From: Ilumatobacteraceae bacterium
GTDB taxonomy: Bacteria > Actinomycetota > Acidimicrobiia > Acidimicrobiales > Ilumatobacteraceae
Assembly: GCA_021298195.1 (NCBI GenBank)
Contig: JAJTEQ010000005.1
Coordinates: 1-64,000, forward strand
Length of the DNA stretch: 64,000 nucleotides
Direction of reading: 5' to 3'
Positions 1 through 64,000 of this stretch are shown here, piece by piece (position 1 is the first letter of the stretch; the number at the start of each line of letters is the position of its first letter). A program made the position numbers and the translations under genes. The notes under the pieces are model-generated. The model did not search any database. It worked only from the letters and a program-made list of their open reading frames with translations, and was not told the origin of the DNA.

Positions 1-159
1 CCGTTCGACGAGATCACCCGCGCGGCCATCGTGATGCAGACACCGGTGGGGCGCATGGCTCGCCCCGAGGAGTTGGCCGAGGTGGTGCGTTTCCTCGCGG
101 GACCGGAATCGTCGTACTGCGTCGGTGAGGTGTTCCCGGTGTCGGGAGGTTGGGTCTGA
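1..159 (+). CDS. SDR-family oxidoreductase, C-terminal end (partial)
   Basis: Only the last 52 codons are inside the window, in frame 1 and ending at TGA 157-159. The peptide contains TPVGRMARPEELAEVVRFL and finishes with YCVGEVFPVSGGWV, the usual tail of classical short-chain dehydrogenases/reductases (the R-x-G-x-PEE stretch, then the late G-x-x-x-VSGG strand). The catalytic Tyr and Lys lie upstream of the window, so the substrate cannot be inferred. The stop codon shares one base with the next gene (TGATG), so the two are probably cotranscribed. Confidence 0.85.
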   Translation, partial: PFDEITRAAIVMQTPVGRMARPEELAEVVRFLAGPESSYCVGEVFPVSGGWV

Positions 160-578
160 TGCCCACCGTTTTCAGTCTCATCATCGCGGGACGAATCCCG
201 GGGACCTTCGTCTGGCGGGACGAACGCTGCGTGGCGTTCATGTCGATCAACCCGATGGCGCACGGTCACACTCTCGTCGTACCCATCGAGGAACTCGATC
301 ATTGGGTCGACGGTGACACCGAGTTGGTCGCTCATCTCTTCGAGGTCACCCGGATCATCGGAGTGGCACAACGAGCCGCTTTCGGCTGCGAACGGGTGGG
401 CGTCATCCTCGCGGGCTACGAGGTTCCTCACACGCACGTTCACGTCATCCCGACGAACGACATGCGGGAGTTGTCCTTCGCCAACGCCGCCAGTTCCGTC
501 GACCGGGCGACGCTCGAATCGGCGGCCGAGGCGATACGCGTCGAGTTGCGCCGCATGGGCTGTCACCAGGTCGTGTGA
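159..578 (+). CDS. HIT-family nucleotide hydrolase/transferase
   Basis: A 139-aa histidine-triad protein. The triad HTHVHVIP sits near residue 97, followed by a short C-terminal helix; overall length matches Hint-type HIT proteins, which hydrolyse adenosine phosphoramidates or related nucleotides. The start is ATG 159, overlapping the stop of the SDR gene by one base; an in-frame TTG 9 bases earlier lies inside the SDR gene and is less likely. The substrate is not determinable from sequence. A second, longer HIT protein is encoded at 45079-45630 and belongs to a different subfamily. Confidence 0.9.
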   Translation: MPTVFSLIIAGRIPGTFVWRDERCVAFMSINPMAHGHTLVVPIEELDHWVDGDTELVAHLFEVTRIIGVAQRAAFGCERVGVILAGYEVPHTHVHVIPTNDMRELSFANAASSVDRATLESAAEAIRVELRRMGCHQVV

Positions 579-587
579 GCCCCCGAA

Positions 588-1298
588 TCAGATCGTCTCG
601 ATCAGCGAGGCATCGTTGTTGCGCACGGCGTTGACGGCCGTGCCCACGTCGCGGGGCACGAGTACGTCGTCGGCGGCGGGAACCATCAGCTCCACGATCC
701 GGTCGGTGGGTGTTCCGGCGGGCCCGACCGCGAGCCAGTCGGTCCAGTCGTCCGCTTCGAGGATGACCGGCATGCGATCATGGATCGGAGACATGGTTCC
801 GTTGGCCGCGGTGGTGATCACGCAACACGAGTGCAGGATCGGGGATTCCTTGCCGGTCGCGGGGTTGCGCCACGAAGCCCACAGACCTGCCACGGCCAGC
901 ACGGCCCCGTCGCGCCGGGTCACGTAGACCGGTCGCTTGGGTCCCTTGGGATCGACACCGATCGTTCGCCACTCGTAGAAGCCGGTCATCGGGATGATGC
1001 ATCGTTTCGTCGGCACCGACGAACGGAACGACGGCTTCTCCGTCACGGTCTCGGAGCGGGCGTTGATCAGTCGGGCCGCACCGCGGGAATCCTTGGCCCA
1101 ACTCGGCACCAGACCCCACTGAAAGTTCCCGATCCGTCGTTTGCCGTTGCCGTCGAGAGCGACCGCCATGATCCGCGTCGTCGGTGGCACGTTGTAGTTC
1201 GGGCGATAGTCGTCGAACAACGACGGCGAGGGCGGCTCCGCCCCGAAGAGCTCGGCGATCCGATCGGGCGGGGTGAGCGACGTGAAACGACCGCACAT
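588..1298 (-). CDS. SRAP-domain protein (YedK/HMCES type), abasic-site DNA crosslinker
   Basis: A 236-aa protein beginning MCGRFTS. Cys2, exposed after Met removal, is the residue that in YedK/HMCES forms a thiazolidine crosslink with abasic sites in single-stranded DNA. Family features visible: NYNVPPTT near residue 40, WGLVPSWAKD near 70, INARSETV near 85, GFYEW near 115 and HDRMPVIL near 180. Length is typical. The reading frame stays open upstream, but only ATG 1298 puts Cys at position 2, and a TACCGT hexamer lies 7 bases before it, suggesting a leaderless transcript. It stands alone between HIT and a divergent amidohydrolase. Confidence 0.93.
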   Translation of the reverse strand: MCGRFTSLTPPDRIAELFGAEPPSPSLFDDYRPNYNVPPTTRIMAVALDGNGKRRIGNFQWGLVPSWAKDSRGAARLINARSETVTEKPSFRSSVPTKRCIIPMTGFYEWRTIGVDPKGPKRPVYVTRRDGAVLAVAGLWASWRNPATGKESPILHSCCVITTAANGTMSPIHDRMPVILEADDWTDWLAVGPAGTPTDRIVELMVPAADDVLVPRDVGTAVNAVRNNDASLIETI

Positions 1299-1305
1299 TG
1301 CGATC

Positions 1306-1311
1306 ACGGTA
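1306..1311 (-). promoter_or_regulatory. Candidate -10 hexamer of the SRAP gene (leaderless)
   Basis: TACCGT read on the minus strand, followed by a 7-base spacer and then ATG 1298. Position and form match an actinobacterial -10 element whose transcript would start at or next to the start codon. No convincing -35 was seen. Confidence 0.5.
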
Positions 1312-1343
1312 CCCGCAATCAGGCGACCGCGACCTCGCTCTAG

Positions 1344-1378
1344 TACGGTGACCACCGTCGTTCGTACCCCGAGGAGGA
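1344..1378 (+). promoter_or_regulatory. Candidate -10 and Shine-Dalgarno of the first amidohydrolase
   Basis: TACGGT at 1344-1349 is a plausible -10 hexamer. GAGGAGG at about 1371-1377 is a strong Shine-Dalgarno 5 bases before ATG 1383. This gene is therefore leadered, unlike its divergent neighbour whose -10 lies only about 35 bases away. Confidence 0.5.
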
Positions 1379-1382
1379 CCAC

Positions 1383-2597
1383 ATGTCGCCCACCGCCACC
1401 GACTCCGTCAGCGCCCCCGTCGATCTCGGGTTCGCGGCCTTCGACGCCGACAACCATTACTACGAGGCCGAGGACGCCTTCATTCGGCACATTCCTCGTG
1501 AGATGGCCAAGCGTTGCATGCAATGGGCGGTCATCGACGGAAAGAAGCGTCTGTTGGTCGGTGGGCGTGTGAACCGCTTCATCCCGAATCCGACGTTCGA
1601 TCCCGTGTCGAAGCCCGGAGCCCTCGACGCGTACTTCCGCGGTCAGGTGGCCGGTGACGACATGCGCAAACTCTTCGGCGAGCTCGATCCCATCAGTCCC
1701 GCGTATCGGAACCGTGACGCCCGTGTGGCCGTGATGCGCGAGCAAGGTCTCGAGGGGGCCATGTTCTTTCCGACCTTGGCGGTGGGCATGGAGGAATCCC
1801 TGCGGGACGACCCGGTCGCCTTGTGCGCGGCGTTCCGGGCTTTCAACCGCTGGGTCGAGGAGGACTGGGGGTTCGCGTACCAGGACATGATTTATGCCGC
1901 CCCGTACATCACCCTGGCCGACCCCCAATGGGCCGTCGAGGAGGCGGATTGGGCCATTTCACGGGGTGTGAAGGTGGTCGTCATGCGCACCTCTCCGGCC
2001 ATCGACCCCGCCGGTGGAACTCGCTCACCCGGCGACGCCGTCTACGACCCGTTCTGGGCTCGTCTGGCTGAGGCCGGCGTCGCGGTGGCCTTCCATTCGG
2101 GTGACGCGGGATACGGCAAGTACATCGACGACTGGGAACCCTTCGGCGACTTCGAAGCGTTCAAGTCCTCCCCCATGCGGGTGATGACCAGTGACCGTGC
2201 TCCCTTCGACATGTTCGCGGTCCTGGTGTGTCACGGCGTGTTCTCCCGCCACCCGAAACTGCGAACGGCGTCCATCGAGGCGGGCGCCGACTGGGTGCCG
2301 AACCTGGTCAAGAAATTCAAGAAGGCGTATTCGCAGCAACCCTTCATGTTCGCCAAGGATCCGGTGGAGCAGTTCCGCGAGCACGTGTGGGTGGCCCCCT
2401 TCTACGAGGACGACATCGATCTGCTGGCCGAGGTGCTCGGGGACGATCGCTTGCTCTTCGGAAGCGACTATCCGCACGCCGAGGGTCTGGCGGTGCCGAC
2501 ACGTTTCGTCCACGACATCGCGAACTTCTCCCCCGAGGCCGTCAGACGCATCATGCGCGACAACGCTCGCCAGTTCCTCGGCCTGACCGGAGCCTGA
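1383..2597 (+). CDS. Amidohydrolase-2 family metal-dependent hydrolase
   Basis: A 404-aa protein of the amidohydrolase_2 (PF04909-type) superfamily, a TIM-barrel hydrolase/decarboxylase group. It opens with FDADNHYYE (a D-x-N/D-x-H/Y metal motif near residue 20), has an AFHSGDAG strand in the middle and ends with LLFGSDYPHAEGL near residue 360, the late Asp-Pro-His signature of the family. A good Shine-Dalgarno supports ATG 1383. The following amidohydrolase starts 2 bases after the stop, so they form an operon. Which compound is attacked cannot be told; relatives in actinobacteria are often simply called predicted metal-dependent hydrolases. Confidence 0.85.
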   Translation: MSPTATDSVSAPVDLGFAAFDADNHYYEAEDAFIRHIPREMAKRCMQWAVIDGKKRLLVGGRVNRFIPNPTFDPVSKPGALDAYFRGQVAGDDMRKLFGELDPISPAYRNRDARVAVMREQGLEGAMFFPTLAVGMEESLRDDPVALCAAFRAFNRWVEEDWGFAYQDMIYAAPYITLADPQWAVEEADWAISRGVKVVVMRTSPAIDPAGGTRSPGDAVYDPFWARLAEAGVAVAFHSGDAGYGKYIDDWEPFGDFEAFKSSPMRVMTSDRAPFDMFAVLVCHGVFSRHPKLRTASIEAGADWVPNLVKKFKKAYSQQPFMFAKDPVEQFREHVWVAPFYEDDIDLLAEVLGDDRLLFGSDYPHAEGLAVPTRFVHDIANFSPEAVRRIMRDNARQFLGLTGA

Positions 2598-2599
2598 TC

Positions 2600-3487
2600 A
2601 TGGTCATGCCGAACGTCGGGCCCGGAGGTGTGGGGATCATCGAGACCATGATGGGGTTCCCCGACCCCGACCCCCGTCGTTTGTACGAGTTCTTCCGCGG
2701 CAACATCCGCGACAAGGAGAGCAAGGAGACGATGTTTCCGGTGGAGTATCTGTTCAAGCAGAACGTTCCCGGGGCGCTGACCGAGGACATCGACCCGGTC
2801 GAGGTGGCCATCAACACCATGGACCACTTCGGCATCGATCGGTCCATGATCGGCATCGAGGGCGATCCCGGCCTACGTGCTCTCGTCGAACATCCGGAGC
2901 GGTTCATTCCTTCCTGCAGTGCCGACGCCAACAACGGAGTGGACGAGGTGCGCAAGATCCGTCGTCTCCACGACGAACACGGCCTGCGTGCCGTGGGAAC
3001 GTTCCCCGCCGGGTGCACGCCGCAGGTGCCCATCGATCACGCGCGTTGGTATCCGATCTATTCGGTGTGCGCCGAGTTGGGAATCCCCATCTTCATCTGC
3101 GCCGGGATTCCCGGACCGCGGGTCCCGAGCATGTGCCAGCACGTCGAGTTGCTCGACATCGTGTGTTACGACTTCCCCGAGCTCAAGATCGTGACCCGTC
3201 ACGGATGTCAACCCTGGACCGAGTTGATGGTGAAGCTGATGTTGAAATGGCCGAACCTCTACTACTCCACCAGTGCGTTCGCTCCGAAGCACTACGACCC
3301 GCGCATCATCGACTACGCCAACACTCGCGGGGCGGATCGGGTGATCTACGCGGGCTACTGGCCGATGGGACTCACGTACGAACGCATCATGGGTGACATG
3401 CCTCATGTTCCCTTCAGGGACGACGTGTGGCCCAAGTTCCTGCGTGACAACGCCCTCACCGTCCTCGGACTCGCCGACGCTCACTGA
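2600..3487 (+). CDS. Second amidohydrolase-2 family protein
   Basis: A 295-aa TIM-barrel amidohydrolase-like protein. Visible features are INTMDHFGIDRSMIG near residue 72, a central VTRHGCQPWTE near 205 and DRVIYAGYWPMG near 255 where other members have the GSD-P-H motif. The last motif is altered (AGYWPMG instead of GSDYPH) and the N-terminal D-x-H pair is missing, so the usual metal site may be incomplete and it could be a partner or a divergent hydrolase. ATG 2600 follows the previous stop by 2 bases. Its last 7 bases overlap the convergent thioesterase gene. Confidence 0.75.
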   Translation: MVMPNVGPGGVGIIETMMGFPDPDPRRLYEFFRGNIRDKESKETMFPVEYLFKQNVPGALTEDIDPVEVAINTMDHFGIDRSMIGIEGDPGLRALVEHPERFIPSCSADANNGVDEVRKIRRLHDEHGLRAVGTFPAGCTPQVPIDHARWYPIYSVCAELGIPIFICAGIPGPRVPSMCQHVELLDIVCYDFPELKIVTRHGCQPWTELMVKLMLKWPNLYYSTSAFAPKHYDPRIIDYANTRGADRVIYAGYWPMGLTYERIMGDMPHVPFRDDVWPKFLRDNALTVLGLADAH

Positions 3488-3942
3488 GCGGATCGACCAG
3501 CGCTCACGTTGTACGTGAGCGAACCGCGGGCGAGATGCTTGCCCGATGAGCGTCCGAAGACGTTCGCCTCGCAGAACACGACCGAGCGCCCGCGCTTGAG
3601 CACCACTCCCTCGGCCACCGCGTCCTCCTTGGACATCGCGGCGAGATACTGGATGTGCATGTCGAGAGTGGTGTAGCCGACCTCCGGACCGTACGCCGAC
3701 CCGATGGCGGGCACGACGACGGCGTCGATGAGCGTGGCGATGGCCCCGCCATGAACGATGCCCATGGGTTGCTCGAGTTCGGGTCTGAACGGCAGGAGCA
3801 TGCGGCAATATCCGAGGCGAACCGCTTGCACCTCGAGGCCGACGAGTTTGGGGAAGTACACCCGCTCCCACTTCCCGAAGCGCAACCATGTCGCGGTGGC
3901 CTCGGCGGACAGTTCCTCGAAGTTCTCTTCGGCGTGTTTCAT
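3481..3942 (-). CDS. PaaI-type hotdog-fold thioesterase
   Basis: A 153-aa single hotdog domain. The stretch MGIVHGGAIATLIDAV (residues 60-75) is the characteristic HGG-x-x-x-x-L-x-D motif of the PaaI/4HBT acyl-CoA thioesterase group; TLDMHIQYL follows as the central strand. Members cleave acyl- or aryl-CoA thioesters in the cytoplasm; the acyl group is unknown here. Convergent with the upstream amidohydrolase (7-base overlap) and divergent from nagA with only 45 bases between them. Confidence 0.85.
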   Translation of the reverse strand: MKHAEENFEELSAEATATWLRFGKWERVYFPKLVGLEVQAVRLGYCRMLLPFRPELEQPMGIVHGGAIATLIDAVVVPAIGSAYGPEVGYTTLDMHIQYLAAMSKEDAVAEGVVLKRGRSVVFCEANVFGRSSGKHLARGSLTYNVSAGRSAQ

Positions 3943-3945
3943 GCC

Positions 3946-3956
3946 GACACTGTGTC
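3946..3956. promoter_or_regulatory. Short palindrome between thioesterase gene and nagA
   Basis: GACACTGTGTC is a perfect 11-base inverted repeat (5-base arms, one central base) in the 45-base divergent intergenic space, 4 bases before the thioesterase start codon. It could be an operator acting on either gene, or chance; nothing else supports it. Confidence 0.2.
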
Positions 3957-3987
3957 ACGTCGGGCTCACGGCGGGCAGAATGCGCCG

Positions 3988-5097
3988 GTGGAGAGAATTC
4001 GTCGTCAACGGGTCCTGCTCCCGGATCGGGGTCTGGTCCCGGCGACCGTGACCATCGACGCCGGTCGAATCGTGGCGATCGACCTCGACGAGAACACCGG
4101 CGGTTCGTCGGAGGACCCCGGCGTCGAGATCCTCGCTCCGGCGTTCGTCGATCTGCAGGTCAACGGAGTGGACGACGTCGACGTCTGGGCGACCGCCGCG
4201 GCCGGGGACGACGCGGCGTGGGATCGGATGAACGAGTCGTTGATCGCGCGAGGGGTCGGTACGTGGTGCCCGACGTTGGTGACTGCTTCGACCGACGACT
4301 ATCGCGCGGCGGTCGAGTTCATATCGGGGCGCATGCTCCGCGACGGAGTTCCGCGGATCGCGGGAACACATCTCGAGGGTCCATTCCTCGGTTCGGCCAC
4401 CGGCGCCCATCGACGTGATCTGGTCACCGCTCCCGACATGACCCTTTTCGACGGCCTCGCGACTCTGCCGTCGATCGTCACGCTCGGTGCCGAGCACGCG
4501 CTCGCTCCGTCGATCATCCGTGAACTCGTCGCCCGAGGTGTGACGGTCTCGATCGGTCACACGCGACCGGATCGACGGGGCTACGAAGAGGCCGTCGAAT
4601 CCGGAGCGAGAATGGTGACCCACCTTCACAATGCCATGAGTGGCATGGCGCACCGTGAGCCGGGACTGGCGACGTGGGCGTTGAACGACGATCGAATCGT
4701 CGCCGGTCTCATCGCCGACGGAGTCCACGTGCATCCCGACATCGTTCGCCTCTCGTTCCGTTGCAAACCCGAGGGGATCGCCCTCGTCACCGACTCGGTG
4801 GCGTGGCGTCGCGGGGCGGCGGGTCCCGTCGTCATGAAGGTGGTGGATGGCGCACCGAGACTGCCCGACGGAACGTTGGCCGGGAGCGTCACCACGATGT
4901 CGGAGAGCTTGCGGGTGTGCCGCGGCGCGGGAGTCCCCGTGGAGACGGCCCTGCGGGCGGCCACCGCCACGCCGGCACGGGTGATCGGACGTTCGGACGT
5001 CGGCGCGATACGGGTCGGGGCCCGGGCCGACCTCGTCGTCTTGGATGCCGATCTGGACGTGGTCGGTGTGTGGCTCGCCGGCACCCGTCTTCGTTGA
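3988..5097 (+). CDS. nagA: N-acetylglucosamine-6-phosphate deacetylase
   Basis: A 369-aa amidohydrolase of the NagA type, converting N-acetylglucosamine-6-phosphate to glucosamine-6-phosphate and acetate during amino-sugar salvage and wall recycling. Signatures: PAFVDLQVNG (51-60), THLEGPFLG (127-135, metal-binding Glu), VSIGHT (187-192) and THLHNAMSG (211-219), with a TDSV stretch near 267 carrying the expected catalytic Asp. The start is taken as GTG 3988: the frame is open further upstream, but homology begins here and a CAGAAT hexamer ends 6 bases before it. No nagB or sugar transporter is adjacent, so it appears to be a stand-alone recycling gene. Confidence 0.9.
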   Translation: MERIRRQRVLLPDRGLVPATVTIDAGRIVAIDLDENTGGSSEDPGVEILAPAFVDLQVNGVDDVDVWATAAAGDDAAWDRMNESLIARGVGTWCPTLVTASTDDYRAAVEFISGRMLRDGVPRIAGTHLEGPFLGSATGAHRRDLVTAPDMTLFDGLATLPSIVTLGAEHALAPSIIRELVARGVTVSIGHTRPDRRGYEEAVESGARMVTHLHNAMSGMAHREPGLATWALNDDRIVAGLIADGVHVHPDIVRLSFRCKPEGIALVTDSVAWRRGAAGPVVMKVVDGAPRLPDGTLAGSVTTMSESLRVCRGAGVPVETALRAATATPARVIGRSDVGAIRVGARADLVVLDADLDVVGVWLAGTRLR

Positions 5098-5112
5098 GCG
5101 AAGCACGGTCGC

Positions 5113-5118
5113 TACCCT
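5113..5118 (+). promoter_or_regulatory. Candidate -10 hexamer, leaderless (131-aa gene)
   Basis: TACCCT followed by a 7-base spacer and ATG 5126, only 16 bases after the nagA stop. Supports independent, leaderless transcription of the following small gene. Confidence 0.45.
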
Positions 5119-5125
5119 GACCGCC

Positions 5126-5521
5126 ATGCAGATCGTCTCGGCCCTCTTCGTGGAGAACTTCGAATTGCGACAGGCCCCGGGGCCGAGCACTCGCATCGAC
5201 ATCACCGGTGCCATGTTCTCGATGGCATCGCCCGGACCGGTGCCCGTGACCCTCGATCCTCACCTGATCGCCTTGATCCATTGTGCGCCCCATCAGAGCG
5301 GCGCCGGGGTGTTCGAAGTGGTGTTCCGTCGTGGAATGAACGAGGAGGACGAGCAGATCGCCCGCAACGTGAGCCCGTTCACCGTCGAGCCCGGCAAGTT
5401 CACCTATCGTCTCGTCAAGGCCGAGTTGGAGTTCACCGACTACGGACAGATCTTCGCTCACTGTCGCGTCGACCGCGGACCGTGGCATCTGGTCCCTTTC
5501 ACGCTCCTGCCACCGGCCTGA
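5126..5521 (+). CDS. Hypothetical protein, DUF6941-like
   Basis: A 131-aa soluble protein without signal peptide or membrane segment. It begins with a hydrophobic strand (IVSALFVENFEL), then a Gly/Pro-rich loop, and is otherwise beta-rich (LIALIHC, GVFEVVFRR, FTYRLVKAELEF, IFAHCRVD), ending WHLVPFTLLPPA. This pattern resembles the small beta-sandwich DUF6941 family, but the assignment is by eye and weak. ATG 5126 is preceded at the leaderless distance by TACCCT. It lies between nagA and the transketolase gene; no functional link is evident. Confidence 0.7.
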   Translation: MQIVSALFVENFELRQAPGPSTRIDITGAMFSMASPGPVPVTLDPHLIALIHCAPHQSGAGVFEVVFRRGMNEEDEQIARNVSPFTVEPGKFTYRLVKAELEFTDYGQIFAHCRVDRGPWHLVPFTLLPPA

Positions 5522-5567
5522 GCCCCGGCGATCCCCCGAGGGTCGTCGGGTGGTCGGGCCCACGGAT

Positions 5568-5573
5568 TACAGT
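5568..5573 (+). promoter_or_regulatory. Candidate -10 hexamer of tkt (leaderless)
   Basis: TACAGT, then 6 bases, then GTG 5580. It helps choose GTG 5580 over the in-frame GTG 5550, which lies upstream of the hexamer. Confidence 0.5.
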
Positions 5574-5579
5574 CGGATC

Positions 5580-7541
5580 GTGCCGACTTCCTTGGATCCG
5601 ACCACCGATCGCGCCGCCGTGAACATCGCTCGCGGCTTGGCCATGGATGCCCCGTTGGCGGTCAAGAGCGGTCATCAAGGCACCGCGATGTCGCTGGCGC
5701 CATTGGCGCACGTTCTGTACAGCCGGGTCATGAAGCACGACCCGTCCGATCCCCAGTGGCCGGACCGTGATCGCTTCGTCCTCTCGGCGGGTCATGCGTC
5801 GATCCTGCAGTACTCGATGCTCTTCCTCCAGGGTTACGGTCTGACGCTCGACGACCTGAAGTCTTTCCGACAGTGGGGCTCGGCCACCCCGGGCCACCCC
5901 GAGGTTGGACATACCGCCGGCGTGGAGGTCACCACCGGACCGCTCGGTCAGGGAATCGCCAATGCGGTCGGATTGGCCATGGCCGAACGTCACCTGCGCG
6001 CGCGGTTCGGATCCGATGTCTGCGATCACCACACGTGGGTGATCGCCGGCGACGGTTGTCTGATGGAGGGCGTGAGCCACGAGGCCGCGTCGTTTGCCGG
6101 TCATCAGAAGCTCTCGCGCCTCGTGGTGGTGTTCGACGACAACGGCATCACGATCGACGGAGGCACCGGCCTCACCTGCAGCGACGACGTCGCCCAGCGC
6201 TTCACGTCCTACGGATGGTCGGTGCGCCCGCTCGGTGAGATCGGTGAGGACCTCGACGCTCTGGAGAGTGCCCTTCGGGCGGCACGGGACGATGGCGACG
6301 AGCGGCCCAAACTTCTCGTGTTGCGCACCAAGGTCGCCGTGCCCTCCCCCGACTGGGCCGGCAAGCACGAGGCTCACGGCAATCCGTTCACGGCCGAACA
6401 CGTGACCCGCACCAAGGAGGTCATGGGAATTCCCGACGAGCCGTTCTGGGCGCCCGAGTCGGTGGTGACCGCCGTCCGTGCGGGCGCGCGGCGCGGCGAG
6501 TCCGAGCGAGAAGCGTGGGTGAAGCGAACGGCGTCGCACGTCGAATGGCAAGCCCTGGTGCGCGGACCGGGTTCGGCGTGGGCGGAATCACTCCCGGTCT
6601 TCCAAGCCGGCGAATCCATCGCCACGCGGGTGGCGATCCAGAAGGCGTTCGACGCGATCCTCCCGAACGTGCCCGGACTCGTCTCGGGTTCGGCCGACCT
6701 CACGGGCAACACCGGAACGAAGTTGTCGGGACAAAGCGCCGCGTCCGCCGCGACTCCCGATGGTCGTCAGGTCTATTACGGCATACGTGAACATGCGATG
6801 GGTTCGATCATGGTCGGTATGGCGCTGCATGGCGGACTGCTGCCGGTGGGTGGAACGTTCTTCGTCTTCTTCGACTACATGAAGCCGCCGGTTCGCCTGG
6901 CGGCTTTGTCCCGGGCCAAGTGCATCTTCGTGTTCAGTCACGATTCGGTGGGTGTCGGCGAGGACGGGCCGACTCACCAACCGATCGAACACTTGGCGGC
7001 CTTGCGCGCGATACCGGACCTGCAGGTGATTCGTCCCTGCGACGCCAACGAGACGTCCCAGGCGTTGCGGGCCGCGATCGAACACGATGGTCCGACCGCG
7101 TTGGTGTTGAGTCGTCAGAACCTGCCGGTGGTGTCCGACGGCGGTGCCGTGGTGCTGGGTGCCGGGGTGCTGCGCGAGGGGTCGGACGTGTGCGTCGTCG
7201 CCACCGGAAGTGAGGTGGCCGTGGCCCTCGCCGCCGCCGACCGACTGGCGGAATCCGGCGTTTCGGCGCGCGTGGTGTCGATGCCGTCGTGGGATCGATT
7301 CGAGTCCACCCGTCGCGCGGATCGGGCACGAGCCGAGGCCATCCTCCCGCCGTCCATGCCGACCGTGTCGATCGAGGCCGGAGCCACGATGGGTTGGCAC
7401 AAGTACGCCGACGAGTGCATCGGCATCGACCGCTTCGGAGCCAGTGCACCGGGAGCCACGGCCCTCGTCAACCTGGGTATGGATCCGGCCAACGTGGTGC
7501 GGGTCGCGGAGTCCTTGCTGGGCCGAGGATCCTCGAACTGA
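5580..7541 (+). CDS. tkt: Transketolase
   Basis: A 653-aa thiamine-diphosphate enzyme of the non-oxidative pentose phosphate pathway, moving two-carbon ketol units between sugar phosphates. The N-terminal half has SGHQGTAMSLAP (about 31-42), GHTAGVEVTTGPLGQGIANAVG and the TPP/Mg motif GDGCLMEG near residue 160; the central Pyr domain has YYGIREHAMGSIMVG near 400; the C-terminal domain follows from about 520. Length is typical. The start GTG 5580 is preferred because the family N-terminus (DRAAVNIARGLAMDA) follows it and a -10 hexamer lies 6 bases upstream. Transaldolase follows after 5 bases, the usual tkt-tal pairing. Confidence 0.96.
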   Translation: MPTSLDPTTDRAAVNIARGLAMDAPLAVKSGHQGTAMSLAPLAHVLYSRVMKHDPSDPQWPDRDRFVLSAGHASILQYSMLFLQGYGLTLDDLKSFRQWGSATPGHPEVGHTAGVEVTTGPLGQGIANAVGLAMAERHLRARFGSDVCDHHTWVIAGDGCLMEGVSHEAASFAGHQKLSRLVVVFDDNGITIDGGTGLTCSDDVAQRFTSYGWSVRPLGEIGEDLDALESALRAARDDGDERPKLLVLRTKVAVPSPDWAGKHEAHGNPFTAEHVTRTKEVMGIPDEPFWAPESVVTAVRAGARRGESEREAWVKRTASHVEWQALVRGPGSAWAESLPVFQAGESIATRVAIQKAFDAILPNVPGLVSGSADLTGNTGTKLSGQSAASAATPDGRQVYYGIREHAMGSIMVGMALHGGLLPVGGTFFVFFDYMKPPVRLAALSRAKCIFVFSHDSVGVGEDGPTHQPIEHLAALRAIPDLQVIRPCDANETSQALRAAIEHDGPTALVLSRQNLPVVSDGGAVVLGAGVLREGSDVCVVATGSEVAVALAAADRLAESGVSARVVSMPSWDRFESTRRADRARAEAILPPSMPTVSIEAGATMGWHKYADECIGIDRFGASAPGATALVNLGMDPANVVRVAESLLGRGSSN

Positions 7542-7546
7542 TCGAC

Positions 7547-8653
7547 ATGTCGACCTCCGATCGTCTCCACCGATTGCACGCCGAGCAGGGTCAGAGTCCC
7601 TGGCTCGACAATTTGCGTCGCGATCTGATCCTGGGTGGTGGCTTGGCCGCCGTTCGTGATTCCGGAGTGCGCGGCCTCACCTCCAATCCGACCATTTTCC
7701 AGAAAGCCATTCAGGGCTCGGCGGATTACGACGTGCAGTTCGCCACCCTTCGTGCCGCCGGAGCGAGTGTCCTCGAGTGTTACTGGGAGATGGTGATGAG
7801 CGACATACACGGTGCGCTCGACGTCTTCGCTCCGCTCTACGACGACAGCGACGGCACCGACGGATTCGTCAGCGTGGAGGTCGACCCGAACCTCGCTCAC
7901 GACACCGACGGCACGTTGACCGCGGGTCGTGACCTGTGGGACCGCATTTCACGACCCAACCTGATGGTGAAGATCCCGGCCACCGTCGAGGGACTACCCG
8001 CGATCCGACGCATGATCGCCGAGGGGCGCAACGTGAACGTGACCTTGATCTTCGGTCTCGATCGTTACCGAAAGGTGATGGAGGCGTACGTCGAAGGTCT
8101 GGAGGACCGGGTCGCCGCCGGTCTCGACGTTTCGGGTATCGCCAGTGTGGCGTCGTTCTTCATCTCCCGGGTCGACAGCGAGGTGGACAAGCGTCTCGAG
8201 GCGACGGGAACGCCCGCGGCCCTCGCCGAGCGCGGTAAGGCCGCCGTCGCCCAGGCCAAGTTGGCCTACGAAGCGTTCCAGGGAACCTTCGACGGCCCGC
8301 GTTGGTCGGCCTTGGCGTCACGGGGAGCACGCGTGCAACGCCCGCTCTGGGCCTCCACGAGCACGAAGAATCCGTCGTACCCCGACACTCTCTACGTGGA
8401 CGAGCTCATCGGTCCGTTCACGGTGAACACTCTTCCCGATGCCACGATCGACGCTTTCGCCGATCATGGAACCGTGGCGCGACGGATCGACGTCGACATC
8501 GCCGAGAGTCACCGGGTGTGGTCGGCGTTGCCCGGTTTGGGGATCGACATGGACGATGTGGCCGAGCAACTCGAGCGAGAGGGCGTGGCCTCGTTCCGTC
8601 AGAGCTTCGACGAGTTGATCGAAGCCCTGAACGCCAAGGATCGCGGGGACTGA
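7547..8653 (+). CDS. tal: Transaldolase
   Basis: A 368-aa transaldolase, the partner of transketolase in the non-oxidative pentose phosphate pathway, transferring a dihydroxyacetone unit from sedoheptulose-7-phosphate. Signatures: LTSNPTIFQKAI near residue 43 and LMVKIPAT near 140, where the Lys forms the Schiff base; NVNVTLIFGL and WASTSTKNP follow. The length and the ATTFQ/TNPTIF region match the actinobacterial Tal subfamily used together with Tkt. ATG 7547 lies 5 bases after the tkt stop, so translation is coupled. No glucose-6-phosphate dehydrogenase or opcA gene follows, unlike in many actinobacteria. Confidence 0.95.
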   Translation: MSTSDRLHRLHAEQGQSPWLDNLRRDLILGGGLAAVRDSGVRGLTSNPTIFQKAIQGSADYDVQFATLRAAGASVLECYWEMVMSDIHGALDVFAPLYDDSDGTDGFVSVEVDPNLAHDTDGTLTAGRDLWDRISRPNLMVKIPATVEGLPAIRRMIAEGRNVNVTLIFGLDRYRKVMEAYVEGLEDRVAAGLDVSGIASVASFFISRVDSEVDKRLEATGTPAALAERGKAAVAQAKLAYEAFQGTFDGPRWSALASRGARVQRPLWASTSTKNPSYPDTLYVDELIGPFTVNTLPDATIDAFADHGTVARRIDVDIAESHRVWSALPGLGIDMDDVAEQLEREGVASFRQSFDELIEALNAKDRGD

Positions 8654-8654
8654 C

Positions 8655-8861
8655 TCAGTCGTCCAGCAGACTGATCGCCTTCTCCAGGGCCCGGCGGGCC
8701 TGGGAGAGGGTCTTGTCGATGCTCGGTCGAGTCTGGCGACGAGCCGATGCCTCGCGCAGGACGTCGAATTGAAGATCGTCGAGTCGTGACACCAGATCGC
8801 GCAGCTCGCCGACGATCTCGGCCAGGCGTTCACGTTGTCGCGGGTCCAGTTCGTCATCCAT
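8655..8861 (-). CDS. Small coiled-coil hypothetical protein
   Basis: A 68-aa acidic/basic alternating helix-rich protein (MDDELDPRQRERLAEIVGEL...), with heptad-like Leu/Val spacing throughout, so probably a short coiled coil; no membrane segment and no recognisable family. ATG 8861 overlaps the glcF stop by 8 bases, consistent with coupled translation at the end of that transcript. The frame is also open for 14 more codons upstream, but those lie wholly inside glcF. Convergent with transaldolase, one base separating the stops. Confidence 0.6.
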   Translation of the reverse strand: MDDELDPRQRERLAEIVGELRDLVSRLDDLQFDVLREASARRQTRPSIDKTLSQARRALEKAISLLDD

Positions 8862-10077
8862 GTTCGGCCCCCGTTCGCGTCGGACCATCGACGAGCGAGT
8901 CACGGACGATGTCGACCGGATGTCGCACCCGAAGTCCGGCCGCGGCGAGGAACATGGAGCAACCCGGATTGGCCGACGCCACCACTACCTCGCCTCGATC
9001 CGCCGTGGTCGATCTGATCGCCTCCACCTTGCGCGCTCGAACGACCTCGGCGAGGTCGGGATGCACGAGCGAGTAGGCGCCACCGGCACCGCAACACAAG
9101 CCATCGTCGGCCAGCTCGAGAACGTCGGCCCGATCTCGCAGGACGCGACGGGTCGAGCCGTGGACCTTTTGCACGTGCCGGTGGTGGCAGGGGTCCTGGA
9201 TGACGACGGTCGGCCGGTACGAGGAGACCGGTGCCAGCGCCGCGGCGAGATCGGAACGGTCCATGAGCTCCGCGAGCCATTCCACCGCGTCGACGACGCG
9301 CGCCGAAAACAGTCGTGCCTCGTCGGTGCCGAGGATGCTTCCGTACTCCTTCATGGCCGCGCCACAGCCGGCCGAATCGACGATGATCGGCGCATCACCG
9401 GGCATCGAACTCATGGTGAGCTCGGCTCGGCGCACGCTCGAATCGTGAAGACCGGCGTGCGTGTGCAGTGCTCCGCAGCAGGAGCCATGCGCATCGGGAA
9501 CGCCGTACGACAGCCCGACCCGGCCGGCGAGGTCGGCGACCGCACGGTGCGTCTCCCGTTGCCAGACGTCCATCACGCACCCGGTGAAGATCCACACGTC
9601 GGGATCGCCATCGACACCACGCAGACGGGGCTCGTTCCGCCACGGAAGTGGGGCCAGGCCGAAGCGTCGGGGAACGAGGTGCAGACGCTGGCCGAGAGCG
9701 AGTAGGGGCCGCGTCGCTCGCAGCAGTGCCGGATGACCGAGCAGACCCAGACCCACGCGAATCCAACGCGGTGTGACCACGTACGACCGGGCCAGATCGG
9801 ACTTCGCACTCTCGATCATTCGACCGTACGGGACTCCGCTCGGACACGCCGGCTCGCAGGCTCGGCACTGGATGCAGGTGTCGAGGAAACCCACCGAATC
9901 CCGATCGAGGATCAGTGCTCCGTCGTTCACCTCTTTCATGATCGCGACACGACCGCGCGGCGACAGCGCCTCCTCGCCCGTCGCTCGAAAGGTCGGGCAG
10001 TGAGGCAGGCACAAGCCGCATCCCACACAGGTGGCGATGTCGTCGGACGAGACGGATTCCAGCCGGGTCGGCATCAC
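8854..10077 (-). CDS. glcF: Glycolate oxidase iron-sulfur subunit-like (Fe-S)-binding protein
   Basis: A 407-aa cytoplasmic iron-sulfur protein with two N-terminal 4Fe-4S motifs (CVGCGLCLPHCP near residue 17 and CIQCRACEPACP near 68) and two later CCG-type cysteine-rich domains (HGSCCGALHTHAG near 198 and DGLCCGAGGAYSLVHP near 325, with SANPGCSM). This is the architecture of GlcF, which passes electrons from the GlcD/GlcE flavoprotein of glycolate (or D-lactate) oxidase. glcD and glcE are encoded 1.7 kb away (11811-14152) with two unrelated genes between. The start is GTG 10077, 6 bases after a TACCGT hexamer; ATG 10074 is the alternative. Confidence 0.88.
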   Translation of the reverse strand: MMPTRLESVSSDDIATCVGCGLCLPHCPTFRATGEEALSPRGRVAIMKEVNDGALILDRDSVGFLDTCIQCRACEPACPSGVPYGRMIESAKSDLARSYVVTPRWIRVGLGLLGHPALLRATRPLLALGQRLHLVPRRFGLAPLPWRNEPRLRGVDGDPDVWIFTGCVMDVWQRETHRAVADLAGRVGLSYGVPDAHGSCCGALHTHAGLHDSSVRRAELTMSSMPGDAPIIVDSAGCGAAMKEYGSILGTDEARLFSARVVDAVEWLAELMDRSDLAAALAPVSSYRPTVVIQDPCHHRHVQKVHGSTRRVLRDRADVLELADDGLCCGAGGAYSLVHPDLAEVVRARKVEAIRSTTADRGEVVVASANPGCSMFLAAAGLRVRHPVDIVRDSLVDGPTRTGAEHG

Positions 10078-10083
10078 GTCTCC

Positions 10084-10089
10084 ACGGTA
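10084..10089 (-). promoter_or_regulatory. Candidate -10 hexamer of glcF (leaderless)
   Basis: TACCGT on the minus strand, 6-base spacer, then GTG 10077. It faces the TAGGGT hexamer of the divergent gene about 35 bases away, so the two promoters must share upstream sequence. Confidence 0.5.
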
Positions 10090-10123
10090 CCCGCCGTCGG
10101 ACCACCGCCGACGACCCAGTCGC

Positions 10124-10129
10124 TAGGGT
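10124..10129 (+). promoter_or_regulatory. Candidate -10 hexamer, leaderless (mycothiol-dependent isomerase-like gene)
   Basis: TAGGGT, 6-base spacer, then ATG 10136. Confidence 0.5.
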
Positions 10130-10135
10130 TCCCTC

Positions 10136-10861
10136 ATGTCATCGGCTCCGGATTTTCTCGCCGCCCTCCGGGAGAGCACCGAGGAACTTCGCCGTCTGGC
10201 GCGTTCCACGCACGACACGATCGTCCCGGACTGTCCGGGGTGGTTGGGTCGCGACGTCATCGTGCATCTCGGACGCGTGTACGCCAGCGTGACCGCCATC
10301 GTCGAATCGCGCGCGGCGGTTCCGGTCGACCCGGGCAAGGCGGCGGAGGCACCGGAAGGCTCCGCCATCTTCGAATGGATCGACGAACGATGCGATTCCG
10401 TGCTCGCGGCCCTGTCGGGTATCGCTCCCGACGAGCACGTCTGGACCTGGTCCGATGACCGATCCGGCGGTTTCTATCATCGGCGGCTGGCGCACGAGAC
10501 GGCGGTGCACGTCTGCGACCTGCAGCGTTCGATCGCGGTCACCCTGACGATGGATCGTGAGATGGCGTGCGACGGAATCGACGAAGCCTACGGAGTCATC
10601 CTGCCGTCGGGAATGAAGCGGAAGGGGCGGACGTTCCCGACGTCGACCTTGCACCTGCACTGCACCGACGGTCCCGGCGAATGGATGATCATTCCGCGGG
10701 GCGACGTCGTCGACGTGCGTCACGAACACTCCAAGGGCGACGTGGCATGGAGGGGTCCCGCGGTGGGCCTGTTGCTGGCCGCGTGGGGTCGACGTCAGAC
10801 CGGAGTGGTGGCGTTCGGCGATCCGAGAGCGTCCGACGAATGGAGCAACCTCGGGATCTGA
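10136..10861 (+). CDS. Maleylpyruvate isomerase-family (DinB-like) mycothiol-dependent protein
   Basis: A 241-aa protein of the TIGR03083 type: an N-terminal four-helix DinB-like domain with the family motif CPGWLGRDVIVHLGRV (about 31-46), a second His in RRLAHETAVHVCD near 120-131, and a C-terminal MDMPI_C-like beta domain from about 160. Characterised relatives use mycothiol as a cofactor, and the presence of mshC in this window (48465-49586) makes mycothiol available. The substrate is unknown. Divergent from glcF; convergent with the following phosphotransferase gene, whose stop directly abuts its own. Confidence 0.8.
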   Translation: MSSAPDFLAALRESTEELRRLARSTHDTIVPDCPGWLGRDVIVHLGRVYASVTAIVESRAAVPVDPGKAAEAPEGSAIFEWIDERCDSVLAALSGIAPDEHVWTWSDDRSGGFYHRRLAHETAVHVCDLQRSIAVTLTMDREMACDGIDEAYGVILPSGMKRKGRTFPTSTLHLHCTDGPGEWMIIPRGDVVDVRHEHSKGDVAWRGPAVGLLLAAWGRRQTGVVAFGDPRASDEWSNLGI

Positions 10862-11803
10862 TCAGACCGCGTTCCAGGAGCGCGTGTCGTTACCGGACCA
10901 AAATCCGACTCTCTTGACGGCCTCGTCACGCGCGGTCGCATCGGTGATCGACGCGCGAAGTCGCATCACCGTGGCCACCAGCAATCGAAGTTCGGCGATT
11001 CCACGGGTCACGGGATCAGCGGAGAGGTTCTCGCCGTATCCGGTGGCGAATTTCTCGTAGGTGCCCGGTCGGCCACCCCAACGCTCCGTCCAACGCAGGA
11101 GGGGTCCGTGGTCCCAGCCCCTCGGCGACGATGCGAGGAGATCCCAGTCGAGAATGATCGTGCGGCCGGTTCGTCGCTCGACCACCACGTTCCCCGGATG
11201 CAGATCCCCGTGGACGACCACGTGATCCGGGTGGGGCGAGGTGAGGTGGCTCGTCACCCACCGCAGGCGCTCGTGTGCGTCGACCAACACGTGCGTCACC
11301 TCGAGTGGTTGCTCGGCCGACAGTTCTTCGATGGTCGTTTCCAGGTTCCACCACGGGAACTGCCCCGCCAGTGGGAGGGGATGCATCGCGGCCAGGTCGT
11401 CGAGGGGAACATCGTGGAGGGTGCGAACCATCCGACCGACCTCGGTCCAGTCCGGCTCGGCGTCGTGGTCGATGTCCACGAGGTGCCACGTGGTGCCCCA
11501 CAGGTCCGGATCCAGGTCGACGTCGACGAACGAACGGGAGACGTACGGGCGAGCCACGTCGATGTCGCGCTCGGCGAGGAAGTGCGCGGCGTGAATCGCG
11601 ACGACCGGATCGGTCGTCGGTCGACAGACTCGAATGGCGCACGGTCCGGCCACGTACACCGCGTTCATGCTCACACGCTCTCGTCGTGGTTCGGGAAGAT
11701 CGAGTCGACGGGCGATGCGTGCGGCCAGTTCGTCGGCGCGGTGGAGGCGGTCGGTGTTGCAAGTCGCCACGGGTGTCGCCACGAGCGGCGAACTGCGGCT
11801 CAT
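10862..11803 (-). CDS. Aminoglycoside phosphotransferase-family kinase-like protein
   Basis: A 313-aa protein of the APH/choline-kinase fold. The catalytic loop is VVVHGDLHPGNVVV (about 196-209) and the metal-binding segment TIILDWDLLASSPRGWD (about 216-232). The N-lobe is short and lacks an obvious G-loop, as usual for this family. Substrates range from antibiotics to small alcohols, so resistance should not be assumed. It is the last gene of the minus-strand run behind glcE (7 bases apart), and its stop meets that of the convergent isomerase-like gene with no base between. Confidence 0.8.
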   Translation of the reverse strand: MSRSSPLVATPVATCNTDRLHRADELAARIARRLDLPEPRRERVSMNAVYVAGPCAIRVCRPTTDPVVAIHAAHFLAERDIDVARPYVSRSFVDVDLDPDLWGTTWHLVDIDHDAEPDWTEVGRMVRTLHDVPLDDLAAMHPLPLAGQFPWWNLETTIEELSAEQPLEVTHVLVDAHERLRWVTSHLTSPHPDHVVVHGDLHPGNVVVERRTGRTIILDWDLLASSPRGWDHGPLLRWTERWGGRPGTYEKFATGYGENLSADPVTRGIAELRLLVATVMRLRASITDATARDEAVKRVGFWSGNDTRSWNAV

Positions 11804-11810
11804 GGTGTCC

Positions 11811-12734
11811 TCATCGGATGAGTCCGTCGCCTGCGCCGGGATTCAGCCGGCGCTCGGGGTCGAAGGAGTCCGTGAGGCGCCGGTGGATGGCTTCGATCGC
11901 GGCGTCGGTGTTCCGCCGGGGCGGGACCTCGTCGCTGTGGACCACTCCGACACCGACTTCGGCGGTCACCCGACCCGGACGCTCCTCCACGTGGGCCACC
12001 ACCGCCCGGGGGGCGATCGACCATCGATACGGCAACGCGTCGAGATCGGGACCGGACATCGACTCCTCGTTCGAGAAGCCGTGGTCACGCATTTCGGTTC
12101 GTGCGGCTTCGATGTCGGACGGATGGCCTTCCAGGCAAACCCATCCGACGAAACCGTTCCACAGAACTGCTGACGGACGGTACAGATGGGCGACCAGGTC
12201 GGCGATTCGCGACCCGTCCACGTCGTCCACCGAGAGCCAGCGGGTCGCCTTCGGGAGCGGACGCGTGCGCAAGGTCACCTCGGCGATGGCGCCGAGACGC
12301 CCGTGGGAGCCGACCATCAGTCGGCACAGATCGAACCCACTCACGTTCTTGACCGTCGGGCCGCCACCCTTGACGACGTCGCCCCGTCCGGTCACGACGT
12401 GCACCTCCAACACGGAATCCCGTACGGGTCCGCGACCGAGACGCAAGTGATCATTCCAGCCGGTGGCCACGGCCCCGCCCACCGTTCCGTGCGGGTGTCG
12501 GAGTTGACCGAGGTTCACGTATTGGCCCCGTTCCGCCAGAACGTCATCGAGATCGGACAATCGGGTGCCCGCGCCACACGTCACCGTCATCTCGTCGGGT
12601 TCGAAGGAACGGATCCCGGCCGGGGCTTCGACCGTGCGGACGTCGCCGGGCGATTCGACCCGGGTGCCCGCGCCGCGGATCCACACCTCTCCCGTCGTGC
12701 CGATGCGGGCGGCGAACTCGGCGATCGGATTCAC
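11811..12734 (-). CDS. glcE: Glycolate oxidase FAD-binding subunit
   Basis: A 307-aa FAD-binding (PCMH-type) protein lacking the C-terminal catalytic cap of GlcD, as expected for GlcE. Visible are the N-terminal GAGTRVESP and the FAD-binding LGQLRHPHGTVGGAVATG near residue 80, then VKNVSGFDLCRLMVGSHGRLG near 130, the second FAD-contact loop. GTG 12734 forms a GTGA overlap with the glcD stop; a second GTG lies 6 bases upstream. It probably forms the flavoprotein core with GlcD and delivers electrons to GlcF. Confidence 0.87.
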   Translation of the reverse strand: MNPIAEFAARIGTTGEVWIRGAGTRVESPGDVRTVEAPAGIRSFEPDEMTVTCGAGTRLSDLDDVLAERGQYVNLGQLRHPHGTVGGAVATGWNDHLRLGRGPVRDSVLEVHVVTGRGDVVKGGGPTVKNVSGFDLCRLMVGSHGRLGAIAEVTLRTRPLPKATRWLSVDDVDGSRIADLVAHLYRPSAVLWNGFVGWVCLEGHPSDIEAARTEMRDHGFSNEESMSGPDLDALPYRWSIAPRAVVAHVEERPGRVTAEVGVGVVHSDEVPPRRNTDAAIEAIHRRLTDSFDPERRLNPGAGDGLIR

Positions 12735-14152
12735 ACCCACAGACCTTCGACGTGCGCGTGTGCATCGCCGCAACCCGACGGACTCGGGAGCACCTTGAAC
12801 GGGTTCGCGAGACCCAACGGGTCGAATGCCTCGCGGATCCAGGCTTGGGCCCGAAGATCCTGTTCGGAGAACATCAACGGCATGAAGTCGCGCTTTTCCA
12901 GTCCGATGCCGTGTTCACCGGAAAGAACGCCCCCGTGCGCGACGCTCACCTCGACGATCGCGGCCCCGGCCCGGTGCACCCGATCGAGAACGCCCGGCTC
13001 TCGTTTGTCGAAGACCAACAAGGGGTGCAGGTTCCCGTCTCCGGCGTGGAAGACGTTGAGAACCATGAGGTCCTCCTCGGCCGCGATGCGGTAGACGTGA
13101 TCGAGAACGTCCGAGAGGTGTCGACGTGGCACCACGGTGTCGTGGAGGTAGTAGTTCGGCTTGATCCGAGCGATGGCCCCGAAGGCGTTCTTGCGTCCCT
13201 TCCACAACAGCATTCGCTCGTCCTCGTCCCGAGCGATCCGCACCGTGCGGGCCCCGTGCTGTCGACCGATCCGCTCGATGGCCTCGGCGTCGGCGGCCAC
13301 CGCCGAGGGAGCTCCGGCCACCTCGACCAGGAGAGCGGCGGCGGCGTCGGTGGGCAGGCCGGCGTGGATGTAGGCCTCGACCGCTTGGAGGCACAGACGG
13401 TCCATCATCTCGAGGGCGGCCGGAACCATTCCGGCGGCGATGATGGCACTGACCGTGTCGGTCCCGGCGCGCACGGTCTCGAAGTCGAGCAACATGGTGC
13501 GAACGTCCAGCGGGTCGGGTGTCAGGCGCACGCAAATCGCGGTGACGACGCCGAACATTCCCTCACTGCCGACGAAGGCTCCGCGAAGATCGAAACCCTC
13601 GGATTCGGGTTCCTCGCCGCCCAAGCGCACGAGCGATCCGTCACTGAGCACGACGTCGCAGGCGAGAACGTGGGCCGACGTCACTCCTTCGGACAGACAG
13701 TGTGGACCGCCGGAGTTGTTGGCCACGTTGCCCCCGATCGAGCAACTCTGCTGGCTGCTCGGATCCGGGGCGAAGTGCAGACCGAAGCGGCCCACGTGAC
13801 GGGTGAGGTCGAGGTTCAAGACACCGGGCTCGACCCAGGCGAGGCGCGACGAGACGTCGACGTCCAGGATGCGGTTCATCTTGGTGGTGCAGATGACGAC
13901 CGCTCCCCCGATCGGTGTGGCGCCTCCGGCGAGTCCGGTGCCGGCTCCGCGGGCCACGAACGCGATGCCGAAGTGTCGACACACGTCGATGACCCGGCGT
14001 ACGTCGTCGACGCTGCGGGGATAACACACCACTCCGGCCTCACCGACCAGATTGGACGCATCGTGCGCGAAGAGCCTCAACTCGGCGTCGTTGTGACGGA
14101 CACCATCGGAACCGATGGCGGACCGCAACGCCTCGAGGACCGCGTCGGTCAT
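12731..14152 (-). CDS. glcD: Glycolate oxidase / FAD-linked oxidase, catalytic subunit
   Basis: A 473-aa FAD-linked oxidase. The PCMH domain shows YPRSVDDVRRVID near residue 44, ARGAGTGLAGGATP near 67 and DPSSQQSCSIGGNVANNSGG near 130; the C-terminal FAD-oxidase domain has NVFHAGDGNLHP near 378 and GVLSGEHGIGLEKRDFM near 417. These match GlcD, oxidising glycolate to glyoxylate; D-lactate dehydrogenases of the same family cannot be excluded. glcE overlaps its end and the 131-aa membrane protein overlaps its start, so it is inside a translationally coupled operon. Confidence 0.9.
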   Translation of the reverse strand: MTDAVLEALRSAIGSDGVRHNDAELRLFAHDASNLVGEAGVVCYPRSVDDVRRVIDVCRHFGIAFVARGAGTGLAGGATPIGGAVVICTTKMNRILDVDVSSRLAWVEPGVLNLDLTRHVGRFGLHFAPDPSSQQSCSIGGNVANNSGGPHCLSEGVTSAHVLACDVVLSDGSLVRLGGEEPESEGFDLRGAFVGSEGMFGVVTAICVRLTPDPLDVRTMLLDFETVRAGTDTVSAIIAAGMVPAALEMMDRLCLQAVEAYIHAGLPTDAAAALLVEVAGAPSAVAADAEAIERIGRQHGARTVRIARDEDERMLLWKGRKNAFGAIARIKPNYYLHDTVVPRRHLSDVLDHVYRIAAEEDLMVLNVFHAGDGNLHPLLVFDKREPGVLDRVHRAGAAIVEVSVAHGGVLSGEHGIGLEKRDFMPLMFSEQDLRAQAWIREAFDPLGLANPFKVLPSPSGCGDAHAHVEGLWV

Positions 14153-14544
14153 GGTCGGTGACGTTTGGTGCGGCGATGGCGTCGGCTGACCGGCTCGTCG
14201 ACCTGACGCACGACGATCACGCGACTGGGCGAGACCGGAGTTCCGTCGACGAGCACCGAGTCACCGGGGTTGATGGGATTCAACGAGGAGCCGGAATCGA
14301 GATGGTCGACTCGCCCGTCGCGACGAGCGCGCAGTTCGGTCTCGCGAGCCCGCATGGCGTCGCGTCCCTCGCGGAACGCTGCTTGCACGTCTCCGAGTCG
14401 CGAACGGGTCGCTTCGGCCGCGCGTCCGGCCACCTTGACGGGTCCCATCGCGCCGATGGTGCGCTTCACGCGTCGACCGGCGAACAACACGCCACCCACG
14501 CCGGCGACGATCCCCGAGACGAACCAGACGAGTCGCTTGATCAT
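14149..14544 (-). CDS. Hypothetical protein with N-terminal membrane segment
   Basis: A 131-aa protein. Residues 5-23 (LVWFVSGIVAGVGGVLFAG) form one membrane helix, followed by a basic stretch (RRVKRT), a likely helical region rich in Arg/Glu (to about 75) and a low-complexity tail. No family is recognised. Both ends show 4-base overlaps (with the 153-aa membrane protein upstream and glcD downstream). It probably acts with its upstream neighbour, which has the same membrane-anchor plus helix design. Confidence 0.75.
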   Translation of the reverse strand: MIKRLVWFVSGIVAGVGGVLFAGRRVKRTIGAMGPVKVAGRAAEATRSRLGDVQAAFREGRDAMRARETELRARRDGRVDHLDSGSSLNPINPGDSVLVDGTPVSPSRVIVVRQVDEPVSRRHRRTKRHRP

Positions 14545-15002
14545 CCGCGCCTCCGCCGCGCGCGGCGGGTGTCGTCCACGACGACCAGGTGTTGACCACC
14601 CGTCGTGCGGCGTTCGATCGCGCCACCATCGCCACGACGCAGGCGCCGAGCGGCCCGTCCGGTGCCGGTGACCAGAGCCGTGGCCTTGATGACCGGAGCC
14701 GACAACGCCAAGCGGGTCACACGTCCGGTGGAGGCCACCGCGTCCGAGATGGCCTCGGCCGAACCCAGGACCCGATCGAAACGGTCGAGATCGTGCCGGG
14801 CCTCTTCGACGGCCCCGCGGGCCTCGTCGGTGGAGGCGCGCAGTTCGGCCAAGAGCGGACGGGTCTCGTGTCGCAGATCGCTCAATTCCGCCCGGAGGAT
14901 CCGCAACGTGTCGAGCACCCGCAACAGAACGACGACGAGCGCCGCGAATCCGATGCTCAGCAACACCGCGGCCAGGACGATGGCCAACTCTCCTGCGGTC
15001 AT
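14541..15002 (-). CDS. DUF948-like membrane-anchored coiled-coil protein
   Basis: A 153-aa protein with an N-terminal membrane helix (about 5-28, IVLAAVLLSIGFAALVVVLL) and then a long amphipathic helix with heptad-like spacing (LRAELSDLRHETRPLLAELRAS and onward to about 75), the pattern of DUF948 general-stress-type proteins. In other actinobacteria such a gene commonly follows rarA ahead of alaS; here rarA precedes it by a 4-base overlap but glcD rather than alaS lies downstream. Its function is unknown. Confidence 0.75.
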   Translation of the reverse strand: MTAGELAIVLAAVLLSIGFAALVVVLLRVLDTLRILRAELSDLRHETRPLLAELRASTDEARGAVEEARHDLDRFDRVLGSAEAISDAVASTGRVTRLALSAPVIKATALVTGTGRAARRLRRGDGGAIERRTTGGQHLVVVDDTRRARRRRG

Positions 15003-16303
15003 GTCGGATCCTCCTCGCTCGGTTCGCCCGGACGTCGTTCGCTCATTCTCCGCTCCACCTCGCGCTCACGGCCGTGGTGGCTCGGCTCGTACCAGACCCG
15101 ATCGACCAGTGCATCAGGAAGATACTGCTGTTCGACCCAGCCGGATTCCTCGTCATGAGGGTATCGGTAGCCGACTCCATGACCCAGTTCGGCCGCCCCT
15201 CGGTAATGGCCGTCGCGGAGATGGGCGGGAACCTCTCCCACCGTTCCGTTGCGAATGTCCGTACGGACGTTCCAGATGGCCAGTGCGGCCCGATTGCTCT
15301 TGGGGGCAGTGGCCAGGTGGATGGCGGCCTGGCTGAGATTCAATTGGGCCTCCGGGAGCCCGACGTGCTCGACGGCCTGGGCCGCCGCCACCGCGACCAA
15401 CAGGGATGTCGGATCGGCCAATCCCACGTCCTCGCTGGCGAAGATGATCATGCGGCGGGCGATGAACCGCGCGTCGTCGCCGGCTTCCAGCATGCGCCCG
15501 AGGTAGAAGACCGCCGCCTGGGGGTCGCTCCCCCGCATGCTCTTGATGAAGGCGCTCACGACGTCGTAGTGGTCGTCGCGACCGTATCGCAGGGCACTGG
15601 TCCCGAGAGCGGCCTCCACGTGTTCCAGACCGACCGGTCCCGGATGGGCGAGCGCACCGGCCACCTCGAGTGACGTGAGCACTTGTCGTCCGTCGCCGCC
15701 GGCTCGATCGATCAGCAAGTCGACGGCCGACTCGCTCGCCGTCGTGCCGAGGGCCGTCAGGCCCCGGTGCACCAGAGCCGTGACGGCGTCCCGGGACAAT
15801 GGTTCCAGGCGGAACAGCGTGCTGCGCGAACGCAACGGCGCGTTGACCTCGAAGAAGGGATTCTCAGTGGTCGCTCCGATCAAGGTCAAGGTGCCGTCCT
15901 CCACCGCCGGAAGGAGGGCGTCCTGTTGAGCTTTCGAGAAGCGGTGGATCTCGTCGAGGAACAAGATGGTTCCCTGGCCGTGCATGCCCAGGCGCTGGCG
16001 GGCCTCGTCGATCACCTCGCGCACGTCCTTCACGCCGGCCGTGACGGCACTCAGTTGAGCGAAGTGACGACGGGTGGTCCCGGCCACGGCCAAAGCCAGG
16101 GTGGTCTTGCCGGTTCCCGGTGGCCCCCAGAAGATGGCGCTGCTCAACTTGTCCTGTTCGACGAGCCGACGCAGGGGACGGCCGGTTCCGACCAGATGTT
16201 CCTGACCGACGACGTCGTCGATGGACGAGGGCCGTAGTCGCGCCGCGAGCGGAGCCTGCTCGCGCAAGCGGTCCTCGGCCGCCGAGCTGAAGAGATCGCT
16301 CAC
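14999..16303 (-). CDS. rarA: Replication-associated recombination protein A (AAA+ ATPase)
   Basis: A 434-aa AAA+ ATPase of the RarA/MgsA/WRNIP1 family, which acts at stalled replication forks. Walker A is GPPGTGKTT (60-68), Walker [11 protein letters not shown] (113-122), sensor-1 region [13 protein letters not shown] near 142, arginine-finger region [11 protein letters not shown], and the C-terminal clamp-loader-like domain has [27 protein letters not shown] near 272. Length is typical. It is coupled by 4-base overlaps to the Nudix gene upstream and the DUF948-like gene downstream. Confidence 0.94.
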
Positions 16304-16755
16304 GGGAGGATCCGGGAGAAGGCCCGCGCGTACGCGTCACGTCGGAAATCGACGACGTGAGCCACCAAGTGGTGGGGATCGATCCAGCGCCAGGCGCCGA
16401 ATTCGTGCATGTCCGGACGGGGCTCCACGTCCTCGTCGAGAACGCCGAAGAGGAACCACTTCTGAATCTGTCCCCGACGCTTGTGACCCTCGTGGGTGCG
16501 CGCGCGTATGTCGGGCGGCCACTCGTAGGCGATCCATTCGGGAAGCTCCGACACCAGTCGCACGTGCTCGTTGGTCAGTCCCGTTTCTTCGCGCAACTCG
16601 CGCCACGCCGCGTCGACCGGTTCCTCGCCGGTGTCGAGACCACCTTGAGGCAGTTGCCACGCACCGGGAGTGTCGACGCGTTCGAACGCCATCACGTCCC
16701 CGTTCTCGCGCCGAACGATCAACGCGACACCGGCACGAAACTGCTGGGTGCCCAT
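16300..16755 (-). CDS. Nudix hydrolase, RppH-like
   Basis: A 151-aa Nudix protein. The full Nudix box G-x5-E-x7-REUxEExGU is present as GGLDTGEEPVDAAWRELREE followed by TGL (about 38-60). The preceding WQLPQGGL, the QKWFLFGV strand near 98 and the C-terminal EFGAWRWIDPHHL resemble RppH/Ap4A-hydrolase members, which remove pyrophosphate from RNA 5' ends or cleave diadenosine polyphosphates. If many transcripts are leaderless here, 5'-end processing would be of interest, but the substrate is not proven. It starts 10 bases after the aspS stop and overlaps rarA by 4 bases. Confidence 0.88.
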   Translation of the reverse strand: MGTQQFRAGVALIVRRENGDVMAFERVDTPGAWQLPQGGLDTGEEPVDAAWRELREETGLTNEHVRLVSELPEWIAYEWPPDIRARTHEGHKRRGQIQKWFLFGVLDEDVEPRPDMHEFGAWRWIDPHHLVAHVVDFRRDAYARAFSRILP

Positions 16756-16765
16756 GACGCCGCGA

Positions 16766-18520
16766 TCAGGCCTTGGGCGGAAGCGTCCGGATACCGAGTT
16801 CGTCCAATTGCTTGGCCTCGGCGCGCGTCGGGGCGTTCGTCATCGGGTCCTGTCCGCTCTGGGTCTTCGGGAAAGCGATGACCTCGCGAATGTTCTCCTC
16901 ACCCGCGAGGATCGCGACCAACCGATCGAGGCCGAATGCGAAGCCACCATGGGGCGGCGCTCCGTAGGTGAACGGCTTCAGGAAGAAACCGAACTTACGA
17001 TTCGCCTCCTCCTCGCTGATGCCCAGCGCCGTGAACACTTGGCGTTGCATCTCGGGTTCGTGGATCCGGATGCTGCCCGAGCCGAGCTCCCAGCCATTGA
17101 GAACCAGGTCGTAGGCGAGTGCTCGCACCGACATGGGGTCGGTCTCGAACTTGTCCAGGTCGTCGGGGTGCGGTCGGCAGAACGGGTGATGACCCGGCTT
17201 GGGACGACCGCTCTCCTTGTCGACACCGACGAACAACGGGAACTCCACGACCCACACGTAACGGTACGGTCCCTGGTGCACGGGAGGACGTCCGAGGTCG
17301 TTGCGAAGTTGTCCGAGCACCTCGCAGGTGGTCATCCACTCGTCGGCGACGATCAGAATGAGATCGCCGGCCTCGGCGGCGAACGTCGCCGTCAACGCGT
17401 CCTGTTCACTCGGCGAAAGGAACTTGGCGACCGGAGAATCGTAACCGTCGGCCGTCTTCTTCAGCCAGACGAGACCCTTGGCGCCCATCTTCTTGGCCTT
17501 GTCGGTCATCTGATCGAGCTTGTTGCGACCGAACTCCTCGGCTCGTCCATTGGCGTTGATGCCCTTGATCGACGCCGCACCGGCGAAAGCCTTGAATTCG
17601 GTCGCGGCGAAGATGCTCGTGAGTTCCTGCAATTCCATGCCGAACCGCAGATCGGGCTTGTCGACTCCGAAGCGCTCCATGGCGTCGCGCCAGGTGATGC
17701 GCTCGATCGGGGCGGGTCGTTCGCCGGTGACGGCCTCGGCGGCCGACAGCACGGCCTCGCTGATGGCGGCCAGGACGTCGTCCTGACTGACGAAGCTCAT
17801 CTCCGCGTCGAGCTGCATGAACTCGTACTGGCGATCGGCTCGCAGGTCCTCGTCGCGCAGACAACGGGCGATCTGGTAGTAGCGATCGATTCCGGCCACC
17901 ATGAGCAACTGCTTGAACAGTTGGGGACTCTGGGGAAGGGCGTAGAAGGAACCCGGCTCCTTGCGCGACGGAACAAGGAACTCGCGCGCACCCTCGGGGG
18001 TCGAGGGAACCAGCATGGGGGTCTCGACCTCGACGAAGCCTTGGCGCTCCATCGCGTCGCGAACGGCCGAGTTGACCTTGGCACGCGTACGAATGTTGCG
18101 TTGCATGCGCTCGCGACGGATGTCGAGGTAGCGGTATTGAAGACGCACGTTCTCGTCGACCTCGTCGGCGCGTTGATCGACCGGGAACGGCGGTGGCTCG
18201 GCCGAACGCAACACCTCCACGACACAGTCGCCGATCTCCACGGTGCCGGTCGCGATGTTGGCGTTGACGGTTCCCTCCGGACGAGGACGAACGACACCGG
18301 TGACGCGAACGACGTACTCGCTGCGAACGTCGACTGCGTTGTCGATGACGCACTGGACGATCCCGGTGTGGTCGCGCAGGTCCACGAACGCCAACTTGTC
18401 GCCGTGCTCGCGGCGCTTGGCCACCCAGCCACACACCGACACGGTGTTGCCGACGTGAACATTCGAGATCTCGCCGCACATGTGGGTGCGCATGGACGTC
18501 TGGCGATTCGATGTGGTCAT
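16766..18520 (-). CDS. aspS: Aspartyl-tRNA synthetase, probably non-discriminating
   Basis: A 584-aa bacterial-type class II synthetase: N-terminal OB anticodon-binding domain (to about 120), motif 2 CLRDEDLRADRQYEF near 225, GAD insertion domain, and motif 3 GGFAFGLDRLVAIL near 540. Two positions separate discriminating from non-discriminating AspRS: here CGWVAKRREH carries His39 (Leu in E. coli, His in Pseudomonas aeruginosa) and RPEGTVNAN carries Gly83 (Lys in E. coli, Gly in P. aeruginosa). Both match the non-discriminating form, which charges tRNA-Asn with Asp for GatCAB amidation. It overlaps hisS by 4 bases. Confidence 0.95.
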   Translation of the reverse strand: MTTSNRQTSMRTHMCGEISNVHVGNTVSVCGWVAKRREHGDKLAFVDLRDHTGIVQCVIDNAVDVRSEYVVRVTGVVRPRPEGTVNANIATGTVEIGDCVVEVLRSAEPPPFPVDQRADEVDENVRLQYRYLDIRRERMQRNIRTRAKVNSAVRDAMERQGFVEVETPMLVPSTPEGAREFLVPSRKEPGSFYALPQSPQLFKQLLMVAGIDRYYQIARCLRDEDLRADRQYEFMQLDAEMSFVSQDDVLAAISEAVLSAAEAVTGERPAPIERITWRDAMERFGVDKPDLRFGMELQELTSIFAATEFKAFAGAASIKGINANGRAEEFGRNKLDQMTDKAKKMGAKGLVWLKKTADGYDSPVAKFLSPSEQDALTATFAAEAGDLILIVADEWMTTCEVLGQLRNDLGRPPVHQGPYRYVWVVEFPLFVGVDKESGRPKPGHHPFCRPHPDDLDKFETDPMSVRALAYDLVLNGWELGSGSIRIHEPEMQRQVFTALGISEEEANRKFGFFLKPFTYGAPPHGGFAFGLDRLVAILAGEENIREVIAFPKTQSGQDPMTNAPTRAEAKQLDELGIRTLPPKA

Positions 18521-19770
18521 GACAGAACTCTCTTCAATGTGTTGGTCAGGTCGGAGCGGGACACGCTCGATTGCTCTCCCCCGTCGCGCAGCGGTCGCAC
18601 GACGACGGTGCCGGATTCGGCTTCGTCGGGTCCGATGATCACGGCGACGACGGCTCCACTGCGATCGGCGGCCTTCATCTGGCTCTTCATCGAGCGGTTC
18701 TCGTACGCCCGATCGGCTCGAATTCCGTTCTCTCGTAGTTGATCGGTGAGCAGCAGGGCGTTCAATCCGCCGGTGGTGTCCACGACGAACACGTCGACGC
18801 GCTCCACATCGGCGGTGAAGACCTTCTCGTCGTCACAGGCGAGCAACGTGCGATCGAGCCCGATGGCGAATCCGACTCCCGGCGTGGCCGGTCCACCGAG
18901 GTCCTCGACCAGTCCGTCGTAGCGACCGCCACCTCCGAGAGCGTTCTGCGCGGAATCGAGCGTTCCCCCCACGAACTCGAATGTGGTGAGACGGTAGTAA
19001 TCGAGCCCGCGGACCAGGCGATCGTTGACCACGAAGGGAATGTCGAGAGCGCGCAACCCGTCGCACACGGCGGAGAAACTGCGACGAGCCGTCTCGCCGA
19101 GGAAATCGGCGATGCGCGGTGCGGAGGCGATCACCGTGGCATCTTCGGGTCTCTTGGAGTCGAGGACCCGCAGGGGGTTCTTGGCCAGCGTGACGCGACT
19201 CTCGGGGGTGAGGCGTTCGATGTTGGTCTCGAAGTGGGCGTGAAGGGCGGCGACGAAGCGGGCCCGGTCATCGGGTTCGCCGAGGCTGTTCACCATCAGC
19301 GTCACCTGCTGCAGTCCGAGTCGCTGGAAGAAACGCCAGCCGAGGGCGATCACCTCGACGTCGAGCAACGGATCATCCGGACCGAGAACCTCGATTCCGA
19401 CCTGGTCGAACTGGCGGTAGCGCCCGCGCTGGGGCTTCTCGTAACGAAAATTCGGTCCGGCGTACCAGACCTTCCACGGAGTGGCGGGGCGATGCTGGAC
19501 GAAGGCGCGGCACACACTGGCCGTCTGTTCGGGCCGCAGGGCCACGTGGCGTTCGCCCTTGTCGACGAAGTCGTACATCTCCTTGGTGACCACGTCGGTG
19601 GCCTCTCCGACCCGATGGAAGACCCCGATGTCCTCCAAGAGTGGTGGAACGACCTGGCCGTATCCGGCGGCCGAGACCGTCTCGTCGAAGGTGCGCACGA
19701 ACCGTCGCCAACGGGCCGACTCGGGGGGCAAGACGTCCCGCATGCCGGGACTGGTCTGGAACTCGGGCAC
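18517..19770 (-). CDS. hisS: Histidyl-tRNA synthetase
   Basis: A 417-aa class II synthetase attaching histidine to tRNA-His. Motif 1 region GYGQVVPPLLEDIGVF, motif 2 NFRYEKPQRGRYRQFDQVGIE near 113, the histidine A motif RGLDYYRLTTFEF near 265 and motif 3 GVGFAIGLDRTLLA near 312 are all present, with the anticodon-binding domain from about 335. The start is GTG 19770, 7 bases after a TAGCCT hexamer. aspS is translationally coupled behind it, the arrangement seen in many actinobacteria. Confidence 0.95.
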   Translation of the reverse strand: MPEFQTSPGMRDVLPPESARWRRFVRTFDETVSAAGYGQVVPPLLEDIGVFHRVGEATDVVTKEMYDFVDKGERHVALRPEQTASVCRAFVQHRPATPWKVWYAGPNFRYEKPQRGRYRQFDQVGIEVLGPDDPLLDVEVIALGWRFFQRLGLQQVTLMVNSLGEPDDRARFVAALHAHFETNIERLTPESRVTLAKNPLRVLDSKRPEDATVIASAPRIADFLGETARRSFSAVCDGLRALDIPFVVNDRLVRGLDYYRLTTFEFVGGTLDSAQNALGGGGRYDGLVEDLGGPATPGVGFAIGLDRTLLACDDEKVFTADVERVDVFVVDTTGGLNALLLTDQLRENGIRADRAYENRSMKSQMKAADRSGAVVAVIIGPDEAESGTVVVRPLRDGGEQSSVSRSDLTNTLKRVLS

Positions 19771-19777
19771 GACGTCA

Positions 19778-19783
19778 AGGCTA
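19778..19783 (-). promoter_or_regulatory. Candidate -10 hexamer of hisS-aspS (leaderless)
   Basis: TAGCCT on the minus strand, 7-base spacer, then GTG 19770, within the 60-base gap after rel. It would drive at least hisS-aspS and perhaps the long run behind them. No T-box or other leader can exist if transcription starts here. Confidence 0.5.
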
Positions 19784-19830
19784 CCGGCGACGATCGGGCC
19801 GGACGGTCCGGAATCCGTCGGTGCCGCGCA

Positions 19831-22056
19831 CTAATCGATGCCGTCGGAACGTCCGGGCACCGAGCGGAAGGCGTCGTAGACCCCGTCGATTCGCTTGATG
19901 GTGCGCAGGACGGACTCCAGATGACCGGGATCGGCCAACTCGAATTCGAAGTGCATCTTGGCCACCCGATCACCACCGGTGTGCGTACTGCACGCGACGA
20001 TGTTGACGTGTTGCTCGGACAAGGCGTTGGCGACGTCGCGCAACAACCGCGAGCGGTCGAGGGCCACCACTTCCACCCCGGCCCGGAAAACCGTTCCGAC
20101 CGACGATCCGTCCCATTCCACGTCGACCAGACGTGCCGACTGGTCGTCGGCGAACGATCCGGCGTTGGCACAGTCGGAGCGGTGCACGCTGACCCCACGA
20201 CCACGGGTGATGAAGCCCATGATCTCGTCACCGGGAACCGGTGTGCAGCACTTCGACAGCCGAACGAGGACGTCGTCGAAGCCTTCCACGTGGACGCCGA
20301 CGTTGTTGCCTTTGCGGCGCAGATCCGACGGGTGGCGCACCGACGCCGGCAGACGTTCGTCGGAATCGTTCGATTGGAAACGTTGACCCAGACGCTGAGC
20401 GATGGCCCGGGCCCCGACGTGGCCTTCCCCGATCGCGGCGAGCAGCGTGTCGATGTCGGTGTAGTTGAGCGCGGCCATCTCGGCCTCGATCTGCGGACCC
20501 TCCATGACCCGGTTCACCGGAAGCCTCTCGCGACGAAGTTCTCGGGTCAACTCCTCGCGGCCGGCCTCGATCAGGTCCTCACGACGCTCGCGAGAGAACC
20601 ATTGCTTGATCTTGTTGCGGGCTTTCGGAGATGAGACGAACTCCAGCCACTCACGGGACGGACTGGCGGTCTCCACCTTCGACGTGAAGATCTCGCAGGT
20701 GTCCCCGCTCTTCAACTGGTGCGTGAGCGGAACCAGACGACCGTTGACCCGAGCACCGATGCAGGCGTTGCCGATCTCGGTGTGCACCGAATAGGCGAAG
20801 TCGACGGGGCACGATCCCAATGGAAGGGCCACCACCCGCCCCTTGGGTGTGAACACGAAGATCTCGTCCTGATCCAGATCGGTCTTCAGGTTCTCCATGA
20901 ACTGGGCCGGGTCGACGACGTCGCTCTGCCAATCGATGATCCGGTTCAGCCAGTCGATGTCGGGGGTCTCGGCCCCGTCCTTGTACGCCCAGTGGGCGGC
21001 GACTCCCCACTCGGCCCGCTGGTGCATCTCGCGACTGCGAATCTGGATCTCCAGCGGCTTGCCACCGGGCCCGATGACCGTGGTGTGGAGGCTCTGGTAC
21101 AGGTTGAACTTGGGCATGGCCACGTAGTCCTTGAACCGACCGACGATGGGCTTCCACCGGCCGTGTATGCATCCGAGTGCCGCGTAGCAATCCTTCACCG
21201 AGTCGACGACCACGCGAATGGCCACGATGTCGAAGATCTCGTCGAACTCCTTGCCCTTCTGGATCATCTTCTCGTAGATGCTCCAGAGGTGCTTGCCGCG
21301 CCCGGTGACGTCGGCTTCGATGTTCAATTCCGTCAACTGTGCCCGGACCTCGGCCATGGCCTTGGCGAGGTACACGTCTCGTTCGGGACTGCGCGTGCTG
21401 ACGAGATGATCGAGCTCGCTGTACCGCTTCGGATACATCGAGGCGAACGCCAGATCCTCGAGCTGCTGCTTCAAGCCCTGCATGCCGAGGCGGTGGGCCA
21501 ACGGAGCGTAAATGTCGAGGGTCTCCGATGCGATCCGCTGCTGCTTGTCCACCGGCATGGCCGCGATGGTGCGCATGTTGTGCAAACGATCGGCCAACTT
21601 GATGATGAGGACCCGAAGGTCCTTGGCCATGGCGACCAACATCTTGCGCATGGTCGCCGCCTGTTGGGCCTCCTTGGAGTCGAACTGGATGCGCTCCAAT
21701 TTCGTGACGCCATCGACGATGGCCGCCACTTCGGAGCCGAACTCCCGCTCGACGTCGGCGATCGTGATCTCGGTGTCCTCCACCGCGTCGTGCAGCAAGG
21801 CAGCGGCCACCGTGGTCTCGTCGAGGCCGATGTCGGCGACGATCTTGGCCACGGCCAGCGGGTGATTGATGTAACCCTCACCGCTCTTTCGCTTCTGTTG
21901 CGAATGCGCGAGCCGGGCCACCTCGAACGCTTTGGTCATCGCGGCGGTACCCGACTTGGGGTGGCGACGTCTGAACGACGCGATCACGGGCGACAACTCG
22001 TCGTTCGGCGAACCGCTCTGGCGCCTCCAGGGAAGGAGTCGTGTCACGGTGGCCAT
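19831..22056 (-). CDS. rel: Bifunctional (p)ppGpp synthetase/hydrolase Rel
   Basis: A 741-aa long RSH protein. The N-terminal HD hydrolase domain is intact (HDAVEDT near residue 89 and LADRLHNMRT near 155), so it should degrade (p)ppGpp; the synthetase domain follows (RGKHLWSIYEKM near 254, YAALGCIHGRWKPIVGRFKDYVA, SLHTTVIGP), then TGS (VFTPKGRVVALPLGSCPVDF near 405), a zinc-finger/conserved-Cys region (LSKCCTPVPGDEIMGF near 625) and a C-terminal ACT domain from about 655. It is thus the single dual-function Rel typical of actinobacteria. ATG 22056 follows a GATAAT hexamer by 6 bases. Confidence 0.95.
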   Translation of the reverse strand: MATVTRLLPWRRQSGSPNDELSPVIASFRRRHPKSGTAAMTKAFEVARLAHSQQKRKSGEGYINHPLAVAKIVADIGLDETTVAAALLHDAVEDTEITIADVEREFGSEVAAIVDGVTKLERIQFDSKEAQQAATMRKMLVAMAKDLRVLIIKLADRLHNMRTIAAMPVDKQQRIASETLDIYAPLAHRLGMQGLKQQLEDLAFASMYPKRYSELDHLVSTRSPERDVYLAKAMAEVRAQLTELNIEADVTGRGKHLWSIYEKMIQKGKEFDEIFDIVAIRVVVDSVKDCYAALGCIHGRWKPIVGRFKDYVAMPKFNLYQSLHTTVIGPGGKPLEIQIRSREMHQRAEWGVAAHWAYKDGAETPDIDWLNRIIDWQSDVVDPAQFMENLKTDLDQDEIFVFTPKGRVVALPLGSCPVDFAYSVHTEIGNACIGARVNGRLVPLTHQLKSGDTCEIFTSKVETASPSREWLEFVSSPKARNKIKQWFSRERREDLIEAGREELTRELRRERLPVNRVMEGPQIEAEMAALNYTDIDTLLAAIGEGHVGARAIAQRLGQRFQSNDSDERLPASVRHPSDLRRKGNNVGVHVEGFDDVLVRLSKCCTPVPGDEIMGFITRGRGVSVHRSDCANAGSFADDQSARLVDVEWDGSSVGTVFRAGVEVVALDRSRLLRDVANALSEQHVNIVACSTHTGGDRVAKMHFEFELADPGHLESVLRTIKRIDGVYDAFRSVPGRSDGID

Positions 22057-22062
22057 GGGTTC

Positions 22063-22068
22063 ATTATC
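22063..22068 (-). promoter_or_regulatory. Candidate -10 hexamer of rel (leaderless)
   Basis: GATAAT (5 of 6 matches to TATAAT) on the minus strand, 6-base spacer, then ATG 22056. It sits in the 69-base gap after apt. Confidence 0.5.
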
Positions 22069-22125
22069 CCAGCCCGTGGTCCGTTCGTGCGCCGAAGAGA
22101 CCCGAAGTTCGGGTGACGCCCGACG

Positions 22126-22647
22126 TCAGTAGGTGATGAGGGACTGAACGGGAACGTCGCCCAACTTGCGGCGTCCATCCAGGAAGACGAGTTCCAGGAG
22201 CACGCCCAGGCCGACCACGACTCCCCCGAGGCCGGTCACCAATCGGCAGGTGGCCGCCGCCGTGCCCCCAGTGGCCAGAACGTCGTCGACGACCAGGATC
22301 CGTTCTCCGGGATGCACGGCGTCACGGTGGATCTCGAGTTTGTCCGTTCCGTACTCGAGTTCGTACTCCTCGCGGGCCACGGCCCAGGGCAATTTGCCGG
22401 CTTTACGAACCGGCACGAAGCCGGCCCCGAGCTCGACGGCCACCGGAGCGCCCAGGATGAATCCGCGGGCTTCCACGCCCACCACGCGCTCCACACCGAC
22501 GGACCGAAAACGGTCGGCGAGGCCGGTGATCGCCTCGTGGAAGGCCGGACCGTTTCCGAGCAACGGCGTGATGTCGCGGAAAGTGACACCCGGCGTGGGG
22601 TAATCCTCGATGGCGCGAATGAGGTGTTCCATCGACGACTCGCTCAC
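22126..22647 (-). CDS. apt: Adenine phosphoribosyltransferase
   Basis: A 173-aa purine-salvage enzyme making AMP from adenine and PRPP. Features: FRDITPLLG near residue 25, GVEARGFILGAPVAVELG near 58, the adenine-contact loop region VPVRKAGKLPW, and the PRPP-binding motif ILVVDDVLATGGTAAA near 120. The start is taken as GTG 22647, which forms a GTGA overlap with the secF stop; ATG 22632, five codons later, is the alternative. The secD-secF-apt-rel order is conserved in actinobacteria. Confidence 0.93.
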   Translation of the reverse strand: MSESSMEHLIRAIEDYPTPGVTFRDITPLLGNGPAFHEAITGLADRFRSVGVERVVGVEARGFILGAPVAVELGAGFVPVRKAGKLPWAVAREEYELEYGTDKLEIHRDAVHPGERILVVDDVLATGGTAAATCRLVTGLGGVVVGLGVLLELVFLDGRRKLGDVPVQSLITY

Positions 22648-23786
22648 CGACGACGCTTCTTGCGGGGACGGGGCGGATGCGTGAGCAAGGTGCTCGAGGT
22701 GACCGGTGCCGATGGAGTCGACTCCGGATCGACCTGGGTCTGGCGGCGGACACTCTTCAGTCCACTCGAGGTTCCGGTCACCACCATGTGCTCGAGCTCG
22801 GCGCCGGTCGAGTGCAGACCGCGAAGATTGCGGAATCGGGGCTCGCGCTCCTTCAGGACGGCCAACAACGGTGAGGCCACGAAGATCGACGAATAACTGC
22901 CGATCAACAAGCCGACGAGTAGTGCCACGGCGAACTCGCGCAATGCCACGGCTCCGAACACGCCCGAACCGAGGACGAGCAGCGAGATGACGGGCAAGAC
23001 CGCGGCCAGACTGGTGTTCAACGACCGCATCAGGACTTGGTTCATGGAGACGTTGGTGATGTCGGCCATCCCGGTGCGGGTGGCCGCGAAGCGCTCGATG
23101 TTGTCCTGAACCTTGTCGAACACCACGATCGTGTCGTACAGCGAAAACCCGAGGATGGTGAGGAAGGCCACCACGGTGGCGGGCGTGACCTCGAAGCCGA
23201 ACACGGAATAGATGCCCACGCTGATGAGAACGTCGTGGAGCATCGCCACGATGGCGGCGATGGCCATCCGCCATTCGAAGCGCCAGGCGATGTACAGCGA
23301 CACCAGGATCAGGAACACGACGAGAGCCCGGACGGCCTTCTCGGTGATGCTTCGGCCCCAGGACGAACTGACGGAGCTGACCGACACCTCGTAGACGTCG
23401 ACTCCGGCGGCCACGGCCAAGGCCGATTGGACCGTCGAACGGACCTCGGTGGACTGATCTCCGACCTGAATCCGGATCGATTCGACGCCGCCGCTCTCGA
23501 GAGTCTGCACCTTGGCGTTCGTGACCTCGACTCCGTTGTCCTCGACGACGGCCCGCGCCGCATCGGAATCGAAGGTGGACGATGCGGGGACCTGCCAGGC
23601 GACACCACCCTCGAAGTCGATGCCGAGGTTGAGACCCGAGGTCGCCAGGGAGACCAACGTGACCACGATGAGAAGACCGGAAAAGATGAAGCCGTAGCGC
23701 CGCCGACCGTAGAAATCGATGGCGGTTTCCCCGTGGTACAGCCGCCCGGGCAAACCACGACGAGTCGACGAGATCGTTTCGCTCAT
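22644..23786 (-). CDS. secF: Protein translocase subunit SecF
   Basis: A 380-aa membrane protein of the SecDF complex that uses the proton gradient to assist export through SecYEG. It has an N-terminal membrane helix (about 31-52), the extracytoplasmic motif GLNLGIDFEGGVAWQVP near 53-70, and a cluster of five helices between about 155 and 320 including LGFSLYDTIVVFDKVQDN near 218, the SecF-specific region. The C-terminal tail (from about 325) is basic and disordered. ATG 23786 overlaps the secD stop by 4 bases and apt overlaps its own end. Confidence 0.94.
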   Translation of the reverse strand: MSETISSTRRGLPGRLYHGETAIDFYGRRRYGFIFSGLLIVVTLVSLATSGLNLGIDFEGGVAWQVPASSTFDSDAARAVVEDNGVEVTNAKVQTLESGGVESIRIQVGDQSTEVRSTVQSALAVAAGVDVYEVSVSSVSSSWGRSITEKAVRALVVFLILVSLYIAWRFEWRMAIAAIVAMLHDVLISVGIYSVFGFEVTPATVVAFLTILGFSLYDTIVVFDKVQDNIERFAATRTGMADITNVSMNQVLMRSLNTSLAAVLPVISLLVLGSGVFGAVALREFAVALLVGLLIGSYSSIFVASPLLAVLKEREPRFRNLRGLHSTGAELEHMVVTGTSSGLKSVRRQTQVDPESTPSAPVTSSTLLTHPPRPRKKRRR

Positions 23787-24790
23787 GCGGCACCTCCGGG
23801 CGTTAGGACGGACGGATCGACGCCGAAGACACGGCGGCGGGCGATGAAGTTGGAGCGGGCCAACAACAACATGGTCGGCCGCGTGAAGAACCACGCGACG
23901 ATCAGGTCACACAGTGTGGACAGACCGAGGAAAAACGCGAAGCCCCGCACGGACCCGACCGTCAGGTACCAAAGGGTGAAGGCACCGAGCAAGGACACGA
24001 TGTCGGCGGCCAGAATCGTTCTCCACGCCGACTTGAAACCGCGCTCGGCCGAGTTGCGCAACGTGCGGCCGGCCTTCACCTCGTCCTTCAGCTTCTCGAA
24101 GAAGACCACGTAGGAGTCGACGGTGACGCCGATCGAGACGATGATGCCGGCGATACCCGCCAGGCTGAGAGCCAACCCGTTGGTGCGCGACAGGAGCGAG
24201 ATGACGTTCCACTGGATGGTGCCCGAGACGAGCAACCCGACGACCACGACGGCGGCCAAGCTGCGGTAGTAGAGCAGCATGAACAACAGGACCAGGCCGA
24301 CACCGATCAGACCCGAGATGATGGCGGCTCGCAAGGAGTCGCTACCGAGGGTGGGCGACACGGTTTGCACGGCCTGTACTTGCAGGCGCACGGGCAACGC
24401 GCCGCTCTTCAGCACGCGCGCGAGATCCTTGGCTTCGCCTTCGGTGAAACTTCCCGTGATGTCGACGCCACCCGAGAAAGACGGTTGGTTCACGCTGGGG
24501 GCGGATTGAACCACGCCATCGAGAACGATGGCCATGCGTCCCGACGGGCACGACGAGTCCTTGGCGAAGCACCGCGCGGCGCCGCTGTTCCAGAGGTCGG
24601 CGCCGTTGGCGCCGCCACGAAGGGTGACGCGCACGCCCCAGCCACCCGAGATGATGTCGGCCTGAGCATCACTGTTGAACACCTCGCCGGTGGCGAAGGC
24701 CGGTCCCAATTGGTAGAACTCGGTTCCGTCGGCGTTCTGGACGAACACGGTGGCAGCGGGGTCGGAGGGGTCCGGCATCTCGGCGGGCAC
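23783..24790 (-). CDS. secD: SecD, C-terminal fragment (frame lost by duplication)
   Basis: This frame carries the last 335 codons of secD after the frame break. It includes part of the extracytoplasmic P1 region (VQNADGTEFYQLGPAF onward, with GVRVTLRGGANGADLW), the conserved FSGGVDITGSFTEGEAKDLARVLKSGALPVRL near residue 88, and the membrane block with GIAGIIVSIGVTVDSYVVFFEKLKDE near 205. The GTG at 24790 is simply the first possible start in this frame; there is no good Shine-Dalgarno, so independent translation is unlikely. Deleting one 56-bp copy of the repeat at 24987-25102 joins it in frame to the N-terminal fragment. Confidence 0.85.
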   Translation of the reverse strand: MPAEMPDPSDPAATVFVQNADGTEFYQLGPAFATGEVFNSDAQADIISGGWGVRVTLRGGANGADLWNSGAARCFAKDSSCPSGRMAIVLDGVVQSAPSVNQPSFSGGVDITGSFTEGEAKDLARVLKSGALPVRLQVQAVQTVSPTLGSDSLRAAIISGLIGVGLVLLFMLLYYRSLAAVVVVGLLVSGTIQWNVISLLSRTNGLALSLAGIAGIIVSIGVTVDSYVVFFEKLKDEVKAGRTLRNSAERGFKSAWRTILAADIVSLLGAFTLWYLTVGSVRGFAFFLGLSTLCDLIVAWFFTRPTMLLLARSNFIARRRVFGVDPSVLTPGGAA

Positions 24791-25455
24791 AGTGTCCTCG
24801 GTGACCGTGGGAGCCTCGGTGTCGGTGACCTCGGTGTCGGTGACCTCCGTGGTCGTGGTGGACTCGACGATCGAGGTGGTCGCGGAGGATTCATCGGGGA
24901 CGCTCGTGGCCGTCGCCGGTCGCGCGGGACCTCCCGGCAGGGTCGTGGTGGCGTCGGACGGCGTCGACGTCGGGACCGCGGGTTCCGTCGTCGAGGAATC
25001 GGCGATGGTGGTCGATGCGCCGTCGGCGATCGAGTCCGGGGTGTCGTCGAGGAATCGGCGATGGTGGTCGATGCGCCGTCGGCGATCGAGTCCGGGGTGT
25101 CGATCACCTGGGACAACAGAACCGGTCGCAGCAGCACCGCACCGGTCACCTGCACCAACTTGATGGCGTCGTCTTGATTGTCGACCCCGGGCAGGTTCAC
25201 GACGATCGCGTCGCCCTGCCGGATGATCTCGGGCTCGGCCACGCCGAGAGAGTCGACGCGTTCGCGAATGCGCTCGACGGCGAGGTCGAGGCTCTCGGAG
25301 TTGAACTCTCCGACGGGCTCCTGGGTGACCGACACACCACCTTGCAAGTCGAGGCCGAGGGATGGTTCGTTCCCCGCGACGAGGTTCGCGGCCAGGGAGC
25401 CGAAAACGACGACGAGCAGGCCGAGCAGGGTGATCGCGAGGCGACGGCGCGTCAT
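24490..25455 (-). CDS. secD: SecD, N-terminal fragment (runs out of frame after the duplication)
   Basis: The true secD start. Residues 1-28 hold the first membrane helix (LAITLLGLLVVVFGSLAANLVA), followed by the SecD hallmark SLGLDLQGGVSVT and a P1-domain start (ERIRERVDSLGVAEPEIIRQG, VVNLPGV). The sequence is coherent to about residue 138 (TPDSIADGASTTIADSSTT). It then enters the second 56-bp copy out of frame and becomes a Pro/Arg-rich missense tail until a stop at 24490. Without the extra copy the complete gene would be 538 codons plus stop (23783-25455), with a Thr/Ser/Pro-rich linker after residue 119. ATG 25455 follows yajC by 7 bases. Confidence 0.85.
   Translation of the reverse strand: MTRRRLAITLLGLLVVVFGSLAANLVAGNEPSLGLDLQGGVSVTQEPVGEFNSESLDLAVERIRERVDSLGVAEPEIIRQGDAIVVNLPGVDNQDDAIKLVQVTGAVLLRPVLLSQVIDTPDSIADGASTTIADSSTTPRTRSPTAHRPPSPIPRRRNPRSRRRRRPTPPRPCREVPRDRRRPRASPMNPPRPPRSSSPPRPRRSPTPRSPTPRLPRSPRTLCPPRCRTPPTPLPPCSSRTPTEPSSTNWDRPSPPARCSTVMLRPTSSRVAGACASPFVAAPTAPTSGTAAPRGASPRTRRARRDAWPSFSMAWFNPPPA
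24987..25102. repeat. Exact 56-bp tandem duplication inside secD
   Basis: Two identical adjacent copies (24987-25042 and 25043-25098) followed by 4 bases of a third. Each begins GTCGTCGAGGAATCGG and ends GAGTCCGGGGT on the plus strand. The unit is 56 bases (56 = 3 x 18 + 2), so it shifts the secD frame. It lies in the segment encoding a Thr/Ser-rich linker (SIADGASTTIADSST). Confidence 0.97.
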
Positions 25456-25462
25456 GGGAGAG

Positions 25463-25825
25463 TCACTCGGGGGTGGGAGACGCCGGTTCGGTGGGCTCTC
25501 CGCCCGCGGTCTCCTCGGCGGGATTGATGCGACGAAGGAGCGCGCTACGTGAAACGCGGATCTCCACGTTCTCGGCGATCTCCAACCACACGATGTCGCC
25601 GTCCATGGCCGTCACGAAGCCGTACAGACCCGAATTGGTGATGACTTCGTCGTCGACGGTGATGGCCTGTTGGAGCTCCTGCTGGGCTCGCAAACGCTTG
25701 CGTTGGGGCCGGATCATCAAGAAGTACATGGCCAAGCCGATGAGGCCCATGAAGCCGAACGTGAAAAGGGCACTGCCACCGCTGTTCTGCTCGGCGGAGG
25801 CCACGATGGAGGCGAGATGCGACAT
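25463..25825 (-). CDS. yajC: Preprotein translocase subunit YajC
   Basis: A 120-aa membrane protein with one helix near residues 20-38 (FTFGFMGLIGLAMYFLMI) directly followed by the YajC signature RPQRKR, then a small soluble domain (VDDEVITNSGLYGFVTAM) and an acidic Pro-rich tail. YajC associates with SecDF. ATG 25825 has AAGGA 6 bases upstream, so this transcript is leadered. secD follows after 7 bases. Confidence 0.92.
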   Translation of the reverse strand: MSHLASIVASAEQNSGGSALFTFGFMGLIGLAMYFLMIRPQRKRLRAQQELQQAITVDDEVITNSGLYGFVTAMDGDIVWLEIAENVEIRVSRSALLRRINPAEETAGGEPTEPASPTPE

Positions 25826-25879
25826 GTGATTCCTTGTTCGCTGATCCTTCGACGAAGGAGGGGTCGGACGACCCGCGCA

Positions 25880-25885
25880 AGCCTA
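25880..25885 (-). promoter_or_regulatory. Candidate -10 hexamer of yajC-secD-secF
   Basis: TAGGCT on the minus strand, about 54 bases upstream of ATG 25825, leaving a leader of about 48 bases that contains the AAGGA Shine-Dalgarno. The 118-base gap after tgt also holds a short inverted repeat (GACCC-TGT-GGGTC, about 25927-25939) near the tgt stop that could be a weak terminator, without a T-run. Confidence 0.35.
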
Positions 25886-25943
25886 CTCGTCGAGCACGCT
25901 GAATCGGGGTGCCCGCGGTCCGGGACGGACCCTGTGGGTCGGC

Positions 25944-27050
25944 TCAGCCGCCGTCGCCCCAGACGGCGAGGACGTCTCGACGCAGATCCGACAACGTTCC
26001 CGCGGCGATGGCCGACCGCATTCGGGCCATCAAATCCAGGGTCCATGCCACATTGTGCAGGCTCATCAACCGTGACCCCGTCGGTTCGTTGACCTGAAGC
26101 AGATGTCGCAGGTATCCCCGGGTGTGACGCTGACACACCTCGCAGCGACAGTCAGGATCGAGTGGAGTGTCGTCGAGTGCGTTCTTCGCGTTCTTGATGT
26201 GGACCTTTCCGCGACTGGTGAGAGCCGTGCCGTGTCGACCGAGACGGGTTTGCATCACACAATCGAATTGATCGACTCCGAGCGAAACTGCTTCGACCAG
26301 TGATGCTGGATCCCCGACCCCCATGAGATATCGGGGTCGGTCGGGGGGCAGATGTTCGAGTGCGGCGGCCAGGGCGGGCAACATCTCCGCTCGCGTTTCG
26401 CCGACGGACAGTCCGCCGATGCCGTAGCCGTCGAAGTCGAGATCGGTGGTTCGTCGCGCGCTCTCGGCCCGCATGACCGGAGAGATGCCGCCCTGCACGA
26501 TGCCGAACAACGCTTGATCGGGTCGGTGGTGCGCGGCGCGGGCTCGCGCGGCCCACGCCGAGGTGCGCTCCAGTGCCAAGCGGATGACGGATTCCGGAGA
26601 CGGCAACGGTGGGCACACGTCGAGGACCATCTGGATGTCGGCGCCGAGCAACTCCTGGGTGGACACGGCCGACTCGGGGGTGAATCGGTGCTTGCTCCCG
26701 TCGTACGTGGAGGCGAAGGTGACTCCGTCATCGTCGACCTTGGGTTCGAGCGAGAAGACCTGGAATCCACCGGAATCGGTGAGCGTCAATCCGTTCCAGC
26801 CCGCGAACCGCCCGAGCCCGCCGAAACGGGCGACCACGTCGGCACCCGGGCGCAACATCAAGTGATAGGTGTTGCCGAGGACGATCCGTGCCCCGAGCCG
26901 TTCGTAATCGGCGGCGCTGAGGTACTTGATCGCCCCACGGGTGCCCACCGGCATGAAACAGGGAAATTCGTAACTCCCGTTCGCCGTGTGAGCGACGCCG
27001 GTGCGGGCCGAGCCGTCGGTGGCGGAGATGTCGAGGATGACGGGGTGCAT
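25944..27050 (-). CDS. tgt: tRNA-guanine transglycosylase
   Basis: A 368-aa enzyme that exchanges the wobble guanine of GUN-anticodon tRNAs for the queuosine precursor preQ1. The nucleophile region LTDSGGFQVFSL (near residue 88), the VQGGISPVMR segment, GGLSVGE near 200 and the zinc site CRCEVCQRHTRGYLRH plus a later His (SLHN) are all present. ATG 27050 lies 2 bases after the queA stop; the frame is open further upstream, but only inside queA. Together with queA it implies queuosine modification. Confidence 0.94.
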   Translation of the reverse strand: MHPVILDISATDGSARTGVAHTANGSYEFPCFMPVGTRGAIKYLSAADYERLGARIVLGNTYHLMLRPGADVVARFGGLGRFAGWNGLTLTDSGGFQVFSLEPKVDDDGVTFASTYDGSKHRFTPESAVSTQELLGADIQMVLDVCPPLPSPESVIRLALERTSAWAARARAAHHRPDQALFGIVQGGISPVMRAESARRTTDLDFDGYGIGGLSVGETRAEMLPALAAALEHLPPDRPRYLMGVGDPASLVEAVSLGVDQFDCVMQTRLGRHGTALTSRGKVHIKNAKNALDDTPLDPDCRCEVCQRHTRGYLRHLLQVNEPTGSRLMSLHNVAWTLDLMARMRSAIAAGTLSDLRRDVLAVWGDGG

Positions 27051-27052
27051 GG

Positions 27053-28063
27053 TCAGTGATCGTGGGCGTGACGGTCGAGAAGCATGGCGTCGCCGAACGA
27101 GAGGAAACGGTATCGCCGCTCGACCGCCTCGCGGTAGATGTCCCGCCACACCGGACCGACGAAGGCGTCGATCATCATCAGCAAGGTGGTCCGCGGCATG
27201 TGGAAGTTCGTCATCATGAGATCGACGACCTTCCACTCGTAGCCGCGATGAATGAACAGATTGGTTCGACCACTCTGTCGACCACTGGTGAAGGTGCTCT
27301 CGAGGGCCCTCACCGCGGTGGTGCCCACGGCGATCACACGGTCGGCTCGTTGGACCATTTCGATGGTCTCATCGGGCACCGAATACAACTCGGTGTGGAT
27401 CGGGTGGTGTCGAGGATCGTCGGTGCTGATCGGTCGGAAGGTGTCGAGACCCACGACCAATTCGACACGCGCCAGACGGGCGCCCCGTTCCTGGACGTTC
27501 TGCAACAACGTCGGGGTGAAGTGCAGGCCAGCGGTCGGAGCGGCGGCCGACGCCGGACGACGCGAGTACACGGTTTGGTATCTCTCGTTCGCACCGCGGT
27601 CCGACGTGATGTACGGAGGCAAGGGCAACGCCCCGATGCGATCGAGCAGGGCCATGGGCTGACCGTCGTCGTGGAGTCGAACCGTGAAGGTGTCACCATC
27701 GTCGCGACGTCCGACGAAGGTGACGACCTCGTTGCCGGCCTCGTCGAGAAGCGTCTCGTTCGGTTTCAGTTTGGCGGCGGGTCGAACGAGGGCCGACCAC
27801 GATCCACCGTCGGACATCTCGAGCAGGAGCACCTCGACGGCTCCACCAGTCCCCCGTCGCAGACGCAGACGAGCCGGAATCACGCGGGTGTCGTTGACCA
27901 CCAACACGTCGCCGGGTTCGATCGACTCGACGAGATCACGAACGTGGCGGTGGTGCAGGTGATCTCCCCCGTCGACGAGCAGACGCGCCGAGTCCCGGGG
28001 CTCGAGGGGCTCCTGGGCGATCAGATCCTCGGGCAGGTGGTAGTCGAAGTCGGAGATGTGCAC
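27053..28063 (-). CDS. queA: S-adenosylmethionine:tRNA ribosyltransferase-isomerase
   Basis: A 336-aa QueA, which transfers the ribosyl part of SAM to preQ1 in tRNA to make epoxyqueuosine. Starts with FDYHLPEDLIAQEPLEPRDSARLL, then VVNDTRVIPARL near residue 55, SAAAPTAGLHFT near 172, HTELYSVPDETI near 225 and VGTTAVRALES near 247, and ends with NFHMPRTTLLMMIDAF near 285. Length is typical. It sits 3 bases after ruvB and 2 before tgt, in the common ruvABC-queA-tgt-secDF order. Confidence 0.94.
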   Translation of the reverse strand: MHISDFDYHLPEDLIAQEPLEPRDSARLLVDGGDHLHHRHVRDLVESIEPGDVLVVNDTRVIPARLRLRRGTGGAVEVLLLEMSDGGSWSALVRPAAKLKPNETLLDEAGNEVVTFVGRRDDGDTFTVRLHDDGQPMALLDRIGALPLPPYITSDRGANERYQTVYSRRPASAAAPTAGLHFTPTLLQNVQERGARLARVELVVGLDTFRPISTDDPRHHPIHTELYSVPDETIEMVQRADRVIAVGTTAVRALESTFTSGRQSGRTNLFIHRGYEWKVVDLMMTNFHMPRTTLLMMIDAFVGPVWRDIYREAVERRYRFLSFGDAMLLDRHAHDH

Positions 28064-28066
28064 GGT

Positions 28067-29089
28067 TCAGGAGAAGAGGTCGGGCTGACCGGCCGGCGGG
28101 TCGAGACCGATGTGGTTCCACGCCGCGGGCATGGCGACCCGACCGCGGGGGGTGCGTGCGATCATGCCTTGTTGGATCAAGAAGGGTTCGTACACGTCCT
28201 CGACCGTTTCGGGCTGCTCGCCGACACCGATCGCCAGTGTCGTCAAGCCGACCGGCCCACCGTTGAATTGCGAGCACAGTGCCGACAGCAATGCGCGGTC
28301 GACCTTGTCGAGACCACGTTGATCGACGCCGAAGACGGCGAGACCTTCGTCGGCGACCGAGCCGGTGATGCGACCGCTCTCGCGTACCTCGGCGAAGTCT
28401 CGTACCCGACGAAGAAGCCGGTTCGCGATCCGGGGCGTGCCCCGGCTCCGGCGGGCGATCTCGTGACACCCCTCGTCGTCGATGTCGACCGAGAGGATGG
28501 ATGCGGCGCGACGAACGATGGCCGTCAGCTCGTCGTCGTCGTAATAATCCAACCGGGCGACCAATCCGAATCGATCGCGAAGAGGACCGGTGATCATGCC
28601 GGTACGCGTGGTGGCTCCCACGAGGGTGAAACGCGGGAGAGCCAGTCGGATACTCGACGCGGCCGGCCCCTTGCCGACGACGATGTCGAGTTGGAAATCC
28701 TCCATCGCGGGATAGAGGATTTCTTCGACCGTTCGTCCCAGACGATGGATCTCGTCGATGAACAAGACATCCGACGGCTCGAGTTTGGTCAGGATGGCGG
28801 CCAAGTCTCCGGCTCGCTCGAGGGCCGGACCCGAGGTGATGTGCAACCGCACCCCCATCTCGGCCGCGATGATTCCGGACAGCGTGGTCTTGCCCAACCC
28901 GGGCGGGCCCGCGAACAGGAGATGGTCGACGGCTTCGCCGCGACGACGAGCGGCCTCGAGCACGATGCCCAACTTCTGCTTGAGTTCGCGTTGGCCGACG
29001 AATTCCTCGAGATGTTTCGGGCGTAGCCCGGCCTCGTCGGACTCCTCGATCGGACTCTCGACCTTCGGATCCAGGAACTCCTCACGCAC
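28067..29089 (-). CDS. ruvB: Holliday junction DNA helicase RuvB
   Basis: A 340-aa AAA+ motor for branch migration. It opens with [19 protein letters not shown], has Walker [11 protein letters not shown] (about 60-69), Walker [11 protein letters not shown] near 113, sensor [18 protein letters not shown] near 160 with the arginine-finger Arg, and the C-terminal winged-helix [15 protein letters not shown] near 275. The start is GTG 29089, overlapping the ruvA stop by 8 bases; longer versions of the frame lie inside ruvA. Confidence 0.95.
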
Positions 29090-29675
29090 GACGCACCCCC
29101 AGCAGCCGGAGCGCCTCGCGCAACATGGTGGCGGCGTCGGTCTCGGTCGGCACGGTACGGAGAGCCTCGCGGATCTCACTCTCGCTGTAGCCGAGACCCA
29201 TCAGCGCCTCACGAACATCGGAAACGGTGGTGCCGGCTCCGCCGCTCGAGTCGCGATCGGGCAGGGTCGGCAACGAGAGACGATTCTTCAACTCGACGAG
29301 CAGTCGCTCGGCGGTCTTCTTGCCGACGCCGGGTACCAAGGTGAGTGCGCCGACGTCGCAGGACGCGACGATGTCGACCAAGGTCGACGGTGAATGGGTC
29401 GACAGGATCGCCAAGGCCAATGACGGCCCCACTCCGTGGGTGGCGATGAGGGTCTGGAAAGTCGCCTTCTCGTCGCGACTCAAGAAACCGAAAAGCGTTT
29501 GGGCCTCTTCCCTGATGTGATGATGCACGTACAAGAAGGCCGGTGACGTCGGCTCCAACTCGGCCAGGCATCGCGGGGTGACGTGGACGACGTAGCCGAC
29601 ACCGGCCACTTCGACGAGTGCGGTTCCATCGGAGGACCGCTCGAGAACGTTTCCCCGCAGTGAGCCGATCATCAT
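29082..29675 (-). CDS. ruvA: Holliday junction DNA helicase RuvA
   Basis: A 197-aa four-way-junction binding protein. N-terminal OB domain ([31 protein letters not shown]), two helix-hairpin-helix motifs ([16 protein letters not shown] near residue 77 and [19 protein letters not shown] near 112) and the C-terminal RuvB-binding domain ([21 protein letters not shown] near 152). ATG 29675 overlaps the ruvC stop by 4 bases. Confidence 0.95.
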
Positions 29676-30232
29676 CCGGCCTTTCGTCGACTACGAGCCC
29701 GCCCGTGGACGTCGGGTGCTCCGGCGGCGATGAGGCGTTGGTGCATCGGTCCGATGGCCAGATGGCAGATCGCCAACGCCGCGGCGTCGGCGGCGTCGGC
29801 GGGCTTCGGCGCCACGCTCAGGCCGAGACGGGCCTGAACCATTCGTTGCACCTGTTCCTTGCTGGCACCGCCCCACCCGGTGACGGCTTCTTTGACCTGA
29901 TTCGGGGTGTATTGAACGACGGTGCAACCCGCGGCGTGGGCCAGCGCCAGAGCCAGCCCGCTGGCCTGACCGACACTCATCGCCGTCCTGACGTTGACCT
30001 GGAAGAAGACCTGCTCGACGGCGACGCTGTTCGGACGAAACTCCTGGAGAACCTCGGAAAGATCCTGGTGCAACCGGGCCAAGCGTGCGGGAAGGGCGTC
30101 GGCGGCGGGGGTGCGCAGAACGCCGAGGGACACCACTTCGATGGAGGGACCTTGGGCGTCGAGAACCGCGTAGCCACAGCGGGTCAAGCCCGGGTCGATG
30201 CCCAACACTCGCTGCCTGGCCCCTACGAACAT
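29672..30232 (-). CDS. ruvC: Crossover junction endodeoxyribonuclease RuvC
   Basis: A 186-aa RNase H-fold resolvase of Holliday junctions. The metal-binding acidic residues are in LGIDPGLTRCGYAVL (Asp near residue 11), VAVEQVFFQVN (Glu near 71) and KPADAADAAALAICH (the last acidic pair near 143). Two ATGs compete: 30244 and 30232. A perfect-looking TATGAT hexamer ends 7 bases before 30232 and overlaps 30244, so 30232 is chosen. First gene of the ruvC-ruvA-ruvB-queA-tgt run. Confidence 0.94.
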   Translation of the reverse strand: MFVGARQRVLGIDPGLTRCGYAVLDAQGPSIEVVSLGVLRTPAADALPARLARLHQDLSEVLQEFRPNSVAVEQVFFQVNVRTAMSVGQASGLALALAHAAGCTVVQYTPNQVKEAVTGWGGASKEQVQRMVQARLGLSVAPKPADAADAAALAICHLAIGPMHQRLIAAGAPDVHGRARSRRKAG

Positions 30233-30239
30233 GCGTACG

Positions 30240-30245
30240 ATCATA
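30240..30245 (-). promoter_or_regulatory. Candidate -10 hexamer of ruvCAB (leaderless)
   Basis: TATGAT (5 of 6 to consensus) on the minus strand, 7-base spacer, then ATG 30232. No LexA box was found near it, so SOS control is not supported. Confidence 0.55.
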
Positions 30246-30299
30246 CCGAGGACACGCACCGGCGGGGGGACGTTCCCGACACCGGTCCCTCGGCTCGGG

Positions 30300-30749
30300 T
30301 CAGGGTTTGCCGATGGCGGCCGTGATCTCCTGAACCGAGCGGTACGTGACTCCGGCCAGAGCACGGTGAACGTAGGTCAGGCGACCATCGGCGCCGACCA
30401 CGAACACACTTCGACGCGGAAACCCGAGCGGACCGAGGGTGCCGTACGCGGCGGCGACCGTCTTGTCGACGTCGGACAACAGCGGGAAGCGAAATCCGTG
30501 CTTCGCCGCGAACGCCTCGTGACTGCTGACGTCCTGGGCCGAGATCCCGACGACCGCCGCGTCCAGGTTCTCGAACTCCTCGAACCCGTCGTTGTACGAA
30601 TTCAATTGCTTGGTGCACACCGGCGTGTCGTCGCCGGGATAGAAGGCGATCACCAGTGGTTTGCCGGCGAATTCGGACAATGAATAGTTCCGACCTCCCG
30701 TACCGGGAAGGCTGAACGCGGGGGCGATGTCTCCGACCTTGATGCTCAT
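30300..30749 (-). CDS. bcp: Peroxiredoxin, Bcp/AhpC-TSA type
   Basis: A 149-aa thioredoxin-fold peroxiredoxin that reduces hydroperoxides in the cytoplasm. The peroxidatic cysteine is in [15 protein letters not shown] (Cys near 45); the usual Bcp resolving Cys five residues later is absent (TKQLN), so it is probably a 1-Cys type needing an external thiol such as mycothiol or mycoredoxin (inference). [16 protein letters not shown] and RRSVFVVG follow. ATG 30749 is preceded by a TAGGGT hexamer at 6 bases. Confidence 0.92.
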
Positions 30750-30755
30750 GACGCG

Positions 30756-30761
30756 ACCCTA
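30756..30761 (-). promoter_or_regulatory. Candidate -10 hexamer of bcp (leaderless)
   Basis: TAGGGT on the minus strand, 6-base spacer, then ATG 30749. It lies in the 28-base gap after yebC. Confidence 0.5.
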
Positions 30762-30777
30762 ACCCAACGGGCGATGG

Positions 30778-31524
30778 TCAGCCGACGGCTTCGAGGATCT
30801 CGTCGCTGATGTCGAAGTTGGCGTAGACGTCCTGGACGTCGTCGTTGTCCTCCAACGCTTCCATCACCTTCAGAATCTTGCGGGCCGTCTCGGGATCGGT
30901 CACGTCGATCGTCGTGGACGACACCATGGTCGATTCCGCCGACGACACGGACAAGCCGGCCGACTCCAGGGCCGCCCTCACGTCGTAGACCGCCGACGGC
31001 TCGGTGAGGATCTTCCACGCCGAACCGTCGCGGCTGATGTCGTCGGCGCCGGCATCGAGCGCGGCCATCATGACGTCGTCCTCGGCGGCCGATCCGTCGA
31101 CGTAAATGACTCCCCGTCGGCTGAACTGCCAACCGACGGCTCCGGGCTCGGCCATCGCTCCGCCGAGTTTGTTGAAGATGTTGCGAATGTCGGCACCGGT
31201 GCGGTTGCGATTGTCGGTGAGCGTGTCGACCATCATGGCCACGCCGCCGGGCGCGTACCCCTCGTACGTGATCGATTCGTAACTGTCACCCTGGGCCTCG
31301 CCGCTACCGCGCTTGACGGCACGATCGATGGCGTCATTGGTCATCTGGGCCGCCTTGGCCTTTTGCACCACGGTCCGCAACGACGCGTTGGACGACAGAT
31401 CTCCCCCGCCCTCGCGGGCGGCAACCTCGATCTGACGAGCGATCTTGGCGAACAACTTGCCGCGCGCCTTGTCGGCGGCGCCTTTCTTGTGCTTGATCGT
31501 CGCCCATTTGGAATGTCCGGACAT
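30778..31524 (-). CDS. yebC: YebC/PmpR-family protein (translation or transcription factor)
   Basis: A 248-aa three-domain protein. It starts with the invariant MSGHSKWATIKHKKGAADKA, followed by RGKLFAKIARQIEVAAREGG, and has ITYEGYAPGGVAMMVDTLTDNRNRT near residue 84 and NKLGGAMAEPGAVGWQF near 115. The family was named as a transcription regulator and more recently linked to ribosome stalling at proline-rich stretches. GAGGTG lies upstream of ATG 31524. It is 8 bases after pdxT, the usual actinobacterial pdxS-pdxT-yebC-ruvC order. Confidence 0.94.
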   Translation of the reverse strand: MSGHSKWATIKHKKGAADKARGKLFAKIARQIEVAAREGGGDLSSNASLRTVVQKAKAAQMTNDAIDRAVKRGSGEAQGDSYESITYEGYAPGGVAMMVDTLTDNRNRTGADIRNIFNKLGGAMAEPGAVGWQFSRRGVIYVDGSAAEDDVMMAALDAGADDISRDGSAWKILTEPSAVYDVRAALESAGLSVSSAESTMVSSTTIDVTDPETARKILKVMEALEDNDDVQDVYANFDISDEILEAVG

Positions 31525-31532
31525 GGTTCACC

Positions 31533-32153
31533 TCACCTCGCTGGAGATCTTTCGTTGCTCGTCGCGTCGCGCACCATATCGGCGAAGAGGCGATGGATGC
31601 GGTCGTCGTTCGTGAGTTCGGGATGAAAGGACGCGGCCAGGACGCTGCCCGCGCGGACCAGGACGGGATCGCCTTCGTGACGGGCCAGGACCTCGACCTC
31701 GGCGGAGATCTGCTCGATTCGCGGGGCGCGAATGAAGATCGCGTGGAACGGATCGGAGAGACCCGCGACGTCGATGTCGGTTTCGAAGGAGTCGACCTGC
31801 CGCCCGTAGCCATTTCGCCGAACGACGATCCCGCACGACCCGAGAGCGATCTGATCCGGACGACCGTCGAGGATGCGATCGGCGAGGAGGATCATTCCGG
31901 CACAGGTGCCAAAGACCGGACGACCCGAGGCGATGAACCGTCGAAGGGGCTCGACGAGGTCGAACGTGCGCAGGAGATTCGACATCGTGGTGCTCTCGCC
32001 CCCGGGCAACACCAGGCCGTCGAGGGTCTCGAGATCGACCGGTAGTCGAACGGAGCGAGCATCGGCTCCGATGGCCCGCAGACGCTCAATGTGCGCGGAA
32101 AAAGCGCCTTGAAGCGCGAGGACACCGATCGCGAGGGACGGCAACGCGTTCAC
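31533..32153 (-). CDS. pdxT: Pyridoxal 5'-phosphate synthase glutaminase subunit
   Basis: A 206-aa class I glutamine amidotransferase supplying ammonia to PdxS. Signatures: IGVLALQGAFSAHIERL, LVLPGGESTTMSNLL near residue 47, the nucleophile PVFGTCAGMILLAD (Cys near 84) and the His-Glu pair in AASFHPELTND near 180. It is 27 bases downstream of pdxS with no promoter seen between, so the two make an operon for vitamin B6 synthesis. Confidence 0.95.
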   Translation of the reverse strand: MNALPSLAIGVLALQGAFSAHIERLRAIGADARSVRLPVDLETLDGLVLPGGESTTMSNLLRTFDLVEPLRRFIASGRPVFGTCAGMILLADRILDGRPDQIALGSCGIVVRRNGYGRQVDSFETDIDVAGLSDPFHAIFIRAPRIEQISAEVEVLARHEGDPVLVRAGSVLAASFHPELTNDDRIHRLFADMVRDATSNERSPAR

Positions 32154-32180
32154 CTGGGGGCCTCGCTGCCGACACGGTGG

Positions 32181-33071
32181 TCACCAACCGCGTTCGGCGT
32201 AACGCTGATTGATCTCGTCCATCCCGATGCCGGTCATCGGAGCGCCGAGGCCCCGCGAGACCTTGGCCAGGATGTCGGGATTGTCGAAGTGGGTCGTGGC
32301 CTCGACGATGGCCTTGGCCCGCGGGGCCGGGTGGTCGCTCTTGAAGATGCCCGAACCCACGAAAACGGCCTCGGCCCCCAACTGCATGGCCAACGCGGCA
32401 TCGGCCGGTGTGGCCAAACCCCCGGCGCAGAACAACGGCACGGGGAGCTTTCCGGTCTCGGCGATCTCCTGCACGAGCGGAAGCGGAGCCTGCAGCTTCT
32501 TGGCCCAGTCGAACAGTTCGGCGCTGTCGGCGGTGCCGATCTTCTTGATGTCGCCGAGAATCGAGCGCAGGTGGCGAACCGCCTCGACGACGTTCCCGGT
32601 ACCGGCCTCACCCTTCGAGCGGATCATGCACGCGCCCTCGCTGATTCGACGCAGAGCCTCACCCAGGTTGGTGGCTCCGCACACGAACGGAACGACGAAT
32701 CGGAACTTGTCGATGTGGTGTGCCTCGTCGGCCGGAGTGAGTACCTCGCTCTCGTCGATGAAGTCCACCCCGAGGGCCTGCAGGATCTGCGCCTCCACGA
32801 AATGACCGATGCGCGCCTTGGCCATCACCGGAATCGAAACGGCCGCCTGGATGCCCTCGATCATCTCCGGGTCACTCATACGGGCCACGCCACCATCGCG
32901 GCGGATGTCGGCGGGCACGCGCTCGAGAGCCATGACCGCGCACGCTCCGGCGTCTTCGGCGATCTTGGCCTGTTCGGGGGTGACGACGTCCATGATGACG
33001 CCGCCTTTCAACATCTCGGCCAAACCCCGCTTGACGGGGAAGGAACCAACGGAGGACGAAGATCCGGACAT
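32181..33071 (-). CDS. pdxS: Pyridoxal 5'-phosphate synthase lyase subunit
   Basis: A 296-aa TIM-barrel PLP synthase that condenses ribose-5-phosphate, glyceraldehyde-3-phosphate and ammonia. [28 protein letters not shown] opens the barrel; [18 protein letters not shown] near residue 83 and [11 protein letters not shown] near 105 carry the catalytic lysine region, and [20 protein letters not shown] with [10 protein letters not shown] closes the phosphate site. ATG 33071 follows a TAGCCT hexamer by 6 bases. The transketolase/transaldolase genes of this window supply its sugar phosphates. Confidence 0.96.
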
Positions 33072-33077
33072 GGGGTC

Positions 33078-33083
33078 AGGCTA
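33078..33083 (-). promoter_or_regulatory. Candidate -10 hexamer of pdxST (leaderless)
   Basis: TAGCCT on the minus strand, 6-base spacer, then ATG 33071, in the 50-base gap after the DUF3048 gene. Confidence 0.5.
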
Positions 33084-33121
33084 ACCGTGAGCCCGCGGTG
33101 GCACCGAGGCAGATTCTGTGA

Positions 33122-34228
33122 TCAGGGCCACGCGACGGCGTCGAAGTCACTGCCCGCCGGGGCCGTCACGGCCTGCCCGGCGCGGATCAGTTCCACCCAG
33201 GTTCGTCCCGGAGTCAAACCGATCGGATTCCCCTGGGAATCCTGGAGATTCCACGGGGACGTGTTGTCGGGACGGTTCCAGGTGCCTTCGATCATCCGGC
33301 CGGCGGAATACACCCAGACCGGACCGGTTCCCACGGTCTGGGCCTCCGGGCTGCGCGGATCAGCCGCACTGGTCTTGTATTCGCACTGGATCACCACCAC
33401 GTTGTCGAACGCCACTTGGTTCCCTTCGGCGTCCGTATGAGACTTGCTGTCGTGGAAACGCAGGAACTTGCCGGTGTCGGCGTTCCACTGCCACGCGGCC
33501 CGCATGGAGCCGTCCATGGTGAGCTTCAGACCGGCTACCTCGGTACCGGCGATGTCGCTCGACGCATCACGGTACGTGAACTGCGGGGGTGGGGTGCCAC
33601 CGCGCCCACCGTCGAGAGCCCAGATGTTGGTCGTCTTGCTGAAGAGGTTGTGGGGAGCCTTCTTGTCCGCGGAGCGGAAGAATCCCCCGCCGTTGCTGGC
33701 CGCCGAGGCGCTCATGTTCACCAACGTCGATTGCTTGATGGCGTTCGACACCGTGGCATTGCCACCGCTCCAGAGCAACAGAGGCTTGTTGAGCGAGGTC
33801 AACAGGTCGATGTCCTGGGTTCGTCCCGAGCGCAACGGCCCGACGGGATCCGAGCCCGTCGAATGAAACACGACGGCGAAGCGGGTCCACTTCTCGACGT
33901 TCTCCTCGTACACGATGTCGGCGCTGTTGAGGCCACTTTGGGGCCTCGCTCCGGGATGATTGTCGATCTTGGCCGCGATGGCCGGCCGAATCGACGCCGC
34001 CTCATCGACCACCGGTAGGCCGGTCAGGGGCATCACCGGCGCGGGAATCGTCGTCGTGGTCGCCTCGGCTGCCGTCGTCGGAACGTCGCTCGTCGTGGAC
34101 GCGGGAGCCGCGGTGGAAGGCGCGGACGATTCCGCCGAGTCCGAGGAGCCTCCGCCGCAGGCGGTCACACCAAGGCCGAGGGCAACCAACAGGGCCGACA
34201 TCGAACGAGTCTTCGTGGTGATTCTCAT
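33122..34228 (-). CDS. DUF3048 (YerB-like) lipoprotein
   Basis: A 368-aa secreted lipoprotein. A basic start (MRITTKTRS) and hydrophobic stretch lead to the lipobox LGVTAC with Cys24; a Ser/Thr/Ala-rich linker runs to about 62, then the two-part DUF3048 domain: LTGLPVVDEAASIRPAIAAKIDNHPGARPQSGLNSADIVYEE near 69-110, RFAVVFHSTGSDPVGPLRSGR, and the C-terminal lobe with TPGRTWVELI near 345. YerB-type proteins are wall-associated with unknown function. Two bases separate it from htpX, so it is the end of the pimA-lemA-htpX run. Confidence 0.88.
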   Translation of the reverse strand: MRITTKTRSMSALLVALGLGVTACGGGSSDSAESSAPSTAAPASTTSDVPTTAAEATTTTIPAPVMPLTGLPVVDEAASIRPAIAAKIDNHPGARPQSGLNSADIVYEENVEKWTRFAVVFHSTGSDPVGPLRSGRTQDIDLLTSLNKPLLLWSGGNATVSNAIKQSTLVNMSASAASNGGGFFRSADKKAPHNLFSKTTNIWALDGGRGGTPPPQFTYRDASSDIAGTEVAGLKLTMDGSMRAAWQWNADTGKFLRFHDSKSHTDAEGNQVAFDNVVVIQCEYKTSAADPRSPEAQTVGTGPVWVYSAGRMIEGTWNRPDNTSPWNLQDSQGNPIGLTPGRTWVELIRAGQAVTAPAGSDFDAVAWP

Positions 34229-34230
34229 GA

Positions 34231-35136
34231 TCAGAGTTCCTTCAACAACGCGATGCGAACATCGAGGGGCGGATGGGTGTCGAACATTCGGTGGAACCAG
34301 CCGAGCCGACCCTCGTCCCGAACTCCCGACAGGGGTTGTTCGATCCAGAGGTGAGCGGTCGCCATGCTCGCCGAATGTGTGGTCGTGGTGTCGGCCTTCA
34401 ATTTTTCCAAGGCGGAGATCAAACCGGGTGGATACCGCGTCATCTGGCAGGCGGACGTGTCGGCCAGCGTCTCGCGGCGCCGGCTGAGAGCCGCCTGCAT
34501 CGCCTTGGCGACGATGGGTGCCACCACCAGCAACACGACGCCGAGGAGCGCCAACGGGTTGGACCCGTTCTGGCGGTCACCGTCGCGACTGACCCGCCCA
34601 CCGTTCCACCACATCATGCGAAGGGAGAGGTCGGTCACGATGGCCACCGTGCCGACCAGGACCACGGCGATGGTCGACACCAGGATGTCGTAGTTGCGGA
34701 TGTGCGACAGTTCGTGGGCCACGACACCTTCCAGTTCGACACGATTCATCGTCGCGAGGAGTCCGGTGGTGACGGCGATGGCCGCGTGTTGGGGGTTGCG
34801 TCCCGTCGCGAAGGCGTTCGGTGCGGGATCCTCGATGACGTAGACGGCGGGCTTGGGAAGTCCACTGGCGATGCACAAGCCCTCGACGAGATTGTGCAAA
34901 CGCTGATAGGTGACGGGATCGGCGGGGACGGCGCGACTCACGCGCAGAGCGATCCGATCCGATTTCCAATACGAGACGCCGGCGGTGAGAGCAGCGATCA
35001 CGAAGGCGATGATCGTCGGTAACGGTCCCCCACCGATCAAGGTGCCCACCACGACACCGATGGCCACGGTGACGAGAACGAACACCACGATCAAGAGCAC
35101 GCTGCGCCGTTTGTTGGAGCGGATCTCGTCGAACAC
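34231..35136 (-). CDS. htpX: M48-family membrane zinc metalloprotease HtpX
   Basis: A 301-aa integral membrane protease. Two N-terminal helices (about 12-54), the zinc motif VVAHELSHIRN near residue 137 (HExxH), two more helices near 152-172 and 195-213, and the downstream zinc ligand Glu in RRRETLADTSA; GRNPQHAAIAVTTGLL is the family's pre-catalytic strand. HtpX removes damaged membrane proteins. lemA is 2 bases upstream, a common LemA-M48 pairing. Confidence 0.92.
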   Translation of the reverse strand: MFDEIRSNKRRSVLLIVVFVLVTVAIGVVVGTLIGGGPLPTIIAFVIAALTAGVSYWKSDRIALRVSRAVPADPVTYQRLHNLVEGLCIASGLPKPAVYVIEDPAPNAFATGRNPQHAAIAVTTGLLATMNRVELEGVVAHELSHIRNYDILVSTIAVVLVGTVAIVTDLSLRMMWWNGGRVSRDGDRQNGSNPLALLGVVLLVVAPIVAKAMQAALSRRRETLADTSACQMTRYPPGLISALEKLKADTTTTHSASMATAHLWIEQPLSGVRDEGRLGWFHRMFDTHPPLDVRIALLKEL

Positions 35137-35138
35137 GA

Positions 35139-35687
35139 TCAGAACTTGACTTCGGGAGCGACGCGGGCTCCGTCCTCGGCCTCGAAGAACTCGCGGCGGG
35201 CGAAGGAGCCGAACTTGGCGACGAGGAGCGTGGGGAACGTGTCCAGCTTGTTGTGATACCCGAGCACGCTGTCGTTGTAGAACTGACGGGCGTAGGCGAC
35301 GCGACCCTCCGTGGCGCTCAACTCTTCCTGGAGGGCGAGAAAGTTCTGGTTCGCCTTCAGGTCGGGGTACGCCTCGGAAAGTGCGAACAACTGACGCAGT
35401 GCACCGCTGACGGCGGTGTCCGCCGTCGCCTGTGATGCGGGGGTCGGAGCCGCCGACATGGCGGCGCTACGAGCCTGGATGACCGCGTCGAAGGTCTTCT
35501 GCTCGTGCGCGGCGTAGCCCTTCACGGTTTCCACCAAGTTGGGGATGAGGTCGAGACGACGCTTGAGCTGAACGTCGACCTGGGACCAGGCGTTGTCGAC
35601 TTGATTCCGACTGCGCACCAGCCCGTTGTAGAGCACGACGCCGATGACGGCCACCAGCAGAACGATGCCGATGATGAGGAAGGTCAT
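35139..35687 (-). CDS. lemA: LemA family protein
   Basis: A 182-aa protein with one N-terminal membrane helix (about 2-20, FLIIGIVLLVAVIGVVLYN) and the helical LemA domain: QVDNAWSQVDVQLKRRLDLIPNLVETVKGYAAHE (about 28-62) and FLALQEELSATEGRVAYARQFYNDSV near 120. Function unknown in bacteria; often with HtpX-like proteases, as here. ATG 35687 overlaps the pimA stop by 4 bases; longer forms of this frame lie inside pimA. Confidence 0.92.
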   Translation of the reverse strand: MTFLIIGIVLLVAVIGVVLYNGLVRSRNQVDNAWSQVDVQLKRRLDLIPNLVETVKGYAAHEQKTFDAVIQARSAAMSAAPTPASQATADTAVSGALRQLFALSEAYPDLKANQNFLALQEELSATEGRVAYARQFYNDSVLGYHNKLDTFPTLLVAKFGSFARREFFEAEDGARVAPEVKF

Positions 35688-36889
35688 TTCACCAGCATAC
35701 GGCGAATCGAGTTGCTGGCGAGGGCACGCAAACGCTTGGCGATGGACCACCAGCCGCGGATCCGCCCGTCGCGCGACGGTGCCTCGGGCTCGGAATGGTT
35801 CTCCAGAACTCGTCGATAGATCTCCTCGTACCGTACGGCCAGGTTTCGCATCGAGAACTCCGCGGCCCGTCGGGCGCCGTGTTCGACGAGCGACGCGGCC
35901 AACTCGGGGTCGTCGAGGACCAGGCGGAGACCTGCTTCCAGAGCCGCGACGTCGGCGGGTTCCACGAGAATCGCGTCGATCATGTTCGTCGCTACGTTCA
36001 TGTAGCCGTCGAGGGAACTCGCCACGATCGGTGTGTTGGCCGCCATGGCCTCGATCAACACGACACCGAAACTCTCTCCGCCGAGTGACGGTGCGCAAAA
36101 GACGGCCGCTTGTCGCAAACGGCTGGCCTTCTCGACGTCGTTGATACGCCCGAGCCATTGCACCCGTGCGTCTCCGGCCCATTCACGCTTCAAGCGTTCG
36201 GTTTCGGGACCGTCGGATGCGATCCACAGGTCGACGTCGTCGGACAACGTCGCGTGCGCCTTCAGGAGATATTCGAGACCTTTGCGAGGTTCGTGGCGAC
36301 CACAGAAGAAGATGGCGCGACGCGTGGCTCGTGGTTCGTTCGGAACCGGCGCGAAGCGTTCGATCTCGACGCCGTTCGGAAGGATCTCGTAGTCGCCTCC
36401 GAGGTAACGCTCGGCGAGCAGGACGGCGTCCTTGGAGACGGCCACCCGGTGCTCGATGGCCGCGGCGAACGCCTTCAGAGGGGCGTTCAGGTACTTGTAG
36501 CTCGCACTCTCCCCCGCCGCGTGGAACGTGGCCACGATCGGGGCCATCTGCATGACCAGGGAGGTGAAGGTGGGCCCGGGAGACAACGGCTCGTGGAGGT
36601 GGAGGATGTCGAATTCCTCGTCCTTCAGAACGCGGATGGTTCGCAACGACGCCGAAGGATCCGGCGCCAACGGAGCCACGGATCCGTTGGCAGCGGTCGG
36701 GAGCGAGTCTCCGAGAGGCGTGACGAAGGTGTCGGGGGGCGCACCGTCGCAGGGACCGAGGACTCGCACTTCATGACCCATCCGACGCAATTCGCGGGCC
36801 AGACCCATGACCTGACCTTGAACGCCACCGGGGGTGGTCAGGCTGTAGGGGCAGAGCATGCCGATTCGGAGACGGTCGGATGCGGGCAC
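35684..36889 (-). CDS. pimA: Phosphatidylinositol alpha-mannosyltransferase (PimA-like GT4)
   Basis: A 401-aa GT-B glycosyltransferase. The start RIGMLCPYSLTTPGGVQGQVMGLARELRRMGHEV, then LPTAANGSVAPLA, FDILHLHEPLSPGP, VATFHAAGES, ILPNGVEIERFAP, FFCGRHEPRKGLEYLL and CAPSLGGESFGVVLIEAMAANTPIV follow the mycobacterial PimA segment by segment (as recalled), including the GT4 E-x7-E motif. PimA adds the first mannose to phosphatidylinositol at the inner membrane face. Its usual partners pgsA and patA are 6 kb away (42792-44436), separated by the exporter block. It has a basic C-terminal tail. GTG 36889; TATCTT lies 8 bases before it. Confidence 0.85.
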   Translation of the reverse strand: MPASDRLRIGMLCPYSLTTPGGVQGQVMGLARELRRMGHEVRVLGPCDGAPPDTFVTPLGDSLPTAANGSVAPLAPDPSASLRTIRVLKDEEFDILHLHEPLSPGPTFTSLVMQMAPIVATFHAAGESASYKYLNAPLKAFAAAIEHRVAVSKDAVLLAERYLGGDYEILPNGVEIERFAPVPNEPRATRRAIFFCGRHEPRKGLEYLLKAHATLSDDVDLWIASDGPETERLKREWAGDARVQWLGRINDVEKASRLRQAAVFCAPSLGGESFGVVLIEAMAANTPIVASSLDGYMNVATNMIDAILVEPADVAALEAGLRLVLDDPELAASLVEHGARRAAEFSMRNLAVRYEEIYRRVLENHSEPEAPSRDGRIRGWWSIAKRLRALASNSIRRMLVK

Positions 36890-36897
36890 GAGGTCCC

Positions 36898-36903
36898 AAG
36901 ATA
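36898..36903 (-). promoter_or_regulatory. Possible -10 hexamer of pimA-lemA-htpX
   Basis: TATCTT on the minus strand, 8 bases before GTG 36889. The spacing is one longer than in the other candidates, so less certain. Confidence 0.35.
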
Positions 36904-36954
36904 CCGAGTGACGACTGCGTCACGACCGTTGCCACGTGGTCCCGGTCCCTGCAC

Positions 36955-36960
36955 TACCGT
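36955..36960 (+). promoter_or_regulatory. Candidate -10 hexamer, leaderless (LLM gene)
   Basis: TACCGT, 6-base spacer, then ATG 36967, in the 77-base divergent gap with pimA. A TTGCCA lies 20 bases upstream of it as a possible -35. Confidence 0.5.
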
Positions 36961-36966
36961 CGCCGT

Positions 36967-37890
36967 ATGGCGCTCGTGTCCGACTCGAAAACCGCCCTTC
37001 CCGCACTGTCGATCGTCGCGTCGCCGGGCAAGCGACGGGCGATCCTGGATCTGGCCCGGGAAGCGGAACGGCTCGGCTTCCCGGCGTTGGCGTGTCCGAG
37101 TCTCGGTGGGGCACTCGGCCTCGGGGTGAGTCTGGCGCACGAGACGCGCACCATTCGCTTCTACACCGCGATCCAGGGCATCTACGGCAACTCCGTCGGA
37201 GAGATCGGAGCGTTGGCCAGTCACACGCACGAGTTGTCCGGTGGCCGTTTCGCCCTGGGTCTGGGTGTCAGTCACGAGCCGATGGTGCGACGCACGGGAG
37301 CCACGATGGGCCCGCCGCTGTCGGACATGCGATCCTTCGTCGACGCGTTGCGGACGAACGCGAAGTACGGCGGAGAACTGCCGCCCATCTACGTGGCCGC
37401 GCTTCGGAACCGAATGTTGGATCTTGCGGGCGAGATCGCCGCGGGGGCTCTGTGGGCGAACGCCAGTTTCCGCCACACCTCGGTCCAGGTCGAGCGTGTT
37501 TCCACCGAACGTCGGAACAACGGCTTCTATCTCGCGAACATGATCCCCACCGTCATCGACGAGGACGTGGAGGCGGCCGCGGCGATCAATCGCCGGACCA
37601 TGACGACCTACGTCCGCCTCCCCAACTACCGCAATTACTGGAAGGCGGCGGGATACGTGGAGGAGATGGAACGAATCGAGCAGGCCTTGTCCGACAAGAG
37701 AACCGACGAACTCGCAGCGCTCATGAGCGACGACTGGTTGGCTGACTGCACTCTGTTCGGTTCTCCACGAACCGTGTTGGAGGGCTTCGAACGGTGGCGA
37801 TCGATCGGCGTGGAGCCGATCGCGGTGATGTCCAGCACCAACGGCGGTCAGGTGAAAGCCATCGGACAGCTGTTCGACCTGTACCGCTGA
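36967..37890 (+). CDS. LLM class (luciferase-like) F420-dependent oxidoreductase
   Basis: A 307-aa TIM-barrel protein of the bacterial-luciferase-like superfamily; actinobacterial members mostly use coenzyme F420, and an F420 reductase gene is present at 49583. Features: AILDLAREAERLGFPALACPS near residue 25, SHTHELSGGRFALGLGVSHEP near 90 (the typical GGR-x-x-LGLG strand), LRTNAKYGGELPPIYVAAL near 130, and FGSPRTVLEGFERWRSIGVEPI near 265. ATG 36967 is supported by a leaderless -10. Its stop TGA 37888-37890 lies in the first partial unit of the palindromic 24-bp array. Substrate unknown. Confidence 0.85.
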   Translation: MALVSDSKTALPALSIVASPGKRRAILDLAREAERLGFPALACPSLGGALGLGVSLAHETRTIRFYTAIQGIYGNSVGEIGALASHTHELSGGRFALGLGVSHEPMVRRTGATMGPPLSDMRSFVDALRTNAKYGGELPPIYVAALRNRMLDLAGEIAAGALWANASFRHTSVQVERVSTERRNNGFYLANMIPTVIDEDVEAAAAINRRTMTTYVRLPNYRNYWKAAGYVEEMERIEQALSDKRTDELAALMSDDWLADCTLFGSPRTVLEGFERWRSIGVEPIAVMSSTNGGQVKAIGQLFDLYR

Positions 37891-38020
37891 CGGCTCCGCC
37901 GTGCCGGATGCTGACGGCTCAGCGGTGTTGGATGCTGACGGCTCAGCGGTGCCGGATGCTGACGTGTCAGCCGTGCCGGATGCTGACGTGTCAGCCGTGC
38001 CGGATGCTGACGTGTCAGCC
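37887..38020. repeat. 24-bp palindromic tandem repeat array between convergent genes
   Basis: Five full 24-bp units (37901-37924, 37925-37948, 37949-37972, 37973-37996, 37997-38020) preceded by a partial one that begins in the LLM stop codon. Units share GGATGCTGACG; units 3-5 are identical and contain GCTGACGTGTCAGC, units 1-2 contain GCTGACGGCTCAGC. Both cores are inverted repeats (arms GCTGAC/GTCAGC or GCTGA/TCAGC). The core holds TGA on both strands: the LLM gene stops in the partial unit and the ABC permease stops (38015-38017) in unit 5. Could act as a bidirectional terminator or protein-binding array. Confidence 0.95.
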
Positions 38021-39202
38021 GAGCCTCAACGTCTCCAGGGGTTCGAGGCGGGCCGCTCGTCGGGCCGGATAGAGACCGGCCATCACCGAGATCGTGATCG
38101 CCAACACGATTCCCGCGGGCGCCAACCACGGCGCCATGACGAAGACCCAACCGGCGATCGACGCCCCCACGAAGATCGCCAGCATGCCCAGTAGCACGCC
38201 ACAGACACCGCCGATGACGCCCACGACGACCGCCTCGAGCAGGAACTGGACCGCGATGATCCGACGGGTGTGGCCGAGGGCGCGCCGGATGCCGATTTCG
38301 CTCGAACGTTGAATGACCGAGATGGACATCACGTTGGCGATCCCCAATCCACCGACGATGATCGCCAGGAGACCCATCGACACGACGATCAACTGCAGTT
38401 GCCGGTCCGACTGGGCGGCCAGCTCGAGCGCTTCGCTCTTCACGTCGGTCTTCACCTCGTCCGGTCCACCGAGGCCGATGGCGGTGGTGAGCGCGTCAGC
38501 CGTCTCGTCGACTCGCGACGGGTCGACGCGGGCGTAGATCTTGTTGGGGCGAACGTCGTCGTCGAGAAAATCGTTCTCCGCACTGGCGAACGAGATGAAG
38601 ACCGCCGTGTCGAAGCCGGGTTCGAGCTGCACCGAATCCAGGATTCCCACCACCGTGTAGTCGAATCCGCCCACGTCGATGGTTCGTAGCTCGTCGGGCA
38701 ACACACCGAATTCGCGCGCCAGACCGACTCCGATGACCGCACTTCGGGCACCGGAACTCTCGTCGAAAGAATTGAGCCACCGACCCGACACCATCGGAAC
38801 TTCCAGGACGACGGGGAGATCCTGGTCCGCTCCGACCACCGGTATCGGAACCGTCTCGTACTTCTCGCGCGCCTCTTCGTACGGAGTGACGATGATGTTG
38901 GACAGTTCGACGATCGGCGCCACGGAACGAACCGAGGTCACGGTCATGGCCCGCTCCACCACGTCCTCGGGCAACGTGGGATCCTGTCCGCCGAACGAAC
39001 TGGACGCAGAGGCCTCCACGAGGTTCGTGCCCAACTCGGCCACCTTGGCCTTGAGGTCGCCTTTCGCGGAGTCGGTGAGACCGACCGCGGCGATGATGGC
39101 GGCCACACCGATCATCGGTCCGAGGAGGAGGAGAAGGGTGCGGACCTTCCGGGCGAGCAAGCCGATCATGGCGACGCGGACGAGATCGCGGAACACGCTC
39201 AT
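38015..39202 (-). CDS. ABC transporter permease, MacB/FtsX type
   Basis: A 395-aa MacB-topology permease: first membrane helix at about 22-44 (TLLLLLGPMIGVAAIIAAVG), a large extracytoplasmic domain (about 45-265) of the MacB_PCD type, then three helices near 270-295, 315-345 and 350-380. SSEIGIRRALGHTRRIIAVQFLLEAVVVG near 297-325 is the typical FtsX coupling segment, and ITISVMAGLYPARRAARLEPLETLRLG is the family's C-terminus. Such permeases move substrates from the outer membrane face by mechanotransmission. ATG overlaps the ATPase stop by 4 bases. The stop codon is supplied by the 24-bp repeat. Confidence 0.9.
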   Translation of the reverse strand: MSVFRDLVRVAMIGLLARKVRTLLLLLGPMIGVAAIIAAVGLTDSAKGDLKAKVAELGTNLVEASASSSFGGQDPTLPEDVVERAMTVTSVRSVAPIVELSNIIVTPYEEAREKYETVPIPVVGADQDLPVVLEVPMVSGRWLNSFDESSGARSAVIGVGLAREFGVLPDELRTIDVGGFDYTVVGILDSVQLEPGFDTAVFISFASAENDFLDDDVRPNKIYARVDPSRVDETADALTTAIGLGGPDEVKTDVKSEALELAAQSDRQLQLIVVSMGLLAIIVGGLGIANVMSISVIQRSSEIGIRRALGHTRRIIAVQFLLEAVVVGVIGGVCGVLLGMLAIFVGASIAGWVFVMAPWLAPAGIVLAITISVMAGLYPARRAARLEPLETLRLG

Positions 39203-39948
39203 CGCAGCACCGTGTCACTCACGATTCGGCCGTCGAGCATCGACACTTTGCGCGCCGCGGAGTCGGCGATGCCGGTGTCGTGAGTGACGATCACCACGGC
39301 TCGCTCGTCGGACTGCAGGCCCGCGAGAATCTCCATCACGTTCGCCGCGTTCCGCGTGTCGAGAGCACCCGTGGGCTCATCGGCCAGCAGGATCTTCGGC
39401 TGGGTCACGAGGGCTCTCGCCAACGCGACGCGCTGTTGTTCCCCGCCGGAGAGCTGCACGGGACGATGATCCGCTCGGTGTCCGAGCCCCACCCGCTCCA
39501 ACGATTCCATGGATCGTTCGCGTCTCTCGGCTGGTTTCAGGTCGCGGTACAGCAAGGCCGTCTCGACGTTGCCGAGGGCGTCCAGATGCGGGATGAGGTG
39601 GAACTGTTGGAACACGAATCCGATGCTCTGGCCGCGAACCTGGGTGCGTGCGGCGTCGGCGAGACCGGTCACCTCGACTCCCCCCACGGTGATGGAACCC
39701 GACGTCGGCGAATCGAGACACCCGAGCAGTCCGAGCATGGTCGACTTTCCGCTCCCGGACGGCCCGACGATCGACACGAAATCGCCGGCATGAATCGACA
39801 ACGAAACGTCGCGCAAGGCCCACACCATCGCCTCGCCGGTGCCGTAGCAACGCGAGACGCCCTCCAAACGCATGAGGACATCGGACATGTCATCGGACAT
39901 GTCATCGGACATGACATCGGACATGACATCGGACATGACATCGGACAT
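39199..39948 (-). CDS. ABC transporter ATP-binding protein, MacB/LolD type
   Basis: A 249-aa ATPase if translation begins at the first ATG of the repeat tract. Walker A is [10 protein letters not shown]-loop [19 protein letters not shown], signature LSGGEQQRV, Walker [13 protein letters not shown] and H-loop VTHD; this is the LolD/MacB family that pairs with FtsX-type permeases. The first 24 residues are six copies of MSDV/MSDD encoded by 12-bp repeats; homology starts at [12 protein letters not shown], so the real start may be any of seven ATGs (39948 to 39873). The adaptor gene stops 4 bases before the first of them. Confidence 0.92.
39877..39948. repeat. Six tandem 12-bp units, each with an in-frame ATG
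   Basis: Read on the minus strand, the unit is ATGTCCGATGTC (four copies) or ATGTCCGATGAC (two copies), with ATGs at 39948, 39936, 39924, 39912, 39900 and 39888, and a seventh ATG at 39873 just beyond. The unit length is a multiple of three, so copy-number change would not break the frame of the ATPase. No Shine-Dalgarno is inside the tract. Confidence 0.95.
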
Positions 39949-39952
39949 GACG

Positions 39953-42103
39953 TCAGGCGCCGTCGGCCTCGTCGGCGGGAGCTCCGGATTCGACGTCGAC
40001 GATGACCAATTCGTCACCCTTCAGACCCTCCTTGATCTCGGCCCATTCGCCGTCGATCAAACCGATGACCACCGGTACTCGACTGATCGTTCCCTGATCG
40101 TTCACGATTCGTACGATGTCGCCATCGGCGGAACGGAGCACGGACGCCACCGGCACGACGAGGGCGTTCGTCACTTCGGCCAACGTCACGTCGATCGAAA
40201 CGGTGGCGCCATCGACCGCGGAGAACTCGCCTTGCACCTCGATGGTGCCCTCGTAGGTCTCCTCACCCTGGGGTCCGACCGTGGCGCTGTCGTCCAACTC
40301 GGAGATCACCCCGGGCAGCACCTGACCACCGACGGTCAGGTCCACCGACACCGCTTGGCCCACCACCAGTTCCGCCCGATCGGAGGGGCTCACCTTCATC
40401 GTGATCGTGAATTGGGGCTCGGTGAGGTTCAGCATGACGGCACCTTGCAGCACGAATTCGCCTTCATCGACCTCGACCGATCCGACCCGTGCCGGCCACT
40501 CGGCCACGATCATGTCGGAGGGTTCGAACACCACGTCGTCATTGATGAAGTTGACCGGGATGGAGACGCTGGCGGTGCCGGCTCGCATGATGACGGTTCC
40601 GGTCAGAACGTCGAAGTCCGTTCCGTTCGTCGTCGTTCCGCCGATCTGATAGTTCACGGACGTGTCCTCGGTGACCGGTGAGTCGGCGACGATCCGGAAA
40701 GATCCCGACCGGCCTTCGGCGACCGTGCCGCCGCCAAGCAACGTCATCTCCGGTAGGTCGGGACTTTCGATGGTCACGGTCGAGCTGACGGAGTCACCCA
40801 GCGAATATTCGGCCACCCGACCTCCGGACGGCGCATCCGCGAGCAAGGTGAAGATCAGGGTTTCATCGGGTTCGACCGCGTCGTCGCGGCGGGCCTGAAT
40901 CTGGATCTCCGTGCTCCGGGCGCCCGCCGGAATCGAATAATCGTCGTCATCGGGGAGCACGTAGTCGGCGTCGCCGGTCGACGTGCCCGACAGCGACACC
41001 TCGAAGTCGATGTCGCGATTCGACTCCACCGTCGTACGAACCGTGAAGGTGACCGTGCCACCTTCGTCGACTGATTGGTTGCTGGCCGTCACCGTCAGTC
41101 GTGGATCGAGGTCGGAGCCGTTGGCTTCGATGACGGTTCGCGTCTGGTTGGTGGGACCGACGTCGTAGTCCGGATCGGTGCCGAATTGTTCGGTCAAGGT
41201 CACGGTGAGGTCCTCTTCGTCCTCGATGACGTTGTCGACGAAGATGTCGGCGGTGAACGACACCGACGTCTGGCCGGCCGGCAGTGTCACGGTGCCGAGA
41301 ATCTCGCTGTAATCGTCACCATCCATCGGGTCGTCACCCTCGGTGGCTTCACCCCCCGACGCGATGGCGATGACCAAATTCGACGCCGGGGCAGTCGACG
41401 CCGTGACCGTGTACGTGACTCGCTCCCCCTCGTTCACCCGCGATTTGTCGACCGTGATACCGATGACGGGCAGCGCAACGCGGGGATGGATCCCGGATCC
41501 CGAGGTACTGGGCACGGCGGGCGTCACGGTGAAGGCCACCGTGTTGGCGCGACCGACGTTGTACGCCGACGGGTTCGAAAGCAGGCCGACCGTCAGCGTC
41601 TCGTTCCCTTCCGGCGTCGCACCTCCGTAACCTCGGGTCTGTTGCCACTCGGCCAGCGCACGGCGGGTCTCCTCGGTGAACAGATCATCCGGTCGAGCGA
41701 TGTCGTGACCGGCGGCCACGAGTATCTCCTCGAGTTGTCGGACGTCCGGTCCCACACTGCCGACCGACAGACGTCGGTAGAAGGAGAACTCGCCGTTCAC
41801 GGCCACGGACGCCCGACCGTCGAGAGCGAGAATCGCGTCGCCCACTTCGATGGTCTCGCCATCGTCGACGTTAATGTAGCTCACCTTGCCGTCCACGGCG
41901 GAGTTGATCTTGCGCGTCTCGTCGCGACGCACCTCACCACTGACCGTCAGCACATCTTGGAGGTCACGCCGCTCGACGAGACGAGGCGTGATGAGAAGTT
42001 CGCTGCTCGAGTCGCTCCCTCCCGAGCCGACGACGAACACCGCGATCGACACCAGAAGGGCCGCTCCGACCAAACCGCCCACGATCTTCACCCGCGAATT
42101 CAT
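39953..42103 (-). CDS. Membrane-fusion adaptor with peptidoglycan-binding and Calx-beta-like repeats
   Basis: A 716-aa exported protein. In order: membrane anchor (6-27), first half of a biotinyl/lipoyl-like domain (about 40-98, LTVSGEVRRDETRK...VSYINVDDGETIEVGDAILAL), a peptidoglycan-binding domain (about 112-165, LSVGSVGPDVRQLEEIL, LFTEETRRALAEWQQ), three Calx-beta-like repeats (about 213-325, 335-445, 452-530, each opening V-x-EG: VNEGERVTYTV, VDEGGTVTFTV, VAEGRSGSFRI), second lipoyl half (about 535-570, WPARVGSVEVDEGEFVLQGAV), beta-barrel and membrane-proximal domains to the end. The Calx-beta insertion is unusual. GAGGGAG precedes ATG 42103. Partner of the downstream ATPase and permease. 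Confidence 0.88.
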   Translation of the reverse strand: MNSRVKIVGGLVGAALLVSIAVFVVGSGGSDSSSELLITPRLVERRDLQDVLTVSGEVRRDETRKINSAVDGKVSYINVDDGETIEVGDAILALDGRASVAVNGEFSFYRRLSVGSVGPDVRQLEEILVAAGHDIARPDDLFTEETRRALAEWQQTRGYGGATPEGNETLTVGLLSNPSAYNVGRANTVAFTVTPAVPSTSGSGIHPRVALPVIGITVDKSRVNEGERVTYTVTASTAPASNLVIAIASGGEATEGDDPMDGDDYSEILGTVTLPAGQTSVSFTADIFVDNVIEDEEDLTVTLTEQFGTDPDYDVGPTNQTRTVIEANGSDLDPRLTVTASNQSVDEGGTVTFTVRTTVESNRDIDFEVSLSGTSTGDADYVLPDDDDYSIPAGARSTEIQIQARRDDAVEPDETLIFTLLADAPSGGRVAEYSLGDSVSSTVTIESPDLPEMTLLGGGTVAEGRSGSFRIVADSPVTEDTSVNYQIGGTTTNGTDFDVLTGTVIMRAGTASVSIPVNFINDDVVFEPSDMIVAEWPARVGSVEVDEGEFVLQGAVMLNLTEPQFTITMKVSPSDRAELVVGQAVSVDLTVGGQVLPGVISELDDSATVGPQGEETYEGTIEVQGEFSAVDGATVSIDVTLAEVTNALVVPVASVLRSADGDIVRIVNDQGTISRVPVVIGLIDGEWAEIKEGLKGDELVIVDVESGAPADEADGA

Positions 42104-42118
42104 GTCTCCCTCGCTTCT

Positions 42119-42781
42119 CTACTGGCCGTTCTCGATGGCGTCGTTGATTCCGGTCTCCGAGAGACACTGATTGATGTCACGATCGTCGAGATCACCCTCG
42201 GCCGATTCGAAGCGAGTCGGATTGATCAACCCCTGGGCGTCGACCGCGGTTTCGATCTTCCAACCGCGCTTTTCCAGACATTCACGGAGCAACGTGAAGG
42301 CGACGTTGCGCTCCTCGATCTGTTCGGGGGTCAACGATGTCCGGGTCGACTCGACCTCGTTCAGGACGTTGATGATGTCGCTGCGCGCCGCACATTTCTG
42401 GATCAACTCGAGGTACGCCGGATCCTGGTACGCCGGATTGTTGGGGTCCTGAAGATTTCCTCTGATCGTCTCCCCCGAATCCTCGATGCAACCCCGGAAC
42501 TCCGCGTACGCGTCGAAAAGTTTCAGCTCGGCCGGCCGGTCGTCCTCGTTCAACGGGATGGTGTTGCCGCTCTCGGACGCCGGTGGCGGTGAAGCATCGG
42601 CTGAGGAGTCGCTTCCGGAGGCGATGGTGGTGGCCGAGGCCTTCATTGCCGACACCTCCTCGGGTGTCATCACCTGGATGTCATCGGCGTTCCGCAGGAC
42701 GATCGACGTCGAAGAGTCCGAACCGCACGAAACGACGGTCACCACGACGGCCACGAGAAACAGTGGTACTCGCGCGCGCAC
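42119..42781 (-). CDS. Lipoprotein of unknown function, first gene of the exporter operon
   Basis: A 220-aa lipoprotein: GTG start, short Arg-rich N-terminus, hydrophobic core PLFLVAVVVTVV and lipobox VVSC (Cys19), followed by a Ser/Asp linker. The mature part is acidic and helical with four cysteines that may pair (AEFRGCIEDSGE, IQKCAARS, LRECLEKRGW, INQCLSETG). No family recognised. The start GTG 42781 is supported by a TAGGCT hexamer 7 bases upstream that overlaps the patA stop codon. The adaptor gene follows after 15 bases; it could be a substrate-capture or accessory subunit of the exporter (inference). Confidence 0.8.
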   Translation of the reverse strand: MRARVPLFLVAVVVTVVSCGSDSSTSIVLRNADDIQVMTPEEVSAMKASATTIASGSDSSADASPPPASESGNTIPLNEDDRPAELKLFDAYAEFRGCIEDSGETIRGNLQDPNNPAYQDPAYLELIQKCAARSDIINVLNEVESTRTSLTPEQIEERNVAFTLLRECLEKRGWKIETAVDAQGLINPTRFESAEGDLDDRDINQCLSETGINDAIENGQ

Positions 42782-42788
42782 GGCGGTC

Positions 42789-42794
42789 AGCCTA
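42789..42794 (-). promoter_or_regulatory. Candidate -10 hexamer of the exporter operon (leaderless)
   Basis: TAGGCT on the minus strand, 7-base spacer, then GTG 42781. Its first bases are the TAG stop of patA (42792-42794). Confidence 0.5.
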
Positions 42795-43775
42795 AACCTC
42801 GTCCGGAGGAACCGAGCCAGCGGAGCCGAGAGTGAAGGGGTAACCGGGGTCCGACGGCCAGTTCGGTTGGAGCAAATGCCACTGCTCGGGTGCCCGTTCG
42901 ATGAGGATTTCCAATTCACGAGCCACGAGACCGGTGATTCGTTCGACGTCGGCGCGAAGGCGACCCTCGCGGAGGCAGGGAACCGGTGGGCGAATCACCC
43001 CGAGGTGCCCGTCGCGTCGATCGGTGAAGTACACCGCGGTCGGCAGAAGAGCCGCTCCGGTACGTAGTGCCAAGGTGGCCGGCCCGGCCGGGAGCAGAGT
43101 CGACTCGCCGAAGAAGCGGGTGACCACTCCACCGCCGTTGATGTCCCGGTCACACAGCAAACACAGAACCTCGTTGGCCCTCAGCGCGGCCAACGCCGCC
43201 GACCCGGCCTCGGGGCCGACCGGGATCACTCGCATTCCGAACTTCTCGCGCAATTCCACGAACCAGTCGAAGAGCTCGGGCGGATGCAAGGGCTCGACGA
43301 CGACGGTCATCTTGTTCCCGAGGTCCGCCGCCCAGCGTCCGGCCCACTCCCATCCTCCGAGATGAGGCAGTGCGAGTATGGCGCCGTTGCCTCGCTCCAG
43401 AGCGGGCATCAGATACTCGTCGTATCCCTCGACGGTGAACGAAGCGGCCACGTGTCGCGCGGAGAGGGTCGGCAGACGGAAGCTCTCGACGTAATACCTG
43501 GCGTAACTGTCGAAGACCTTCTGCGTGAGGCGACGAATCTGCCAGTCCGACGCCGATGGCACCACCCGACGCATGTGGCGTTCGACCATCAGGCGTTTGT
43601 CGCGCATCGCCAACGACGCGGGTCCGCCGACGGCTGCTCCAACCAGTGCCGACAGAGCGGTCGGCACCCCCTTGGACAACAGAGAACCGAGCTTGTACGC
43701 CCCGACGGTCAACGAATCGGAGATCTCCTGTCGTGGGTTGCGGGACACGTCGTCAACGGAGACGTGACGATGCAC
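42792..43775 (-). CDS. patA: Phosphatidylinositol mannoside acyltransferase (PatA-like)
   Basis: A 327-aa membrane-associated acyltransferase of the LpxL/HtrB family. The catalytic H-x4-E motif is ILALPHLGGWEWAGRW near residue 133; CLLCDRDINGGGVVTRFFG near 203 and GPATLALRTGAALLPTAVYF near 227 line the acyl pocket, and EQWHLLQPNWPSDP near 300 matches the mycobacterial PatA ending. PatA acylates the mannose of PIM1/PIM2. The frame starts at GTG 43775, overlapping pgsA by 23 bases; GTG 43748, 4 bases after the pgsA stop, is an alternative. The gene follows pgsA as in mycobacteria, but pimA does not follow it. Confidence 0.87.
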   Translation of the reverse strand: MHRHVSVDDVSRNPRQEISDSLTVGAYKLGSLLSKGVPTALSALVGAAVGGPASLAMRDKRLMVERHMRRVVPSASDWQIRRLTQKVFDSYARYYVESFRLPTLSARHVAASFTVEGYDEYLMPALERGNGAILALPHLGGWEWAGRWAADLGNKMTVVVEPLHPPELFDWFVELREKFGMRVIPVGPEAGSAALAALRANEVLCLLCDRDINGGGVVTRFFGESTLLPAGPATLALRTGAALLPTAVYFTDRRDGHLGVIRPPVPCLREGRLRADVERITGLVARELEILIERAPEQWHLLQPNWPSDPGYPFTLGSAGSVPPDEV

Positions 43776-44436
43776 GAGTGCGACGTCCGAGGCGCGCCGA
43801 CCGGCGACTCTGACGACGCGAGCGACGTTGTTCGATACGAGCCGCCGTCACCGGCGCCACCGCGGCCTGACGCCACACCTTCACGAACCGCTGGACGGCG
43901 GTCACCGCGGTGAGGGCCAACATGATCCACATGATCGGCAACAGGAGAACCGGGAAGAGCAGACCGAGGCACAACAGGATGATTCGCTCCGCCCGCTCCA
44001 TGAGACCGCCCTTGGCCGACAATCCGAGGGACTCGGCCTTGGCTCGCTCGTAGGAGATCACGGAACTGACGGCCGAAACGGCCAGGGGCAACAACGCGGT
44101 CTTGGGCGAGTGCTCGTTGGTGAAATACCAGGCCACCCCGCCGAACAACAGCGCGTCGGTGACCCGATCCACCACCGAATCGAAGAAGGCGCCACGCTGA
44201 CTCGAGGTGTTCGACGCCTTGGCCAGTGCGCCGTCGAGCAGGTCCGGCAGGGCCGCCAAGATCACCAGCAGGAGCCCGAGGGGCAGGTGACCCGCCCCGA
44301 TGGCGACCGCGGCACCGATCGCGATGACCATTCCGGCGATCGTCAAGTGGTCGGGTGTCATCCGCGTGCGACGCAAGCCGTCGCCCAATGGCTTGACCGC
44401 TTTGTCGACCGAACTGCGTAGGTGGCCGTCGAACAT
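43753..44436 (-). CDS. pgsA: CDP-alcohol phosphatidyltransferase, probable phosphatidylinositol-phosphate synthase
   Basis: A 227-aa membrane enzyme with about six helices. The catalytic CDP-OH-P motif is complete: DLLDGALAKASNTSSQRG then AFFDSVVDRVTD (about 65-95; D-x2-DG-x2-A-K in place of A-R, G-x3-D-x3-D). ISYERAKAESLGL near 126 is also typical of actinobacterial PgsA1, which makes phosphatidylinositol phosphate from inositol-phosphate and CDP-diacylglycerol. The assignment over other phosphatidyltransferases rests on the thrS-HIT-pgsA-patA context. Its tail is very Arg-rich. Confidence 0.87.
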   Translation of the reverse strand: MFDGHLRSSVDKAVKPLGDGLRRTRMTPDHLTIAGMVIAIGAAVAIGAGHLPLGLLLVILAALPDLLDGALAKASNTSSQRGAFFDSVVDRVTDALLFGGVAWYFTNEHSPKTALLPLAVSAVSSVISYERAKAESLGLSAKGGLMERAERIILLCLGLLFPVLLLPIMWIMLALTAVTAVQRFVKVWRQAAVAPVTAARIEQRRSRRQSRRSARLGRRTRASSRLR

Positions 44437-44442
44437 GCAGAC

Positions 44443-44448
44443 AGTCTA
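44443..44448 (-). promoter_or_regulatory. Candidate -10 hexamer of pgsA-patA (leaderless)
   Basis: TAGACT on the minus strand, 6-base spacer, then ATG 44436. Confidence 0.5.
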
Positions 44449-44473
44449 GAAAGTCGCAGCCGACGAGGTGAGC

Positions 44474-44485
44474 GATCACGTGATC
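44474..44485. promoter_or_regulatory. 12-bp perfect palindrome upstream of pgsA
   Basis: GATCACGTGATC, a perfect 12-base palindrome with CACGTG at the centre, lies about 26 bases upstream of the pgsA -10 hexamer in the 108-base gap after the 173-aa membrane protein gene. The position, near -50 relative to the inferred transcript start, suits a regulator-binding site; no T-run follows, so it is not a terminator. The rest of the gap holds nothing recognised. Confidence 0.35.
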
Positions 44486-44544
44486 AAAGACACGTCACGC
44501 AGGCACGATGCGGGACTCGGGCCCGGGACGAGGCCGACGAAATC

Positions 44545-45066
44545 TCACGTCGTGGGATCGTCCCACTTCTCGAGGTTTTCCTCCACGAAGTGTTCCTTGA
44601 CCGAACCATCGACGGCATCGACGAGCACCAAGCCTCGTCGCAACGGAGGATCCTCGTCCGAGTAACACAGAACCCTCCATGTCGGACGACTGCGAATCCC
44701 TCGCCACACTTGCTGCGCCGACGCGTGTCCGACGGCGAAACCGACGGCGGATCCCGCCGCCGCCAGGGCCCCCTGCTCGTCGATGCTCATGCGCCAACCG
44801 GACAGGAGCGAGAAGAGACCGAAGGCGACGAGGACGACGGCTCCGACCACGAGCCCGTCGTTCAGGGTGGACGACTCCGTGTCGACCAGACTCATGACGA
44901 GAACGAACGCACCGACCACCACGTACATGACGCCCGGAATGCGCCGCCGGCTGTTGTCGGGGAAGCGATACTCGGCGCGATTCTCCACGGCGTTCAAATC
45001 GTCGGGAAGCGTGTCGCGAATCTCGGTGGGGTGCGGTGCCGACTCCGTCGGCGATTGATCGTTCAT
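44545..45066 (-). CDS. Hypothetical two-helix membrane protein
   Basis: A 173-aa protein: polar acidic N-terminus (about 1-44), two adjacent membrane helices (about 46-60 and 69-90, MYVVVGAFVLVMSLVD and LVVGAVVLVAFGLFSLL) and a soluble C-terminal domain (WRMSIDEQGALAAAGSAVGFAVGHASAQQVWRG and onward). Ends inside are WRVLCYSDEDPPLRRGLVLVDAVDG. No family recognised. It sits between the HIT gene (12 bases) and pgsA, a position empty in mycobacteria, so a link with phosphatidylinositol synthesis is possible but only contextual. Confidence 0.75.
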   Translation of the reverse strand: MNDQSPTESAPHPTEIRDTLPDDLNAVENRAEYRFPDNSRRRIPGVMYVVVGAFVLVMSLVDTESSTLNDGLVVGAVVLVAFGLFSLLSGWRMSIDEQGALAAAGSAVGFAVGHASAQQVWRGIRSRPTWRVLCYSDEDPPLRRGLVLVDAVDGSVKEHFVEENLEKWDDPTT

Positions 45067-45078
45067 GATGCCCTCAGG

Positions 45079-45630
45079 TTACGCGCCTTCGGGGCTCGAC
45101 TCGATGTCGCGCAGCGCGGCCCGCAGACGGGCAGCCGTCACATCAAGAGCTTCGGGAATGGCCTTGGCGTTCGCGGTCACGGACAGGAAATTCGTGTCTC
45201 CGGTCCAACGAGGAACGACGTGAACGTGCAGATGCTCGTTGACGCTCCCACCTGAAGCCGGTCCCATGTTGAGCCCGACGTTGACGCCCTCGGGTGCGTA
45301 CTCGCGGCGAATGGCCCGACACACGAAGGTGACCGTACGCCAGAGATCGTGGGACTCGTCCGGCGACAACTCGTCGAGGTCGGCAACCTGCCGATACGGG
45401 AGCACCATCGTGTGTCCGACCGCGTAGGGGTAGGCGTTGAGGATCACGAAAACCTGGTCGGACCGACGAACGATGTACGTCTCCTCGTCGGGAAGTCCGG
45501 ATCGGAGAATCGCGGTGAAGATGCTGGGATCGCTCCCCGACTCGCGAAGATCGGACGCCTCGTTCGAGGAACGCTTCGACAACGAGGACAGATAGCGACC
45601 CCGCCACCCGGCCCACAGGTTCTCGATCAT
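45079..45630 (-). CDS. HIT-family protein, Ap4A phosphorylase-like
   Basis: A 183-aa HIT protein. The catalytic triad is SVNEHLHVHVVPRWTGDTNF (about 128-147), with a preceding VILNAYPYAVGHTMVLPYRQVADL strand typical of Ap4A-cleaving members; the related mycobacterial protein encoded next to thrS and pgsA (Rv2613c) is an Ap4A phosphorylase. The start codon overlaps the thrS stop by 4 bases. Linking Ap4A removal to a tRNA synthetase is plausible because synthetases generate Ap4A. Confidence 0.88.
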   Translation of the reverse strand: MIENLWAGWRGRYLSSLSKRSSNEASDLRESGSDPSIFTAILRSGLPDEETYIVRRSDQVFVILNAYPYAVGHTMVLPYRQVADLDELSPDESHDLWRTVTFVCRAIRREYAPEGVNVGLNMGPASGGSVNEHLHVHVVPRWTGDTNFLSVTANAKAIPEALDVTAARLRAALRDIESSPEGA

Positions 45631-47600
45631 GAAGCGACGGGATCGGACTCGATTTCGCGGGTCACGCGGACGACGAAGTCGTCGACGGTGACCCCCCGTT
45701 CCACGTCGGTTCCGCGGGCATTCACGCCGACGGTTCCCGACGCCACGTCATCGTCGCCGACGACCAACACGTACGGAATCTTCTCCAACTTCGCCGTTCG
45801 TATCCGCTTTCCGAGTGGATCGGACGCCTCGATCACGTCGACACGGAACCCCTGCGTCTCGAGGCGAGCACGCACCTGTTCGGCGTAGGTCTCGTGGGTC
45901 TCGGCCACCGGGAGGATGCGAACCTGCAGCGGAGCGAGCCACGTCGGGAAGGCACCGGCGTAGTGCTCGACCAGGACTCCGAAGAAACGTTCGACGGAGC
46001 CGAACAAGGCACGATGCAACATGATCGGGCGACGTCGGGATCCGTCGTTGGAGACGTACTCGAGGTCGAAACGCTCGGGCAGGTTGAAGTCACATTGGAT
46101 GGTCGAGAGCTGCCAGGTGCGACCGATGGCGTCGCGCACGTGTATGTCGATCTTCGGCCCGTAGAAGGCCGCATCACCCTCTTTCACCGAGTACTCGAGT
46201 CCATGGGTGACGAGCGCCGCCTGGAGCGCCGCGGTCGCTTCGTCCCAGATCTCGTCAGAACCGACGTACTTCTGAGGGTCTTTGGTGGAGAGATGGAACG
46301 AGAAATCGTCGAAGCCGAACGCCCGCAGGACGCTGACGATGAAATCCAGCAACGAGATGATCTCGCCTTGCAGCTGCTCCCGGGTGCAATAGATGTGACT
46401 GTCGTCCTGGGTGAAACCACGTATCCGCATCAAGCCGTGAAGGGTCCCAGCGCGTTCGTAGCGGTACACGGTGCCCAGTTCGAACAGCCGAAGTGGAAGC
46501 TCCCGATAACTGCGTTGACGACCGCGGAAGATCAGACAGTGCATGGGGCAGTTCATCGGCTTCGGGTAATACGTGCCGTTGTCCATCTCCATGGGCGGAT
46601 ACATGCCGTCGGCGTAGAAGTCGAGATGTCCCGATGTTTGGAACAAGGTGGCGTTCGACAGGTGCGGAGTGAAGACGAATTGGTAGCCACCGTCCTGGTG
46701 GCGTGATCGGCTGTAGTCCTCCATCAACTTGCGAACCGTCGCGCCCTTGGGGTGCCAGACGGCGAGTCCGCCGCCGAGTTCACCCGGAAACGACAGCAGA
46801 TCCAGCTCGACCGCCAAACGACGGTGATCACGTTTCTCGGCCTCCTCGAGACTGTGCAGGTGCTCCTCGAGCGCGGATTTGGATTCCCAGGCCGTGCCGT
46901 AAATGCGTTGGAGCACCGGGCCCTTCTCGTCGCCCCGCCAATAGGCCGACGAAACCTTCTGCAGTTTGAAGTGACCGAGCCGTCCGGTCGACGGCACGTG
47001 CGGTCCGAGACATAGATCGACGAACTCCGGAGTGTTGCGGTACAGGCTCACGGAGTTCGCATCTCCCCCGACCTCGGCACTGTCCGAACCGTCGGCGCCA
47101 CCATCACGGACCCGACGGATGATCTCGCACTTGTAGGGCTGGGATTCGAACAGTGACAACGCGTCGTCGATCGAGATAACCGACCGAGTGAATGGTTGAT
47201 CGGCCTTGATGATCGACCGCATCTCCGCCTCGACTCGGGCGAGGTCGTCCTCGTTGAAGGCCCGACCGCCCAGATCGAAGTCGTAGTAAAAACCGTTCTC
47301 GATGGCCGGTCCGATCGTGTACTTCGCTCCCGGGAACAACCGGGTGACCGCCTGAGCCATCACGTGTGCGGTGGAATGTCGCAGCACGTGTCGACCTTCG
47401 TCGCTGTCCGCCGTGACGATGCGTACGCGAGCTCCGTCGGTGACCTCGGACGTCACATCGGTCTCGACGTCGTCGATCACCGCGGACACCGCGGCCTTGG
47501 CCAGATTGCGACTGATCCCCGCGGCGAGATCCAGGACACTCGAGCCCTCGGGTACGGATCGTTCGGAGCCGTCGGGAAGGAGAACCGTGATCTCGGACAT
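45627..47600 (-). CDS. thrS: Threonyl-tRNA synthetase
   Basis: A 657-aa synthetase: N-terminal TGS domain (1-60), editing domain with HVLRHSTAHVMAQAV near residue 74 (HxxxH) and a later zinc-type cysteine, catalytic core with motif 1 near YQFVFTPHLSNATLF, zinc-binding NCPMHCLIF near 350, motif 2 YRYERAGTLHGLMRIRGFTQDDSH near 378, motif 3 near 530 and the anticodon-binding domain (LAPLQVRILPV onward). ATG 47600 is 6 bases after a TAAACT hexamer that overlaps the stop of the upstream acyltransferase. First gene of the thrS-HIT run. Confidence 0.96.
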   Translation of the reverse strand: MSEITVLLPDGSERSVPEGSSVLDLAAGISRNLAKAAVSAVIDDVETDVTSEVTDGARVRIVTADSDEGRHVLRHSTAHVMAQAVTRLFPGAKYTIGPAIENGFYYDFDLGGRAFNEDDLARVEAEMRSIIKADQPFTRSVISIDDALSLFESQPYKCEIIRRVRDGGADGSDSAEVGGDANSVSLYRNTPEFVDLCLGPHVPSTGRLGHFKLQKVSSAYWRGDEKGPVLQRIYGTAWESKSALEEHLHSLEEAEKRDHRRLAVELDLLSFPGELGGGLAVWHPKGATVRKLMEDYSRSRHQDGGYQFVFTPHLSNATLFQTSGHLDFYADGMYPPMEMDNGTYYPKPMNCPMHCLIFRGRQRSYRELPLRLFELGTVYRYERAGTLHGLMRIRGFTQDDSHIYCTREQLQGEIISLLDFIVSVLRAFGFDDFSFHLSTKDPQKYVGSDEIWDEATAALQAALVTHGLEYSVKEGDAAFYGPKIDIHVRDAIGRTWQLSTIQCDFNLPERFDLEYVSNDGSRRRPIMLHRALFGSVERFFGVLVEHYAGAFPTWLAPLQVRILPVAETHETYAEQVRARLETQGFRVDVIEASDPLGKRIRTAKLEKIPYVLVVGDDDVASGTVGVNARGTDVERGVTVDDFVVRVTREIESDPVAS

Positions 47601-47606
47601 GGTCCG

Positions 47607-47612
47607 AGTTTA
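47607..47612 (-). promoter_or_regulatory. Candidate -10 hexamer of thrS (leaderless)
   Basis: TAAACT on the minus strand, 6-base spacer, then ATG 47600. Its first three bases are the TAA stop of the upstream acyltransferase. A leaderless start would exclude a T-box or autoregulatory leader for thrS. Confidence 0.5.
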
Positions 47613-48389
47613 CGGCTGGTGCGCGCCGTGACCCTCGGATATTGCTCCGACGAGACGTGGCAACGGGTGAGTCGGGTCCTGGACGTGCGCCACGGCCCCG
47701 ATCGTGACGTCCTCGGACTCCGACGACGATCCGGCGTACACGTTGCGGTATTGCTGTCCGGTCATTTCCCGAATCTCGAACATCACCTCGTCCATCATCG
47801 AGCGCCACACGCGATGCGGTTCTCCTTGCGACGAATACCGTTCGGGCTTGACGGGACGTCCGATCGTGATCGAACACCTTCCGGTCAGTCGCGGTGCCTT
47901 CGCGTCGGGAGGCTGAATGGAATCGGTGCCCACGATGCCGACCGGAAAGATCGGACACCCGATACTCGTCGCGAGCCGCGCCGCACCGGTGCGTCCCTTG
48001 TAGAGGTAACCATCACGACTTCGTGTCCCCTCGGGGAAGATTCCGAACAATTCGCCACGATCGAGCACCCGACGAGCGACGTCGAGTGCTCCCTGGCTCT
48101 TGTCGCCACCGGAACGATCGATGGGAATCATGCCCATCAAAGGAAAAAGAAACTTCGTCTTCCACGAGTCCATGTACTCGGCCTTTCCAACGAAGGAGAT
48201 GTTCCGAGGCGCCACCAACATCAGGAAGGCCGAGTCGAGGAACGAAATGTGATTCGGACAAAGAATGGCGGGACCCTCCGCGGGGAGCCGGTCGAGTCCG
48301 GAAACCTCGATGTTCCACAGACGACGAGCGATCGGAGACAGCGCACGGCGCGAGCGCTGTTGGGCCTTGCCGGCACCCTCCGCCTTCAT
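47610..48389 (-). CDS. 1-acyl-sn-glycerol-3-phosphate acyltransferase (PlsC family)
   Basis: A 259-aa acyltransferase. Motif I is ILCPNHISFLDSAFLML (NHx4D near residue 46), motif II near GMIPIDRSGG, motif III LFGIFPEGTRSRDGYLYKG near 113, motif IV near IFPVGIVGTD. It probably acylates lysophosphatidate on the inner membrane face. A C-terminal extension of about 50 residues after the domain has no recognised match. ATG 48389 is preferred because an AGGGGGG stretch lies 8 bases before it; GTG 48398 is in frame too. Upstream 48399-48464 shows no clear promoter. Confidence 0.87.
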   Translation of the reverse strand: MKAEGAGKAQQRSRRALSPIARRLWNIEVSGLDRLPAEGPAILCPNHISFLDSAFLMLVAPRNISFVGKAEYMDSWKTKFLFPLMGMIPIDRSGGDKSQGALDVARRVLDRGELFGIFPEGTRSRDGYLYKGRTGAARLATSIGCPIFPVGIVGTDSIQPPDAKAPRLTGRCSITIGRPVKPERYSSQGEPHRVWRSMMDEVMFEIREMTGQQYRNVYAGSSSESEDVTIGAVAHVQDPTHPLPRLVGAISEGHGAHQP

Positions 48390-48464
48390 CGCCTGCACCC
48401 CCCTATGTCCGCTTGGCGGGAATAGTAGATGAGCCCGAGCGGCGACGTGACGGTGGACGGCTCC

Positions 48465-49586
48465 TCAGAGCGGAACGCCGAGGAGCTCGGCGGAGTCGCG
48501 GACGTCGATCCCGAGCCGACTGGCCTCGTCGATGACGGCCACGGCACCGGGAGTGTCCAGATCGTCGTCCAAACGCTCGCGGACCCGTTCCAGAACCGCC
48601 GAATCCCTGGTGTGACCTCGACTCCATCCCTCGAGTCTGTTCACGGCTCGGGGCATGGCGTCCGGGGTCCACTCCCATTCGCGCCGATACGAGTTCTCCA
48701 GAATGGCCAGCCGGATGGCCCGGGGATCCCATTCCCGACGGAGAGCGTCGACGAAGACCAGATTGCCGAGACTCTTGGACATCTTCGCACCGTCCATGAA
48801 GACCATGGCCACGTGCATCCAGTGTCTCACGAAGGGGGTTCCCGTGGCGGCCTCACTCTGCGCTCGTTCACACTCGTGATGGGGGAAGATGAGGTCGCTA
48901 CCGCCACCGTGAAGGTCGATCGTCTCGCCCAACTCGCGCAACGCGAGCGCGCTGCATTCGATGTGCCAACCCGGACGTCCGGCTCCCCACATCGCTTCCC
49001 ACGAGGGCTCGTCGTCGGCCGACGGATGCCAGAGGACGAAGTCGAGCGGATCTCGCTTGGCCGGATTGTCGACGTCACCGCCACGTTCACGGGCGAAGGC
49101 GATCATCTGCTCGCGGGAGTAATGACTCACGGAGCCGAAACTGGGGAACTTGCTGACGTCGAAGTACACCGAGCCCGACGAGACGTACGCGTACCCCCGT
49201 TCGAGAACCATGCCGATGAAGCCCCGGATGTCGGGAATCGCCGATGACGCACGAGGCGTCGAATGAACGGGGAGGGCGTTGAGTGCCTCCATGTCCCGTT
49301 CGAAACGCGCTTCCTCGCCGGCGGCCAGATCCAGATAGTGCACGCCGAGTTGTCGAGCCTTGGCGAACAACGGATCATCGACGTCGGTCACGTTGCGCAC
49401 GCACCGGATCTCGTGACCCAGGTCGATGAGCCGGCGTTGCAGCACGTCGTACGTCAGGAAAGTCGCCGCGTGACCGATGTGGGTGGCGTCGTAAGGCGTG
49501 ATTCCGCAGGTGTACATCGTCACCCGGTGGCCCGGCTCGAAAGGAACAACCTCACGTCGCGAGGTGTCGTAGAGGCGCATGCTCAC
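48465..49586 (-). CDS. mshC: Cysteine:1D-myo-inosityl glucosaminide ligase (mycothiol synthesis)
   Basis: A 373-aa CysRS paralogue lacking the C-terminal anticodon-binding region. TMYTCGITPYDATHIGHAATFLTYDVL (about 24-50), NVTDVDDPLFAKA near 65, RPGWHIECSALALRELG near 193, GGGSDLIFPHHECERAQSE near 216 and the KMSKS loop GAKMSKSLGNL near 255 agree with MshC rather than CysRS: the HIGH-like element is TPYDATHIGHAAT. MshC adds cysteine to GlcN-inositol, the third step of mycothiol synthesis. ATG 49586 overlaps the stop of npdG by 4 bases. It is somewhat shorter than the mycobacterial enzyme. Confidence 0.92.
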   Translation of the reverse strand: MSMRLYDTSRREVVPFEPGHRVTMYTCGITPYDATHIGHAATFLTYDVLQRRLIDLGHEIRCVRNVTDVDDPLFAKARQLGVHYLDLAAGEEARFERDMEALNALPVHSTPRASSAIPDIRGFIGMVLERGYAYVSSGSVYFDVSKFPSFGSVSHYSREQMIAFARERGGDVDNPAKRDPLDFVLWHPSADDEPSWEAMWGAGRPGWHIECSALALRELGETIDLHGGGSDLIFPHHECERAQSEAATGTPFVRHWMHVAMVFMDGAKMSKSLGNLVFVDALRREWDPRAIRLAILENSYRREWEWTPDAMPRAVNRLEGWSRGHTRDSAVLERVRERLDDDLDTPGAVAVIDEASRLGIDVRDSAELLGVPL

Positions 49587-50257
49587 CCGGCGAGCGTCCC
49601 CTGATCACGAATGCCGGTCAACTTGGGCGCGACACGTGTCTTGTACCGGACGTTCAACTGCAAGAGAACCGCGGTGAAGGCTTCGATCGCGGTGGCGTTG
49701 GACAATTGGCCAGCATCCAAGGGACGACAACCCGGGATTCGATCGACGATCTCGCTGACGATCCGTATCGACTCCCGATCGTCCGAGCAGATGAGGACGT
49801 CGGAGTCGATCGGTGCACCGAGGTGCCCCAATTCCTTGGCCGGGAGATGATGAAACGCCGCCACGACCTTGCTGAGCGGGGCCGCGGCCTGAATGTGTGC
49901 GGCCACGCTGCCTCGGGGTGGGAGGAGTGGTTGGAACTCGCCGGCCACGCGTACCAGAGCGTTCGCCATGCTGATGAGGATCTTGCCCTCCAGAGCCTCG
50001 GAGTTTTCTTGGACCGTCGTGGCCGCGGAATCCCACGGTGTCGCGACGACGATCACGTCACCGGCGGCCGCGCGCGCGTTGTCTCCGCCCGACAGTCGAT
50101 CGGAAATCTCCGGATACTTGGAGGCCAATTCGTCGCACACCTCGGCGGCGCGTGCGGCCGATCGCGAACCGATGATCACGTCGTAGCCGATCGAAGCCAG
50201 ACGAGCGCCGAGTGCCGACCCGGCCGGTCCCGTGCCCCCCAGAATTCCGATGCGCAT
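49583..50257 (-). CDS. npdG: NADPH-dependent F420 reductase
   Basis: A 224-aa Rossmann protein: MRIGILGGTGPAGSALGARLASIGYDVIIGSRS (1-33) carries the dinucleotide motif with the GSRS pocket for the NADPH 2'-phosphate, VIVVATPWDSAATTV near 68, ILISMANALVRV near 90, VVAAFHHLPAKELG near 125 and a C-terminal AGQLSNATAIEAFTAVLLQLN. This is Fno/NpdG, which interconverts F420/F420H2 using NADP(H). Only ATG 50257 fits; an AAGGCT hexamer lies 6 bases before it. mshC is translationally coupled behind it, linking F420 and mycothiol in one transcript. Confidence 0.9.
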   Translation of the reverse strand: MRIGILGGTGPAGSALGARLASIGYDVIIGSRSAARAAEVCDELASKYPEISDRLSGGDNARAAAGDVIVVATPWDSAATTVQENSEALEGKILISMANALVRVAGEFQPLLPPRGSVAAHIQAAAPLSKVVAAFHHLPAKELGHLGAPIDSDVLICSDDRESIRIVSEIVDRIPGCRPLDAGQLSNATAIEAFTAVLLQLNVRYKTRVAPKLTGIRDQGTLAG

Positions 50258-50316
50258 CGTGCCAGCCTTGCACACTCGGATCGCCGGCATGGGGGTCGCA
50301 GATCCTCGGCGTCGTC

Positions 50317-50335
50317 TAGGTTGACCACCGGGAGG
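50317..50335 (+). promoter_or_regulatory. Candidate -10 and Shine-Dalgarno of the enoyl reductase gene
   Basis: TAGGTT at 50317-50322 followed by GGAGG at 50331-50335, 6 bases before ATG 50342. The transcript would have a short leader with a clear Shine-Dalgarno, in contrast to its divergent neighbour. Confidence 0.5.
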
Positions 50336-50341
50336 TGGATC

Positions 50342-51109
50342 ATGGGTCTGCTCGAGGGGAAGAAGATCGTCGTCACCGGTGTCCTGACCGATGCCTCGCT
50401 CGCGTTCGGGGTCGCACGACTGGCTCTGGACGAGGGAGCCTCCGTCATCTTGACCGGAGCGGGCCGAGCCCTCAGCTTGACCCAACGAACCGCCCGTAAG
50501 TTGCCCGCGGCGGTCGAGGTTCTGGAACTGGACGTGACCGTACCCGAGCACGTGGCGTCGGTGCGCGAGGCGGTGGCGGCGACCTGGGGCTCGGTCGATG
50601 GGGTCGTGCATTCCATCGGTTACGCACCCGAGGTGTGTCTGGGTGACGACTTCATGGCCGCGCAGTGGTCCGACGTCGCCGTGGCCCTGCAGATCAGCGC
50701 GTATTCCTACAAGCACCTCGCCGATGTGTTCGCGCCGCTGATGGGAGCCGGTGGGGCCTTCGTGGGCCTCGATTTCGACAACACGGTGGCGTGGCCGGCG
50801 TACAACTGGATGGGTGTGGCCAAGTCGGCGCTCGAGAGCATCAACCGTTACCTGGCCAAGGAGATGGGCCCCCGCGGCATCCGTTCGAACCTGGTGGCCG
50901 CTGGTCCGGTCAAGACGATGGCCGCCAAATCCATCCCGGGATTCAAGAAATTCGAGGACGTCTGGGACGATCGAGCTCCGCTGGGCTGGGACGTCACCGA
51001 CGGCGAGCCGGTGGCCCGAGCCGTGGTGGCTCTCCTATCGGACTGGTTCCCCGCCACCACGGGATCGATGATCCACGTCGACGGCGGCTATCACGCCACG
51101 GGAGCTTGA
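50342..51109 (+). CDS. inhA: Enoyl-[acyl-carrier-protein] reductase, InhA-like
   Basis: A 255-aa SDR of the FabI/InhA type, the last reductive step of fatty-acid elongation. MGLLEGKKIVVTGVLTDASLAFGVARLALDEG (NADH motif), LELDVTVPEHVASV, VHSIGYAPE near residue 93, LDFDNTVAWPAYNWMGVAKSALES (catalytic Tyr-x6-Lys near 151-158), RSNLVAAGPVKTMAAK and LLSDWFPATTGSMIHVDGG follow mycobacterial InhA nearly throughout. The residues around the InhA Ser94 pocket are similar (HSIGY). A substrate-loop insertion seen in InhA is shorter here. No fabG precedes it. Its stop abuts that of the convergent thiolase. Confidence 0.9.
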   Translation: MGLLEGKKIVVTGVLTDASLAFGVARLALDEGASVILTGAGRALSLTQRTARKLPAAVEVLELDVTVPEHVASVREAVAATWGSVDGVVHSIGYAPEVCLGDDFMAAQWSDVAVALQISAYSYKHLADVFAPLMGAGGAFVGLDFDNTVAWPAYNWMGVAKSALESINRYLAKEMGPRGIRSNLVAAGPVKTMAAKSIPGFKKFEDVWDDRAPLGWDVTDGEPVARAVVALLSDWFPATTGSMIHVDGGYHATGA

Positions 51110-52315
51110 TCAGCGTCCGCTGCGCTCCAGGATGTGGATGCCACAGGCCGACCCGAGACCGATGACGTGAGCCAGACCGACCTTGGCGTCGGCGATCTGA
51201 CGGTTTCCGGCTTCGTTGCGTAGGTGGTGGCAGATTTCCCAGATGTTGGCGATACCCGTCGCGGCGATGGGGTGGCCCTTGGACTCCAGGCCTCCCGAGA
51301 CGTTCACCGGTGTCGACCCGGTGCGCCACGTGGCACCGCTGTTGAAGAAGTCCACGGCACCGCCCTCGGGGCACAGCATCAAGTTGTCGTAGTGCACCAA
51401 CTCGGCCGTGGCGAAGCAATCGTGCAACTCGACCAGGTCGAGATCCGACGGTGCGACTCCGGCCTGCTCGTAGGCGATCTTGGCGGCGTTGCGCGTCAGG
51501 GTGTTGACGTCGGGAAGAACCTGACACGACTCCTGGTAGGGGTCGGTGGTGAGCACCGATGCCGACACTTTGATGGCGCGGCGCTGTTGCTCGAGGGACA
51601 GCGTCTTCAGGGTCTCGCCCGAACAGACGACCGCGGCCGCGGCGCCATCGCAGTTGGCCGAACACATCGGACGGGTGTTCGGGTACGCGATCATCATGTC
51701 GTTCATGATCTCGTCGAGAGTGAACTGCTTCTGGTACGCGGCCATCGGGTTGAGCGTCGAATGGGCGTGGTTCTTCTCCGAGATGCGAGCGAACAGTTCG
51801 AAGGAAACCCCGCCGTACTTGTGGCCGTACTCCATGCCGACCTGGGCGAAGGTGCCCGGCATGGTGTCGGTGCCGATGCGGCCGTCGGTCGGAGCAACGC
51901 TCCCGAAACGACCCTTGGGCTCCCATTTGTTGCCGTCCTTCTTGGCGCTACCGCCCCCACCGAGCAATCCCGCGCCGGCGAGCTTTTCGGCGCCGACGGC
52001 CAATCCGAACTTCACCTCACCGGCCTTGACGGCCATGATGGCGGTGCGCAGGGCGGTTGCACCGGTGGCGCAGGCGTTGGTGACGTTGTACACCGGTATG
52101 CCCGTCTGACCGACCTGCTTCTGCAACATCTGACCGAATCCGCCGCCACCCATGAGGTTTCCTGCGGCCAGAACGCCGATCTCGCGCATGCTGACACCGG
52201 CATCGGTCAGCGCGGCCATGACCGCCTCGGCGCCGAGGTCGACGATGTCCTTGTCGGAGTGCTTACCGAACTTGGTCATCGCGATTCCGAGAATCCAGAT
52301 GTCGTCACTGGCCAT
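51110..52315 (-). CDS. Thiolase-family acyltransferase / lipid-transfer protein
   Basis: A 401-aa thiolase-fold protein. The nucleophilic Cys is in NVTNACATGATALR near residue 82, the catalytic His in ESKGHPIAATGIAN near 350, and the C-terminal GLGSACGIHI contains the second cysteine position. The closest style is the SCP2/Ltp-type thiolase used in sterol or acyl-chain degradation rather than biosynthetic AtoB. The small zinc-ribbon gene upstream is a common partner: such pairs form a thiolase-OB complex acting on acyl-CoA side chains. AAAGGA lies 7 bases before ATG 52315. Confidence 0.85.
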   Translation of the reverse strand: MASDDIWILGIAMTKFGKHSDKDIVDLGAEAVMAALTDAGVSMREIGVLAAGNLMGGGGFGQMLQKQVGQTGIPVYNVTNACATGATALRTAIMAVKAGEVKFGLAVGAEKLAGAGLLGGGGSAKKDGNKWEPKGRFGSVAPTDGRIGTDTMPGTFAQVGMEYGHKYGGVSFELFARISEKNHAHSTLNPMAAYQKQFTLDEIMNDMMIAYPNTRPMCSANCDGAAAAVVCSGETLKTLSLEQQRRAIKVSASVLTTDPYQESCQVLPDVNTLTRNAAKIAYEQAGVAPSDLDLVELHDCFATAELVHYDNLMLCPEGGAVDFFNSGATWRTGSTPVNVSGGLESKGHPIAATGIANIWEICHHLRNEAGNRQIADAKVGLAHVIGLGSACGIHILERSGR

Positions 52316-52366
52316 GATGATTCCTTTGGTCGTTGTCTTGGGAGAGATTACGGGAACAGCGGGCGG

Positions 52367-52762
52367 TCACGATGCCGGTTCGAAGCCGAACCCCACGGCC
52401 TCGACACCCTCGTCGTCGGTACCCAGGCTGTAGGTGGTCAAACGAACCTTCATGCCCAGGGTGACCTTGTCGGGGGTGGGGTCGACGTTGATGACGTTGC
52501 CCCGAACGCTCGTACCCGCACAATCCACGATGCCGGCCACGAAGGGCACCGGAACCCCGGGAGCGGCGAAGGCCACGATCGTGAACGCCTTGAGCACGCC
52601 CTCGGTGGCCACGGCCGCCTTGCGGAACTCCGTCCCGAAGCAGTTGGCGCACGCGTTACGACGATCGAAGAAGCGCGCTCCGCAGCCGGTGCATTCGTTG
52701 GCCACGAGGTGCGGACGATCGCCGAGTTCGAGGTAATTGACGTGCGGAATCTGGGTGGACAT
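52367..52762 (-). CDS. Zn-ribbon OB-fold protein (DUF35 type), thiolase partner
   Basis: A 131-aa protein: N-terminal zinc ribbon with two CxxC pairs (ECTGCGARF and ACANCFG, about 24-43), then an OB-fold (VLKAFTIVAFAAPGVPVPFVAGIVDC onward to about 110). These DUF35/ChsH2-like proteins bind acyl-CoA and work with thiolase-like enzymes; the thiolase gene follows after 51 bases. ATG 52762 is supported by GGGAG 6 bases upstream; GTG 52768 lies in frame. Confidence 0.87.
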   Translation of the reverse strand: MSTQIPHVNYLELGDRPHLVANECTGCGARFFDRRNACANCFGTEFRKAAVATEGVLKAFTIVAFAAPGVPVPFVAGIVDCAGTSVRGNVINVDPTPDKVTLGMKVRLTTYSLGTDDEGVEAVGFGFEPAS

Positions 52763-52791
52763 GTTCACTCCCGGAGCGTGCGGATGGTCGT

Positions 52792-52797
52792 ACCCTA
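52792..52797 (-). promoter_or_regulatory. Candidate -10 hexamer of the Zn-ribbon/thiolase operon
   Basis: TAGGGT on the minus strand, about 29 bases before ATG 52762, giving a leader of about 22 bases that includes the GGGAG Shine-Dalgarno. Confidence 0.4.
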
Positions 52798-52831
52798 AAC
52801 CTCGCGGGACATTCGGGAGAAACCGGCTCGC

Positions 52832-53482
52832 TCACCACGTCCCCCGATGGATCACGTCGGCGGCGGGTCGTCGCGGTCGCCGGGTCGCCGAGCCGGTGGG
52901 CTGGTCGTCGGGGCTCCGATTCCCGACCGCGACGGCACCCACACATTGGATCGTCGACGGAACTCCGAATTGGCTCAGGGTGTCCCGAGGAGGACCGAAC
53001 AGTCCGAACAGCAATGCGCCCCACCGCCGCTCTTCGATCAGGAGCAAGAGGTTCTGGGCCGCCATCGCCGAATCCGTCAACCAGTAGGGGCAGGACCACG
53101 ATTCGCGCTGCTCGAGGCCGTGACCGACCTTGTCCGGTTCGGCGTATCGCGTGGTGTAGGCCTCGGGATCGGCGAGCACCAGAACGATCTGAGAACAGTC
53201 GACGACACGCGGGGCTCGCGCCGCGAACCATTCACCGGCTCCCGACACGGCGAAGAAGCGGTCCTTGTCGGCTCCATCCAGCACCAGGAAGTGGGACCCT
53301 TGGGAAAACCCCGCCGACGGTGCGCGACGTGCGATGTCGCAGACCTCGAGAAGTTCCTCGGTCGTGGGGCCGCCCGCGAAGGACCGGGTCATGCGCCGAC
53401 GCCGGATGATGGACGTCAGGTCGTCGGACAAGGCCTCAGCGACGCCCGAGTTTGACGAGATCCTCCGCCATGGTCCAACCAT
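52832..53482 (-). CDS. Nitroreductase-family protein
   Basis: A 216-aa flavoprotein-type sequence. IIRRRRMTRSFAGGPTTEELLEVCDIARRAPSAGFSQG (about 25-62) is the FMN-phosphate binding N-terminus of nitroreductases; TDSAMAAQNLLLLIEERRWGALLFGLF near 135-162 is the conserved helix, and a Pro/Arg-rich tail follows. Substrate unknown; actinobacterial relatives sit near F420 or FMN redox genes. ATG 53482 overlaps the upstream gene by 47 bases; no better start with a Shine-Dalgarno was found before residue 25, so the start is uncertain. Confidence 0.78.
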   Translation of the reverse strand: MVGPWRRISSNSGVAEALSDDLTSIIRRRRMTRSFAGGPTTEELLEVCDIARRAPSAGFSQGSHFLVLDGADKDRFFAVSGAGEWFAARAPRVVDCSQIVLVLADPEAYTTRYAEPDKVGHGLEQRESWSCPYWLTDSAMAAQNLLLLIEERRWGALLFGLFGPPRDTLSQFGVPSTIQCVGAVAVGNRSPDDQPTGSATRRPRRPAADVIHRGTW

Positions 53483-54140
53483 GGACGATCAAGGACCCAC
53501 CGGCCGACGACATCACACCATCGAACAGATTCACGATGTCCGGGGCGATCTTGTCGGGCTTGGCGGATTCGAAATCGAGGAAACCCGAGCGACCTTTCTT
53601 GCCGACGATGAAGGTCTTCTCGTCGTAGTTCGCGTCCACTCCGAATCGACGGGCGAGACGACGCCCCCAGGCACGTTCCTCGCCGACCGCACGATGTCCC
53701 GGTCTCGGGATCAGCTCGCTCAATTGTTTGAAGGCGTCCAACCCGTCGGCCGAGACGAATCGGCTGCCGACCACGACGTCCTCGTCGGGGAACGCCATCA
53801 AGGCGCGGTGGAACGCTTCGCTCATCAGGCCTTTCAGGACCGCATCGCGTTTCCCCGAACGCTTCACGCTCAGGAGCCCGATCAGGACGCACGGAGTTCC
53901 CCCGATGCGTTCGAGCGTCGAGAAGGTGAATCCGTGGAGCTTGCCGGATTCGGTGGCCGTGGTGCAGAGAACCCACTCCTCCTTGGCCGTATTGAGTCGC
54001 GCGAGATCGAAGGCGCCGCCCATGGCGGCCATGTCCTCGATTTCGGCCTCGGAGAGGGCCGCACAATCCCGCGTCTCGACCTCCACCGACATCCGAACCC
54101 GTACTCCCAACCTCGAAGGCCGCTCCCCCGACGACTCCAT
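53436..54140 (-). CDS. Hypothetical protein, possibly GNAT-like fold
   Basis: A 234-aa protein. The region MSVEVETRDCAALSEAEIEDMAAMGGAFDLARL, then KEEWVLCTTATESGKLHGFTF and a GGTPCVLIGLLSVKRSGKRDAVLKGLM stretch (about 78-105), resembles the beta strands and phosphate loop of GNAT acetyltransferases, but key motifs are not clear; the later half (YDEKTFIVGKKGRSGFLDFESAKPDKIAPDIV) is unplaced. Known relatives in related actinobacteria are hypothetical. ATG 54140 is taken; ATG 54092 (residue 17) fits the homology start about as well. It lies 37 bases downstream of dnaE. Confidence 0.65.
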   Translation of the reverse strand: MESSGERPSRLGVRVRMSVEVETRDCAALSEAEIEDMAAMGGAFDLARLNTAKEEWVLCTTATESGKLHGFTFSTLERIGGTPCVLIGLLSVKRSGKRDAVLKGLMSEAFHRALMAFPDEDVVVGSRFVSADGLDAFKQLSELIPRPGHRAVGEERAWGRRLARRFGVDANYDEKTFIVGKKGRSGFLDFESAKPDKIAPDIVNLFDGVMSSAGGSLIVHGWTMAEDLVKLGRR

Positions 54141-54177
54141 TCTGCCACTTCGCTCGCTCGGGGAGCGAAACGACGGG

Positions 54178-57100
54178 TCAGCGAATCACGCCCACCCCGA
54201 AGGCCACCCTCAACGGAGGAATCACGCGGTCGACATCGACGGCGAACTCGGATCCCAAACGGAGAACACGGGACCCTCCGAGATGGATGAACACTTGGGC
54301 GTCGCCCGGATACGCCGACAGGATCTCCTTGAGACTCGACACGGTCTCGGGATCGAGGGCCACCGCCGGAAGGTTCAATCGCAGTTCCGGGGCCCTCGCC
54401 TGCAACACCAGGGGGGTCACCTCCAGCGCCGAGACGGTCATGCGATCGTCTCCCGCTTGGCGATTGACCCGCACCTTGACCGCCACGATCGCCTCGTCGG
54501 CGATCTTGTGACCGTGCTGTTGGAGAGTGCGGGTGAACACCGTGACCTCGACCCCACCGTGGAGGTCTTCGACCTGGAGGATCGCCATGGGGTCACCCTT
54601 CTTGGTGACCTTGCGCTCCACCTTGGTGATGATGCCCGCGATCGTGGCGATCGTCCCCGGTTCGGCGTCCTCGAGCAGCGACGTCACGGTGGTGGCATAG
54701 CGACGCAAGGTTCCTTCGTGGCCGAACAAGGGATGATCGCTGATGTACAGCCCGAGCAACTCCTTTTCGAATTTGAGTTTCACGGACTGCTCGAACTCGG
54801 AGTCCGGAATGGGGATGTCCAGATCGAATCCGCCCTGGGCCGGGCCGGTCTCGACCGAGTCGAACAGGCTCATCACCCCTTGATCCGCTTCGGCACGACG
54901 CGAGATGGTGTCGTCGATGATCTGCTCGAAGACGAACATCAGGCCCTGACGCGTGTGACCCATCGAATCGAAAGCTCCGGCCTTGATGAAGGATTCGATG
55001 CCCTTCTTGTTCAAACATTCGGTGGGCACGGACATGCAGAAATCGTGGAACGACGAAAAGACCCCGTGCACCTTCCGGTGAGCCACGATTTTCTCGCAAA
55101 CGGCGGATCCGACACCCTTGATGGCGCTCAATCCGAAGTGAATCAACCGATTCTCCGGATCGGAGATGAAGTCCACGTCGGAAACGTTGATGTCGGGTTG
55201 CTTGACCGTGATTCCGCGGGCTCGCGCATCGACGAGGTAGCCCGCGGCTTTGTCGAGGTTCGCCTTGACGCTCGTGAGCAAGGCGGCGAAATACTGGACC
55301 GGATAGTTGGCCTTCAGGTACGCGGTTTGATAGCAGATGTATCCGTAGCCGAATGAGTGGCTCTTGTTGAACGCGTAGTCGGCGAAGTTCTCGATGATGT
55401 CGAACAGCTGCTCGCCCAGCACTCGACCGTACCCCGCGTTTTCGCATCCCTGCTCGAACTTGGAGCGCTCCTTCTCCATCAGTTCGCGCACCTTCTTGCC
55501 GCAGGCCTTGCGCAAGTTGTCGGCCTCGGCCAAGGAATATCCGGCGAAACGCTGCGCCACGCGCATCACGCTCTCCTGATAGATCATGAGACCGTAGGTG
55601 TCGCCCAGGACTTCCCGGGCATCCGGATGGAAATACTCGACCGGCTTGCGTCCGTTCTTGCGATCAGCGAAGTCGTAGTGCATGTTCACGCCCATCGGTC
55701 CCGGCCGATACAAGGCGATGACGGCCGAGACGTCCTCGAACGTGGACGGGTTCATGGCGCGCAGCAGTTGCTGCATCGGCGGAGACTCGAGTTGGAACAC
55801 GCCGGTCGTGTCGCCCCGGGCCAGGAGGTCGAAGGTGGTCGCATCGTCGAGGGGGACGCGATCGATGTCGAAGTCCGGCTCACTCGAGCGAATCAACGCC
55901 ATCGTGTCGGTGATGACGTCGAGATTTCGCAGTCCGAGGAAATCCATCTTGAGCAGACCGAGGTCCTCGACACCGTGCATTTCGTACTGCGTCGTGACCG
56001 GAGCCTCCTCGATGGGCTTTCCGGCTTCGGGTTTGCGTTGCACCGGAAGGTATTCGGTGAGTTCCTCCTTGGAAATGACCACCGCGGCGGCGTGGATACC
56101 GGTGGACCGACGCAAGCCCTCGAGGCCCTTGGCGACGTCGATCACGTGCCGCAGGTCCTCGTCGCTCTCGTACAGGTCGCGAAGTTCCTGGGCGGCCTGG
56201 TAACCGCTCTCGTGTTTGGGGTGCTTCTCGAGACAGAACCGCAACGGAGTGTCACGTCCCATCACCACCGGCGGCATCGCCTTGGCCAGTCGATCTCCCA
56301 CGGAATAGGGGTGGCCCAACACGCGAGCGGCGTCACGCACCGCGTTTCGCGCCTTGATGGTGCTGAAGGTGATGATCTGGGCCACGTGCTCGCGCCCGTA
56401 GGTTTCGGTCGCATAGCGAATCATCTCGTCCCGGTAGCGAGAGTCGAAGTCCATGTCGATGTCGGGCATGGAGATTCGACTGGGATTGAGGAACCGTTCG
56501 AAGAGGAGGTCGTATCGAATGGGGTCGATCTCGGTGATGCCGAGGCAATACGCGACCGCACACCCCGCGGCCGATCCCCGACCGGGTCCGACCCGGATGT
56601 TCCGGCTCCGGGCGTAGCGGATGAGGTCCCACACGATGAGGAAATACGAGGCGAACCCCATGTCGCCGATGACCTTGGATTCGTACGCCAGTCGCTCGAC
56701 GATCGTCGGATCGAGGTTGTCGCCCCAGCGACGCCGCGCTCCTTCCCGGGTGAGATGATCGAGATAGGCGGCGTCATCGGCGAAGCCGTCGGGCACCGGG
56801 AAACTCGGCAACTGCGGCTTGCCGAACTCGATGGTGACGTCGGCGCGCTCGGCGATCCACAACGTGTTGTCGCACGCCTCGGGCAACTCGCTGAACACGT
56901 GACGCATCTCCTGCGCCGTCTTCAGATAGTGCTCGGTGCCGTCGAAGCGAAATCGTTTCGGGTCGTTCTTGAACGAGTTGGTCTGCACACAGAGAAGGGC
57001 GTCATGACTGTCGGCGTCGTGGCGATGGGTGTAGTGCGAGTCGTTGGTGGCCAGAAGCGGGGCACCCAGGTCCTGGGCGATGCGCAGCAACATGGGGTTC

Positions 57101-57699
57101 GTGCGCTTCTGGGAAGGAATCCCGTGGTCCTGCAATTCCACGAACAGGTTGTCCTTGCCGAAGATCTCCTGGAGTCGGGCGGCCTTGGCCAACGCGTCGT
57201 TGTAGTCGTCGCGCAGGAGCGATTGCAGCACGTGGCCACCCAAGCACCCGGTGGTGGCGATGAGACCCTCGTGATGCCGTTCGAGAAGTTCCCAATCCAT
57301 CCGGGGCTGGTAGTAGTAGCCCTCGAGGAAGGCCAGGCTGGAGAGCTTGATGAGGTTCTTGTACCCGACGTTGCTCTCGGCCAACAAGGTCAGGTGGTAG
57401 TACAGCTTTCGGCCACCCTCGGTCTCACCGCCCGAGTCGTCCATCAAGCCTCGTCGGGTGGGACGTTCGAAACGCGTCTCGTACGCCAGGTACGCCTCGG
57501 TTCCGATGATCGGTTTCACTCCCTGGGCGCGACACTCCTTGTAGAAGTCGAGAACGCCGTACATGTTTCCGTGATCGGTCATCCCGAGCGCGGTCTGGCC
57601 GTCCGCCACCGCTTTGGCGACCAGTTCGTCGAGTTTGGCGGCACCATCGAGCATCGAGAACTCGGTGTGCACGTGCAGATGCGCGAAGGAATCGGCCAT
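54178..57699 (-). CDS. dnaE: DNA polymerase III alpha subunit
   Basis: A 1173-aa replicative polymerase. The PHP domain starts FAHLHVHTEFSMLDGAAKLDELV (4-26) with MTDHGNMYGVLDFY; the polymerase core contains SRNIRVGPGRGSAAGCAVAYCLGI near 385, the catalytic MPDIDMDFDSRYRDEMI near 425, YEMHGVEDLGLLKMDFLGLRN near 575, and ADNLRKACGKK near 730; a helix-hairpin-helix region (GLSAIKGVGSAVCEKI near 858) and the OB-fold (ATIAGIITKVERKVTKKG near 1020) follow. It is DnaE1-type by length and lacks the tail seen in DnaE2. A strong AAGGAGGTG Shine-Dalgarno precedes ATG 57699. Confidence 0.96.
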   Translation of the reverse strand: MADSFAHLHVHTEFSMLDGAAKLDELVAKAVADGQTALGMTDHGNMYGVLDFYKECRAQGVKPIIGTEAYLAYETRFERPTRRGLMDDSGGETEGGRKLYYHLTLLAESNVGYKNLIKLSSLAFLEGYYYQPRMDWELLERHHEGLIATTGCLGGHVLQSLLRDDYNDALAKAARLQEIFGKDNLFVELQDHGIPSQKRTNPMLLRIAQDLGAPLLATNDSHYTHRHDADSHDALLCVQTNSFKNDPKRFRFDGTEHYLKTAQEMRHVFSELPEACDNTLWIAERADVTIEFGKPQLPSFPVPDGFADDAAYLDHLTREGARRRWGDNLDPTIVERLAYESKVIGDMGFASYFLIVWDLIRYARSRNIRVGPGRGSAAGCAVAYCLGITEIDPIRYDLLFERFLNPSRISMPDIDMDFDSRYRDEMIRYATETYGREHVAQIITFSTIKARNAVRDAARVLGHPYSVGDRLAKAMPPVVMGRDTPLRFCLEKHPKHESGYQAAQELRDLYESDEDLRHVIDVAKGLEGLRRSTGIHAAAVVISKEELTEYLPVQRKPEAGKPIEEAPVTTQYEMHGVEDLGLLKMDFLGLRNLDVITDTMALIRSSEPDFDIDRVPLDDATTFDLLARGDTTGVFQLESPPMQQLLRAMNPSTFEDVSAVIALYRPGPMGVNMHYDFADRKNGRKPVEYFHPDAREVLGDTYGLMIYQESVMRVAQRFAGYSLAEADNLRKACGKKVRELMEKERSKFEQGCENAGYGRVLGEQLFDIIENFADYAFNKSHSFGYGYICYQTAYLKANYPVQYFAALLTSVKANLDKAAGYLVDARARGITVKQPDINVSDVDFISDPENRLIHFGLSAIKGVGSAVCEKIVAHRKVHGVFSSFHDFCMSVPTECLNKKGIESFIKAGAFDSMGHTRQGLMFVFEQIIDDTISRRAEADQGVMSLFDSVETGPAQGGFDLDIPIPDSEFEQSVKLKFEKELLGLYISDHPLFGHEGTLRRYATTVTSLLEDAEPGTIATIAGIITKVERKVTKKGDPMAILQVEDLHGGVEVTVFTRTLQQHGHKIADEAIVAVKVRVNRQAGDDRMTVSALEVTPLVLQARAPELRLNLPAVALDPETVSSLKEILSAYPGDAQVFIHLGGSRVLRLGSEFAVDVDRVIPPLRVAFGVGVIR

Positions 57700-57713
57700 G
57701 TCACACCTCCTTG
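57700..57713 (-). promoter_or_regulatory. Strong Shine-Dalgarno of dnaE
   Basis: AAGGAGGTG on the minus strand ending 5 bases before ATG 57699, nearly perfect complementarity to the 16S 3' end. It fixes the start against longer versions of the frame. The rest of the 110-base gap to bpa holds no clear promoter by eye. Confidence 0.7.
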
Positions 57714-57809
57714 TCGTTGAGCGTCGTCGAAAACCCTGGCGAGCCATCCGTACGCACGGGCCGACGTGGGGCCCGAATCACACGGATGTCATTCGAGAGT
57801 ATCAGCCGC

Positions 57810-58301
57810 CTAGAGGTAGGTTCCGGGGCGCTCGTCCGTCGCCACCGGGACCCCGTGGACCTGGTCGGGTTGCGCCAAACGCCGCATCTGGTCGAATTGC
57901 TGTCGGGCCGCGATCTGTTGGGCGAAGAGCGTCGCCTGGATGCCGTGGAACAGTCCCTCCAGCCAGCCGACGAGCTGGGCGTGGGCGATCCGCAACTCCG
58001 CGTCCGATGGGGCCTCCTCGGAGAACGGCAGGGCGAGCAGCCGCAGTTCCTGTTGCAGATCGGGAGAGAGAGCGTCGGCCAACTCGACGATGGATCGTTC
58101 GTAGATCTCGGCCAAACGCTCGCGACTCGGCTGATCGAGGGCCACCGTGCGGGCCTCTTCGAGAAGTTGCTTGATCATCGAGCCGATTCGCATCACTTTG
58201 CCCGGCTCGGTGATGCTCCCGTTGGGTGGAGCTTCAGTCGTGTTCGATTCCGGCCCGGATGTCAGTACCTCGTCGGGGGCGTGAATGGGTTGATCGCTCA
58301 T
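57810..58301 (-). CDS. bpa: Bacterial proteasome activator (Bpa/PafE family)
   Basis: A 163-aa helical protein of the DUF2587 family. KVMRIGSMIKQLLEEARTVALDQPSRERLAEIYERSI (about 35-71), LPFSEEAPSDAELRIAHAQLVGWLEGLFHGIQATLFAQQIAAR (about 91-133) agree closely with mycobacterial Bpa (Rv3780). The last four residues, GTYL, correspond to the GQYL motif that docks into the 20S proteasome and opens its gate. Bpa forms a dodecameric ring and feeds unfolded proteins without ATP. Its presence predicts a proteasome elsewhere in the genome. A CATAAT hexamer lies 6 bases before ATG 58301. Confidence 0.92.
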   Translation of the reverse strand: MSDQPIHAPDEVLTSGPESNTTEAPPNGSITEPGKVMRIGSMIKQLLEEARTVALDQPSRERLAEIYERSIVELADALSPDLQQELRLLALPFSEEAPSDAELRIAHAQLVGWLEGLFHGIQATLFAQQIAARQQFDQMRRLAQPDQVHGVPVATDERPGTYL

Positions 58302-58307
58302 GAGACG

Positions 58308-58313
58308 ATTATG
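58308..58313 (-). promoter_or_regulatory. Candidate -10 hexamer of bpa (leaderless)
   Basis: CATAAT (5 of 6 to consensus) on the minus strand, 6-base spacer, then ATG 58301. It overlaps the TAA stop of the upstream phosphodiesterase gene (58309-58311). Confidence 0.5.
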
Positions 58314-59436
58314 GACGAGTGACGGCCAGCAGGGGTACCAGCATTTCGTCCGCGGTCAGTGATCCGTGGCGCCCGATGAGACGAAAGGGCCCCGAGTCCA
58401 GGGGATCGTGGAACGTCGTCGCGGCATGGGGCGCCAGGGCCACGCTGCCGAGGCGACGGATCGCGGCATCCTGACCCCGTCCCCCGGGAGCGGGACCGAG
58501 CCACGCCTCGTCGACGACCTGTTCCTTGCTGGCGACCCACGCGACGTCGGAATAGAGGTCGCGGCAGATCCGTTCGAGTTCGACTTCGTGCCCGCGTTTG
58601 GCGTGCAGCCAACGGAATCGTCCCTCACCCGACTGGTGGTGGACGTGGTCCATGAGACGCAACGGCAACTCGATGACGTTCTCGCCCACGTGCACTTGTC
58701 CGTGATCGGCCGTGATCACCAGGGTGGTTCCTGTCGGAAGAGCGTCGTGCAACGTGCGAGCGAGCCAGTCGACGAAGGAGAGTTCGTCCTCGTAATGCTC
58801 ACCCAACCCGCATTCGTGGGCGATCTTGTCGAGTCCGTCGTAGTAGGCGTAGACGAAGGAGTGGCCGTCGTCGCGTACGAGACGCGAACACTGGGTCACG
58901 ATGGAACTGGCCGAACGCCATCCGTGCGGTCGGGCACCGCGCAGGTGGGCGAAGGTGAACGGAGTCGCCTCCAGATCGACGCGGCTGACCACCGGGACGG
59001 AAATGCCCGCGAAGGGAGGGATCGGTTGAACGGTGGCCGGCTCGAACACCTTTCGCACGTCGCGGTCACTCACGGTCCAACGCAGGCTGTTCATCACGCC
59101 GTCACCCATGTCCATCCGGTAGCCGACGATTCCGTGCTCGATCGGCGTTGCTCCGGTGGTCAAACTGGTGAGCGCGCAGGCGGTGGTCGACGGACCCACG
59201 GTGGTGATCGGGCCGCCGACCAGAGAACTCAGGAAGGGTGCCCGATGGGATCGGGAGATCAGTTGATTCCAGCCGAGACCGTCGACGAGAAGCAGGACGA
59301 TGTCACCGGCCGCTCGGAGAGGCTCGGGAAACCAGCCCGGACGCCGCCCCGGACCGGCGAGAAGGCAACCCGGGACGATCCCGGAGATGTTCGCACCCGC
59401 GTAGTCCGGGAGAATGGGCGACGGTGTCACGGACAC
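58309..59436 (-). CDS. Alkaline-phosphatase-superfamily phosphodiesterase/nucleotide pyrophosphatase
   Basis: A 375-aa protein of the type I phosphodiesterase group. Metal ligands are recognisable: IVLLLVDGLGW near residue 46 (Asp), a nucleophile-type Thr in GPSTTACALTSLTTGATPIEHGIVGY near 80-105, YYDGLDKIAHECG near 195 and VITADHGQVHVGENVIEL near 242. No signal peptide is seen, so it may act in the cytoplasm. The substrate is unknown. GTG 59436 is the first start; GTG 59430 is two codons later with a GAAGAT hexamer 6 bases upstream of it. Divergent from the Rrf2 gene. Confidence 0.87.
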   Translation of the reverse strand: MSVTPSPILPDYAGANISGIVPGCLLAGPGRRPGWFPEPLRAAGDIVLLLVDGLGWNQLISRSHRAPFLSSLVGGPITTVGPSTTACALTSLTTGATPIEHGIVGYRMDMGDGVMNSLRWTVSDRDVRKVFEPATVQPIPPFAGISVPVVSRVDLEATPFTFAHLRGARPHGWRSASSIVTQCSRLVRDDGHSFVYAYYDGLDKIAHECGLGEHYEDELSFVDWLARTLHDALPTGTTLVITADHGQVHVGENVIELPLRLMDHVHHQSGEGRFRWLHAKRGHEVELERICRDLYSDVAWVASKEQVVDEAWLGPAPGGRGQDAAIRRLGSVALAPHAATTFHDPLDSGPFRLIGRHGSLTADEMLVPLLAVTRP

Positions 59437-59488
59437 ATCTTCGCCGATGGTTCGACCACCGGTGCACTCCGCCCGCTCATCGACCTTC

Positions 59489-59494
59489 TACGAT
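59489..59494 (+). promoter_or_regulatory. Candidate -10 hexamer of the Rrf2 gene (leaderless)
   Basis: TACGAT, 7-base spacer, then GTG 59502. It overlaps the alternative ATG 59493, which argues against that start. Confidence 0.5.
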
Positions 59495-59501
59495 GACCGG
59501 T

Positions 59502-59948
59502 GTGCGAGTGTCGACCCGGGGTGACTATGCCTGTCGTGCGCTCTTGTCCCTGTCGCTCCATGCCGACGACCACGGCCCGACGTCCGTGCGCGACATCGCC
59601 GAACGCACCGGTCTCCCCCAGCCCTACCTCGAACAGATCCTGCTGGCCCTGAAGGGAGCGGGACTCGTGCGTTCCAAACGCGGGGTGGGCGGGGGTTACA
59701 CGTTGGCCCGTCCTCCGAGCGAGATTCGACTCAACGAGATCATCTCCGCTGTCGACGGCCCGATCACGTTGGGTGATTTCGGCGAGCCCCATCAGGATGG
59801 TTCGTGCGACCACGAGGGCCAATGCGTTCTGTTGGCGATCTGGAAACAGGCCGGCGACCACATGCGTCAACACCTCGAGGGATTCACGTTGGCCACGATC
59901 GCCGATGCGGCTCGCGGCAACGGGCCGTGGCCCGAATCCCTGCACTGA
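59502..59948 (+). CDS. Rrf2-family transcriptional regulator
   Basis: A 148-aa winged-helix regulator. MRVSTRGDYACRALLSLSLHADD opens as in IscR/NsrR/CymR; TSVRDIAERTGLPQPYLEQILLALKGAGLVRSKRGVGGGYTLAR (about 28-71) is the HTH and wing. The cluster region has Cys only twice (GSCDHEGQCVLLAIW); the third Cys of IscR/NsrR is replaced, so a cluster is possible only with another ligand, or absent. Start GTG 59502 is chosen because the family N-terminus begins there and a TACGAT hexamer precedes it; ATG 59493 would add three residues. No adjacent isc/suf genes. Confidence 0.88.
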   Translation: MRVSTRGDYACRALLSLSLHADDHGPTSVRDIAERTGLPQPYLEQILLALKGAGLVRSKRGVGGGYTLARPPSEIRLNEIISAVDGPITLGDFGEPHQDGSCDHEGQCVLLAIWKQAGDHMRQHLEGFTLATIADAARGNGPWPESLH

Positions 59949-59966
59949 CCAACCGGAATCTGTTCG

Positions 59967-60374
59967 TCAACGGACTTCGGCGGCGATGGCCGACAGGACG
60001 CCGTTCACGAAACGTCCGGAATCATCCGTGCTGAACCGTTTGGCCAGCTCCACCGCCTCGTCCAGGATCACCGCCGTGGGCACGTCGGCGCGCTGCATCA
60101 ACTCGAAGGTCGCCACTCGCAGGATGTTCCGATCCAAGGCGGGCATCCGTTCGATGGTCCATCCGGTCGAATGAGCGGTGATGGACGCGTCGATCTCGCT
60201 CTGATGTTCCATCACCCCCAGAACGAGAAGTCGCACCACCTGATCGACGGGAATCACTTGGGCGTCGACGACGTCACGGGGGGTGACGCCCTTCGACTCC
60301 GCTTCGTAGAGCAGCGTCAACGCCGACTCCCGGGCGACGGACCGCGGATCCTCGACCCCCGAACGCTTCGTCAC
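59967..60374 (-). CDS. nusB: Transcription antitermination protein NusB
   Basis: A 135-aa all-helical protein that with NusE (S10) binds boxA in rRNA leaders. RSVARESALTLLYEAESKGVTP near residue 11, IERMPALDRNILRVATFELMQRADVPTAVILDEAVELAKRF (about 74-114) and GRFVNGVLSAIA near 120 are the family signatures. GTG 60374 starts one base after the efp stop, so translation is coupled; NusB follows EF-P in the common actinobacterial aroB-aroQ-pepQ-efp-nusB order. Confidence 0.94.
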   Translation of the reverse strand: MTKRSGVEDPRSVARESALTLLYEAESKGVTPRDVVDAQVIPVDQVVRLLVLGVMEHQSEIDASITAHSTGWTIERMPALDRNILRVATFELMQRADVPTAVILDEAVELAKRFSTDDSGRFVNGVLSAIAAEVR

Positions 60375-60375
60375 G

Positions 60376-60939
60376 TCAGACTCGCGTGATGTAGTCGCCG
60401 GAGCGGGTGTCCACCTTCACCTTGTCACCGATGTTCACGAAGAGCGGCACCTGAATGACCTTGCCGGTTTCCAGTTCGGCCGGCTTCCTCGCTCCGGACA
60501 CGCGATCACCTTGGATGCCCGGTTCGGTGTTGGCGATGACCAACTCCACCGCGGCGGGAATCTCCACCGACACGATGTCGCCGTTGTGGATCGCGATGAT
60601 GGCCACCATCGACTCGATCAGGTAGTCGGCGGCGTCACCGAGGGCGACCGGGGCCACGGACATCTGGTCGTAGCTGGCGGTGTCCATGAAGATGTAATCG
60701 TCGCCGTCTCGATACAGGAACTGCATGTCCTTCTTCTCGAGGATCGCCTGCTCCACGCGGATCCCGGCATTGAAGGTCTTGTCGAAGACGTTGCCGGTGC
60801 GCAGATTGCGCAACTTCGTGCGCACGAACGCTCCGCCCTTGCCCGGCTTCACGTGCTGGAACTCGACCACCTGGAACAAGCCGTTGTCGAGTTCGAGAGT
60901 GATTCCGTTCTTGAGATCGTTGGTGGTTATCGCGGGCAT
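60376..60939 (-). CDS. efp: Translation elongation factor P
   Basis: A 187-aa factor that relieves stalling at polyproline. Three beta-barrel domains: KOW-like N-domain with [25 protein letters not shown] (the loop Lys that E. coli modifies, near residue 34), central OB domain ([13 protein letters not shown] near 98, with the [21 protein letters not shown] strand) and the C-terminal domain ending [13 protein letters not shown] 60939 lies inside the end of pepQ with an AAGGAT Shine-Dalgarno. Confidence 0.95.
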
Positions 60940-62003
60940 GTGGGATCCTTCGGGGAGCTGGTCAGATTCTCGTGGGATGAGTCCGTGACGAGGATCAGGT
61001 CCTCGATCCGCATCCCTCCGAAGCCACCACGATAGAGCCCAGGCTCGATGGTCACGACATCCCCGGGACGCAAATCCGCTCGGGATGTTCCGTTGAGGAA
61101 GGGATTCTCGTGAATCAACAGACCGACGCCGTGACCAAGGCCGTGAGTGAACCATTCTTCGAGACCGTCTCGGGCGAGAACGGCACGGCAGGCGGCATCG
61201 ATGTCGCGAACCGCGCGACCGGGTGCGACCAAGTCGAGCGCGGTCGCCTGGGCCTCGAGAAGCGTGCGGTACCAGTCAAGCAGCTCGGCGATCGGATCGC
61301 CCACGAAAAAGGTTCGCGTCATGTCCGAGTGATAGCCGTCGATCAACGCACCGACGTCGATCACGACGGAATCTCCCGACTGAAAGACCCGTTCGGTGGG
61401 ACGATGATGGGGACGCGCCGAATTGATCGGCCCACTCGCGACGATGGTGTCGTAGGAAGGACCATCGGCACCAAGTTCCCGCATACGCGCCTCGAGAACG
61501 TCGCGGACCGCGCGCTCGCTCACGCCGGGGCGCAACAATTCGAGGCACGATGCCAAGGCGTCATCGGCGATCCGGGCGGCCCGACGGACGGTGGCGATCT
61601 CCTCGGCGGTCTTCGCCCGCCGTAGGTTCGCGAGTTCGGCCGAGGCCGATGCGAGGCGCCGCCCGACCGCGGTGGCGATACGTCGCCAGGCGGAAACCGT
61701 CAGGTCGCCTTCTTGAACGGCGATCGTTCCCGACGGTGCGACCCGTCCGAGGGTCTCGGCCATGACCTCAGCCGTTCGACATTCGACGACATCCACGTGG
61801 TTCGGCACCTGGCTTCGAGCTTGTTCCATGTAACGACCGTCGGTGAGCAAGGTTGTGGAATCACGCGAAATCACGAGCCAGCCGTTGGAACCGGTGAAGC
61901 CGGAACACCAGCGGACGTCCTCGAGGTTCGACAGGAGCAGAACTTCATGTTCCGTCCCCGCCAACGAGAACGCCAGCTGACACCGTTCGTCCGACGTCGT
62001 CAT
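60927..62003 (-). CDS. pepQ: Xaa-Pro aminopeptidase (M24 family)
   Basis: A 358-aa pita-bread metallopeptidase. N-terminal creatinase-like domain to about 120 ([22 protein letters not shown]), then the M24 core with metal ligands in [24 protein letters not shown] (two Asp, about 211-226), [18 protein letters not shown] near 282 (His), VVTIEPGLY near 314 (Glu) and [11 protein letters not shown] near 328 (Glu). It removes N-terminal residues before proline or cleaves X-Pro dipeptides. ATG 62003 overlaps the aroQ stop by one base (TGATG); GTG 62006 is an in-frame alternative. The stop lies 12 bases inside efp. Confidence 0.93.
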
Positions 62004-62440
62004 CACTCGGATGACCGAGTCGTGGCGACCCGGGCCGCGATCTCGTAACCCCGTAGCCCCAAACCGGCGATCGTGCACATGGCCTTGGGTGCGACGACGC
62101 TGGATCGCCGGAAAGGTTCCCGAGCGTGAGGATTGGAAATGTGGACCTCGATGACCGGTCCCTCGAAGGCTCCGAGCGCGTCGTGGATGCTCCACGAGTA
62201 ATGGGTCAGGGCACCGGCGTTGATGATGATCACGTCGTGGCGTCCGCGCGCGGAATGGATGGCGTCGATCAGGTCTCCCTCGTGGTTCGACTGCCGGTCG
62301 TGCACGGTCCAACCGCGGCCCTCGGCGATTGTTCGCACGACGTTCACGTAATCGGCCAAGGTGCTGGTGCCATAGATCTCGGGTTCGCGACGACCGAGGA
62401 GGTTCAGGTTCGGACCGTGAAGAAGCAAAATGCTGGCCAC
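62003..62440 (-). CDS. aroQ: 3-dehydroquinate dehydratase, type II
   Basis: A 145-aa dodecameric dehydratase of the shikimate pathway. ILLLHGPNLNLLGRREPEIYGTSTLADY (4-31) holds the catalytic Tyr, SNHEGDLIDAIHSARGRHDVIIINAGALTHYSWSIHDAL (about 51-89) the active-site loop, and VIEVHISNPHAREPFRRSSVVAPKAMCTIAGLGLRGYEIA the C-terminal catalytic His region. The start is GTG 62440: a TATTGT hexamer and 6-base spacer precede it, and homology begins here although the frame is open further upstream. Confidence 0.95.
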   Translation of the reverse strand: MASILLLHGPNLNLLGRREPEIYGTSTLADYVNVVRTIAEGRGWTVHDRQSNHEGDLIDAIHSARGRHDVIIINAGALTHYSWSIHDALGAFEGPVIEVHISNPHAREPFRRSSVVAPKAMCTIAGLGLRGYEIAARVATTRSSE

Positions 62441-62446
62441 CTCCGG

Positions 62447-62452
62447 ACAATA
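62447..62452 (-). promoter_or_regulatory. Candidate -10 hexamer of aroQ-pepQ-efp-nusB (leaderless)
   Basis: TATTGT on the minus strand, 6-base spacer, then GTG 62440, in the 46-base gap after aroB. It would allow aroQ and the genes behind it to be expressed independently of aroK-aroB. Confidence 0.5.
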
Positions 62453-62486
62453 CTCCCGCCGCAGACCGCGGTGACCGCCGTTTGGC

Positions 62487-63503
62487 TCAGGAGGCGAGAT
62501 ACTCGACGAGAACCGAGGACACGATGTCCGGTTCGATTCCGGGAACGACCTCGAGCCCACGGGAGGAGTCGAGAACGAAGGTGAGACCCGAGGTGGCCTT
62601 CTTGTCCCGAGCCATGGTGGCCATCAACGCATCGACGTCGAGAGGCTCCGACGGTTTTTCGGCCAAGCCGTACACCTGACCCACGACCTCGCGGTGCCGT
62701 TGCACCCGATTCGCGTCGATCCGACCGAGACGATGCGCCAGACGCGCGGCGAACACCAAGCCCATCGCGACCGCCTCGCCGTGCGCCACGGAATGTCGAC
62801 CGACGGTTTCGATGGCGTGAGCCAAGGTGTGACCGTAATTCAGCAGCGCCCGCGCACCACCCTCGCGTTCGTCGGCCGAGACGATACCGGCCTTGATCCG
62901 CGCGCACGTGGCCACCCGTTCGTCCAGTTCCATGTCCAGCATCTCGTGCCCCGAGATGAAGTGGTACTTCGCGATCTCGCCCAACCCGCAACGGGTCTCG
63001 GTGGCGGGAAGGGAGGCGAGATGGTCGAGATCGCAGAGCACCGCGTCGGGTTGCCAGAAGGCACCGACGAGGTTCTTGCCCTCGGGAATGTTGACCCCCG
63101 TCTTGCCTCCGATCGCCGCGTCGACCATCGCCAACAACGATGTCGCGACGTGCACGACCGCCGTCCCCCGATGCCACGCCGAGGCGGCGAAGCCCGCGAC
63201 GTCGGTGACCATTCCCCCGCCGACCGCGACGACGACGTCGTTCCGGGTGAGGCCGAAGGTGGCGAAACCTCGACACAGATCCTCGATGGTGGTCAACGTC
63301 TTGTGTTCCTCGCCCCGACCGATCCGGAGCGTCGTGTGCGGGAAACCCCCGAGATCGATGGCGGGGAGACCTTCCTGCGTCACGATGACGGCGCGTCGCG
63401 CGGAGGCCGGAAAGAAACGCCCGACTTCGCCGCTGACGCCGCGTCCCACGATGACCGGATAGGACCGCTCGCCGAGCTCGACGATGACCTCGTGTCGGCT
63501 CAC
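62487..63503 (-). CDS. aroB: 3-dehydroquinate synthase
   Basis: A 338-aa NAD-dependent enzyme of the shikimate pathway. VVAVGGGMVTDVAGFAASAWHRGTAVVHVATSLLAMVDAAIGGKTGVN (about 95-141) is the NAD/phosphate region, EGKNLVGAFWQPDAVLCDL follows, and the metal ligands are in CGLGEIAKYHFI (Glu near 180), LLNYGHTLAHAIE near 232 and VAHGEAVAMGLVFA near 250 (His). GTG 63503 forms a GTGA overlap with the aroK stop; longer frames fall inside aroK. Confidence 0.95.
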   Translation of the reverse strand: MSRHEVIVELGERSYPVIVGRGVSGEVGRFFPASARRAVIVTQEGLPAIDLGGFPHTTLRIGRGEEHKTLTTIEDLCRGFATFGLTRNDVVVAVGGGMVTDVAGFAASAWHRGTAVVHVATSLLAMVDAAIGGKTGVNIPEGKNLVGAFWQPDAVLCDLDHLASLPATETRCGLGEIAKYHFISGHEMLDMELDERVATCARIKAGIVSADEREGGARALLNYGHTLAHAIETVGRHSVAHGEAVAMGLVFAARLAHRLGRIDANRVQRHREVVGQVYGLAEKPSEPLDVDALMATMARDKKATSGLTFVLDSSRGLEVVPGIEPDIVSSVLVEYLAS

Positions 63504-64000
63504 CGTTCCAACTCCTTCACGGCGTCGACGCACGTCCGGACGATCTGCTCGATGGCGAGTGCGTCGACGTCGATGATCACGTCGCTGATCTCGGCGTACA
63601 TCGCGCGGCGCTCGGTTGCCATGAGCGTCAACTTAGCGAGCGGATCCCCGTCGAGGAGAGGACGGTGGCCCGCCCCGCGTCGGGTCGCACCCGCGACCCG
63701 ATCGACGAGCAACTCCGGTCGGGCTCGTAGCCAAATCACCGAATGATCATCGAGCAGACGGCGGTTCGTGTCGCGCAGGACGACACCGCCACCGGTGGCG
63801 ATGACCGACGACACCTTCGTGTGGAGTGCCGACTCCAGCGCTTCCGACTCGCGGTCGCGGAATCCGTTCTCGCCGTCCTCGGCGAAGATGTCGCGGATCG
63901 AACGACCGGTCGATGCCTCGACCCGAGCATCGGTGTCGATGAAATCCCGGCCGAGCGCGCGCGCCAACCGGCGACCCACAGTCGACTTGCCGCTCCCCAT
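63500..64000 (-). CDS. aroK: Shikimate kinase (5' end beyond the window)
   Basis: The last 166 codons are present, starting within the P-loop as MGSGKSTVGRRLARALGRDFIDTDARVEAS; residues ahead of Met-Gly-Ser-Gly-Lys-Ser lie past the window edge. FAEDGENGFRDRESEALESAL, VIATGGGVVLRD (the shikimate-binding GGG) and the adenine-side RRGAGHRPLL lid are all typical. It phosphorylates shikimate. aroB overlaps its stop by 4 bases. The coding frame is open to the edge, so the gene is partial only by position. Confidence 0.93.
   Translation of the reverse strand: MGSGKSTVGRRLARALGRDFIDTDARVEASTGRSIRDIFAEDGENGFRDRESEALESALHTKVSSVIATGGGVVLRDTNRRLLDDHSVIWLRARPELLVDRVAGATRRGAGHRPLLDGDPLAKLTLMATERRAMYAEISDVIIDVDALAIEQIVRTCVDAVKELER

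Follow-up and report, generated by a model that had tools for sequence, protein, structure and literature searches.

We found that the secD gene in the window (the whole stretch of DNA that was analysed, 64,000 nucleotides) is interrupted by an exact, out-of-frame tandem duplication of 56 bp, and that reading a single copy of the duplicated unit restores a continuous SecD frame exactly. The duplication may be a real, very recent and probably minority allele that arose by slippage, a reading to which we give about even credence. The window represents the first 64 kb of an 87,032-base contig in the draft genome of a freshwater bacterium, which comprises 107 contigs (2.39 Mb; 90.9% complete, 1.0% contaminated). 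A search of this genome for a second secD or a fused secDF recovered neither, and secD is single-copy. Its nearest relatives in the genome contig collection are actinobacterial drafts, many of them freshwater and some labelled Acidimicrobiales or Ilumatobacteraceae.

The gene lies on the minus strand, and its two copies of the unit occupy 25043-25098 (the upstream copy, read first) and 24987-25042 (the downstream copy). Tandem Repeats Finder reported a period of 56, 2.1 copies and 100% matches at 24987-25102, and a script confirmed that the two 56-mers are identical, that the match reaches 60 bases with GTCG at 25099-25102 (plus strand), which forms a 4-bp microhomology with the start of each copy, and that it does not extend leftward. 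Because 56 is not a multiple of three (56 mod 3 = 2), the two halves of SecD fall in different frames. The N-terminal frame (24490-25455, minus strand) opens at 25455 and encodes TM1, the P1-base half (SecD_1st; Pfam PF21760, E 7.5e-14; positions 1-99 of the NCBIfam secD profile) and part of a linker before it runs through a missense tail to the stop at 24490-24492, giving 321 aa in all. The C-terminal frame (23783-24790, minus strand; 335 aa counted from GTG, its first start codon) encodes the P1 head and the membrane part (Pfam PF22599 and PF02355; profile positions 164-395). Both regions of the TIGR01129 profile are therefore present and in order, 1-99 and 164-395, across two frames; the curated cut-off of 244.4 bits is not reached in one continuous frame, the best piece of the two scoring 239.6 bits, as compared with 294.4 bits for the SecD of a close relative (L003). 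When a single copy is read, the translation gives 538 aa and a stop, with SIADGASTTIADSSTTEPAVP spanning the junction. These results agree in every detail checked with the first-pass annotation, which had described two identical adjacent 56-base copies of a length not divisible by three, an N-terminal frame correct through the first copy read and missense thereafter, a C-terminal frame that resumes, and 538 codons upon removal of one copy.

The genes on either side are undamaged. Downstream, secF (22644-23786, minus strand; TIGR00966, 290 bits) is intact, with its start taken at MSETIS although the listed ORF reaches 23894; upstream, a yajC-like gene (25463-25825, minus strand), assigned from position and sequence, is an intact ORF. 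We also considered 16529-17186 as another frame-broken gene and rejected it, since its two-frame match is the antisense of adjacent intact aspS-like and NUDIX-like genes.

The duplication falls in a Thr/Ser/Pro-rich linker between the P1 base and the P1 head (24793-25098, minus strand; bounds approximate), which is an insertion between matched parts when compared to the Thermus SecDF structure 3aqp. We surveyed 118 family loci with both SecD halves (about 95 independent genomes, some of which entered the set twice) and found one open frame through both halves in 114. The window accounts for one of the other four and is the only locus of the 118 in which secD is broken by a duplication; the remaining three carry a frame shift close to where the N domain ends (L024, on the chromosome of the complete Aquihabitans sp. 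G128 genome, where a sequencing indel may be the cause), a shift adjoining a T run in the C domain (L168) and an in-frame TAG in the linker (L159). A further locus, L163, has a TGA within the P1 head that the one-frame test of the survey did not flag. Frame breaks of several kinds thus affect roughly 4-5% of entries, a rate that, together with the finding that linker length is free and frame is kept, may serve as a yardstick for claims of this type. Across the genus the linker measures 104 to 141 residues by one measure, hypervariable in length and in frame wherever both halves are present, and the exact repeats in relatives' linkers have units of 12-30 bp, all multiples of three; the window's own linker also holds a short in-frame tandem repeat of 15 bp (Tandem Repeats Finder). 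The two closest loci, L002 and L003, have an open, single-copy secD whose C part is 96% identical to that of the window. Compared to L003, the N part differs by 27 synonymous and 0 non-synonymous changes, and the C part by 46 and 6. Linker length in near relatives, to which the first-pass annotation had pointed, varies freely and in frame, and none of the relatives surveyed carries the window's 56-bp unit in two copies. Its proposal of either a false duplication or a very recent mutation is borne out by the 114 intact loci and by the single-copy linkers of the closest relatives. Furthermore, the complete identity of the copies and the mainly synonymous change in conserved parts of secD indicate that the event is either young or unreal.

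The same annotation had raised a third possibility, that copy number serves as an on/off switch. In principle, one of two neighbouring direct repeats can be deleted precisely, as happens in pneumococcal capsule genes (PMC4022640, references 28 and 33), and a second family member (L162; G099:C246, minus strand) was found to carry an out-of-frame 40-bp exact duplication (42-bp run) in its secD linker. L162 was left out of the 118-locus set as its contig ends before the N domain. A phase-variable locus would be recognised by a unit that is conserved or recurs at one site among relatives; the L162 unit is unrelated to that of the window, from which it differs in sequence, length and place, and the L162 duplication is an independent event. 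Since the 56-bp unit is common to no relative, a selected switch is unlikely. In addition, the window has two copies only and no multi-copy array, the linkers of all intact relatives are in frame, and the gene concerned is a single-copy housekeeping gene. We consider selected phase variation of secD decidedly improbable, and the suggestion of a switch found no support. Also improbable, if a little less remote, is the idea that the Thr/Ser-rich linker is a hot spot throughout the family in which out-of-frame duplications repeatedly arise and revert; if it were true, a steady minority of cells would be impaired in export.

Could the two-copy gene still be functional, either by means of a ribosomal frameshift or as a split protein with a restart at a GTG (24790)? 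Upstream within the gene, the C-terminal frame is free of stops, and a -1 shift anywhere in the linker would thus lead to a full-length product; GAGG stands 5 nt before that GTG. However, a search of the N frame for a programmed -1 site found no X XXY YYZ slippery heptamer, a restarted fragment would be without TM1 and the P1-base half, and no relative is arranged in this manner; we regard residual function as very unlikely. Fixed loss of SecD in this lineage, with secD as an early pseudogene, is scarcely probable at all. It is true that the sole secD is broken and that E. coli depleted of SecDF, which aids late steps of export, is reported to become cold-sensitive and to accumulate precursors instead of dying at once (PMC8082313). 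Against this, the C half is 96% identical to that of relatives with synonymous changes dominating, secF is intact and the damage is confined to the linker.

A different question is whether the duplication exists in cells at all. To place it in context, we scanned a 772-kb sample of this genome and 720 kb of two relatives for exact two-copy duplications. The 60-bp run in secD is far above chance, and three other comparable cases were found in the 772 kb, making four with runs of 60-84 bases and units of 56, 75, 79 and 81 bp, as compared with one exact (p45) and one nearly exact (p69, run 68) case in the relatives. This higher count is suggestive rather than established. The 75-bp unit is an in-frame duplication in a conserved gene that we take to be PhzF-like from its sequence features (L084:2973-3123; G000:C26). 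Its homologue in G017 (L150) is about 96-98% identical and single-copy, with a flanking order that differs between contigs; an identity so far above the 81% of the secD stretch may reflect transfer or mis-binning. The 81-bp duplication (L072:3886-4050; G000:C14) lies in a Thr-rich stretch and forms the last 165 bases of its contig, and the 79-bp duplication (L101:1371-1530; G000:C43) begins just before an ORF stop, with its second copy outside the ORF. Within the window, we also observed 6.2 copies of a 12-bp unit where an ABC-transporter ATPase ORF begins (39877-39951); this repeat supplies several in-frame ATG codons and overlaps the end of the neighbouring ORF. An intergenic repeat at 37886-38025 consists of 5.8 copies of a 24-bp unit.

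These data bear on the possibility that the cells have one copy and that the second was introduced by amplification slippage, a false join or loop traversal during library preparation or assembly, which we rate as substantial though short of even. The draft of 107 contigs includes at least one scaffold join across an N-gap; exact long duplications number four per 772 kb here against one exact and one nearly exact per 720 kb in the two relatives; the PhzF-like gene is duplicated here and single-copy in its close homologue; one duplication ends a contig, and only about 250 nt separate that of L162 from the end of its own contig. Moreover, neither of the long secD-linker duplications (40 and 56 bp) keeps the reading frame, as though selection had not filtered them. 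On the other hand, a single assembler k-mer behind all the duplications was ruled out by their lengths (56, 75, 79 and 81), and abutted contigs with untrimmed overlap predict no excess of edge microhomology. Such an excess was seen: the five exact duplications (the four in this genome, then L162) share 4, 1, 2, 3 and 2 edge bases, a sum of 12 that is above local chance (P-value = 0.003, for five events picked after the fact), and for secD alone the probability of sharing at least 4 bases by local chance is 0.026. The excess argues for slippage rather than a blind contig join, and slippage can take place in vivo as well as in vitro. By a count made by eye, with no formal test, contig ends are not clearly commoner in the linker than expected (about 6 of about 175 genomes, near the prediction from one end per 5 kb), and an assembly-fragile linker was rejected as a candidate. 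A literature search for short false duplications in metagenome assemblies yielded nothing specific.

A recent slippage allele is consistent with the exact head-to-tail copies, the 4-bp GTCG at their edges and the single copy in relatives, which together are the marks of a microhomology-mediated tandem duplication arising from a single-copy ancestor. It gains further support from relatives' linkers, which lengthen and shorten in frame and hold short in-frame tandem repeats, and from the independent 40-bp out-of-frame duplication in L162. In such a model, slippage from one GTCG tetramer to another, 56 bp away, in a linker prone to such events would produce a single out-of-frame tandem duplication, sampled before it could be lost to selection or to precise deletion; the two-copy form would probably have been present in only some of the population sampled and have been taken into the draft assembly from there. 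The one-copy form would be the working allele, and the two-copy allele would yield a truncated, useless SecD of TM1, part of the P1 base and a junk tail. We infer that the duplication is present in living cells, where its status would be that of a minority or transient variant with loss of SecD function. Two considerations weigh against a recent allele: it is normally the majority allele that enters a draft assembly, and few members of a population should have their sole secD broken. In addition, polymerase slippage while the library was being amplified could leave the same kind of edges.

The two-copy allele would deprive the cell of normal SecD and is presumably null. Deletion of SecDF in Streptomyces has been reported to lower secretion (PMC4139356). 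Where a draft genome shows the only copy of an export gene to be broken, this should not be taken as gene loss or as a switch. In its architecture the window's SecD resembles that of Thermus (3aqp) and the TIGR01129 family, with TM1, P1 base, P1 head and membrane part followed by secF, and differs by its long Thr/Ser/Pro linker, inside which the frame is broken. The nearest known case for the duplication is the pneumococcal capsule, where spontaneous tandem duplications switch off genes of the type 3 cap locus, cap8E and tts (Waite 2001, 2003, as cited in PMC4022640). The two cases are alike in that a short tandem duplication within an ORF shuts the gene and loss of one copy would restore it; they differ in that the capsule cases concern switching of a dispensable surface trait in culture, whereas secD is a housekeeping gene known here from one draft sequence, with no evidence of switching. 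There is also a likeness to short tandem duplications produced by microhomology-mediated replication slippage, with two exact copies and few shared edge bases and no specific difference, for an event that could have taken place in the cell or in vitro. Taken together, the secD duplication appears ordinary: it looks like a single recent copying slip, or a sequencing or assembly error, rather than a new type of switch.
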